DNA of 42,637 nucleotides from a virus. The position numbers and the translations under genes are program-made. Numbering within the stretch: the first letter of the stretch is position 1; each line of letters begins with the position of its first letter. This document shows, piece after piece, positions 1 to 42,637 of the stretch. The notes below the pieces were generated by a model. It saw only the letters and a program-made list of their open reading frames with translations. It was not told where the DNA came from and ran no database searches. The stretch covers positions 1 to 42,637 of the IMG/VR virus record IMGVR_UViG_3300032241_002354; one strand, written 5' to 3'.

Positions 1-25
1 CATTTCACCATAGTGTGTTTCTGAT

Positions 26-290
26 GGGCCTGAATTGGATTCGATTGCCTGATTAGTATAACAATGGAGAATCGTCAAAGCTAAAGACGTTAGGATTGGG
101 GAAACTCGGTCGAAGAAGCAAAAAGTATAAATGCAAATGACGAAAGTTATGCACTAGCTGCCTGATTCAGGTAAGTAGGAGTTTTTCAACGATTGTACTT
201 GGCAACAGAAACAATCGTTCCACAAACCCACATCACAAAGTCAGAAGTACTTGGGTCCAAGGTCAAAGCACCGACTGTAAACAAAAGGAG
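26..290 (+). ncRNA. ssrA: phage tmRNA (5' half and tag reading frame; 3' half not seen)
   Basis: tmRNA rescues stalled ribosomes and adds a degradation tag. Seen: a 5' acceptor-like strand GGGCCTG at 26-32 followed by the tmRNA D-loop signature GGATTCGA at 37-44; complementary pairs CGTC/GACG (73-76, 86-89) and CTAA/TTAG (81-84, 90-93) where pseudoknot 1 belongs; a tag frame at 133-165 reading ANDESYALAA then TGA, one residue from the E. coli tag ANDENYALAA; a perfect 9-bp hairpin 188-196/211-219 and a 5-bp pair ACCCA/TGGGT (226-230/252-256) after the tag. The bases around the tag stop, GCTGCCTGATT, resemble betaproteobacterial tmRNA. No T-arm or CCA-type acceptor 3' strand is visible between 165 and the gene starting at 293/296, so the RNA is either circularly permuted (3' piece upstream of the window) or incomplete. 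The 3' boundary given is approximate. Confidence 0.85.
133..165 (+). other. tmRNA proteolysis-tag reading frame (ANDESYALAA, stop TGA)
   Basis: GCA resume codon at 133-135, then AAT GAC GAA AGT TAT GCA CTA GCT GCC and TGA at 163-165. The ALAA terminus is the ClpXP/ClpAP-type degradation signal of bacterial tmRNA tags. There is no Shine-Dalgarno or ATG start, as expected for a frame entered by trans-translation. Confidence 0.88.
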
Positions 291-295
291 ATATG

Positions 296-826
296 ATGCT
301 CGCATCAAAATCAAAAAGTATTACCTTAGTAGTTTTATTGGCATTTATTGCTTATGCTGTTCCTTCCGTTTCACAAATGGTTGTGGAAGATATTATACAA
401 GTAGAAGTATCAAAAGACTTCAATAAGCAATTAAATTGCCTCACCAATAATATTTACTTTGAGGCCGCTACAGAGCCTTATGAAGGTAAATTAGCAGTAG
501 CACAGGTCGTATTGAACCGTGCTAATAATTCTAAATTTCCATCTACTGTTTGTGAGGTTGTTTTTCAAAGAACTTATACACCAGCACGTGTTATTGTTTG
601 CCAATTTTCATGGACTTGCCTAAAAAATATGGTTGTTAGAGACAAATACGCATGGGAAGAATCGGAAATAGTTGCTCGTAAAGCATTGACACAAGATAAA
701 GTTCATGATAAAATAGCATCTACAAATGCAATGTATTACCATGCCGACTATGTTAATCCTGGTTGGAATAGAAACAAAGTAGTTGCTAGAATAGGAAAAC
801 ATATCTTTTACGCTTATGATAACTAA
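296..826 (+). CDS. SleB-type cell wall hydrolase with signal peptide (probable endolysin)
   Basis: Probable peptidoglycan hydrolase of the SleB/Hydrolase_2 family, acting on the host wall at lysis. Seen: a basic N-terminus (SKSKS) followed by a hydrophobic stretch TLVVLLAFIAYAVPSV, which looks like a signal peptide or signal anchor, then the family pattern NIYFEAATEPYEGKLAVAQV with the putative catalytic Glu in YFEA, VVLNR, and the conserved CQFSWTC segment. About 176 residues is normal for a phage SleB-domain enzyme. There are two adjacent ATGs (293 and 296); AGGAG at 286-290 leaves 2 or 5 bases, so 296 is preferred. It is the first gene after the tmRNA and overlaps the next gene by 11 bases. 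The export signal would allow Sec-dependent release independent of a holin (inference). Confidence 0.8.
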   Translation: MLASKSKSITLVVLLAFIAYAVPSVSQMVVEDIIQVEVSKDFNKQLNCLTNNIYFEAATEPYEGKLAVAQVVLNRANNSKFPSTVCEVVFQRTYTPARVIVCQFSWTCLKNMVVRDKYAWEESEIVARKALTQDKVHDKIASTNAMYYHADYVNPGWNRNKVVARIGKHIFYAYDN

Positions 827-1007
827 AAATAAAGTAGAATTTAAAATCACGGATTATGGTGATGCGGGCATTATGATTGTTAGAGAAGAATGGTATGCAA
901 ATCCAGTACAAGGCATACCACCTTCAAATTCACAAGTTATTTTGATGGATAAAGATGAAATGAATTTATTAATGTATACACTAGGAAGTTATGCCGACAA
1001 GAGATGA
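816..1007 (+). CDS. hypothetical protein, 63 aa
   Basis: I do not recognise this protein. It is a small soluble sequence without membrane segments, slightly acidic, with a short beta-like start (VEFKITDYGDAGIMIV). It starts inside the end of the hydrolase gene and overlaps the following gene by 17 bases, so it is probably translated by coupling within the same early/middle operon. Coding status is supported by the packed arrangement and by base composition like its neighbours. Confidence 0.6.
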   Translation: MITKNKVEFKITDYGDAGIMIVREEWYANPVQGIPPSNSQVILMDKDEMNLLMYTLGSYADKR

Positions 1008-1212
1008 GATAAAAGATTTTAGTTTATTGGTAGAAAATTTATCCAAAGATAAACGAATAGGTTTAATGGATGCTATTTGTCACCATTGTAAAGAAACAGG
1101 ATTGGAAATTGAAGTTGCTGCTACTTTAATTTCTGTTGCTTTAAAATCTAAAATTAAAGAAGAAGCACAAGAATTGAATTTAATTAAAAAGACTGCTAAG
1201 TTGCCAATATGA
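991..1212 (+). CDS. 33: late-transcription coactivator, gp33-like
   Basis: Probable small adaptor that links RNA polymerase, the sliding clamp and the late sigma factor at late promoters (T4 gp33 role). Seen: 73 residues, mostly helical, with CHHCKETGLEIEVAATLIS and a C-terminal segment KIKEEAQELNLIKKTAKLPI; this ending and the xGLExEVAAxLIS core are what I know from the phage late-transcription coactivator family of T4-like cyanophages. It is shorter than T4 gp33 (112 aa). The gene overlaps the next by ATGA (4 bases). The presence of TATAAATA-type boxes elsewhere in the window fits a T4-type late system. No gp55 sigma factor is in this window. Confidence 0.72.
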   Translation: MPTRDEIKDFSLLVENLSKDKRIGLMDAICHHCKETGLEIEVAATLISVALKSKIKEEAQELNLIKKTAKLPI

Positions 1213-1793
1213 AACAGATTTTATCTAGTTTGCCATGGATAGTATTGGTAGAAGATTTTTTAACATCTAATGAATGTGATGACCTAATCAAATTAGGTAA
1301 AGAAAAATTAAAACAATCTGAAGTTGTTAATACTGATACTGGCATTAGTATGCCAATGGATGAATATAGAGTTTGTAAGGATTGTTATTTTGATAATTTT
1401 GAAAATCATATTATACCAAATTTTCATTGGAAATTGGAACAAGAAATAAAAATTCCAAAAACAAGATATGAACAATTAACTTTATTAAATTATTCTGTTG
1501 GCGGTCATTATGTACCACATTGGGATTATTTTATGGAATCTATTCCTAGTTATAAAACTCTTACTGAAAGAGCTGGTAATAGAATTGCTACATCAATAGT
1601 ATATTTGAATGATGTTGAAGAAGGTGGCGCAACATATTTTCCTAAGTTAGATATTAGAATTAACCCTAAAAAAGGTAGTATGTTGTATTTTTGTTATGAT
1701 TTTGCAAGAGAAGAAACTTTGCATACAGGTGAACCTGTTATTAAAGGTGAAAAATATATTGTTACAACATGGATACGAGAAAGAAATTGGTAG
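1209..1793 (+). CDS. 2OG-Fe(II) oxygenase, prolyl 4-hydroxylase type
   Basis: Fe(II)/2-oxoglutarate-dependent dioxygenase of the prolyl-4-hydroxylase (P4Hc) fold. Seen: the iron triad as HWD (H104, D106) and H172 in TLHTGEPV, plus K182 in GEKYIVTTW, which is the usual 2-oxoglutarate C5-carboxylate ligand; the intervening TSIVYLNDVEEGGATYFP segment is typical of P4Hc proteins. All catalytic residues are present, so it is likely active. 194 residues fits the phage versions. Such enzymes are common in T4-like phages of aquatic bacteria, with substrates mostly unknown. A candidate substrate class here is the Gly-X-Pro-rich protein at 35309-37165 (inference). Start ATG overlaps the upstream stop (ATGA). 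Confidence 0.88.
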   Translation: MKQILSSLPWIVLVEDFLTSNECDDLIKLGKEKLKQSEVVNTDTGISMPMDEYRVCKDCYFDNFENHIIPNFHWKLEQEIKIPKTRYEQLTLLNYSVGGHYVPHWDYFMESIPSYKTLTERAGNRIATSIVYLNDVEEGGATYFPKLDIRINPKKGSMLYFCYDFAREETLHTGEPVIKGEKYIVTTWIRERNW

Positions 1794-2401
1794 AAGAAAA
1801 TACTGCGTTTGAAACTTATAAATTATACCACGCATTAAAACTTCATTTTACATCCGATAGTTATGATTACTTTAAGTATCAAGGAAAAAGTAATGTATCA
1901 TATACTAATTTTGCAAATGGTTCTGGCAAATATCAATTCGCCAAACTATCTCGTAAATATAATTTAAATGAAATGAAAAGTTTTTTGATTGCTAATTTCA
2001 TTGAAGGTAAGGGAGATTGGATTGGAAATTTACTTAGTGAAGGTGACGAATATTATTCTAAATGGCAAAAACGTATTCAAAGCTTGACTTACAACTTCAC
2101 CAATGATATTATTTTTATATTAGAAGCGTATAATGATGACCGTGAAGCACCTTTTAAAGTTTTTAAAGGACAACTACCTGACTTACTAGGACTTGTCCTA
2201 AGAGATAAAATTACAATAGAAACATTATGCATATTAGATGATATATTAAATTTTTTACCACGTTGGAAAAAAGAAATTAATGATGATATTATCTGGCCTT
2301 CTCATTATCGTTTAATTATAAAATACAAACCATTTGTAGAATACGACAAAGAAAAGTTTAAGAACATACTAAAAGAAAATATAAGAACATGCGTAAGATA
2401 A
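1769..2401 (+). CDS. 59: gp59-like loader of the gp41 replicative helicase
   Basis: Helicase-loading protein that brings the gp41 helicase onto gp32-coated forked DNA during recombination-dependent replication. Seen: 210 residues (T4 gp59 is 217), all-helical, with TYKLYHALKLHF near the start, YQFAKLSRKYNLNEMKSFLIANFI, DWIGNLLSE, ITIETLCILDDILNFL and a C-terminal ILKENIRTC; these match in order the blocks I remember in T4 gp59 (VYKLYLMIKQH, FFQKLSEKYKLKEL, AWIGDIS, ISFETFILLDSFLNII, FIETVKSC). It starts 25 bases inside the oxygenase gene and overlaps the nucleotidase by 13 bases. Its partner gp32 is encoded close downstream. Confidence 0.88.
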   Translation: MDTRKKLVEENTAFETYKLYHALKLHFTSDSYDYFKYQGKSNVSYTNFANGSGKYQFAKLSRKYNLNEMKSFLIANFIEGKGDWIGNLLSEGDEYYSKWQKRIQSLTYNFTNDIIFILEAYNDDREAPFKVFKGQLPDLLGLVLRDKITIETLCILDDILNFLPRWKKEINDDIIWPSHYRLIIKYKPFVEYDKEKFKNILKENIRTCVR

Positions 2402-2874
2402 AAAAAATATACTTAGATATGGATGGAGTAATTGCCGACTTTAACAAAAAATACAAAGAGATGTTTAGTATTTCTCCTAAAGCAGCAGAACAAGATAAGA
2501 AATTTGAACCATTCTTTAATGAGTTTATTGAAAAACAAGGATTTGCTACATTAGAATTGATGCCTGATGCTATCAATCTAATGAATTATTTAAGAAAGAC
2601 TGGTATACCAATTGAGATACTTAGTTCAACTTCAAGTGAACGTAGAGATGCTCAAATTAGACCACAAAAAATGAAATGGTTACACGACCATCAAATTGAG
2701 TTCCCTGTTATTTTAGTACAAGGAGCTCATTTGAAAAAAGACTTTGCTTCGCCTGAAGCTTTGTTAATTGATGACACATCAAAAAATATAGATGAATGGC
2801 GTAGAGAAGGTGGAATTGGTATTCATTATACCGATTACATATCATGTGTGGCAATAATGTCAATGTATATTTGA
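2389..2874 (+). CDS. HAD-superfamily 5'(3')-deoxyribonucleotidase-like phosphatase
   Basis: Probable nucleotidase of the NT5C (5' nucleotidase, deoxy, cytosolic type C) family. Seen: motif I YLDMDGVIADF with the nucleophile D10 and acid/base D12, a motif II serine in EILSSTSSE, a conserved lysine region HLKKDFAS and the motif III pair in LLIDDTSKN. 161 residues is usual for the phage members. It would trim dNMP/NMP pools or serve as a house-cleaning phosphatase; the substrate cannot be read from sequence. Last gene of the overlapping operon starting at 296; a promoter for gp32 begins 4 bases before its stop codon. Confidence 0.82.
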   Translation: MRKIKKIYLDMDGVIADFNKKYKEMFSISPKAAEQDKKFEPFFNEFIEKQGFATLELMPDAINLMNYLRKTGIPIEILSSTSSERRDAQIRPQKMKWLHDHQIEFPVILVQGAHLKKDFASPEALLIDDTSKNIDEWRREGGIGIHYTDYISCVAIMSMYI

Positions 2875-2900
2875 CAAACGCCTAAATAATATGATATACT
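2871..2900 (+). promoter_or_regulatory. sigma70-type promoter upstream of gp32
   Basis: TTGACA at 2871-2876 matches the -35 consensus exactly; TATACT at 2895-2900 differs from TATAAT by one base, spacing 18, and is preceded by TG plus one base (2892-2893), an extended -10. It sits at the stop of the preceding gene and 68 bases ahead of the gp32 start, so gp32 can be expressed on its own by host RNA polymerase. Inference from sequence only. Confidence 0.65.
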
Positions 2901-2930
2901 AGCAGTTGATTATGAGATTTATTTTGATAC

Positions 2931-2954
2931 ACTCCGATTATACTCCGTTTATAC
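2931..2954 (+). repeat. tandem 11-bp repeat in the gp32 leader
   Basis: ACTCCGATTAT followed directly by ACTCCGTTTAT and then AC: two 11-bp units with one mismatch, lying between the promoter and the ribosome binding site (AAAGG, 2956-2960) of gp32. T4 gp32 represses its own translation by binding its leader mRNA; a repeated unstructured leader is a possible equivalent operator (inference). Confidence 0.5.
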
Positions 2955-2967
2955 GAAAGGCAACACT

Positions 2968-3864
2968 ATGAGCTTTGCAACACTAAAACGCCAATCTGGC
3001 AACCTTGACAAACTTAAAACAGCAGTTGAGGCACTCTCCCAAGGCACCGAAGGTGCAGAAAAATCAGACAACTTTTGGAAACCAGAAGTTGATAAAGTAG
3101 GTAATGGTCTTGCTGTTATCCGCTTTCTTCCAGCATCTGAAAAAGATGGTGATGATGCTTTACCATGGGTTAAAGTATTCTCACATGGTTTTCAAGGACC
3201 TGGTGGTTGGTTAATTGATAATTGTTTAACAACTAAGAATCAACAATGTCCTATTTGTGAACACAATTCTGCTTTATGGAATTCTGGTATTGAAGCAAAT
3301 AAAGATGTAGTTCGTAAACAAAAGCGTAAATTGAATTATATCGCTAATGTTTATATTGTTTCTGACCCTAAGCATCCAGAAAATGAAGGACAAGTTAAAT
3401 TGTTCAAGTTTGGTAAGAAAATCTTTGATAAGATTACTGCAGCTATGAATCCTGAATTTGAAGGTGATGAAGCAATCAATCCATTTGATTTGTGGAAAGG
3501 TGCTAACTTTAAATTAAAGATTCGTAAAGTTGATGGTTATCAAAATTATGATTCTTCTTTATTTGAATCAGCAAAGCCATTATCTAATGATGATGACGAA
3601 CTTGAAGCAATTTGGAAAAAAGAATTCTCATTAAATGAATTAATTGATGACAAAGAATTCAAATCTTATGATGCATTGAAAGAGCGTTTAGATAAAGTAT
3701 TAGGTTTAAATGGTGACACACCTACACCTAAGACTACTGTTGAAACAATCAAAGAGCAAGTAAAGAAATCGCCTAAAATTAATAAAGATGATTTGCCATT
3801 TGAACCAGATGTAACAGAAGATGATGATATTTCTTACTTTGCTAAGTTAGCTGAAGAAGATTAA
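2968..3864 (+). CDS. 32: single-stranded DNA-binding protein gp32
   Basis: Cooperative ssDNA-binding protein of replication, recombination and repair. Seen: basic N-terminal cooperativity segment with LKRQS (residues 6-10); OB-fold core with FWKPEVDKVGNGLAVIRFLP, PWVKVFSHGFQGPGGW and LNYIANVYIVSDPKHPENEG; a zinc site H73, C86, C94, C97 whose first and last spacings (13 and 3) equal those of T4 gp32 (H64, C77, C87, C90); and an acidic C-terminal tail (DDLPFEPDVTEDDD) used in T4 for partner binding. 298 residues against 301 in T4. Preceded by its own promoter and followed by a strong terminator, so it is a monocistronic unit. Confidence 0.95.
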   Translation: MSFATLKRQSGNLDKLKTAVEALSQGTEGAEKSDNFWKPEVDKVGNGLAVIRFLPASEKDGDDALPWVKVFSHGFQGPGGWLIDNCLTTKNQQCPICEHNSALWNSGIEANKDVVRKQKRKLNYIANVYIVSDPKHPENEGQVKLFKFGKKIFDKITAAMNPEFEGDEAINPFDLWKGANFKLKIRKVDGYQNYDSSLFESAKPLSNDDDELEAIWKKEFSLNELIDDKEFKSYDALKERLDKVLGLNGDTPTPKTTVETIKEQVKKSPKINKDDLPFEPDVTEDDDISYFAKLAEED

Positions 3865-3887
3865 TTCTTCTAAATATTAGTAACACA

Positions 3888-3929
3888 CCCGCCATGCCTC
3901 TCAACGATGCACACTTTGGCGGGTTTTTT
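3888..3929 (+). terminator. intrinsic terminator of gp32
   Basis: CCCGCCA at 3888-3894 pairs perfectly with TGGCGGG at 3917-3923, loop 22 bases, followed by six T (3924-3929). It lies 24 bases after the gp32 stop and its T-tract overlaps the stop codon of the convergent minus-strand gene. On the minus strand the stem is not followed by a T-tract, so it should act in the plus direction only. Confidence 0.82.
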
Positions 3930-5697
3930 ATACCGGTCTTGCATTTTTAACATCAACAGTATATTTTGTTGGGTCATCTATACGAACTTCAACACTTCCT
4001 TCAGAAACCATAGAATCTCCACTTGCAGTAGCAACATTAATTTTTTTAGAATTATTAATTACTGTTTGTTTTATACCTGAATAAATTTCTTCCGTTTTCA
4101 TTTTTAAATTTTCACCAACAGATTTGGCCAATTTTTCATCTAAAGAAGGAATTTCTCTTGCCATTTCACTAACCTTACTTTTTGCTTTTTCATAAATGGG
4201 TTTTGCAGTTTCTTCAACTTTTCCACCCATTGATTTAACAAAATTTGACATTTGTTGTACATGAGGATCCTGCTCAATTTTAGATAGCATAGATTCATTA
4301 TCATCTTCTTCTTCTACTTCTGCTTGTGCAACTTCTTTTGTGGGGACTTTTTCAGGCTTTGCAGTTTGTGGTTTAGATTCGGTTGTTGGATGGTCAATGA
4401 GGTAGTCAATCGCTTTTGTTGCAATTTGATTACCTACCTTTTCACCTATAACAGAACCTCCTATTAAACCAGCAGTTCCACCAATAAGTGTACCTGCACC
4501 AGGAAATATAAATGTACCAATTGTTGCTCCAAGTTCACCAAGAACAATTCCTCCTGCAGCACTAGTTAATATTGGAGTAACTGTTGAAATAACTTGTTTT
4601 TTTAATTCTGATTCACTTTCTATTTCTCCATTTTGATATTGTTCCACTAAATTATAAATTGCTGCAGCTACTCCTGCCGCTGCGGTAATTCCTCCTAAGA
4701 TTTTGGCCATTCTTAATGCACCTTTAGCTGTCTTAGAATCTACTCTTGTTTTTCTTTCTTTTTCTTCAATCTTTGAAGCTTTTCCATTTTTCTTTTTTTC
4801 TTCTTCTTTTTTTGTAGTAGACTTATCTTTTTTATTATCTTTGCCTTTATGTTCTTCAATTTTTTCAGGAACCATTTTTGTTTTTGATTTAGGGCTCGAA
4901 AGTAATTTTTTACCTATAGAAGCGGCTAAACCGACACCAGCAATTTTTTTAGCTAAACTTAATAAATGTCCACCAACCTCTTTAATTGCTTCCCAAATAT
5001 TATCAATCGTATTGGTGATAAATCGACTTAAATCTTTTAATGCATCCATTAACATTGTAAACCAAGAAGGACCATTATCCTCTGTATTTTCTTTTTTTAT
5101 TATTGTTGCTGTTTTTTTATTTTTTAAAGCTTCTAATAATTCTTTATGGAAAGATTCTGCTTCTTTTTCTTTTTCTTCAGCAAAATCTCTTTCCAATTCA
5201 CTATTTCTTTTATCTAATTCTTTTTGACCTTTAACTAGATTGTATAGACGAGCCAATATGTCAGCAACACCATCACCTTTCAACATTCTTTTTTGTTGAC
5301 CATCTGCTATTGTTGTATATAATGCAGTATCAATTTGACCAACTTTTTTACCACCATTAAATAAGAAAGAATCTACTGGAGATTTCTTTTTCTTAGCAGA
5401 TTTTTTATCTGAAATTTGAGATTCTTGCTGACCTATTTCTTCAGCTTTTTGTAACATAATTTCACCAACACCACCGGATAATAATTTGGCAATTTTCATA
5501 GAATCAAATTTTGCCGTCATATTAACCGCATCTTTTTCAAAATTATTTGAGAACGCACCACTACCCGTCATTTCAATTAATTTTTTATTTGTATCAATAA
5601 CTTTTCTGAAATTGGAAATATCACCTGCTGTATAGGTACTTCTTTCAATTCCGCTAGAGATGCTTGGATCGTTTTTAAGTTTTATTTGTTTTTCCAT
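3928..5697 (-). CDS. tape-measure/baseplate-hub-like structural protein (589 aa), paralogue of the next gene upstream
   Basis: Likely tail-interior or hub protein; no clear family name. Seen: an N-terminal module (about residues 45-191) shared with the neighbour at 5699-7288, centred on KKVGQIDTALYTTI (117-130), followed by a charged coiled coil (155-192); hydrophobic stretches at about 243-262 and 331-350; a Lys/Glu-rich linker (265-320); and a long glycine-zipper-like hydrophobic stretch (377-425: TSAAGGIVLGELG, IFPGAGTLIGGTAGLIGG) that looks membrane-active; then an acidic tail. 589 residues is close to the T4 tape measure gp29 (590), and the gene follows gp54, gp26 and the chaperone-like frame, the place expected for a tape measure. 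A pore-forming ejection protein is the alternative. Last gene of the minus operon. Confidence 0.6.
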   Translation of the reverse strand: MEKQIKLKNDPSISSGIERSTYTAGDISNFRKVIDTNKKLIEMTGSGAFSNNFEKDAVNMTAKFDSMKIAKLLSGGVGEIMLQKAEEIGQQESQISDKKSAKKKKSPVDSFLFNGGKKVGQIDTALYTTIADGQQKRMLKGDGVADILARLYNLVKGQKELDKRNSELERDFAEEKEKEAESFHKELLEALKNKKTATIIKKENTEDNGPSWFTMLMDALKDLSRFITNTIDNIWEAIKEVGGHLLSLAKKIAGVGLAASIGKKLLSSPKSKTKMVPEKIEEHKGKDNKKDKSTTKKEEEKKKNGKASKIEEKERKTRVDSKTAKGALRMAKILGGITAAAGVAAAIYNLVEQYQNGEIESESELKKQVISTVTPILTSAAGGIVLGELGATIGTFIFPGAGTLIGGTAGLIGGSVIGEKVGNQIATKAIDYLIDHPTTESKPQTAKPEKVPTKEVAQAEVEEEDDNESMLSKIEQDPHVQQMSNFVKSMGGKVEETAKPIYEKAKSKVSEMAREIPSLDEKLAKSVGENLKMKTEEIYSGIKQTVINNSKKINVATASGDSMVSEGSVEVRIDDPTKYTVDVKNARPV

Positions 5698-5698
5698 T

Positions 5699-7288
5699 TT
5701 AATTCATTTGTACAAGTGCTGGATTAATAGGATTATCCCTTGAACTATTATTACTTAGTATTTTTTGGTCTTTTTTACCACTTGCAGTAATAATTGTTTG
5801 ACTATTATCAATTGCTATTGAATTTCCACCAACTGATTTTTTATATTCTTGGTTAACATCAGATGATTTATAAATTCTACTACCAATATCATTACCTTGA
5901 TTATCAACACTTGCATAAGCGGTTTTACTTGCAGTTTCACCTAACGCTTTTGCAAATTGTTGTTGTTTTGGTACAATTTTATTATATAATAATTCTTTTA
6001 CTTCACCAACGGTTCTTGGTTGTTCCAAATCAGGAACCATTTTTCCTGCAACATTATGCAGTTTATAAAAAATATATTTGTTGTAATCAGCTGCTTGTTG
6101 TCCTGCAACTTGGTAAGCCAAAGCATTATCAGGAGCTTTTAAAAACTTTTTAGCACCACCTGGTCCTAAAAAATTCGATGTGTATACGTTTGTAGGTGTT
6201 GGCGGTATACCAGCTGCAGATAATTGTCTGGCACCATCTTTAATTAAGATTGCACCCATAATTGCGTTTGCTTCAGCATCTTTTGGTCCTCTATCTAATA
6301 GAGGAATGTATTGCTTGTATTCTGGATAATTTGTATTAATTAAATTTTCCATTCCATTCCATGTTTTATCTATGAATTGGAAAAGACCTTTTGCGCTACC
6401 CTGACTAGCTCCTACTTCGGCATTAAATCCACTTTCTTGTGCCGCAATTGCATACATTAAACCTCTATCAATACCAATTGCCGATGAAGCATTTTCTAAT
6501 GCAGTAGAAACATCTTCCGATTCTTCTTTACTTTTACCATACAGTCCTTCAATTGTAGTAGAACCAGCAGCAATTTTTGCAACACTAGCCAGTTTACTAG
6601 GTTTTACTTTTTCTCTAGGTATTTTACTTTTGGTTGCAGAAGGTTTAACTCTTTCAGGAATTTTTTCTTTAACGGGTTTTGGTTTTTTGGTTGAAGTAGA
6701 AGGTTCTTTAGTTACAGTAGGTTTTTCTTTTTCTACTCTTGGTCGTGTTGGAATTTTTTCTTTTGGTATTTCTGGAATTTTAGGAGTTTTAAATTCTTCT
6801 TTTTTAGGAACTTTTTTAAAAGGTTTTGTTAAATCTTTTAATTTTTTAGTATTAGTTTTAGTTCCATGTTCATCTTCTTTTAAGACATCAATTAATTCTT
6901 GATTTCTCTTTTCTTCTTCTTTTAATTTTTCTTGTTGAAAATCACGGCGTAATTCATCCTGACGTTTTTGGTCGTCAATAATAGATTTATACAGATTTAA
7001 TAATTTTGAAGCCACTAATGCAACCCCATCATCTTTTCTTAATTTTTGTGGCATACCTTCGTTGATAGTTGTATAAAAAGCTGTATCAATTTTACCAACT
7101 TTTCTACCAGAACCAGGTGTTGTATCGCTTGCTGTTTTTTGTTCAGCAATCGTATCATTCTTTTTTAATGTGGGAGTGCGACTGAGCAAAGCATCACCAA
7201 TTTTACCAATAAATGATTTAGCAATCATCAACGGGTCAAATTTTTTAACTAATCCTTGTGATGTTCTTTCTAATGCTTCTGATTGCAT
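5699..7288 (-). CDS. structural protein with lytic transglycosylase (SLT) domain (529 aa)
   Basis: Probable virion-associated muralytic protein. Seen: N-terminal module (about 14-136) paralogous to the downstream protein, with RKVGKIDTAFYTTI at 62-75 and a charged coiled coil; a Lys/Pro-rich extended linker (about 140-235, repeated KP, KIP and PTR units); a transglycosylase domain (about 265-400) with the catalytic Glu E285 in AIAAQESGFNA, the GLFQF motif (301-305) and a C-terminal AYQVAGQQAADYNKYI helix typical of Slt70/gp-type domains. The start ATG overlaps the stop of the gp26 frameshift frame (TAATG). It probably opens the peptidoglycan during tail penetration, filling the role of the lysozyme domain missing from the gp5 equivalent. 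Whether it is the tape measure or a hub protein cannot be told from sequence. Confidence 0.8.
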   Translation of the reverse strand: MQSEALERTSQGLVKKFDPLMIAKSFIGKIGDALLSRTPTLKKNDTIAEQKTASDTTPGSGRKVGKIDTAFYTTINEGMPQKLRKDDGVALVASKLLNLYKSIIDDQKRQDELRRDFQQEKLKEEEKRNQELIDVLKEDEHGTKTNTKKLKDLTKPFKKVPKKEEFKTPKIPEIPKEKIPTRPRVEKEKPTVTKEPSTSTKKPKPVKEKIPERVKPSATKSKIPREKVKPSKLASVAKIAAGSTTIEGLYGKSKEESEDVSTALENASSAIGIDRGLMYAIAAQESGFNAEVGASQGSAKGLFQFIDKTWNGMENLINTNYPEYKQYIPLLDRGPKDAEANAIMGAILIKDGARQLSAAGIPPTPTNVYTSNFLGPGGAKKFLKAPDNALAYQVAGQQAADYNKYIFYKLHNVAGKMVPDLEQPRTVGEVKELLYNKIVPKQQQFAKALGETASKTAYASVDNQGNDIGSRIYKSSDVNQEYKKSVGGNSIAIDNSQTIITASGKKDQKILSNNSSRDNPINPALVQMN

Positions 7289-7482
7289 TATTTACCTTGT
7301 CTTTGCTTAATTTTTTCGTTTTCTTCTTCAATGTATTGTATAAGCATAGCAACATAGATATCACGTTCCCAAGGTATCATGTTATCAAGTTCAGTCAAAC
7401 TATATTTGTGGTGCTGCATCAATGAAAAGTTTGTTCTGTAATAATTTGTTAAATTGTCATGACGAAATGTTAGCCGAAAAAA
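7288..7482 (-). CDS. -1 frameshift extension of gp26 (tail-assembly-chaperone-like)
   Basis: A reading frame, -1 relative to gp26, runs from the slippery site at 7482-7476 to TAA at 7290-7288 and reads through segments FRLTFRHDNLTNYYRTNFSL, MQHHKYSLTELDNMIPWERD and IYVAMLIQYIEEENEK. It has no ATG before residue M (7419) and no ribosome binding site there, yet it is clearly protein-like (amphipathic, the MIPWERD pattern). The zero frame reads AGT TTT TTC GGC TAA, so T_TTT_TTC precedes the gp26 stop by only 3 bases. A -1 shift gives gp26 plus about 62 residues. Placement before the tape-measure-like genes parallels the G/GT tail-chaperone frameshift of other tailed phages. A separate 43-aa protein from ATG 7419 (gp51-like position) is the alternative. 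Confidence 0.68.
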   Translation of the reverse strand, partial: FFRLTFRHDNLTNYYRTNFSLMQHHKYSLTELDNMIPWERDIYVAMLIQYIEEENEKIKQRQGK

Positions 7483-8210
7483 CTTTCTAGGCCTTCCACA
7501 TCAATTGTATGATGAAACCCACATTTACTACAATCTAATTCAATAGTCTTGTTTAGTGTTGGTAGGTTATTAAAAAAATCTTCAATCAGAGCAAACTGTT
7601 CTTGGTTTAATGATTCAACAAACTCAATCAATTCTTGTTGAGGAGTTTCTTTTGCATAATAATATTGTTCACCGTCAAAAATATATTCTATACTATCTAC
7701 AACCATATTAAAAGCTAAATCTGTCGCTGTTTCTAATCTACTTGCTTTTTCAACAATAGAAAATTGTGGATATCTTAATTTCATACTAAGATTTGAATTT
7801 AATTGTACAACATCTTTAACCTTTTCATCTTTGTTAACTTTTATGTCTAACAAATTAATTGATGTTTTCATAACATTGTTACAAGGAGTAGGATTTGGTT
7901 TGTCAGGATTTTGTACAAGATTTTCACAACGATATCTAGTATCAATTGTTTCGCCAACTGACCTTGCTCTTAATTGAAGAAAATAATATTCAACATCAAT
8001 AATAGGAAGTTCATCAATGACAATATCCGACAATGTACAATTATGTAAAACTTGTTTAATATTTTTTTCAATAGTTTCTTTATCATCAGATTCCATTGCC
8101 ATCATTAAATTACGTTGTTCTTTTACAAGAAACGGTCTAAAACGAATATTTTTCTTTGATAACGGTAAATCTATATCATAAACCGGCGTATCAATTTTAG
8201 GTAAAGCCAT
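7470..8210 (-). CDS. 26: baseplate hub subunit / chaperone gp26-like
   Basis: Member of the T4 gp26 family needed for baseplate hub assembly. Seen: N-terminal PKIDTPVYDIDLPLSKKNIRFRPF and LVKEQRNLMMAMES, typical of the family; two Cys pairs, C95/C110 and C227/C230 (DCSKCGFHH), consistent with a zinc ribbon; C-terminal half with LIEFVESLNQEQFALIEDFF, also typical. 246 residues compared with about 208 in T4. Good ribosome binding site AGGAG on the minus strand. It lies between gp54 and the tape-measure-like genes, and its 3' end carries the slippery heptamer described separately, so it may make two products, as tail assembly chaperones do. Confidence 0.85.
   Translation of the reverse strand: MALPKIDTPVYDIDLPLSKKNIRFRPFLVKEQRNLMMAMESDDKETIEKNIKQVLHNCTLSDIVIDELPIIDVEYYFLQLRARSVGETIDTRYRCENLVQNPDKPNPTPCNNVMKTSINLLDIKVNKDEKVKDVVQLNSNLSMKLRYPQFSIVEKASRLETATDLAFNMVVDSIEYIFDGEQYYYAKETPQQELIEFVESLNQEQFALIEDFFNNLPTLNKTIELDCSKCGFHHTIDVEGLESFFG
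7476..7482 (-). promoter_or_regulatory. candidate -1 ribosomal frameshift site T_TTT_TTC
   Basis: On the minus strand the heptamer TTTTTTC fits the X_XXY_YYZ pattern in the gp26 frame (codons TTT TTC). Both tRNAs can re-pair in the -1 frame (TTT TTT). The zero-frame stop follows after one codon (GGC TAA), and the -1 frame stays open to 7288. No stimulatory stem was resolved by eye. Confidence 0.62.
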
Positions 8211-8235
8211 TTTATTTTCACTCCTTAATTAAAAA

Positions 8236-9162
8236 TTATTCTGGATAATATGCTTCATTACCCGTATCTTCTTCAACTGCATCAAAATCCCCAGAAGGTA
8301 TATCAGTATTTTGTGATGCCCCATCTATTGCTGGTGTGGAAGATAGTCCACCTTCACTATCTGTTACTAATGTAGAACCATCATCAAAAGTCTGTATTGA
8401 AGAACCATCATCAAGCTTTTGTACACCAAAATTACTTTCGTTACCAATATTAATACCTCCACCACCACCTACACCACTATATCCTCTATTCTGAGCATTA
8501 GGATTAAGACTATTTATTGTGCTAAATGGATTGTATGGATCTGGTCCGTCATTACCATCTAATGAACCTAATCCACCTAAACCTCCAACAACAGAAGCGA
8601 TTGCACTTGACAATAAACTTGCACCCAATGCTTGTATCGAATTATTAACCCAATAACTATAGGCAAATACAACAGTTAATTTATGATGTCCTTCAGTAGA
8701 CCAATCTAAATCTAATTGATTAACTGCAACAGGAAAAGCGTCAATTAAATTGATAGAATATGTTAATGTATTAGTAGCGTCATATTGATTAACTAATATG
8801 CTCGAAACATAATCTTGCTTATATCTAAAATTAAATGAGTATGTTGGATTAATATATTCCATCCATGTGTCAAAGAATGTTTTTTCCGACATATCTTCAG
8901 ATACAATAAATGTCATAGAAATATCATTATAACTTGCTATGTAAGGAAATTTTTGTGAAGGATTTGAACCAACTTTTCTTTCAGCTGTTGCAAATGTTCT
9001 ACTTGGTAATTCAGTAGTTTCACAACGTAAAGACAATTGTGAACTAATACCTCTATAAGGTATTAATGTAAGTGGTACAGGAATACTTACATCAAACCTA
9101 CTAGGTCTTGCTATACCCCCGTTGTTAAAACTGGCTTTAAAATCAGATATACTACCTGGCAT
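8236..9162 (-). CDS. 54: baseplate tail-tube initiator gp54-like
   Basis: Tail-tube family (T4_gp19-like) protein that would start tail-tube polymerisation on the baseplate. Seen: N-terminal PGSISDFKASFNNGGIARPSRFDVSIPVP, SLRCETTELPSRTFATAERKV, IVSEDMSEKTFFDTWMEYI and YKQDYVSSILVNQYD, the usual tube-domain blocks; VVFAYSYWV closes the domain near residue 180. 308 residues against 320 in T4 gp54. The C-terminal 120 residues are Gly/Ser/Asp-rich and low in complexity (VGGGGGINIGN, DDGSSIQTFDDGSTL), not part of the tube fold. The partner gp48 is encoded divergently at 10238. Confidence 0.82.
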   Translation of the reverse strand: MPGSISDFKASFNNGGIARPSRFDVSIPVPLTLIPYRGISSQLSLRCETTELPSRTFATAERKVGSNPSQKFPYIASYNDISMTFIVSEDMSEKTFFDTWMEYINPTYSFNFRYKQDYVSSILVNQYDATNTLTYSINLIDAFPVAVNQLDLDWSTEGHHKLTVVFAYSYWVNNSIQALGASLLSSAIASVVGGLGGLGSLDGNDGPDPYNPFSTINSLNPNAQNRGYSGVGGGGGINIGNESNFGVQKLDDGSSIQTFDDGSTLVTDSEGGLSSTPAIDGASQNTDIPSGDFDAVEEDTGNEAYYPE

Positions 9163-9164
9163 TT

Positions 9165-9758
9165 TTAATTATTCCTTATTTCTTCTACCGATTCTTTCCA
9201 AATTTCATCGGGTTTGGCACCTTTAAATTGCTGGACAGGTAATAAAGTTGCCACATCCCATTCATTTGGCTGAACGGCAAGTATTTTTGATTTAACGTGA
9301 CTATTCAAATATCTTTTAATGCACGGTTTGAACTCACGGAAGCGCCTGGACGCTGTTAAAATATCATATGTGATACGCATACGCTTAATATCACCTGAAT
9401 CGTCCAACGATGCATAATCCATTAATTTACCCATAAATGCCACTCGGTATTTTACCGGCAGATAATGGATATTAAGACCTAAAAAACCATCGGGATACTT
9501 TTGTAATGCCAAAACAAGTGGAAACCTATCATAATATGGTAAAGTATCTTTACCTTTTGGGTCGTAATAGAAGAAATACAAACCTCCTAATTTAAATCGA
9601 CTTTCTCTAAATGTTTCTTTTCTAATACTAGATGCAACTAATGAAGGATTACGAATAGTATTGATTTTGGCCATCAACCATGCAATAGAATCCCTAGACA
9701 TAGTTTGCAATTCTTGGGCAGACTTTTGTGTGGAAAGAGATGTTAATTTAGATGTCAT
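9165..9758 (-). CDS. conserved T4-type late protein, function unassigned
   Basis: 197 residues, helical at the start then mixed, with a distinctive core GGLYFFYYDPKGKDTLPYYD, FPLVLAL, GFLGLNIHYLP, YRVAFMGKLMDYA and SRRFREFKPCIKRYLNSHV. I recognise this pattern as conserved among T4-like phages of aquatic bacteria but cannot assign it with certainty; a DNA-end protector or head/tail completion role is possible from its place between gp4 and gp54. No membrane segment. Minus-strand SD-like AGGAATC precedes the start. Confidence 0.7.
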   Translation of the reverse strand: MTSKLTSLSTQKSAQELQTMSRDSIAWLMAKINTIRNPSLVASSIRKETFRESRFKLGGLYFFYYDPKGKDTLPYYDRFPLVLALQKYPDGFLGLNIHYLPVKYRVAFMGKLMDYASLDDSGDIKRMRITYDILTASRRFREFKPCIKRYLNSHVKSKILAVQPNEWDVATLLPVQQFKGAKPDEIWKESVEEIRNN

Positions 9759-9765
9759 TGATTAT

Positions 9766-10203
9766 TTAGTTGATTCCTAGGTCATCTTCAGTTATAACTT
9801 TAAATTCCCATCCTCTATCTTTACAATATTCGTTGGCGGCTTTCCATTTTGCTTGATTGACGCCATAGGTTACCACCTCATTTATATACTGTTTTGTGAT
9901 TCTCTTTTTTTGTTCAGGCGGTCGTGTTTGTTTTTTTGGTTTCACTTCTATCATTAAAGTTTTAAATTTGTTATCTTTGGTTTTGATTTTAATTAGAAAA
10001 TCAGGGAAGTAACGGTGATAACGGCCGTCAGCCGGAGACTTATAAGGTACAACCAATTCTTCCGATGCCCATGTAATAACATCAGAATTTCGGTCGAACC
10101 AATCCATGCATTTACACTCCCACGAAGAGCGGTAAATGATATTATTTGGGTCTCCCACATACTTTTGTGGGTTTTTTGGTATAAAACGTCCTGAGTAAGC
10201 CAT
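9766..10203 (-). CDS. 4: head completion protein gp4-like
   Basis: Head completion protein (T4 gp4/gp50), which has an endonuclease-like fold and is needed before tail joining. Seen: 145 residues (T4: 150) with MAYSGRFIPKNPQKYVGDPN, IIYRSSWECKCMDW, ITWASEELVVPY, DGRYHRYFPDFLIK and MIEVKPKKQT; the order E40s...D(F)...E-x-K (PDFLI...IEVKPK) is the nuclease-like PD-ExK arrangement. First gene of the minus-strand block; its start codon lies at the promoter box for the divergent plus-strand block, with no recognisable SD, so it may be translated from a very short leader. Confidence 0.9.
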   Translation of the reverse strand: MAYSGRFIPKNPQKYVGDPNNIIYRSSWECKCMDWFDRNSDVITWASEELVVPYKSPADGRYHRYFPDFLIKIKTKDNKFKTLMIEVKPKKQTRPPEQKKRITKQYINEVVTYGVNQAKWKAANEYCKDRGWEFKVITEDDLGIN

Positions 10204-10210
10204 ATAAATA
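10203..10210 (+). promoter_or_regulatory. late promoter TATAAATA for the baseplate operon
   Basis: Exact match to the T4 late -10 box. The expected start is near 10216-10217, about 20 bases ahead of the gp48 ATG (10238). It lies in the only divergent junction of the window, between gp4 and gp48. T4-type late promoters have no -35 box and need the gp55/gp33/clamp system. Confidence 0.75.
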
Positions 10211-10237
10211 TATATTAGTCAACTATTAAGAGAAATT

Positions 10238-11479
10238 ATGGCTATCATATCAATACCTAATTCAATTGCTGGAGTATCACTTCCTTCTTCAATCAATACG
10301 CCTAACGGACCTCTAGCTTCTTTATTTGCAGGTCCTGGTTTAGACACGTACCATTGGCCTTCAGATTTAGCAACGGATCCATCAAAATCTCATTATGTTC
10401 AATTTTCGGTTAGTGAAATTATTCCTGCTGATTATGGGAGTAATCCTGGTCAAGGAAGAATTGATAAAAGTTCATTAATTGGTGGTGATGCTGTTAATTT
10501 TACTGGTGTAGGTTCATTTTTACAAGGTCTTGCTGATGAAGCTACGTCTTTTTTTGGTGGCAATTCAAACAATTCAAGTGATTCTGGAGGATTGTCTTTA
10601 GGTAGTCTAGGTAGTACTATTACAGACACTATTGGTACTGTAACAAATGCAATTTCACAAGGTTTAACAATATCACCACAAAGAACTAAACCTACGGCAG
10701 TAATTTCTTTATATATGCCAGATAGTTTAAATGCTACTTATAGTGCTTCATATGATGAAATACGGTTAACCGACCTGGGTAGTGCATATACTACATTAAA
10801 AGCAATTGACCAAATTGCACAAAAAGGACAAAGACAAGATATTGGTGCAAGTGGAGGAAGTCTTTCTCAACAAATGAAACGTGTAGCAAAAACTGCAGGT
10901 AATATAGCAAGTACGGATCCTGCAGCTGTTGCTTTATTAACAAAGCTTGGCGCTAGTGGTATTAACGACCTTGGTAAAGGACTTGGTTTAGGACTTGATG
11001 CACAATTGTTTAGTGATTTAGCAGTAAAAGGAAAAGGTTATGCTGTAAATCCACAATTACAAATGATATATCGTGGTGTTGGTTTAAGAGGGTTTCAATT
11101 AAATTTTATATTTACTCCAAATTCATCTGAAGAATCACAACAAATTGACCATATTGTAAATATGTTTAAATATCATTTTGCACCAAGTTTACAAAATGCA
11201 ACACAAACAGAAACAAATAATATGTATTTGGTCCCTCCTTCAATATTCAATGTATCGTTTATGATTAATAGTGATGAAAACGTTTATTTACCAAAATACG
11301 GTGATTGTGTTCTTACTGATATAGATGTTAATTATGCCCCTAATGGTTTCGCTGCATATGAAGATGGTGCGCCAGTTCAAACACAATTAACATTAGGATT
11401 CAAAGAAGTTGAAATTGTCACCAAAGAAAAAATACAAGCAGGATTTAGTAATCCAAATGTTAAAGGAGGATTGCGTTAA
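10238..11479 (+). CDS. 48: baseplate tail-tube cap gp48-like
   Basis: Baseplate protein that joins the hub to the tail tube with gp54. Seen: N-terminal IISIPNSIAGVSLPSSINTPNGPLA, DTYHWPSDLATDP and SHYVQFSV; a variable Gly/Ser-rich stretch (about 105-135); TISPQRTKPTAVISLYMPDS; and a C-terminal tube-type domain with MIYRGVGLRGFQLNFIFTPN, SEESQQIDHIVNMFKYHFAP and KYGDCVLTDIDVNYAPNGF, hallmarks of the phage tube-domain fold. 413 residues against 364 in T4. First gene behind the late promoter; its stop and the next start share TAATG. Confidence 0.82.
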   Translation: MAIISIPNSIAGVSLPSSINTPNGPLASLFAGPGLDTYHWPSDLATDPSKSHYVQFSVSEIIPADYGSNPGQGRIDKSSLIGGDAVNFTGVGSFLQGLADEATSFFGGNSNNSSDSGGLSLGSLGSTITDTIGTVTNAISQGLTISPQRTKPTAVISLYMPDSLNATYSASYDEIRLTDLGSAYTTLKAIDQIAQKGQRQDIGASGGSLSQQMKRVAKTAGNIASTDPAAVALLTKLGASGINDLGKGLGLGLDAQLFSDLAVKGKGYAVNPQLQMIYRGVGLRGFQLNFIFTPNSSEESQQIDHIVNMFKYHFAPSLQNATQTETNNMYLVPPSIFNVSFMINSDENVYLPKYGDCVLTDIDVNYAPNGFAAYEDGAPVQTQLTLGFKEVEIVTKEKIQAGFSNPNVKGGLR

Positions 11480-12114
11480 TGTATTATTTCTCACAATTTC
11501 CTAAAGTTCCTGTTCCAGATTTTAATAACAATCTTGTATTGTTAACCAATTTGTTGACAAGAGTTAATGTTATTCCTGATTTACTTAATAATCCAATGTT
11601 GTTTTATTCTTATGATATACAAGAAGGAGATACTCCTGATATTATTGCAACAAAATATTATGGTGACCCAAATAGATATTGGTTAGTTTTATTTGCAAAT
11701 CAAATATTGGATCCACAATGGCAATGGCCTTTAACGTCCCAACAAATGAACGATTATTTAACTGATAGATATGCGAGTGCTGCAGCTGCATCTAATGTAC
11801 CTAATGTAATTTCTTATTGTCAACAAACTGTTTTTGAATATAGAAAACAGGTAACCACAAAAGATAGTAATTCTCGTTATAACAATGTTACAACAATGAG
11901 AATGGATCCAACAGAATATCAATTGTTTGTTCCTTCTACTGTAACTCAAGCTTTTGCTGATGGTCATACAGTAACAAAAACAATAAAAGCTTATGGTGTA
12001 AGTATTTACGATAGACAAAATGAAATTAATGAAGCAAAAAGAAAAATTAATTTAATTAACTCTTCCTATGTTGGTCAAATTGAAAAACAGTTTTCAACTT
12101 TAATGAAATTATAA
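11479..12114 (+). CDS. 53: baseplate wedge subunit gp53-like
   Basis: Baseplate wedge protein with a LysM-like fold that links neighbouring wedges around the hub. Seen: MLFYSYDIQEGDTPDIIATK, YYGDPNRYWLVLFANQI, DPQWQWPLT, matching the T4 gp53 pattern of a Y-ylik-g-dp-yW-vLl-N core (gp53: NPQLYWVLLMCND). Residues 60-95 form the core; the tail (residues 180-211) is helical (EINEAKRKINLINSSYVGQI). 211 residues against 196 in T4. Coupled to gp48 through TAATG. Confidence 0.85.
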   Translation: MYYFSQFPKVPVPDFNNNLVLLTNLLTRVNVIPDLLNNPMLFYSYDIQEGDTPDIIATKYYGDPNRYWLVLFANQILDPQWQWPLTSQQMNDYLTDRYASAAAASNVPNVISYCQQTVFEYRKQVTTKDSNSRYNNVTTMRMDPTEYQLFVPSTVTQAFADGHTVTKTIKAYGVSIYDRQNEINEAKRKINLINSSYVGQIEKQFSTLMKL

Positions 12115-12117
12115 AAA

Positions 12118-13458
12118 ATGGGAATTCGTTATCCAAAGGATTATAAGTTGGTGGAGTTAAGTATAACTTCACCGATACAAAATCTAGATTTAAAAAATAT
12201 ATTAGTAGAATTATCTTATCATGAAGATATATTCAGTAGTACCGTTTCTGGTTATTTAATGGTTGGTGATTCACAAAGTTTTTTAGAAGCATTAAACATA
12301 AATGGTAATGAATTTTTAACTATTCGATTTTCTAAAATAGATGAATCGGATGAAATTTATAAAAATTTAAGAGTTTATAAAGTTGCAAAAAGACAACTAG
12401 AAGGTTCACAATATACAGAATCTTATTGTTTATATTTTTGTTCAGAAGAATTATTACTCAATGAACAAATTAAAATATGTAAAGCATATCCACAACAAAT
12501 AATTTCCGATAATGTAAATGATATATTATTGAACAAATTAAAAGTACCAAGTTCAAAAATATCAATGGTTGAAACAACAACCGGTTTATATGATTTTATA
12601 GTACCTACAATTAAACCATTTGATGCAATTAATTGGATGGCCAATTATGCCAGACCTGCATCAGGAAATCCAGGCGCAGATTTTTTCTTTTTTGAAAACA
12701 AATTTGGTTTTAATTTTACATCATTACAAACTTTATTTAATGGTTCTCCTTATTCTTACTATGCCTATAATCCAAAAAATGTAGACCCCACCGATTTAAA
12801 TGGTGAAGTATATACTGTTAGCACTTATGAAATATTAGATTCTTTTGATACATTACGAGGAGTAACAACAGGAACATTTGCCAATAAACTATTGTCGGTT
12901 GATATTTTAAGCAGAAGGGTAAAAACTACCACGTTTGATTATATGAATTATCAAAACGAAGCAGTTTCATTAAATGGTGCTCCAATAACTAATCTTTATA
13001 AAAATCGATTTGGAAAAACACAAAATAAAACAGCTGATGCCGTTTACAAATTGGTGTATTCAAATTTTAATCAGAAAGTTGTGCCATATATAGAAAGTAC
13101 AAGTGAAGAATATGGAACAATAGCAAGCGATATTCATGCAGAAACTTATATTCCTCATAGAACATCACAATTAAATTTAGTTAATTATCACAGAGTTAAA
13201 ATATCAGTTCCGGGAGATCCTGGTCTTACTGTCGGAGCAGTAATTAATTTTTCACTGCTGTCTATTAATCCAAACCAAAAAGCTCCTGACCAATTTTATT
13301 CAGGTAATTATTTGGTTACTGCTGTTAGACATATAATTAATACAAATGAATATATTACAGTTTTAGAAATAGCAAAAGAGAGTACACCAACAGAATATGC
13401 AGCATTAAATAACAGTTCTACTGGTATGCAAGGTTTGGTTAAAGGACTATTTGATTAA
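12118..13458 (+). CDS. 27: baseplate central hub gp27-like
   Basis: Trimeric hub that forms the base of the cell-puncturing device. Seen: N-terminal DYKLVELSITSPIQNLDLKN and LVELSYHEDIFSSTVSGYLMVGD, typical of the tube-like domain of gp27/VgrG-type hubs; KPFDAINWMANYARP in the middle; and a C-terminal barrel part HRTSQLNLVNYHRVKISVPGD, PGLTVGAVINFSL and YSGNYLVTAVRH, as in other hub proteins. 446 residues against 391 in T4. Directly followed by the gp5 OB-domain gene through TAATG, the expected partner. Confidence 0.82.
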   Translation: MGIRYPKDYKLVELSITSPIQNLDLKNILVELSYHEDIFSSTVSGYLMVGDSQSFLEALNINGNEFLTIRFSKIDESDEIYKNLRVYKVAKRQLEGSQYTESYCLYFCSEELLLNEQIKICKAYPQQIISDNVNDILLNKLKVPSSKISMVETTTGLYDFIVPTIKPFDAINWMANYARPASGNPGADFFFFENKFGFNFTSLQTLFNGSPYSYYAYNPKNVDPTDLNGEVYTVSTYEILDSFDTLRGVTTGTFANKLLSVDILSRRVKTTTFDYMNYQNEAVSLNGAPITNLYKNRFGKTQNKTADAVYKLVYSNFNQKVVPYIESTSEEYGTIASDIHAETYIPHRTSQLNLVNYHRVKISVPGDPGLTVGAVINFSLLSINPNQKAPDQFYSGNYLVTAVRHIINTNEYITVLEIAKESTPTEYAALNNSSTGMQGLVKGLFD

Positions 13459-13943
13459 TGAAAAAAGAAAATAATTTTGCTGGATTAAATGGATTTATCT
13501 GGTGGGTAGGCATTGTTGAAAATCGTGTTGACCCTTTAGGACTTGGAAGATGTCAAGTTCGTATTTTTGGTTGGTATGGTCCAGAAATTAAAACTATTGA
13601 TTTGCCTTGGGCACATCCAATGTACCCTATAAATAATTCAAAATCTTTTTCTGCTCCTCTTTTTGGTGATTGGGTAATGGGATTCTTTATGGATGGTGAA
13701 AGTGGTCAATTCCCTATCATGATGGGAGTATTGCCAGGAATTTACCAAGCACCGGATAGTATAACGTCTGATAATCAACAAGATAATCCAGATAATGAAG
13801 ATACTGATATAAATGAAAATACGTATATAGACCCTACTGTTTATGAAGGACAAGATCCAGAAAACTTTATTTACGAAGATTACACACCAACAGATTCGCC
13901 AGAAGGAGGAAGCGCTAATGGTGATACTGGTGGATATGCATAG
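13458..13943 (+). CDS. 5: gp5-like OB-domain spike base, without lysozyme domain
   Basis: N-terminal OB-fold part of the central spike. Seen: FIWWVGIVENRVDPLGLGR, CQVRIFGWYG, LPWAHPMYP, GDWVMGFFMDGESGQFPIMMGVLPGIY (W-V-G-I-V and the P-M-Y-P/G-V-P pattern are the gp5 OB hallmark). The protein ends after about 110 folded residues with an acidic, low-complexity tail (DNQQDNPDNEDTDINENT) instead of entering the lysozyme and beta-helix domains of T4 gp5 (575 aa). The beta-helix appears as a separate gene at 14693. It is coupled to gp27 by TAATG. Confidence 0.85.
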   Translation: MKKENNFAGLNGFIWWVGIVENRVDPLGLGRCQVRIFGWYGPEIKTIDLPWAHPMYPINNSKSFSAPLFGDWVMGFFMDGESGQFPIMMGVLPGIYQAPDSITSDNQQDNPDNEDTDINENTYIDPTVYEGQDPENFIYEDYTPTDSPEGGSANGDTGGYA

Positions 13944-13951
13944 GAGAAAAA

Positions 13952-14683
13952 ATGACACAATTAACTGAACAGTATTATGATGATGGTTCGTTTCAAGGAA
14001 ATAAAGAAGCGAATCCACCAAAACCACTTTTTGTTGGCGACAGACTTGGTGTGCCAGGTCAACCAACCACACATCCAATGTCAAGGGGTTACATTGATAA
14101 AGGTGGTATGAGTTATACTAACTTTTCTGTATTTCATATCTGTGACCCAAAATCAACTCTAGCTTATGATTTTGCATATATTAATGGTTTAATTAGAACT
14201 GCAATGCAAGAAGTAAGAGCAGCAATTGAATCTGCAATGCAAGGTGAAGATTCTGAAAGTTCTCTAGGTACACAATTGCGAGAAGCAATTAAGTGGATTA
14301 CAGGAAAACTAAAATTATTAAACAGAATTTTAAAAACTATTGATAACACTATTAAAGCTGCAAATAGATTGGTTGGTGAATTAAATAAATTAATTGCTTG
14401 GATAAAAGCATTGCCTGCGGCAATCGCATTAGCTTTAGCAAAATGTTTAAAGTTATTAGAAAATGCTCTTGAAGGTGCTTTATCTGCTGCTATTGGCGGT
14501 TTAACCTCAGGTGGAGGACCAAATTTAGGTATTGGAGAATTATTAAGAACTGCAAAACAAACAATTGGAACTGCAGCTTCAATAGGAAAAGATGCAGCTC
14601 TCTTAAATTCAAATGTTAACCTTTTAAAAGCACAATTTTCAGGTAAAGCTCCAACACCAAAAGTTTTTGGTAAGATGTTATAG
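13952..14683 (+). CDS. helical protein between the two halves of the gp5 spike (243 aa)
   Basis: Not a family I can name. N-terminal 75 residues are extended and proline-rich (KPLFVGDRLGVPGQPTTHPM, GGMSYTNFSVFHICDPK), the rest is helical and amphipathic, with an Ala/Leu-rich stretch LNKLIAWIKALPAAIALALA and a Gly-rich turn (GGLTSGGGPNLGIG). AGGAG precedes the ATG. Its place between the OB-domain and beta-helix genes suggests a spike or hub accessory, taking the position of the lysozyme domain in T4 gp5; the sequence shows no lysozyme motifs. Confidence 0.7.
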   Translation: MTQLTEQYYDDGSFQGNKEANPPKPLFVGDRLGVPGQPTTHPMSRGYIDKGGMSYTNFSVFHICDPKSTLAYDFAYINGLIRTAMQEVRAAIESAMQGEDSESSLGTQLREAIKWITGKLKLLNRILKTIDNTIKAANRLVGELNKLIAWIKALPAAIALALAKCLKLLENALEGALSAAIGGLTSGGGPNLGIGELLRTAKQTIGTAASIGKDAALLNSNVNLLKAQFSGKAPTPKVFGKML

Positions 14684-14692
14684 GAATAAATT

Positions 14693-15505
14693 ATGCCAAA
14701 TAAAGCTCCTATAGGAAGTACAACATATTCAGATACCGAAGCAACAACCGGTAAGTATCCTTACATTGATATAAAGAATACTGAATCAGGTCATTTCTTT
14801 TTGATGGACGATACTCCCGATAATGAAAGAGTTCGTTTACAACACCGCACAGCTTCACATATTGAATTTCAACCAGATGGTTCACATGAAATGGTTGTTT
14901 ATGGTGATAGTTTTGAAGTTGTTATTAAAGATAAAAGTGTAATTATTAATGGTACTTGTAATATAGAAGTGCATGGTGATGCAAAATTGCATGTTTATGG
15001 TGACATGTATAATCAAATTGATGGAAAATTATATATGAGTTATGGTGGTGATGCAAATATTAAAGCTGAAGGCGATATAAATGTTCTTGCTGGTCAAGAA
15101 GTTAATATTGATGCTGGTGCTACAGAAGGAGATATTACTTTGACTTGTCAAAACGCTGTACAAATAAATGCAGATTTAATTGTATCAGGAAGTATTACAA
15201 GTGGTGCTAGTATTAACGCAACAACTAACTTAACTTGTGGTTATAAAGTATTTTCACAAGGTGGAATTGATTCTATAGGCGGAATCAATTGCGGGTTTAC
15301 GGAAGATGGACCAGAAAATGCTATTGGTGAAATTGTTTCAAACGTTTCTATGACTACACCTTTTGTACATGCTTATGACCAAGTCACTTCTGATGGCATG
15401 GTAAATGATTTCTTAAGTTCAATGCAAGATATGAGGGATACCTATAATGGTCACAACCATGTTGCTGAAGGTGGAACTTCCGCAGCTTTACAACCAATGT
15501 TTTAA
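14693..15505 (+). CDS. baseplate spike beta-helix (gp5 C-terminal-like) with HxH tip
   Basis: Membrane-piercing needle made as a trimeric beta-helix. Seen: short alternating repeats (VVYGDSFEVVIKDKSVIING, HGDAKLHVYGD, AEGDINVLAGQEVNIDAGA, QNAVQINADLIVSGS) with the GD and VN rhythm of gp5C and gpV-type spikes. The C-terminus has a HxH pair (H254, H256 in YNGHNHVAEGG), as in the iron-binding tip of P2-type spikes (known for phi92 gp138 and P2 gpV). 270 residues. Complements the OB gene two frames upstream, so gp5 is divided over separate polypeptides. AGGAA precedes ATG. Confidence 0.82.
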   Translation: MPNKAPIGSTTYSDTEATTGKYPYIDIKNTESGHFFLMDDTPDNERVRLQHRTASHIEFQPDGSHEMVVYGDSFEVVIKDKSVIINGTCNIEVHGDAKLHVYGDMYNQIDGKLYMSYGGDANIKAEGDINVLAGQEVNIDAGATEGDITLTCQNAVQINADLIVSGSITSGASINATTNLTCGYKVFSQGGIDSIGGINCGFTEDGPENAIGEIVSNVSMTTPFVHAYDQVTSDGMVNDFLSSMQDMRDTYNGHNHVAEGGTSAALQPMF

Positions 15506-15511
15506 AATAAT

Positions 15512-16657
15512 ATGATAACTAACACACATTTATGGCCTTCCCTAGGATACGACTCCAATTTTGATTACAGTCAATTTGGAGCAGCACTTTATCCAACTAA
15601 TCAATCATTACAATCTATCCAAACTGCTTCTAAAAATATCAAATTAACTGATTGGCAAATAGCTAATTTACAATCACAGACGGCAAATCCTTGGGATTTA
15701 TATGTCAATCCATGTAATAGTGTTTGTGTTAGTTTAGCAAGTAATTTACATATTGCTTTAAATACATTTAATAGCTTACCACAACCTAGAAGCGGAACAG
15801 ATAATGTTATTGGTGCGGTCGTTAGTACATGTATACAAGCGTTAGATAATTTTAGATACCATACAGACAATCTTTCTGGTATGAATAGTGGAAATACTAG
15901 AGGTCAACAATTGTTTCTATCAACATTAGACCCTCACGGTGGTTACATATACCCTACTTTAGATGGTGTAACAGCTGTAGGTACACAATTATTACCACTT
16001 TTATATAAAACTGATGGCATAAACACAACATTACCGGTTTTAGCGGGAATGACCTCTTTATTTTTAACTAATACTATAACCTATGGTTATAATTTAGGTT
16101 TAACTAGCTGGGCTCAAAGTTATACTGGAGGAGACAGTAGTGCTAACTATTCAATGAATACTTTAATTACACTTTTAGATAGTAGAAGAACAAGTGATAC
16201 GAATTATTATGCAAATGCACTAACATTATTAAAAAATTATGCTATGTTAAGAAGTTTAGAAGGTATAGGTGTAACAAAAACTTGGTTAATTAATAATTTG
16301 ATAGGTTCTCCAGGTTTAAAATCAAATTTAAATGCAACAACGCAAGTAGTTCAAAGCATAACTATTACAAACGGAGGTTCAAATTATTATTATCCTCCAC
16401 AAGTTGTAATCAATGGTGATGGTTCTGGAGCGTCAGCCCACGCACTTGTAGTTGATGGAAAAGTAACAGAAGTTGTAATAGATAATCCAGGTTCTGGTTT
16501 CACTAATGCAACGGTTGATATTGTTGCTTTAGATAATGGTACAGGCGCAACTGCAACAATTTCTTTAGTTGGTTCAAATGTTGTTATTGACGTAACACCT
16601 ACAAATAATCCGGCAGCCAATCAAACTAGTTATTATCAGTATTTTAACCAATTCTAA
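15512..16657 (+). CDS. structural protein with C-terminal GSGY-type domain (381 aa)
   Basis: Unassigned baseplate-region protein. First 275 residues mostly helical, with conserved-looking stretches (NPWDLYVNPCNSVCVSLA, LSTLDPHGGYIYPTLDG) and two cysteines. Residues about 282-355 form a beta module, with TNGGSNYYYPPQVVINGDGS and IDNPGSGFTNATVDI, which recurs in gp6-, gp7-, gp8- and gp10-like proteins of this window. It lies between the spike gene and gp25, so it is likely a baseplate or spike-proximal protein. No enzymatic motif seen. Confidence 0.7.
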   Translation: MITNTHLWPSLGYDSNFDYSQFGAALYPTNQSLQSIQTASKNIKLTDWQIANLQSQTANPWDLYVNPCNSVCVSLASNLHIALNTFNSLPQPRSGTDNVIGAVVSTCIQALDNFRYHTDNLSGMNSGNTRGQQLFLSTLDPHGGYIYPTLDGVTAVGTQLLPLLYKTDGINTTLPVLAGMTSLFLTNTITYGYNLGLTSWAQSYTGGDSSANYSMNTLITLLDSRRTSDTNYYANALTLLKNYAMLRSLEGIGVTKTWLINNLIGSPGLKSNLNATTQVVQSITITNGGSNYYYPPQVVINGDGSGASAHALVVDGKVTEVVIDNPGSGFTNATVDIVALDNGTGATATISLVGSNVVIDVTPTNNPAANQTSYYQYFNQF

Positions 16658-16670
16658 CACTAAATACTAA

Positions 16671-17063
16671 ATGGCAACCATCAAAAGATTATATTCCGAT
16701 ATAGATTTAAATTTCTTACCTTTACCGGTGACAGGGGATATCGCTTTAAGTTATGATGAACAATCAGTAATTCGTGCAATTAGAGCTCTATTATTGACAA
16801 ATACTTATGAAAGACCATTTCAACCTAACATTGGTTCAAACATAAATCAACTTTTATTTGAACCAATTACTCCGTTAACTGGTACTTTAATTAAAAAAGA
16901 AATTGAAAGTGTTATTAAAAATCATGAACCTAGAGCAACATTACAAAAAGTGGATATAATTCCTTTACCTGATAAAAATGCTTTTGGTGCAACCGTAACA
17001 TTTTATATTGGGAATAGTACTCTGCCGACAGCGGTAAATTTATTACTTGAAAGGTCAAGGTAA
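16671..17063 (+). CDS. 25: baseplate wedge gp25-like
   Basis: Core baseplate wedge protein conserved in all contractile tail-like machines. Seen: 130 residues (T4: 132) with RLYSDIDLNFLPLP, DIALSYDEQSVIRAIRALLL, TYERPFQPNIGSNINQLLFEP and the EPR motif at the loop NHEPRATLQ, which is the family signature. Its stop overlaps the gp6 start by TAATG. CTAAATA lies just ahead of the start but too close to be its promoter. Confidence 0.93.
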   Translation: MATIKRLYSDIDLNFLPLPVTGDIALSYDEQSVIRAIRALLLTNTYERPFQPNIGSNINQLLFEPITPLTGTLIKKEIESVIKNHEPRATLQKVDIIPLPDKNAFGATVTFYIGNSTLPTAVNLLLERSR

Positions 17064-19135
17064 TGGCTTCAAATACAGTTACAAGAGTTACTGAATTAGA
17101 TTTCAATAACATTAAACAAAATTTTATCAATTATTTGCAAACCCAAGATGCATTTAAAGATTATAATTTTGCCGGTTCAAACATGTCCACTTTATTGGAC
17201 GTTTTAACATACAACACACAATATAATGCATTTTATTTGAATATGGTCGCAAATGAAATGTTTTTAGATTCTGCATTACAAAGAGGTTCAGTTGTTTCAC
17301 ATGCAAAATTATTAAATTATGTTCCAAAATCTGCAATTGCGCCAACAGCTACAGCAAATGTTATATTTAAAGGTATTGCAAATAGTACATTTACTTTACC
17401 GCAATATACTAATTTTTTATCTGAGCCTGTACACGGAGTAAATTATAATTTTGTAACGACAGATGTTTATACAACACAGGTTGTAGCCAATACTGCAATA
17501 TTTCCGTCTGTTGAAATTAAGCAAGGCCTTTTAGTAACTCACACATACACCGTTAATAGTAATTTAAATCCAAATTATGTGTTTGAATTAACTAATTCAA
17601 AAATTGACACCTCAACAATTAAAGTTTTAGTACAACAATCAGTTTCAAATACTTCTTACCAAGTATTCCAACCTTCAACTAAATTTTTAGATTTAATGCC
17701 TACTGATGCTGTATATTTTGTTGGAGAAATGAGAAATGGAAATTATCAAATTTCTTTTGGTGATGGCATTTTAGGACAAGAGTTATCTGATGGTAATATT
17801 ATTATTGTCACGTATTTAACTACCGAGGGTACCGCTTCAGCTGGTGCAAATAATTTTGTTATGGCTGACGCTTTTACAGGTGCAACAAGTGTACTGATTA
17901 AACCTGTTATTCCAGCAACAAATGGTGGAAATAAAGAAAGTATTACATCAATTAAATATCAGGCAACAAAATCTTATTCAGCACAAGGTCGTGCTGTTAC
18001 CAAGCAAGATTATATTACTGCAATTCAACAAAATAATTTAGGTTTTTCTTTTGATGCGGTAAATGTTTGGGGTGGAGAAGAAAATGACCCACCCGTTTAT
18101 GGCCAAGTTTTTATTTCTTTAAAACCTTCAGGTGCTTATGCTTTAACAGAAATACAAAAACAATTAATAATAAATGATATTATTAAACCAATTTCTGTTT
18201 TGACAGTTACACCAACAATCGTACAACCAGATTATACATATTTACAATTACAAGTAAATGTCTATTATGATCCCTTAAAAACATCATTGACACCAACACA
18301 ACTCCAAGCCGGTATCACAACTGCAATTTCAAATTTTGGTAACTCAACGTTAAACACTTTCAATTCTACGTTTAGTGCTTTTGATTTATTAAATACAATA
18401 CAACAATATAGTCCATCTATTATTACCAGTGAATATAATTTAAAAATTCAGAAAAAGATTTATCCAAATTTTACAACTGGTACAACATATAATTTATATT
18501 ATAATACGCCATTACAAAAAAGTTATAAAGGTGGAATTAGTAGTTCACCCGCATTATCTTTTATCGACCCTATAAATCCATCAAATATAATTAACAATGT
18601 TTATATTGATGAAGTTCCGCAATCAACTTTTGGTGTCGATAGTTTATCAATTGTAAATCCTGGTTTTGGATATCAATATCCTCCGTTAATTACAATTTTA
18701 GGTGATGGTGTTGGTGCAAATGCTTATCCTATTATGGATGGTGGTTCAATTAAAAGTGTAGTCGTTACAAATTCAGGTAACAATTATACAAGTGCAATTG
18801 CTACTATAACACCTCAACCTGGTGATACAACAGGTCAATTAGCAGCACTAACTGTTAATTTACAAGGCAGATACGGAACATTAAGAGCATACTATGATAA
18901 TTCAAATAGTGCAAAAACAATTTTATATCCTAATATAGGTACTGTAGATTATTCTACTGGCCAAATTACTTTAAACGGATTTAATCCTGTTGGTGTTGAT
19001 AATCCTCTTGGACAATTTACACTAAGTGTTACTCCAAGTAGTTCGGTAATTTCATCAAATTATAATAGAATTATTACAATTGACCCTTTTGATTCCAACG
19101 CAATACTGGTTAACGTAATTCAAAAATCTAGTTAA
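17063..19135 (+). CDS. 6: baseplate wedge gp6-like (baseplate J family)
   Basis: Wedge protein that forms the ring holding the iris around the hub. Seen: N-terminal EMFLDSALQRGSVVSHAKLL and NYVPKSAIAPTATANVIF, a conserved middle QISFGDGILGQELSDGNIII, YSAQGRAVTKQDYITAI and the gp6 core with ILTVTPTIVQPDYTYLQLQV. 690 residues against 660 in T4; the excess includes a GSGY-type beta module at about 527-601 (SLSIVNPGFGYQYPPLITIL). Coupled to gp25 and to gp7 by TAATG. gp25, gp6, gp7 and gp53 are the complete inner wedge set and all occur here. Confidence 0.92.
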   Translation: MASNTVTRVTELDFNNIKQNFINYLQTQDAFKDYNFAGSNMSTLLDVLTYNTQYNAFYLNMVANEMFLDSALQRGSVVSHAKLLNYVPKSAIAPTATANVIFKGIANSTFTLPQYTNFLSEPVHGVNYNFVTTDVYTTQVVANTAIFPSVEIKQGLLVTHTYTVNSNLNPNYVFELTNSKIDTSTIKVLVQQSVSNTSYQVFQPSTKFLDLMPTDAVYFVGEMRNGNYQISFGDGILGQELSDGNIIIVTYLTTEGTASAGANNFVMADAFTGATSVLIKPVIPATNGGNKESITSIKYQATKSYSAQGRAVTKQDYITAIQQNNLGFSFDAVNVWGGEENDPPVYGQVFISLKPSGAYALTEIQKQLIINDIIKPISVLTVTPTIVQPDYTYLQLQVNVYYDPLKTSLTPTQLQAGITTAISNFGNSTLNTFNSTFSAFDLLNTIQQYSPSIITSEYNLKIQKKIYPNFTTGTTYNLYYNTPLQKSYKGGISSSPALSFIDPINPSNIINNVYIDEVPQSTFGVDSLSIVNPGFGYQYPPLITILGDGVGANAYPIMDGGSIKSVVVTNSGNNYTSAIATITPQPGDTTGQLAALTVNLQGRYGTLRAYYDNSNSAKTILYPNIGTVDYSTGQITLNGFNPVGVDNPLGQFTLSVTPSSSVISSNYNRIITIDPFDSNAILVNVIQKSS

Positions 19136-21963
19136 TGATACCCTATAATCATAAAACCTCTTTATTAATACCTTATCAACTTCCTGGATTTATTCGGGAA
19201 GATCCTAATTACGTCAATTTTGTTTCTTTTATTCAAGCTTATTATGAATGGTTAGAAAATGATAGTAATGTAATTGATAGAACAAAGAATATATTAAATT
19301 ATACTGATATTGATAATACCACATCTGAATTTATTCAATATTTTATTAATGACTTTTTGCCTTATTTTCCTGCTGATTTTATGGCAAGTCCTATTAATGC
19401 TGTAAAATTTGCAAAAGAATTTTATCAGTCTAAAGGCGTTCCACAAGCATTTAAATTTTTATTTCGTGTATTATACAATTCAGATTTTGATGTCTACTAC
19501 ACGAAAGATTCGGTTTTAAAAGCTTCATCAGGTAACTGGTATATACCAAAAAGTATTAAAGTGGCATCAAATGACCCTAATTGGTTAACCATTCACAATT
19601 ATAATAATCAAGGCGCATTAAGAGTTTTTGGAGAAACAACTAAATCTATTGCAACAGTTGAAAATACTGCACTCACTGGATTAAAAACAGAAATATTCAT
19701 TTCCAATATTGAAAGATTATTCCAATCCGGTGAATTTATTAGAGTTGTAGACAATTATAACCAAGATGTTCTTTTTAATGGTGTTCCTTTAAGAGGTAAA
19801 TTAGTAGGGCAAATCAGTCAGATTAATATAAATCCTAATTATCGAGGAGTTTATTATAAACCTGGGGACCCAGTTGTTGTCTATGGTGGATTAAACGCTA
19901 ATACTCCTAATCCTATAGGCGGTACAGCTGAGGTGGGAACTGTTAGTGTTGGTAGTATTAAATCAATCAATGTTCTTACTGGAGGTTTTGGTTACACTAC
20001 GTTTCCAAATTCAATAATTAATATTTACAATGGCGGTGGTGCAACCGCACAAATTGCTTCTGTGGATCCTTCTTCAGCAAATACCACAAACGCAACAAAT
20101 ATTAATATTGATGCGATTTATAATTTTGCAAGTGTTCCAATCAATTCAACCAATTTAGTATTTCCAAATAATCCTACGGCTAATGCAAATACAAAATTAA
20201 TTAATGCTTTAACTTTAAAAAGTTTTTCAGTAAGTCCTATTTCTTCTGTATTAGTTACAAATGGTGGAGGAGGTATTTCACAAACTCCAACAATTACAGC
20301 ACAATCTTTAATAACAACAAATAATTTAGATACATCCAATACTGTTGTAGATTTATCTTCGATAGGAATTTTAGGTCCTCTACAAATTGCTAACACAGGA
20401 ACAGGGTATTCTGTGGGTGACCAAATTACATTTTCAGGAGGTTCAGGTTATGGTGCATATGCAAATGTAACTGCTGTTTCGATTCGTGGTGAAATAACAA
20501 AAGTTGGTTATTATACCAATACAAATGCTGTTTATCCATTAGGTGGTATGGGTTATAAATTATCATCAGGAATTCCTAAAGCAAATGTCGTATCGTCAGG
20601 TGGTGTTGGTGGAATAGTTAATGTTTTAGGAATATTAGGAACAGGTGCAACATTTAGTGCTAATACCGATAGTATTGGTGCCGTTAATTCAATTAATATT
20701 GATACTTATGGTGAAGATTACGTTTCTTCTCCAAATGTATCATTACGAGTTGAAGATATATTGGTTTCAAATGTTGGTTCAATTTATGTTCCTAAAGCTG
20801 GAGACGTTATTTACCAAGGTAGTAATGTTGCAGTATCTTTATATACTGCTTCTGTAAATTCAGTTTCTTTAGTGAGTTCAAATATTGCTTACCCCGCAAA
20901 TTCAGTTTATAGTTTACGAGTTTATAATTATGTGGGTACACCAAATACAAGTCAAACACTTAATGTTGTAGGAAAACCAATCAATTTATGGATATCAAAC
21001 ACAACCAATTCAACATACACAAATGGTATTAAAACTTATGGTGATGGTAGAGCAAGAGCTGCCGCAACATTTTTAAATGGTTTAGTGATTGGTTCAGGAC
21101 AATATTTGGATAAAGTAGGACAACTTAGTGGTTATGATGTATTACAAAGTGTTGATTATAACAATTTTACGTATCAAATTACCGTTGAAGAAGCTATTTC
21201 AAAATATAGAAGTACGTTACTAAATTTAATACATCCAACAGGTTTAAAAGTGCTTGGACGTTATGCATTAAAATCTGCAAATAGTTTTACAACTACTGGT
21301 GTTGAAGGATTATTACAAGGACATACATTAAGTTACTATACAAATTTAGTAACTTATGCTAATATGGGAACGGATTTTACAAATAAAAGTAATAATATCA
21401 TCACTTTTACAAATTTACAGTTAGCTAATTTAAATAATATTTTTATTACGGGTAGTTCAACTATATCTAATAGTGTTATTGAAGTAATTCCTACGGTTGG
21501 TGGCATTAACGTTAAATCAGAAGTTATTCAAATAGATAGTGCAAATGCACAGATTTATTTAAAAACAAATACTTGGTTAACATTCCCAAATGTTGCATAT
21601 GTGACCGCTAATACTAATAAGATAAATATACAATATTTGACCGGTACCTATGATATAATCAATAACGGTAATTATAGTAATACACAAAACCACCTACAAG
21701 ATATAGTCTTTATTGGTGATACAATCAGAGTAAATAATCAAACAAAAACTGTTTCTAGTATAGATTATTCAAATGGTATTATTACTTTATCTAGTAGTTT
21801 GACTGGGAATAGTTCAAATGGTTTGATGGATGTTAAACGAGGAATAACCACATCACAAGTTAAAGTATATGGTTATGTGGGTATTCAATATGTGCCCCAA
21901 TTAGGAACAGAAAATGATGTCGATTTAACGACAGAGGATGGAACCTTAATTCTATTAGGATAA
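19135..21963 (+). CDS. 7: baseplate wedge gp7-like
   Basis: Wedge protein joining the inner ring to peripheral parts. Seen: N-terminal DPNYVNFVSFIQAYYEWLEN, NFLPYF-like segments and KFAKEFYQSKGVPQAFKFLF, which I associate with the gp7 family of T4-like phages; large repetitive beta-rich middle with at least two GSGY-type stretches (DNA 19952-20070, 20380-20750). C-terminal part ends with VQYVPQLGTENDV-like residues. 942 residues against 1032 in T4. Coupled at the front by TAATG; assignment rests on order (after gp6) and N-terminal resemblance. Confidence 0.75.
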   Translation: MIPYNHKTSLLIPYQLPGFIREDPNYVNFVSFIQAYYEWLENDSNVIDRTKNILNYTDIDNTTSEFIQYFINDFLPYFPADFMASPINAVKFAKEFYQSKGVPQAFKFLFRVLYNSDFDVYYTKDSVLKASSGNWYIPKSIKVASNDPNWLTIHNYNNQGALRVFGETTKSIATVENTALTGLKTEIFISNIERLFQSGEFIRVVDNYNQDVLFNGVPLRGKLVGQISQININPNYRGVYYKPGDPVVVYGGLNANTPNPIGGTAEVGTVSVGSIKSINVLTGGFGYTTFPNSIINIYNGGGATAQIASVDPSSANTTNATNINIDAIYNFASVPINSTNLVFPNNPTANANTKLINALTLKSFSVSPISSVLVTNGGGGISQTPTITAQSLITTNNLDTSNTVVDLSSIGILGPLQIANTGTGYSVGDQITFSGGSGYGAYANVTAVSIRGEITKVGYYTNTNAVYPLGGMGYKLSSGIPKANVVSSGGVGGIVNVLGILGTGATFSANTDSIGAVNSINIDTYGEDYVSSPNVSLRVEDILVSNVGSIYVPKAGDVIYQGSNVAVSLYTASVNSVSLVSSNIAYPANSVYSLRVYNYVGTPNTSQTLNVVGKPINLWISNTTNSTYTNGIKTYGDGRARAAATFLNGLVIGSGQYLDKVGQLSGYDVLQSVDYNNFTYQITVEEAISKYRSTLLNLIHPTGLKVLGRYALKSANSFTTTGVEGLLQGHTLSYYTNLVTYANMGTDFTNKSNNIITFTNLQLANLNNIFITGSSTISNSVIEVIPTVGGINVKSEVIQIDSANAQIYLKTNTWLTFPNVAYVTANTNKINIQYLTGTYDIINNGNYSNTQNHLQDIVFIGDTIRVNNQTKTVSSIDYSNGIITLSSSLTGNSSNGLMDVKRGITTSQVKVYGYVGIQYVPQLGTENDVDLTTEDGTLILLG

Positions 21964-21966
21964 AAA

Positions 21967-24285
21967 ATGTCAACAGTAAAAATATCACAATTACCTTTAA
22001 TACCGCAGCTTAATGCCAACACAGCAAATACTTTATTTGTTGGTGTTGATGTGCCTACTGCACAAACAGGTCGTTTGACTATTACAACATTAGCACAAGG
22101 TCTTTATTCTAATAATATATTAAATGTAGGCTTAAATCCAGTTGTTTTATTAAATACACTCGCTCAATTTAGTGGTAATGATCCAACATATTTACAAGTT
22201 AATTTACAAAATTTCAACGGAACAGGTTCAGGCGATTTTGTAATTACTGCGGATACAGGTTCAAACACAACATCTTACTTAGATTTAGGGATTAACAATT
22301 CACAATATACAGGTAACAATGCAGGTTATACAGCTTTTAATTCATTTGACGGTTATTTGTATGTTCATGGACCAACAGATACAAGTTATCAAGGCAATTT
22401 AGTTATTGGTACTGCATCCGCAAACGCAAATATTGTGTTTATGGTAGGTAATACATTTACACAAAATATCGTTGGTTATGTTACTAACAAAAATTTCACA
22501 TTTAATAAACCTTTAGTTGTTAATGCAAATGTATCAACATCAAATGTTTACATATTTGCTGACGGAACAACACAATCAACGGCTGCGGTTGCTGGCGATT
22601 TTGCAAGAGCTTCTGCAAATGTGGCAAACGCTGGATTTATTCAAGCTAATGCAGCTTTTGTACAAGCAAATGCTGGTAATTCTTTAGCAACTTCTGCATA
22701 TTATAACGCTAATCAAGCATTTATTCAAGCAAATGCGGCTTTTGCCAATTCAAATACTAGTATTGCTTATTTGTATGGCGTTAACGTTACACAAAATACA
22801 ACGTTAACCTATTTACAAAGTGTTAATAATTATCAAAATACCATAGACACTTATGTTAGTGGTGTTGATGCTGGGCAAAATACTTTTGCTCTTGCTGCTT
22901 TTAATACTGCAAATTCTGCTTTGCAAAATACAACTGGCACATTTGCTGGTTCATTAACCACAACAGGTAACGTTACTACACAAATTCTTTATCCTAATCA
23001 AATATCATTTCTTGCAAACGCAATTATTAAAACGGGTACAGCTTCTGGTGGTAATAAAGATTTCTTCATTACTGCAGGTGATGATTTATCGACAAGTAAT
23101 GGTGGTAACATAACAATTACTTCTGGTCGTGGCGGTTCTGTAAGTGGCGGTGGTGGCAATATTACTTTAAATGCTGGCACATCAAATACAGCAGGCGCCA
23201 ATGGTAATATTACTTTAAATGGTAATGTTGCTTTTAATAATTATTTTACTACAAATTTAATTCCCTCTATATCAAATACTTTTCAAATAGGTTCTGTAAC
23301 AAATCGTATTGGTTCATTATGGCTAGGCGCTAATACCATCCATATGTTAGACCAAATTACAGGTTATGATGCCACAATATCCGTTTCAAATACTGTTTTA
23401 CAAGTAAATAATACCGCTGCTTTTATTGTGGGTAATGTAGCAATTTATGCTAATGGCACTATTGTTGCTCCAGCAGTTACAGTACAAGGTTCATTAAGAG
23501 TAAATAATTCTACCTTTTCATCAACTACGTCAGCAGTAAGAATTGATGGTTCAACTGGTGGTCTTGCACAACAAACTACACAAGACGGAACAATGGTTCA
23601 AATTATTGGTAAAGATAATTTACCAACAAGAATTTTAGTTGATTCTACTAGTTTAGCAGGTAATGCTTATGGTTTGATAGCAGGTCGTTCTGCAAGAGGT
23701 AACGTTGCTTATCCTTTAGCAGCTCAAGCAGGCGATGTATTAATGCGATTTGCAGGTAATGGATACGGTACATCAAATTATTCTCCTTTGGGTGTTGCTA
23801 GGATGGATATAATTGCTGCTGAAAATTATTCAGACACTAATAAAGGTTCAGTAATTAATTTTACTGTAACTCCAGTTGGTTCAAACGTATTAGTTCAAAA
23901 TATAGTTTCTATATCTGCAAATACAACAACATTTGCAAACACAATTACTCCTGTAAAAGGTATTATTAATACTGTTAGACAATATTCTGGCGCACAAACA
24001 GCCATTACTGTTAATTTCACAACAGACAGTATTGTTTACTGTACAATTTCCGCAGCTTTAACAATTACTCCTGCTAATTTTGTGGCGGGTAAAACTTTAG
24101 AAGTGTGGGTAACTAATACAGCGACCGGTAATAGAACTGTTACACACGGAATAACTCCTTTAAATTCAACAATGGGTGCAACAGGATTTACTTTAGCTGG
24201 AACACAAACAGCAAAAATACTTTACACATGTTTAGATGGTACGCTTGCAAATACTCTTGTTGCTGTGATTTCATCTGGTGTATAA
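21967..24285 (+). CDS. tail fibre with QAN heptad repeats (772 aa)
   Basis: Likely fibre or baseplate appendage, trimeric. Residues 1-200 are beta-rich (NFTFNKPLVVNANVSTSNVY); about 211-325 carries seven-residue repeats of the form (A/G)(F/Y)xQANA, e.g. [16 protein letters not shown]; then Gly-rich repeats (NGGNITITSGRGGSVSGGGG) and a C-terminal head with repeated AN and TGN motifs ending in ISSGV. The same heptad family occurs in the fibres at 32338 and 38460. Host-recognition role is inferred from architecture; no receptor motif can be read. Confidence 0.75.
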   Translation: MSTVKISQLPLIPQLNANTANTLFVGVDVPTAQTGRLTITTLAQGLYSNNILNVGLNPVVLLNTLAQFSGNDPTYLQVNLQNFNGTGSGDFVITADTGSNTTSYLDLGINNSQYTGNNAGYTAFNSFDGYLYVHGPTDTSYQGNLVIGTASANANIVFMVGNTFTQNIVGYVTNKNFTFNKPLVVNANVSTSNVYIFADGTTQSTAAVAGDFARASANVANAGFIQANAAFVQANAGNSLATSAYYNANQAFIQANAAFANSNTSIAYLYGVNVTQNTTLTYLQSVNNYQNTIDTYVSGVDAGQNTFALAAFNTANSALQNTTGTFAGSLTTTGNVTTQILYPNQISFLANAIIKTGTASGGNKDFFITAGDDLSTSNGGNITITSGRGGSVSGGGGNITLNAGTSNTAGANGNITLNGNVAFNNYFTTNLIPSISNTFQIGSVTNRIGSLWLGANTIHMLDQITGYDATISVSNTVLQVNNTAAFIVGNVAIYANGTIVAPAVTVQGSLRVNNSTFSSTTSAVRIDGSTGGLAQQTTQDGTMVQIIGKDNLPTRILVDSTSLAGNAYGLIAGRSARGNVAYPLAAQAGDVLMRFAGNGYGTSNYSPLGVARMDIIAAENYSDTNKGSVINFTVTPVGSNVLVQNIVSISANTTTFANTITPVKGIINTVRQYSGAQTAITVNFTTDSIVYCTISAALTITPANFVAGKTLEVWVTNTATGNRTVTHGITPLNSTMGATGFTLAGTQTAKILYTCLDGTLANTLVAVISSGV

Positions 24286-24388
24286 TGAATTATGGAAATT
24301 TCGAAATTCCTGTTCCGGCCCCAAAATAATCCGGACGCAATCCTAGAGTTCCAAAAGCGATTTTACTTTTAGAGCGAATAAATAAGAC
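24286..24388 (+). other. intercistronic gap with small frame and palindromes
   Basis: The longest stretch without a sure gene inside the plus-strand late block. It holds the perfect 12-bp palindrome AATTTCGAAATT, an imperfect hairpin TCCGG/CCGGA (24314-24318/24331-24335) and an open frame of 26 codons at 24292-24372 (MEISKFLFRPQ, NNPDAILEFQKRFYF). The frame uses C/G-ending codons unlike its neighbours and has no ribosome binding site. AATAAATA at 24377-24384 resembles the late box but lies only 5 bases from the next start. Confidence 0.4.
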
Positions 24389-25774
24389 ATGAACCAAAAT
24401 ATACTTACATACGGCGCAGCAGTTTCTTCAGTAGAACAAGTTTATTATTCTCCTGTGGTAGTTGTACCTCCAAATTATTCTACACCATTATCCACATTAT
24501 ATTGCTTTCTTGCAAAAAATGATTTGTGGCCAAACGATTCTGCTCCTCCAGTACCTACACAAGACCAAAAATATATTAAAAGTGTATATAAAAATATTTT
24601 TGTAGTAAAAGAAATTACATCAAACGATATATGTCCTGTTGTTCAACGATTTGATTGGTTATCCGGTGTTGTTTATGATTATTATCGTGACGATATTGAT
24701 ATGTTTTCAAAAGATATTAATGGTTATTTTAATTTAACGTTTTATATTAAAAACAAATATGACCAAGTTTTTAAATGTCTTTGGAATAATAATGGTCAAC
24801 CATCTACAATAGAACCTTATTTTGAACCAGGAACTTACGGAAATAATAATATATTTCAAGGTTTAGATAATTATAAATGGAAATATTTGTATACGATTGA
24901 TAGTGGCTTAAAAACAAAATTCATGGACACAACTTGGATGCCAATACCAATTGGTGCAAATACTCCAAACCCATTAATGACCAATGCCGGTTGTGGTGAT
25001 ATTGAAGTAATTAACGTGACTAATCAAGGCTCAGGTTTTGACCCAGCCAATGCAACAGTTTCAATAGTCATAACAGGAGATGGTACTGGTGCAGCTGCTA
25101 CTCCCGTTATATCTAATGGAATAATTACCGATATTGTTGTAACCAACGCAGGTTCAAATTATACATATTGTAATGTAGCAGTAAGTTCATTTTATGGAAC
25201 AAACGCAACCTTTGTAGCTCCTGTAAGTCCTACGAACGGCCATGGTTATGATATACCTTCAGAATTGGGTTGTCATAGAGTTATGTTAACGGCTCAATTT
25301 AATGGAAGTGAAAATGGATTAATACCAACAGATATTACCTTTCATCAATTAGGTATTATAAGTAATCCTACCACAACACAACTTTCACCTGCTCCTGCAA
25401 ACGGTTCAATTTATAGTACAACAACTAATTTAACTGTTGCTTCAGGACAAGGTTCTTTTGTAACAGATGAAATTGTTTTCCAAGGCACCTCTTTGGCAAC
25501 AGCTTATTTTTATGGCACAGTTTTGAGTTTTGACCAAGCAGGCAACGTGGTAAAGCTAATAAATACAGTAGGAACACCACAACCAAACCAATCTTTATAT
25601 GGTACAGCTGTGGTTTCAGGAAGACCAACCTCAGGAACAGTAAGAACACTATTATCATATAATTTACCAAATTTTGTAATACATTCAGGTTATATGAGTT
25701 ACATAGAAAATAGAAGCGGTATACAAAGAAGTTCTGACGGTATAGAACAATTTAAGATTGTATTAGGATATTAA
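24389..25774 (+). CDS. 8: baseplate wedge gp8-like
   Basis: Wedge protein (T4 gp8, 334 aa). Seen: N-terminal TLYCFLAKNDLWPNDSAPP, TSNDICPVVQRFDWLSGVVY, DYYRDDIDMF and the pair GNNNIFQGLDNYKWKYLYTI, a block I associate with gp8 proteins. 461 residues; the extra length includes a GSGY-type module (about residues 207-280: VINVTNQGSGFDPANATVSI, VVTNAGSNYTYCNVAV) missing from T4 gp8. Conserved C-terminal ending SRSGIQRSSDGIEQFKIVL-like with GYMSYIENR. Placement downstream of gp7 is expected. Confidence 0.82.
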   Translation: MNQNILTYGAAVSSVEQVYYSPVVVVPPNYSTPLSTLYCFLAKNDLWPNDSAPPVPTQDQKYIKSVYKNIFVVKEITSNDICPVVQRFDWLSGVVYDYYRDDIDMFSKDINGYFNLTFYIKNKYDQVFKCLWNNNGQPSTIEPYFEPGTYGNNNIFQGLDNYKWKYLYTIDSGLKTKFMDTTWMPIPIGANTPNPLMTNAGCGDIEVINVTNQGSGFDPANATVSIVITGDGTGAAATPVISNGIITDIVVTNAGSNYTYCNVAVSSFYGTNATFVAPVSPTNGHGYDIPSELGCHRVMLTAQFNGSENGLIPTDITFHQLGIISNPTTTQLSPAPANGSIYSTTTNLTVASGQGSFVTDEIVFQGTSLATAYFYGTVLSFDQAGNVVKLINTVGTPQPNQSLYGTAVVSGRPTSGTVRTLLSYNLPNFVIHSGYMSYIENRSGIQRSSDGIEQFKIVLGY

Positions 25775-25783
25775 AGGAATAAA

Positions 25784-28700
25784 ATGTCTCTGAATTTTAA
25801 CGTTGGACCTTATTACGATGATTTTGATGCAACCAAAAACTTTCATCGTATTCTTTTTAAACCAGGTTATGCTGTTCAAGCTCGTGAATTAACACAGGCA
25901 CAATCAATATTACAAGACCAGATTACTAAATTTGGTTTAGGAATTTATAAAGATGGTTCAAAAGTTACTGGTGCAAATATTTGGATTGATTCCAATATTA
26001 TCACATTAAAAGTTACTTCAGCAGTTTCTTCAACAATCGATAGTTTTGTAGGATTATATGCAGTTGGTGGCACATCAGGTTTTTGTTCACAAATTATTTC
26101 TGTTGATGATATCAATTATTATTTAAGAACAAAAGCGGTTAACGTTGCAAACGGAAAATCATTTTCGTCTGGTGAAACAATCAACATATATGCTTCTAAA
26201 AGTGATGCTTTAAACGCAGCACTTGGTTACGTAATTGCTCCACAATATACCGCAACAGCAACTACTTCAACTTCTTTTACAAGAAATGCCACAGGTTCTT
26301 ATCTAAGTACCACACTTACAATGTCTACCGCTGGTTTAAATGTTGGTGACAATATTGTTTTAATTTCAGCTAAACTTAATACTTATGTTACGAGTATTTT
26401 AAGTTCAACACAATTAACAATTAACACACCACTAACACAAGATTTAAGTTCAACATCTATAACAATTAATCAATATTGTTCTGTATATGCATTAGAAGTT
26501 GGTATTGATGAAGGTGTTTGGTTTACAAATGGTTATTTTGTAAGAAACTCAGCATCAACTATTATACCAGATGCATTAAATGCTTTCCCATCAGTTGTTG
26601 TTGGTTTTGAAGTTGTAGAAAATGAAGTAGATTCTTATGGCGATTCTTCATTATTGGATCCAGCAATTGGTGCTTCAAATTATCAAGCACCTGGTGCAGA
26701 TAGATATCAAATTGTTTTAAATCTTGTAACTAAACCATATTTAAGTACACAGGTTGTACAAAATTTAACTACAAATAAATTTATTGAATTGTGTAGAATT
26801 AATTCAGGAATTGTTGAATCAATAACAACTAATCCTAATTTATCTAATATAGGCGATTTAATTGCACAAGGTATTTCAGACCAATCAGGTGACTTTATTG
26901 TTCAACCATTTAGTTTAGATATTGGTGATTATTTTGATAGTGCAAATACTTTACCTGCAACAATTAGTGCTGGTAAAGCATACATTGCTGGTTATCCAGT
27001 AGAAAAAATATCTTCTACACCATATCAATTAGAAAAAGCAAGAGATACTCAAACAGTTTCTTACCAAGATATATCAACTTATTATGGTAATTATATTAAA
27101 GTAACCAATTTACGTGGTTCTATACCTAATTTTCAAATAGGAACACAAGTAGAATTACATAATGTTGCTTCAACACTAGCATCATCTTTAACAAAAATTG
27201 GTTATGCAAATATAAGAAACTTTAATTATGATAGTGGTACAGGTTCATCATCAAACTATAAAGCATTTTTGTACAATGTATCATTAAGTAATAATCCATT
27301 TGCTAATGTTGTAAGTATGGCAATTCCTTATTCTGGAAGTTATACTACTCCTACATTTGCAGCTAACGTAGTTTCCGGTGCAACATTAACCGATAGTAAT
27401 TATAATTCGTTAGTATTTGCTTTACCTGTACAAAATATTGCTAACGTAGCAAACACAAATTATGTAACACGTAGATACTTCAACGCAACATCTTTCACTA
27501 ATGGTCAATATACTATTAACACTAATGGTTCAAATGAACAATTTATTGGTGGTTCAGGTACAATTGCATCAGCTTTAAGACAATTAAATTTTGCTGTAGT
27601 AACAACATCATCAAGTGGAAGTTATGCATCCGGTACATTAATTCCGATGGACCAATCGAATGTAAGTATCACAATTACCAATACGCCAGGAAGTGCAGGT
27701 CAAGCATCAATTAATATTGGAGGCGGCTTTAATGGTTCTGCATCAATTTATGCAACAGTTAGTGTTGCTGGTGATGCAATTAAGAATAAAGTATTACATT
27801 TAGATACAGCGGTGCCATTTTCAGCAAACGCAATTGGAACACCAATTGATTTAGGTGTATCTGACATTTATAATTTTAAAGGCATTTTTGAAATAGGAAA
27901 TACTGCAACTTATTTCGGAACTTGGAGTAACACAACAACTTATCCTATAAATGCGGCGACATTCTATAGCGGTAATGTTTATGTCTCTTTAGCTAATACA
28001 AATATAAATTACACACCAGATACAAATCCTAGTTGGTGGTCAGCAAAGTATGATGTAACACAAGGATATTATGTTTTAGATAATGGACAAAAAGATGCTT
28101 ACTATGACCATGGTAAAGTAACAAATACTTCTGGTGTAGCTAGAGGACAAGCAGTTGCTGTATTTGATTATTTTACACACTCAGGTGGATTAGGATTCTT
28201 TACAGTTAATTCTTATCCGGTAACCTATTCACAAATTCCAACATTTACTTCTCCACAATATGGTACAACATATAATCTAAGAGATGTAATTGATTTTAGA
28301 CCACGTAGAACAGATGGTATTGGCGTAACTACATTTGATAACTTCCAAATACCAGAACCTTTTAGTGATGCTTTCACAGATTATAAATTCTATCTACAAC
28401 GTATTGATAAAGTTGTTATGTACCCAACAGGAGTATTTAAAACTTTACGTGGTGTTAGTTCTTATAATAATCCAATTGCACCTGCTGATATTCCTGATGC
28501 TTTAACATTATTCACATTGCAATATCCTCCTTATACAGTTAATAGTAGTGTTGTAGTTAATACTCCAACTACTTTAAGACGTTACACAATGAGGGATATT
28601 GGATTATTAGATACTAGAATTAGTAATTTGGAATATTATACATCATTATCATTGGCTGAAAAAGAAGTTACTGGTAGTGACGTTACTGATTCCACAGGTT

Positions 28701-31700
28701 TGAATATTTTATTCAAGAATGGTTTCTTAGTTGACGGATTTAATGGCGGTAGTGTTGCTGACGTTAGTAATCCTGATTATGCGGCATCTATTGATACTAC
28801 AAACAAATATGCCAGACCATTATTCTTTTCTAATGTTGCACAATACAATGTGGTTGCAACACAAGGATCATTTAAGACAACCACAGGCAAACAAAATAAT
28901 TCATTATTCTTAAATGATAATATTGTTACTTTTTCTTATGATGAAACTCCTTTAGTTTTCCAAAATGTGGCCACAGAAATTATTAATGTTAATCCATTTA
29001 ATGTGGTTAACTTTTATGGCGCAGTAAAATTAAGTCCTTCTAGTGATATTTGGTATGATACAGCAACACAACCAGCAATCAATTTGGTTAATGAGGACCA
29101 AGCTGCATGGTCAGCTGCAGTTGGTGGAACAGGTAATGGTTCACAATGGAATGATTGGCAAATTAACTGGTCAGGACAAGATATTGTTGCGTCAACAAAT
29201 ACACCACAAATTAGTAGAGATACTGCTGCTATTACAAATGCAATATCATCACAAGGTTTAACTTCAACAGTACAAGGTGGTCCTGTTACTGTTTCTTCAA
29301 CGACTAAGGTAGTTTCAAACGCAATTATTCCTTATGCAAGAACTATTCCTGTATCATTTGAGGTTTCTGGTTTATCACCTTCTACACAAATACACACATT
29401 TATAAATGGTACTAACGTAGATGCATATATTACACCTTCTAATACATCAACTGATGCTATATCTTCTGTTGTTATATTGAGTGCAGGTTCTGGCTATACT
29501 AATGGTAACAATCAATCAATTGTTGTAATTCAAGGTTCTAATAGTATTATTGCTACTGCTACTGCAAACGTTGTTGGTGGACAAATTTCAGCTATTAATA
29601 TGACAGGTTTGGGTGCAGGTTATAATGCAAATAATTTAACAGTAACAATTAATCAGGCAAATACATCACCAGCAGTATTACAGGCAGTTATCGGTGGTGC
29701 TATAGGTGGAAAATTAATATCAGATAAACATGGTTACATAAACGGTACTGTTAATATTCCTAATGATGCAGCTTTACATTTCCAAACAGGTGCATTAACA
29801 TTTGAGTGGTCGGATAATTCATTATATACACAGTTATCAAAAACGTATGCAACTGCAAGATTTACTTCACAAGGTACTTTAGAAACATTACAAACTACTG
29901 TTGTTTCAACAAGACCACCTTCAGTAACATCTAAGTTACCTCCACCACCTCCACCTCCACCACCTCCACCAGCACCACCGGCTCCTACACCTACGCCACC
30001 ACCTCCAGCACCAGTTCCAAGTCCAGCTCCAACTGTGACGACAGGAACTTATGCTGTACAATTTAATCCTGTAAGTGGTGCTTACGGAGTTGCTGCAACA
30101 TTATTTGTATATTTGAGCAATATTGCTCCATCAAATTATTCATTTAGTATACCTTATACTAGTACAATTCCTGGTGTTTCTAGTGGTAGTGTTACAGTTA
30201 ATGTATCAACAGGAGCAACTTCTGGTTATGCAATTGTAAATCTATCAGGCGTAACTGGTGGTAGTGGCGGCACATTGTTAACTACCGTCTCAGCAACACA
30301 AAATACATTAACTTTTGCTGGAAATCAAAGTACATTTATAATGTCAGCACAAAGTTCAACTGCTGCACCAGCACCAGCACAAGGTGTTTATGGAACTAAT
30401 GCTTCAACTCCTGTTAATAACTATACTAGCAGTGCAAACTTTAACGTAAATGGTTGGACATATGCACAAGGAAGAACTTATGTTACAAACATAATTCAAG
30501 CCAATGTATTATATCATGGAAGTGTGGTTGCTAATTTACCGGCAGGAGGCGGTGTAGCTGCTTTGAATTTAATGTTTGATTACTTGTATAACGAATGGGT
30601 TGCACATCAAAGTTCAAATCCTACAATTCCAACTATGTTGTCTTATATGAATCAAGCGTTACAATCAATGTTAACATATGGTTCAAATTCTACACAACTT
30701 GCTGTGTTTATAAATGCTAACAGTTCATATACTGGTACATCAATGTATAATTGGCAAGCAGACACACTTACAAATTTAGTTGAAGCTTTATTAGCTCTCT
30801 CTAGTACACCTACAGGAACTTCTACAGCATTGACATCATTGAGTAATAATTGCTTTAATGGTATTGATCCACTATCACAAAACTTCTTTGTAAGTGAAAC
30901 ACAATTCCCACGTGGTGTTTTCTTATCTTCAGTTGATTTATTTGTGGCCACTAAAGACGTTAATGTTCCTTTAAGTATTAGAATTAGACCTACAGTAAAT
31001 GGTTATCCTGATGCAATCAATGATGTTCCAGGTTCAATTGTGTATTTGAATCCTGATTCCATTAATGTTCCTGCACAGGCAAATATTTTCCAAACAATTG
31101 GTTCTCCAACAACATTTACATTTAATCATCCAGTTTATTTGGCACCAGGACAATATTCTTTAATGATTGCTTCTGATTCAGACCAATATAATTTGTATGC
31201 AGCAAAAGTAGGAGACGTACAATATGGAACAGGAACTTCAGTATCAACTGTAACTTATGCTGGCGCATTATTTAAATCACAAAATTCTTCTACTTGGATT
31301 CCTTCACCAAGTGAAGAACTAGCATTCACATTAAGAATTTGTGATTTTGCTGGAGGTTCTGCAACATTTGATATTACATCTTTAGCTTCAAGTTCACCAA
31401 TTTATTTTGATTTAATGCAGTTAATGACTAGTGATATGACATTTAGTGATTATGATTCTATTACTTACAAAACATTAACTGTTGATAACACAACAAGTGT
31501 ACAATCTGGTGAAGTTAATATTTTTGCAAATCAAAATTATGAGTTTGCTACAAGACAAATCCAATCAAGTGCTGGTAACATTATTATTAGACCAACATTA
31601 ACTAATGCAGATAGATTTACTTCTCCTGTAATAGATTTAGAAAGATTGAATACTATATTGGTGCAAAATATTATTTCTCCGTATGTAAGTTCTGCAGCAA

Positions 31701-32137
31701 ATACTACTTATGAATCATTGGGTGGATTTGGTAATGATGCCGCTGTTGCTAAATATATAACACGCCGTGTAACACTTAATAATAATTTTGATTCTACTGG
31801 CTTAACAGTCTATATGGATGTTAATCGTAGACCAGGAACATCAATTGAAGTATATTATAAAGTTCAAAACTCACAGGATCCAAATAATTTTGATAACCAA
31901 CCTTATGTGTTGATGAGTCCTAAATCTGTAAATACAGTAGGCGGTAGTGTATTAACAACAGGAGTTGATAATTGGACATCTGATACATATCAGGCACTTA
32001 ATATTACATATAATGACCAAGTATCAGGTTCAACATATAAAAACTTTAAAGTCTTTTCAATTAAAGTTGTATTTTATTCTAGTAATCCTGCACTTGTTCC
32101 AAAAATTAAAAACTTTAGGGCAATTGCTACTGCATAA
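25784..32137 (+). CDS. giant DUF4815-type baseplate/tail structural protein (2117 aa)
   Basis: Large structural protein resembling the DUF4815-containing virion proteins of T4-like cyanophages. Seen: N-terminal DATKNFHRILFKPGYAVQAR and ELTQAQSILQDQITKF, the DUF4815 signature; long beta-rich body; a GSGY-type module at about residues 1226-1305; a run of 11 prolines at residues 1386-1396 within a Pro/Ala-rich linker up to about 1420; an Ig-like/beta stretch; a helical part (1560-1680); then the conserved C-terminal block DPLSQNFFVSETQFPRGVFL and a terminal IKNFRAIATA. It is by far the largest protein in the window. Probable wedge or fibre-anchoring adapter (gp10-like position). The Pro-rich and Ig parts look like an inserted module. 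Confidence 0.78.
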   Translation: MSLNFNVGPYYDDFDATKNFHRILFKPGYAVQARELTQAQSILQDQITKFGLGIYKDGSKVTGANIWIDSNIITLKVTSAVSSTIDSFVGLYAVGGTSGFCSQIISVDDINYYLRTKAVNVANGKSFSSGETINIYASKSDALNAALGYVIAPQYTATATTSTSFTRNATGSYLSTTLTMSTAGLNVGDNIVLISAKLNTYVTSILSSTQLTINTPLTQDLSSTSITINQYCSVYALEVGIDEGVWFTNGYFVRNSASTIIPDALNAFPSVVVGFEVVENEVDSYGDSSLLDPAIGASNYQAPGADRYQIVLNLVTKPYLSTQVVQNLTTNKFIELCRINSGIVESITTNPNLSNIGDLIAQGISDQSGDFIVQPFSLDIGDYFDSANTLPATISAGKAYIAGYPVEKISSTPYQLEKARDTQTVSYQDISTYYGNYIKVTNLRGSIPNFQIGTQVELHNVASTLASSLTKIGYANIRNFNYDSGTGSSSNYKAFLYNVSLSNNPFANVVSMAIPYSGSYTTPTFAANVVSGATLTDSNYNSLVFALPVQNIANVANTNYVTRRYFNATSFTNGQYTINTNGSNEQFIGGSGTIASALRQLNFAVVTTSSSGSYASGTLIPMDQSNVSITITNTPGSAGQASINIGGGFNGSASIYATVSVAGDAIKNKVLHLDTAVPFSANAIGTPIDLGVSDIYNFKGIFEIGNTATYFGTWSNTTTYPINAATFYSGNVYVSLANTNINYTPDTNPSWWSAKYDVTQGYYVLDNGQKDAYYDHGKVTNTSGVARGQAVAVFDYFTHSGGLGFFTVNSYPVTYSQIPTFTSPQYGTTYNLRDVIDFRPRRTDGIGVTTFDNFQIPEPFSDAFTDYKFYLQRIDKVVMYPTGVFKTLRGVSSYNNPIAPADIPDALTLFTLQYPPYTVNSSVVVNTPTTLRRYTMRDIGLLDTRISNLEYYTSLSLAEKEVTGSDVTDSTGLNILFKNGFLVDGFNGGSVADVSNPDYAASIDTTNKYARPLFFSNVAQYNVVATQGSFKTTTGKQNNSLFLNDNIVTFSYDETPLVFQNVATEIINVNPFNVVNFYGAVKLSPSSDIWYDTATQPAINLVNEDQAAWSAAVGGTGNGSQWNDWQINWSGQDIVASTNTPQISRDTAAITNAISSQGLTSTVQGGPVTVSSTTKVVSNAIIPYARTIPVSFEVSGLSPSTQIHTFINGTNVDAYITPSNTSTDAISSVVILSAGSGYTNGNNQSIVVIQGSNSIIATATANVVGGQISAINMTGLGAGYNANNLTVTINQANTSPAVLQAVIGGAIGGKLISDKHGYINGTVNIPNDAALHFQTGALTFEWSDNSLYTQLSKTYATARFTSQGTLETLQTTVVSTRPPSVTSKLPPPPPPPPPPPAPPAPTPTPPPPAPVPSPAPTVTTGTYAVQFNPVSGAYGVAATLFVYLSNIAPSNYSFSIPYTSTIPGVSSGSVTVNVSTGATSGYAIVNLSGVTGGSGGTLLTTVSATQNTLTFAGNQSTFIMSAQSSTAAPAPAQGVYGTNASTPVNNYTSSANFNVNGWTYAQGRTYVTNIIQANVLYHGSVVANLPAGGGVAALNLMFDYLYNEWVAHQSSNPTIPTMLSYMNQALQSMLTYGSNSTQLAVFINANSSYTGTSMYNWQADTLTNLVEALLALSSTPTGTSTALTSLSNNCFNGIDPLSQNFFVSETQFPRGVFLSSVDLFVATKDVNVPLSIRIRPTVNGYPDAINDVPGSIVYLNPDSINVPAQANIFQTIGSPTTFTFNHPVYLAPGQYSLMIASDSDQYNLYAAKVGDVQYGTGTSVSTVTYAGALFKSQNSSTWIPSPSEELAFTLRICDFAGGSATFDITSLASSSPIYFDLMQLMTSDMTFSDYDSITYKTLTVDNTTSVQSGEVNIFANQNYEFATRQIQSSAGNIIIRPTLTNADRFTSPVIDLERLNTILVQNIISPYVSSAANTTYESLGGFGNDAAVAKYITRRVTLNNNFDSTGLTVYMDVNRRPGTSIEVYYKVQNSQDPNNFDNQPYVLMSPKSVNTVGGSVLTTGVDNWTSDTYQALNITYNDQVSGSTYKNFKVFSIKVVFYSSNPALVPKIKNFRAIATA

Positions 32138-32138
32138 A

Positions 32139-32345
32139 ATGAAACTATATAAAGTTGAACAACATCCTGATTTAGTAAAGGATATGGATAGTAAGGCCGT
32201 ATTAAATACCAATTATGCGGCCTTAGTAGAGTATAGAAAAAAACAAGAAATGAAAGAAGAAATAGATACTTTAAAAAATGAAGTTAAAGATATCAAACTT
32301 TTATTAAACAAAATTGTAAATATGCTAGAAGGTACAAATGTCTAA
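32139..32345 (+). CDS. small coiled-coil virion protein (68 aa)
   Basis: Starts at the ATG 32139, immediately after the giant protein's stop. Residues 1-30 read MKLYKVEQHPDLVKDMDSKA and NTNYAALVEY; residues 30-65 form a charged coiled coil (EMKEEIDTLKNEVKDIKLLL). A longer frame from 31965 overlaps the giant gene and is rejected as start. The same short type (VEQHPxLVKDxxSxAVxNTN) accompanies the large structural proteins of T4-like aquatic phages, as I remember. The next gene starts inside it (ATGTCTAA overlap). Function unknown; a trimeric adapter is plausible. Confidence 0.75.
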   Translation: MKLYKVEQHPDLVKDMDSKAVLNTNYAALVEYRKKQEMKEEIDTLKNEVKDIKLLLNKIVNMLEGTNV

Positions 32346-34941
32346 TACAGTATCATTATTAAGTTTAAGTAATACGTTTAGTGATTTGGTAACTACAACC
32401 AATTCTCTCGCCAAAGAGAATAATGATGTTGCTGCCAATAATTATACGAAACCAACAGGAACATTATATTTAAATGATCCATTATTAGGTTTATCCGTTG
32501 CTAACAATGCAGTTGTTGCCGGTCAATTACAAGTACAAGGAATAGGTTCATCAGCTTATATACAAAATAATATACAAGTTGGTGGACAAATATTTGCAAC
32601 GAATTCTGTAGTGTCTGTATATGCAACAGGTACAATACAAGCAAATTCCAATGTTTATATTAATGGTACTGGTACTTCTTTAACTGTGGCCAATAATGCT
32701 AATATTTTAGGCACAGCACAAGTTAATATTTTAAATTCTAATACTGCTACAATTACATCCGCTACTATTACCGCCATTAATAATAATTATTTGTCTGGTT
32801 CATATGCACAGGCAAATGCAGCTAACGATTTAGCAACTTCTGGTTACAGACAGGCAAATGCAGCCACTCAATCAGCCTCTTTTGCTTTTCAACAGGCAAA
32901 CGCTGGATTTATCCAAGCAAATGCAGCTTTTGTAACTGCAAATCAAGCATTAGATTTATCAACATCTGCATATAGACAGGCAAACGCTGCAACTAATTCA
33001 GCTCAAGCTGGTTATAATCAAGCCAATGCTGTATTTGCAAAAGCAAATTCTGGATTTGATGCCGCTAATGCTGGTTATTTACAAGCAAATGCTGCAACTA
33101 ATTCTGCACAAGCTGGTTACATACAAGCTAATGCATCTTTTGCTAAAGTAAATTCTGCCTTTGATGCGGCTAATGCAGCTTACACATTTGCAAATACAAG
33201 ATTTGCGTCCGTAGGTGGTACAATTGGTGGTGCAGTTTCAATTACAGGCGGTTTAACTGTAGGTGGCAATTTTACTATTAATGGCACAACAATTACCGAT
33301 TCCAATACTCTAGTATTAAGAACACTTACCGGTACTACTGATGGTTTATCATCAAAATTAGTTATCAATAGAGGTTCTGGTATTACTCCTGGTGCAAATG
33401 CCGAATTAAGATGGAATGATGCAAGTCAATATTGGGATGTAAGAGACACAACTAACTCTGCACCATCAGGAACTTATGGAACTTATTATCAATTATTGAC
33501 ATCAAATTTTGTTACATCAAATATTAATTCACAAATAACAACTAATGTTGCAAGTATAGCGGCTGTTAATACTGTATTAACTTATGCACAGGCAGCTTAT
33601 GCTTCTTCAAATGCCGGTGCAGGTTTATTTGCAACTGCTGCTTACAATCAAGCCAATGCGGCCAATTCTTTAGCAACTTCTGCTTACTATAATGCTAACC
33701 AAGCATTTATACAAGCCAATGCGGCCTTTACTGCTGCTAACAATTATACATCTGCTGTTGCTATTGTACAAGCGTATACTGTTGGTGTAGACAATGGTCA
33801 AAACGTACAAATTCAATCTGCACAATCAACAGCATCAGCCGCATATTTAAATTCAAACGCAGCTTTTACACAAGCAAATGCAGCCTTTACGCAAGCTAAT
33901 GCGGCTAATAGTTTAGCATCTTCAGGTTATTATAATGCAAATCAGGCATTCATTCAAGCAAATGCAGCCTTCACACAAGGAAATACAGCTGCATCTTCTT
34001 TAGCAACGTCTGTTGCTTATATTGCTGGTGTAGATTCGCAACAAAATACTTGGATTACTGCAAATCAAACATATTCAATTGCTGCTTATACTCAGGCAAA
34101 TACAGCACTTTCAACTGGTTGGAATGCTAATGCGGCATTTACACAAGCTAATGCAGCCAATAGTTTAGCAGGTTCTGGTTACTATAATGCTAACCAAGCA
34201 TTTATACAAGCCAATGCCGCTTTTACTAAAGCTAATACTAATGCGGGAAATGATTATGCAACTGCTGCTTATGCACAGGCAAATGCTACAAATGGTAAAA
34301 TGGAATCTGCGTATGCTCAAGCAAATGCTTCCAATAGTTTAGCAGGTTCTGGTTACTATAATGCTAACCAAGCATTTATACAAGCCAATGCGGCCTTTAC
34401 TCAGGCAAATTCAACAAATACAAGTTTATCTACTTTCATTACTTTAGATAATGGTATTAATGCTTATCAAAATACGTTTACTCAGGCAGCATTCAACTCT
34501 GCAAATGCCGCCAATAATTTACTTGTAAATACAGTCGGCGTAATAGCTAATAATGCTTTATCAAATACAAATGGTGGACAAATAACAAGTTCAACATTTA
34601 AAGCCTATAAAGAATTTATTACACTTGCAACGGTATCTACATCAACTTATGCTATTGATTTATCTGTATCAAATATTTTTGAATTAACTATAAATACCAA
34701 TTGCACATTATCATTTATTAATCCTCCAGGTAGTATTGGTGGTACAACAATGATGTCCTTTACTGTAGTATTAATTTATGGTGCTGGAGTTACTTCAGTA
34801 ACATTACCAACCGCTAAATACTCTGATGGTATAACACCTGTTTTAACCTATACAAGCGGTGCAGTAGATGTGTTGACATTCTTCACTTATAATGGTGGTT
34901 CAACTTACATTGGTGCATACGCAATGAGTAACGTACAATAA
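32338..34941 (+). CDS. tail fibre with long QAN heptad-repeat shaft (867 aa)
   Basis: Fibre with a coiled-coil-like shaft. Residues about 155-290 and 415-720 are almost continuous seven-residue repeats, e.g. AYRQANAATNSAQAGYNQAN and [17 protein letters not shown], in which an aromatic and the second Ala return every seventh position. A beta segment (about 285-400: GGTIGGAVSITGGLTVGGNF, ELRWNDASQYWDVRD) lies between the two; the C-terminal 130 residues are a globular beta domain (SNIFELTINTNCTLSFINPP, GAGVTSVTLP). Several units are repeated exactly in DNA (61 bases, 34157 and 34331). The heptad phase suggests a trimeric coiled coil. Overlaps the previous gene by 8 bases. Confidence 0.8.
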   Translation: MSNTVSLLSLSNTFSDLVTTTNSLAKENNDVAANNYTKPTGTLYLNDPLLGLSVANNAVVAGQLQVQGIGSSAYIQNNIQVGGQIFATNSVVSVYATGTIQANSNVYINGTGTSLTVANNANILGTAQVNILNSNTATITSATITAINNNYLSGSYAQANAANDLATSGYRQANAATQSASFAFQQANAGFIQANAAFVTANQALDLSTSAYRQANAATNSAQAGYNQANAVFAKANSGFDAANAGYLQANAATNSAQAGYIQANASFAKVNSAFDAANAAYTFANTRFASVGGTIGGAVSITGGLTVGGNFTINGTTITDSNTLVLRTLTGTTDGLSSKLVINRGSGITPGANAELRWNDASQYWDVRDTTNSAPSGTYGTYYQLLTSNFVTSNINSQITTNVASIAAVNTVLTYAQAAYASSNAGAGLFATAAYNQANAANSLATSAYYNANQAFIQANAAFTAANNYTSAVAIVQAYTVGVDNGQNVQIQSAQSTASAAYLNSNAAFTQANAAFTQANAANSLASSGYYNANQAFIQANAAFTQGNTAASSLATSVAYIAGVDSQQNTWITANQTYSIAAYTQANTALSTGWNANAAFTQANAANSLAGSGYYNANQAFIQANAAFTKANTNAGNDYATAAYAQANATNGKMESAYAQANASNSLAGSGYYNANQAFIQANAAFTQANSTNTSLSTFITLDNGINAYQNTFTQAAFNSANAANNLLVNTVGVIANNALSNTNGGQITSSTFKAYKEFITLATVSTSTYAIDLSVSNIFELTINTNCTLSFINPPGSIGGTTMMSFTVVLIYGAGVTSVTLPTAKYSDGITPVLTYTSGAVDVLTFFTYNGGSTYIGAYAMSNVQ
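34157..34217 (+). repeat. 61-bp exact direct repeat, copy 1
   Basis: Identical, base for base, to 34331-34391 (offset 174 bases, 58 codons), encoding the heptad unit SLAGSGYYNANQAFIQAN within the fibre shaft. A shorter version shares about 45 bases with the stretch near 33684. Confidence 0.85.
34331..34391 (+). repeat. 61-bp exact direct repeat, copy 2
   Basis: Second copy of the repeat at 34157-34217, in frame, so recombination between them would lengthen or shorten the fibre by 58 residues. Confidence 0.85.
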
Positions 34942-34947
34942 TAAATA
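34940..34947 (+). promoter_or_regulatory. possible late promoter AATAAATA
   Basis: Seven of eight bases match TATAAATA (also the NATAAATA form reported for T4-like cyanophages). It begins at the stop of the fibre gene; the start would be near 34954, just ahead of AAGGAG and the ATG at 34967. Confidence 0.5.
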
Positions 34948-34966
34948 AGTATAAAAGGAGTATCAA

Positions 34967-35305
34967 ATGGCTTTTGAAAGAATCGATGATTTAAATTTAT
35001 ATGGCGGTTTAACAGAAAACGCCTATGATTGTTATCGTGTTAATAAATGGATGACCGAACAAGGTTATAAATTTCAACACATGTTTTACCATGACGAGTT
35101 TCAATGTAATTCAACAATGGATGTTTTAAATACTTGGTTTGACCTTACATTGCAAACACGACCAATCACACAATTTCCTGTTTTAGTATACCTTGAAGTT
35201 GACCCTGACCTAATGATTTCACAATACAAACGTAGATTCATTCAAGGTGCAGATAATATTATTGCTCAGCTTCCTGCTCTTTGGGCATTAGGTAGAACGA
35301 GTTAA
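34967..35305 (+). CDS. hypothetical protein, 112 aa
   Basis: I do not recognise a family. Seen: soluble, mixed alpha/beta, two Cys (YDCYRVNKW, EFQCNSTM), a core TQFPVLVYLEVDPDLMISQY and RRFIQGADNIIAQLPALW. Good ribosome binding site AAGGAG. It stands between a fibre gene and the collagen-like gene, preceded by a possible late promoter; a role in assembly or modification of these fibres is possible but only by position. Confidence 0.7.
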   Translation: MAFERIDDLNLYGGLTENAYDCYRVNKWMTEQGYKFQHMFYHDEFQCNSTMDVLNTWFDLTLQTRPITQFPVLVYLEVDPDLMISQYKRRFIQGADNIIAQLPALWALGRTS

Positions 35306-35308
35306 AAA

Positions 35309-37165
35309 ATGCCTTTAGCTTTTAGAACTATCGACAAACTGACGGTAGTTCCGGCAGGGTCCAGAACTTTTAATGCATCAGGAAATTTTCAATTACCTCT
35401 TGGCGTAAAAGTAGTAACAATTACAGGCACAGGTTCAAAGGGGTTTACAGGACAACCTGGACAAGCAGGAACACCAGGCCAAATAGGTAACGCAGGTCAA
35501 CCAGGAAATACAGGAAATAATGGATTAGCTGGTCCTGCTGGCCAAGGCGGAACTGCGGGCGCTGCTGGAAATGCTGGTCAGCCTGGTCAAGCCGGAAACC
35601 AAGGCCAAGGAGGCAATGGTGGTGCTGGAGGTAATGGCGGCAATGGTGGTGCTGCAGGTTCAACTGGAGGTCCGGCTTATAATAACACATTAATGCCTCC
35701 ATGTAACAATTCAGCTTCTTCATGGCAAATAGATGGATTTCCAGGAAACGGTAGCGGTGGTTATACAGGAAATGCTTATTCAGGACCACAAGCTGGAACT
35801 AATGGTGGTGGTCGTAGTTGGTCAGTAGTTTTCAATTCTGGAGGTGGTCAAGCATATTCTTGGTCCGGTGCACCATATCCACTTTCTTCTTCTCCATCAA
35901 CATTTGTAACTAATGCTCCTCAAACACAACCAGGTGGACCTGGTGGTAATGGTTATGCCTATTGGCCAGGTCAGTCTGGAACAGGAACAGGACAACCAGG
36001 AAATGCAGGTCAACCTGGAAATGCAGGAACTCCAGGAAATACGGGAGCTTCAGGTGCAGCAGGAACCGGTGCAACATTAGCAAATAACACAAACGTACCT
36101 TATCCAACAACTTGGCCAGGAATAACAGGAACTAATGGAAATGCAGGAGCTCCAGGAAATACGGGAGCTTCAGGTGCAGCAGGGGCCCCAGGTGCTCAAG
36201 GACAACCCGGCGGAACATCTTATTTTGGTACAATCAATACTTATACAATAGCAGGCGGCGCAGGAGGACCTGGAGGTCAAGGCGGAACTGCCGGTGTTGG
36301 TGGGCCTGGAGGTTCAGGAGGTAATGCTGGTACTGTAGGTAATCCAGGAAATCACGGCAATTCAGGAAATATTGCAAATCCAGGAAATAACGGAAATGCT
36401 GGAGCTGGAGGTACAGGAGGAACAGGAGGCACAGGACAAACTGGTCAATCTGGAGGTCAAGGCGGTGGATCCGGTAGTGGTATGGGAACAGTAGGTTGTT
36501 ATATGACCGGAAACTGGTTCAATGGAAATGGCGTGTTACCTCAATCACAATATAATGTTCAAATTACTGGACCTGGAGGTTTTGTATCACAAGGGTATTC
36601 TTTATACATGTATGGAGACGGCATACCAAATGCAGGTCCACAAGGTGCAGGAAATAATCCAGGGTTTGGTGCAGGAGGTACAGCTGCTCCACACGGAAAT
36701 GCCTCTGCTGGTAGTCTTTATCAGGACAATAATGGAACATATGTTGGTCCAGGTCAAGCCAATGGTCCAGGTACTACTACTTCTTATAAAGGAGCTTCAG
36801 GTGGTGCAGGCCAAGCGGGTTCTACAGGAAATACTGGCGGTGCTGGTGCAAGTCAACCTGGACAACCAGGACAACCTGGAGGAGCTGCAGCTGCTGGAAC
36901 TAACGGAAATCCAGGAACCGCCGGTGCAAACGGAACAGGTGCAACAGCAGGTGGTACAGGACAAGCCGCTCCTGCAACATGGACAGGTTCAGCCGGTGGC
37001 GCTGCAGGATCGGGTTCGACAGGACAACCTGGGGCATCAACAGCATATCCTGGAGTTTCAGTTAACCAACGTGGAGTATATGCTATTGCAATAGGCACAG
37101 GAGCACAAACAGGTTCAATTACTGTATCTTGGCCTAAACAAGACCATAATGATTACGCTATATAA
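35309..37165 (+). CDS. collagen-like/glycine-rich surface protein (618 aa)
   Basis: Probable extended tail or capsid-surface adhesin. Residues 1-45 are beta-like (PLGVKVVTITGTG); then Gly-X-Y runs GQPGQAGTPGQIGNAGQPGN and further Gly-rich segments broken by aromatic/globular stretches (RSWSVVFNSGGGQAYSW, FVSQGYSLYMYGDG). The C-terminus is beta (GVYAIAIGTGAQTGSITVSW). Proline falls mainly in the Y position (GQP, GTP, GAP), the site prolyl hydroxylases use in collagen. Where Gly takes the X or Y position, a polyglycine-II fold as in T-even gp38 adhesins is also possible. The gene is richer in G+C than its neighbours because of Gly/Ala/Pro codons, not necessarily transfer. A 2OG-Fe(II) oxygenase gene follows directly. 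Confidence 0.82.
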   Translation: MPLAFRTIDKLTVVPAGSRTFNASGNFQLPLGVKVVTITGTGSKGFTGQPGQAGTPGQIGNAGQPGNTGNNGLAGPAGQGGTAGAAGNAGQPGQAGNQGQGGNGGAGGNGGNGGAAGSTGGPAYNNTLMPPCNNSASSWQIDGFPGNGSGGYTGNAYSGPQAGTNGGGRSWSVVFNSGGGQAYSWSGAPYPLSSSPSTFVTNAPQTQPGGPGGNGYAYWPGQSGTGTGQPGNAGQPGNAGTPGNTGASGAAGTGATLANNTNVPYPTTWPGITGTNGNAGAPGNTGASGAAGAPGAQGQPGGTSYFGTINTYTIAGGAGGPGGQGGTAGVGGPGGSGGNAGTVGNPGNHGNSGNIANPGNNGNAGAGGTGGTGGTGQTGQSGGQGGGSGSGMGTVGCYMTGNWFNGNGVLPQSQYNVQITGPGGFVSQGYSLYMYGDGIPNAGPQGAGNNPGFGAGGTAAPHGNASAGSLYQDNNGTYVGPGQANGPGTTTSYKGASGGAGQAGSTGNTGGAGASQPGQPGQPGGAAAAGTNGNPGTAGANGTGATAGGTGQAAPATWTGSAGGAAGSGSTGQPGASTAYPGVSVNQRGVYAIAIGTGAQTGSITVSWPKQDHNDYAI

Positions 37166-37168
37166 ATA
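37161..37168 (+). promoter_or_regulatory. late promoter TATAAATA ahead of the second oxygenase
   Basis: Exact late box, overlapping the stop codon of the collagen-like gene. Start expected near 37175, 27 bases ahead of the ATG at 37202. Confidence 0.68.
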
Positions 37169-37201
37169 ATTTATCTTCTCTGACTTTGAAAAAACCTTAT
37201 T

Positions 37202-37819
37202 ATGTCAATATATAATTTTTCTCCTACACCCACTTTTGGTATTTCTGACCACGCTTTTGTAACATGGAAAGATGGTTTCACTAATGAAGAAGTTGATGAT
37301 TTAATTAAAATTGGTGAAAGTTTAATTCCACAACCCGCAAAAGTTGGCATAACAAATGAGGAAGCTCCAAAAGAACTTAGAGTTAGTAAAGTATCTTGGT
37401 TAACTTTTAATAAAGATACTGAAATTTATTATAGTAAACTTGCTTGGATAGCAAATCAATTAAACGGACAATTTTACCGTTATAATATAAGTGGATTTTG
37501 TGAAGATTTTCAATATACAGTTTATGATGCAAGTGATGAAGGTCATTATACTTGGCATATGGACAAACATATTGCATACAATGGTATAATTTCTAATTCT
37601 AGTCCTAGGAAATTATCTTTGATTATGCAATTAAGTGACCCTAGTGAGTATGAAGGCGGCGATATAGAATTATTTTATGAAAATGAACCTGTAAAAGTAG
37701 AAAAAGAAAAAGGTTTTATTTGTGTTTTTCCTTCATGGATTATGCATAGGGTTACTCCTGTAACCAAAGGAACTAGAAGAAGTTTAGTTATTTGGATGTC
37801 AGGTCCAGCATTTGTATGA
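37202..37819 (+). CDS. 2OG-Fe(II) oxygenase, prolyl hydroxylase-like (PKHD type)
   Basis: Second Fe(II)/2-oxoglutarate dioxygenase. Seen: iron triad H119 and D121 in TWHMDKH and H182 in MHRVTPV, 2OG-binding arginine in RRSLVIWMSGP (R192/R193), and the double-stranded beta-helix segments LSLIMQLSDPSEYEGGDIEL, GFICVFPSWIMHRV. All needed residues are present. 205 residues. It is a different lineage from the enzyme at 1209, closer to the PiuC/PKHD type. It lies right behind the collagen-like gene with its own late promoter, so it would be made with virion proteins, which supports a role in modifying a virion component (inference). No SD visible. Confidence 0.88.
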   Translation: MSIYNFSPTPTFGISDHAFVTWKDGFTNEEVDDLIKIGESLIPQPAKVGITNEEAPKELRVSKVSWLTFNKDTEIYYSKLAWIANQLNGQFYRYNISGFCEDFQYTVYDASDEGHYTWHMDKHIAYNGIISNSSPRKLSLIMQLSDPSEYEGGDIELFYENEPVKVEKEKGFICVFPSWIMHRVTPVTKGTRRSLVIWMSGPAFV

Positions 37820-37854
37820 ACTAAATATAGTAGTTAAACTAGAATAATAATAAA

Positions 37855-38193
37855 ATGCCAGCATCCTACACAAATCTTTACATTGAACAAGGCGCAACAT
37901 TTTCCACATCTATCACATTAGATGATTCTACTGGCGCAAATTATAACTTACAAAATTATTCTGTTATAAGTCAACTTCGCACTTCATATTACACAGCAAA
38001 CGCTACAGCAAATTTTTCAACAACCATAGATACAGGTAATGCAATTATTACTATGTCTATATCTTCAGCAAATACAGCAAATATTCCCGCTGGTCGTTAT
38101 GTTTATGACACACTAATTAAAGACAATGTTCATAATACCGCTTTGAGGATTTTAGAAGGAATCGCAGAAGTTTCTCCGTCAGTATCGAGGTAA
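37855..38193 (+). CDS. small beta-sandwich structural protein (112 aa)
   Basis: Unassigned; a beta-rich domain with ATFSTSITLDDSTGANYNLQ, QLRTSYYTANATANFSTTID and IPAGRYVYDTLIKD, the strand rhythm of BppU-type N-terminal domains of phage baseplate/fibre proteins (resemblance by eye). Likely a fibre-connecting or fibre-cap protein given its neighbours. No SD; preceded by CTAAATA at 37821. Confidence 0.65.
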   Translation: MPASYTNLYIEQGATFSTSITLDDSTGANYNLQNYSVISQLRTSYYTANATANFSTTIDTGNAIITMSISSANTANIPAGRYVYDTLIKDNVHNTALRILEGIAEVSPSVSR

Positions 38194-38196
38194 AAT

Positions 38197-38460
38197 ATGC
38201 CAAACGTAACCGTATCACCCACATCAGGTCTAGGTGTTAAGGTAGGTTCAGGCGCAGGTATTAGAAGTACTGTATCCGGTTCTTCTTCAACTAATGCAAG
38301 AGTTGGTGCCGGCAGTAATATAACTACATCTGTTTCTGGTGGTGCCGGAGTTTCAGTAACAACAAGTGGTTCTACAAAAATTAATACCAAAACACAAACA
38401 TCAACTGTTACTGTCTACGAATATGTACAGGTGCAACAAGTAGATGATGGATTCTTTTGA
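38197..38460 (+). CDS. small Ser/Gly/Thr-rich protein (87 aa)
   Basis: Low-complexity Ser/Gly/Val/Thr repeat ([37 protein letters not shown]) ending in [17 protein letters not shown]. No family recognised. Its stop overlaps the following giant fibre start (TGATG), so the two are probably translationally coupled; a fibre-assembly or capping partner is plausible. Confidence 0.6.
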
Positions 38461-41400
38461 TGGCCAATACAACAATATCACAAATCCTTCGGTCGTATTC
38501 TAATACTATACCATTATCATTGGCTGATGGTCAATTAGCCTATTCTTTTGTATCAAATACATTATACATTGGAGATAATAGTAATAATATTATTACCATT
38601 GGTGGTAATTCACTTGTTAATACAGCAAATCTTGCGTATGCACAATCTAATTTAGCAACTATACTTGCTCAAGCATCTTTTAACCAAGTAAATGTTACAC
38701 AGTCTTTAGCACAAGCGGCATTTAACTATGCCAATAATGTTACAGATAATTATGCAAGAACAGAAGCAAATGCAGCTTATAGTTTAGCACAATCATCTTT
38801 TACACAAGCTAATGCTAGTTTTTCTGCCGTTAATACATTAACACAATATACACAAAGTGCTTATGCATTGGCAAACAATGTTAATAATTTAGCACAAGTT
38901 GCATTTAATACCGCAAATACAATCACCGGTATTAATTCTTATATTGCTGGAGTTGATGCAACACAAAACACTAACATTACAGCAGTTAGTAATTATTCCA
39001 CATCTGCATACGCTCAGGCAAATGCCGCCAATAATTTAGCACAATCGGCATTTAATTATGCTAATGGTATTTCTGCTTCTATTAACGATTCATTTGCTAG
39101 ACAACAAGCAAACGCCAGTTTTATACAAGCTAATGCAGCTTTTAACCAAGCAAATGTAGTTATTTCAGCTTACGCACAAGCAAACATTGCAGTAAATATA
39201 GCACAGGCAGCTTACAATGCGGCTAATTTAAGTTTAAGTAATACAGCAAACGCAGCTTTTGTACAAGCTAATGCTGCAAATAATTTAGCAACATCAGCTT
39301 ATGGTCAGGCAAACGCAGCCTACTCATTAGCCACAACAGCAAACACAGTTGCAAATACTGCCAACAATTTGGCAAATAAATTGCAAGGTGCAATGAATCA
39401 AGCTAATAGTAATATTAGTTCTGCATTTACAACTTTATCATATCAACAAATATACATCAACTCACTTAATGTATATTCACAAAGTGCTTTTTCACAAGCA
39501 AATACTGCAACTGTTTTAGCACAAGCTGCTTATGATGCAGCTAATAATTCTGGTTATAATTCATCGTTATTTGCATTTAATCAAGCAAATGCAGCCTTCA
39601 TACAAGCAAACGCATCATTTAACCAAGCAAACGCCGGTTATAATTTAGCGCAAGCTGCATTTAATTATGCAAATACATTAACAGTAACAAATGTATCTTC
39701 TGTTTTCAATGTCGCTAATGCGGCTTTTATACAAGCTAATGCGGCATTTAATCAAGCTAATTTAGTATTTACTACGGCAAATACAGCTGCAGCAAATACA
39801 ATATACTTGCAAAATGTTTTATATTCTGTTAATGCAAATCTATCAACACTTAATACTTCAATTACCACACAAAGTGGTATAACACAGAATACTTATAATT
39901 TAGCTTCTGCTAGTTTCAATCAAGCAAACCTTGCATACACACGAGCAAATAATTCGGTATTAAAAACTGGTGATACAATAACAGGTGTATTAAATGTTGC
40001 TAACAATTTAATTGTTACTGGTAATGTTTATTCAACCAATAATATTGTTGTTAATCTTTCAGCAAATACAAATCAATTATTAACGAATTCTGGTTTACAA
40101 GTTGGTGGAAAATTAATACCAATTTCATCTAGCATACAATTTAATGGACAACTAGATGCTATTAATTTAAATCCAGGTATTCAATTTGGTAATTTAGATT
40201 ATTGTATTGAAGCTTGGATTTATTTAACTTCTTCTCCTGCAACAGACACGGGAATTTTAGGAACTACCAATTCAAACGCTTTAAATTTTAGAATTAATGG
40301 TACATCTACATTTACAATTGATGATTATAATCAAGGTGCTACTGCTACATTTAATGTTCCAAATCTTTCTTTAAATCAATGGCATCACGTAGCAGCAGTT
40401 AGATATTTGGGTTATGCCACAGTATTTGTTGATGGTGTTCGTTCTACTACAGGAGCAGTTTCTTTAGCATCAAATTATTATAGTTATACTAATTTAGTTG
40501 GTGCAAATGGTAATGCATTAAATCATAATTTCCCTGGTTATATTAGTAATTTAAGAGTTATTGTTGGTTCAACTCCGTACAGTTCATTAGGTTCATCATT
40601 AATTGTACCAACTACACCATTATCGTACTATCAGTACAATGGTACTCAGTTGTTAATGGCACAAAATATTTCTAATGTAACTTATGATGCTACGGGAATT
40701 CAAACACTAACACTTGATGGTACACCTTTAGTTTCAACGAATAGTCCTTTTATAGGACCAACAGGATTAAGTTGGTTGTATGATGGTACAGGAGGATGGA
40801 TAACTTCTGGTGGTATAACCTCTGCATCACTTAATTTACAAAATATAACTGCATCAACTAATACAAAAACTGGTGCGTTAATAGTTGCTGGCGGCGTTGG
40901 TGTATCAGGAAATTTAAATGTTGGAGGTGCAATATCTTCTCCAACAATTATAGCAATACAAAGTTTAGCACAAGCTGCATTTGATGTTGCAAATAGTAGT
41001 GCATTATTAGGAGGAATACAAGGAGCAACGGGTGCAACGGGCATTGGTGCTACTGGTGCTACAGGTATTGGTGCAACAGGAGCTTCTGGTATTACCGGTT
41101 CAACAGGAGCCACAGGTCTTGTAGGCGCACAAGGCGCCACAGGTATTGCAGGACCTCCAGGAGCCACAGGTCCTATTGGTAATGTTGGTCCAGCTGGAGG
41201 ATTGGGAGCTACTGGTTCAACAGGACCAATAGGTGCAACAGGTGCCGGTTCTACAGGTGCTACGGGTATATCAGGACCTCCAGGTTCACCTGGTGGTGCG
41301 ACTGGTGCTACGGGCGCTTCAGGTGCTACAGGTGCAACAGGTAATATAGGACCTGTAGGTCCTCAAGGTGCTACTGGATTAGGAGCCACAGGTCTTACAG

Positions 41401-42637
41401 GTGCAACAGGTCCTACTGGACCACAAGGCGCAACTGGAGGATTAGGTTCTACTGGTGCAACAGGTCAATTAGGTCCTCAAGGTGCAACCGGTTATGGTGC
41501 AACCGGCGCAACTGGTATACAAGGTGCAACAGGTCAATTGGGTCCTCAAGGTGCTACAGGCTTAGGTGCTACTGGTGCCACAGGTGTTCAAGGTGCTACT
41601 GGTGTAATAGGTCCTCAAGGTGCTACAGGCTTAGGCGCTACTGGTGCTACAGGTGTTCAAGGTGCTACAGGTGTTCAAGGTGCTACTGGACCACAAGGTA
41701 ATATAGGTTTAACAGGTTCTACTGGACCACAAGGTATTCAAGGAACGACAGGCGCCACAGGTATTCAAGGTGCCACCGGTTCTACAGGTATTCAAGGACC
41801 TTTAGGTGCTACTGGTGCAACAGGTGTTGTTGGTGCAACCGGTTTAACAGGAAATACCGGTGCAACCGGTTTAGTTGGTACTACGGGTGCCACAGGTGTT
41901 CAAGGTGCCACAGGTGTTACAGGAAATACAGGTGCAACGGGATTAGTTGGTACTACGGGCGCTACAGGTTTATTAGGTCCAATAGGTCCTGCAGGCCCTC
42001 AAGGTGCAACGGGTATTGGTGCTTCAGGTGCAACAGGTTCTACTGGACCTATTGGACCACAAGGTGCTACAGGTATTGGTTCAACTGGTGCAACAGGTCC
42101 TGCAGGTACTTCAGTTGTAATTAAAGGTAGTGTTGCAAGTGTTTTAGATTTACCAACTTCAGGAAATACAAACGGTGATGGTTATATTTTAACCACTACT
42201 GGTCACTTAATAGTATATACAGGAGGAAGTCCTGGATTTACTGACGTTGGTCAAATTGTAGGACCACAAGGTGCAACAGGTGTAGGCGCTACTGGTGCTA
42301 CAGGTGTTATTGGTACAACAGGTGCCACAGGACCTCAAGGTGCTACCGGTGTTATAGGACCTATAGGATCCACAGGTTCTACAGGACCTATTGGACCTAT
42401 AGGTCCTACAGGATCCACAGGCGTTATAGGACCACAAGGTGCTACAGGCTCTACAGGACCTACAGGACCACAAGGTGCCACGGGTATTGGTGCTACTGGC
42501 GCAACAGGTAATATAGGACCACAAGGTGCTACAGGTTCTACTGGACCACAAGGTATTCAAGGAACAACCGGTGCAACCGGTATTCAAGGTGCCACCGGTT
42601 CTACAGGTATTCAAGGACCTTTAGGTGCTACTGGTGC
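38460..42637 (+). CDS. giant tail fibre: heptad repeats, LamG-like domain and collagen repeats (partial, runs off the window)
   Basis: Open frame of at least 1392 codons from ATG 38460 (overlapping the TGA before it) to the window edge, without a stop. Order: a 60-residue start ([36 protein letters not shown]); QAN heptad shaft, about residues 60-500; a short strand-rich stretch ([12 protein letters not shown]); a LamG/concanavalin-like domain at about 557-720 ([37 protein letters not shown]); then Gly-X-Y repeats from about 853, dominated by GAT, GPQ, GVQ and GIQ triplets, broken by a beta stretch at about 1218-1265 ([20 protein letters not shown]). Proline is mostly in X here. A trimeric host-binding fibre is likely; the C-terminus is missing. 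Confidence 0.85.
41712..41818 (+). repeat. 107-bp near-identical direct repeat, copy 1
   Basis: Matches 42531-42637 at 102 of 107 bases by my comparison, in the same frame of the collagen-repeat fibre; the offset is 819 bases (273 codons). Confidence 0.8.
42531..42637 (+). repeat. 107-bp near-identical direct repeat, copy 2 (ends at window edge)
   Basis: Second copy of 41712-41818. The identity may continue past the end of the window. In-frame recombination would remove or add 273 residues of the Gly-X-Y shaft. Confidence 0.78.

Follow-up and report, generated by a model that had tools for sequence, protein, structure and literature searches.

The lambda-type G/GT tail assembly chaperone frameshift was reportedly set out by Xu, Hendrix and Duda in 2004. 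From one gene it yields a short protein and, through slippage at a conserved site close to the 3' end, a -1 extended form; the site is placed between the tube gene and the large tail genes, and the extension has no start of its own. The G/GT frameshift is covered in the review of Atkins et al. 2016, where T4 is named as the exception (PMC5009743). The gene 26 locus of the window, as the whole analyzed stretch of 42,637 nucleotides of viral DNA is termed here, shares these G/GT features, with the two forms as predicted products. As judged from its sequence, the window very probably encodes both gp26 and a gp26-51 fusion, made by a -1 frameshift like that of lambda G and GT. The locus differs from lambda G/GT in that its protein belongs to the PF12322 family, in which no sequence relationship to the known families of tail chaperones is detectable, and in that the slippery site of its group is T_TTT_TTN. 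In one T4-related clade, a pair of genes replaces the shift. No description of a gp26/gp51 frameshift was found in the searchable literature; subscription papers lie outside that search and priority is uncertain.

The minus-strand gene at 8210-7470 is a homologue of T4 gp26 in profile searches (PF12322, 3e-59; phrog_150, 4e-65) with its own Shine-Dalgarno sequence, AAGGAG, upstream. The locus is arranged as follows.

8236-9162, minus strand: tail tube / gp54-like protein, upstream gene (PF06841, 1e-6; phrog_45 tail tube, 3e-38)
7470-8210, minus strand: gp26 homologue, the short form, a 0-frame product of 246 aa (PF12322, phrog_150)
7492-7497, minus strand: GGAAGG, a Shine-Dalgarno-like element ending 9 nt 5' of the heptamer (direct reading)
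7476-7482, minus strand: slippery heptamer T_TTT_TTC in the 0-frame register X_XXY_YYZ (direct reading, conservation)
7470-7472, minus strand: 0-frame stop TAA, one codon past the heptamer (direct reading)
7288-7482, minus strand: -1 extension, the gp51 C-terminal domain (phrog_634, alignment with T4-type gp51)
5699-7288, minus strand: next gene, SLT transglycosylase-domain protein of 529 aa (PF01464, 3.8e-6)
3928-5697, minus strand: tail protein of 589 aa (weak match to phrog_794 tail length tape measure, 3e-8)

Direct reading of the 3' end of gene 26 on the minus strand (...GTG GAA GGC CTA GAA AGT TTT TTC GGC TAA) confirms the ending T_TTT_TTC GGC TAA claimed in an earlier note on this DNA and places the heptamer at 7482-7476 in a phase that fits a -1 tandem slip. 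The -1 frame past the heptamer has 62 open codons, matching the figure of about 62 in that note, and reads FFRLTFRHDNLTNYYRTNFSLMQHHKYSLTELDNMIPWERDIYVAMLIQYIEEENEKIKQRQGK up to a stop at 7290-7288, which, as also claimed, lies within a TAATG where it is overlapped by the ATG of the 529-aa gene. The predicted gp26-51 fusion is 307 aa in length. An open frame of 62 codons has a chance probability of about 0.01 at the window base composition, and thus the open frame alone is weak evidence. The earliest starts in this frame are TTG 7422 and ATG 7419, and no Shine-Dalgarno sequence for either was found in the window, so the statement that neither a start nor a Shine-Dalgarno sequence precedes Met 7419 holds except for the TTG just before it. 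A scan of 28 window genes identified only two in-frame slippery heptamers near a stop, the gene 26 site included, and this site is the only one of the T6 type. A further in-frame T_TTT_TTT occurs at 7572-7578 on the minus strand (codon 212 of gp26), where a -1 slip meets a TAA immediately and a truncated gp26 would result.

In the proposed mechanism the majority of ribosomes translating gene 26 would terminate at the TAA to give gp26, and a minority would slip by -1 on T_TTT_TTC and enter the gp51 frame to give the gp26-51 fusion. The short and long forms would serve as hub and tail-tube assembly chaperones in the manner of lambda gpG and gpGT, with the shared domain holding the tape-measure or hub protein and the extension recruiting the tube. 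T4 and its closest relatives would obtain the two forms from the paralogous genes 26 (short) and 51 (long), without any need for slippage. We infer the in vivo slippage, its rate and the chaperone mechanism.

The start-less frame, described in the earlier note as protein-like, is homologous to gp51, with a match of the extension to phrog_634 'baseplate hub assembly catalyst' (3e-30, profile search) and a second match to the final part of phrog_150, and it aligns with the in-frame C terminus of T4-type gp51. The frame indeed has no nearby start in the window, with the refinement that it belongs to a known gene, gp51, whose limits have been drawn wrongly. The T4 gp26/gp51 family profiles cover the whole protein (PF12322, 3e-59; phrog_150, 4e-65; phrog_634, 3e-30), and in Pfam only PF12322 reaches the cut-off for gp26 and no family reaches it for the extension. 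The extension is found by tblastn in 581 phage records, mainly of marine cyanophages and Vibrio phages, whose annotations either omit gp51 or list it as a short gene of its own, with a start that varies between records, and the joined gp26-gp51 gene is absent from every phage record opened. Loci with gp51 free-standing, with an arbitrary start or unannotated include L083, L084, L088, L082, L093, L090 and L198. The free-standing annotation in about 580 records looks like a widespread gene-call error, and the present reading would correct gene calls in hundreds of records and give gp51 a concrete, testable role as the long, GT-like form.

A chaperone-like function is suggested because of the gene order, the two-form logic and the T4 review, where gp26 and gp51 both figure as chaperones of hub assembly (PMC3004832). 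It is nonetheless conceivable, if rather unlikely, that the frameshift is real and that gp26 and gp26-51 act otherwise in hub assembly and not as tape-measure chaperones. In favor of this, the tape measure of the window phage is identified without certainty, with two large tail genes downstream of the extension (window 3928-7288, minus strand) having only weak tape-measure similarity; the next gene, with the SLT domain, is a plausible tape measure. The AlphaFold2 models of gp26 (pLDDT 91.6) and T4-type gp51 (pLDDT 93.1, with the extension predicted as three helices) gave nothing significant in PDB fold searches. The likeliest structures for gp26 were the HK97 tail chaperone 2ob9 (0.33) and 3fgx (0.38), at E about 4, so that the comparison with the HK97 chaperone also falls below significance, and a kinship of gp26 to known tail chaperones is no more than a lead. 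Against a different role in the hub are the order of tube, short form, extension and large tail gene, the assignment of both proteins in the T4 review, and the fact that some annotators call gp26 and gp51 tape measure chaperones.

Profiles of the two halves, gp26 and gp51, gathered 174 loci with the window included, and in all of them (174/174) gp51 lies in the -1 frame of gp26 with the junction T6 in slippery register. The T6 heptamer is present in 55/55 clusters at 70% identity and 13/13 at 50%, and the 0-frame stop is placed one codon after the heptamer in related loci, or directly after it (zero codons) in four. Because the first query included the junction, a second and independent set was tested, composed of genome contigs picked solely on two gp26 N-terminal motifs distant from the junction. 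Two loci that end before the junction or are masked were left out, and all 46 evaluable loci (46/46) have the in-phase T6 and gp51 in the -1 frame. When very divergent gp26 sets were scanned by alignment, no usable motif emerged, and scans with the Vibrio nt-1 and ACP17 proteins gave near copies only.

The last base of the heptamer varies between C, T, A and G (encoding Phe or Leu), and the residue preceding it is Ser, Asn, Asp or Ala (Phe in one case), with the last base of that codon being T in all. Of the 56 Phe-Phe pairs at other places in these genes, one is encoded by T_TTT_TTT and none by T_TTT_TTC (Fisher 3e-31); as read from these sequences, the constraint at the heptamer is on nucleotides and not on protein only. 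In an ungapped alignment of 52 representatives, over the stretch ahead of the first start codon of the window, the variability peak occupies frame 0 third positions before the heptamer and frame -1 third positions after it (p 5e-5). This switch in codon variability ahead of any window start argues that the conserved block FFRLTFRHDNLxNYYxTNF, which stands upstream of the first start, is translated in frame -1. The central proposal of the earlier note, a programmed -1 frameshift fusing gp26 to the start-less frame, is thus supported by the conserved heptamer and -1 frame, and the comparison of homologues that it called for finds both conserved, with most homologues having no separate start. The sequence comparisons strongly support a frameshift reading that would be general across the T4 superfamily outside the T4-type clade.

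Separate translation of gp51, whether through termination-reinitiation or at a weak internal start, with the T6 run incidental, is improbable. Annotators do call a separate gene, and TAATG is present at the junction in Vibrio nt-1 and K566. However, in most clusters, window included, no start codon occurs in the 24 nt that follow the heptamer, the conserved block comes before the first start, T4-type gp51 equals the full fusion, and the constraint at the nucleotide level would be left unexplained. In about 12/55 clusters a start codon does fall inside those 24 nt, and there coupled restart could contribute. A TAATG without the heptamer, a further point in favor of separate translation, is found in the Ackermannviridae-like Vibrio phages 1.244 and D506 and in the single-copy exception, Pseudomonas phage Cygsa01. 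In these three gp51 follows gp26 in the -1 frame as in the window, with a TAATG start instead of the heptamer, and gp51 is probably a coupled separate gene. Bakedbeans, a relative of these phages, keeps the heptamer and has no ATG at the junction. The earlier note took homologues with a separate start to count against the frameshift; since the TAATG group lacks the heptamer it represents an alternative solution, leaving the case of the window unaffected and not refuted. In these loci (L249, L250 and L195) coupled translation has possibly replaced frameshifting.

The sequence GGAAGG or GGAGGG occurs 8-10 nt upstream of the heptamer in most loci; as evidence of a stimulator it was rejected, its frequency being no higher than conserved Glu-Gly codons force, which makes it compatible with such a role and no more. 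In marine cyanophages a stem-loop starts roughly 5-9 nt downstream of the slippery site, with a mean z of -3.41 against synonymous-codon shuffles (19/20 below -1.64; control region -0.94) and covariation in a 53-sequence alignment (8 double-changed cells compared with 2.1 in shuffles). The marine cyanophage stem-loops (L106-L185) lie within the first 60 nt after the heptamer. A strong downstream stem-loop is also present in L061, and L018 has a stable fold that does not go beyond codon control (z -0.8). No local downstream stem was detected in the window (z +1.3), and it is missing in most near relatives too; a T_TTT_TTC site without a stem-loop may suffice for the level of shift needed in the window.

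Transcriptional slippage on the T run, giving mixed mRNA and from it the fusion, is very unlikely. The run is present in all loci and extends to 8 T in a few relatives, but most loci have six T followed by C, which is short for polymerase slippage, and the constant phase and the downstream stem-loop of one clade are in line with slippage by the ribosome. Sequencing error or decay of a fused gene could account for any one genome taken singly, through an indel of one base, but is ruled out by conservation: all 174 + 46 contigs, with 16 reference phages among them, are broken at one and the same codon. Two odd-frame contigs, L175, which was excluded, and L178, resemble sequence errors or decay. 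The extension of L178 carries an in-frame TAG in the gp51 part (FALM*YHKYS), attributable to sequence error, decay or suppression.

The proteins of T4 correspond to the two predicted products of the window. T4 gp26 (208 aa) covers phrog_150 to position 235, the shift point, and ends ...GLKEFFELL, and T4 gp51 (249 aa) covers phrog_150 to position 280 and matches phrog_634 as well. The two are directly homologous (E 2e-6), and this comparison makes them paralogues, of which gp51 carries the extension in frame. T4 and the window are alike and homologous over the whole length, gp26 being equivalent to the 0-frame product and gp51 to the extended product, whereas in T4 genes 26 and 51 are divergently transcribed neighbors and have no slippery site. 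No heptamer was found in T4-type gp26 genes, where the codons are TTC TTT or others. In the T4-type context given in the earlier note, the two paralogous genes of T4 conceal the G/GT parallel.

When PF12322 copies were counted in 23 whole records, 6/6 T4-type genomes (T4, RZ, CF1, avDM3, Riv-10 and Stupor) had two and the other 17 genomes had one; 16/17 of the latter have the heptamer, illustrating a near-complete mutual exclusion of the heptamer and the second gene. In an unrooted tree of the shared domain, with poorly supported deep branches, T4-type gp26 and gp51 each form one group adjoining the frameshifting genes, and the direction of change is one that we infer. It is likely that a single frameshifting gene is ancestral in the T4 superfamily and that T4 genes 26 and 51 are its duplicated and split version, with the slippery site having been erased in the short copy and the extension fused in frame in the long copy. 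If true, T4 fits the G/GT rule, with duplication in place of recoding, and the Campylobacter phages possibly do likewise. PF12322 occurs twice in Campylobacter phage CJLB-13 (Eucampyvirinae), as a short copy and as a copy that has the extension in frame; unlike those of T4 the copies are on one strand and about 9 kb apart, and this two-copy state (L247, L251 and L252) is possibly an independent split. The frameshift reading would place the T4 superfamily under the G/GT rule and provides a series from nature where one stoichiometry problem is answered by recoding, by gene duplication and perhaps by coupled translation. Apart from the tail genes, the window contains an accessory gene for a 2OG-Fe(II) oxygenase at 1209-1793 on the plus strand (PF13640, 2e-15).
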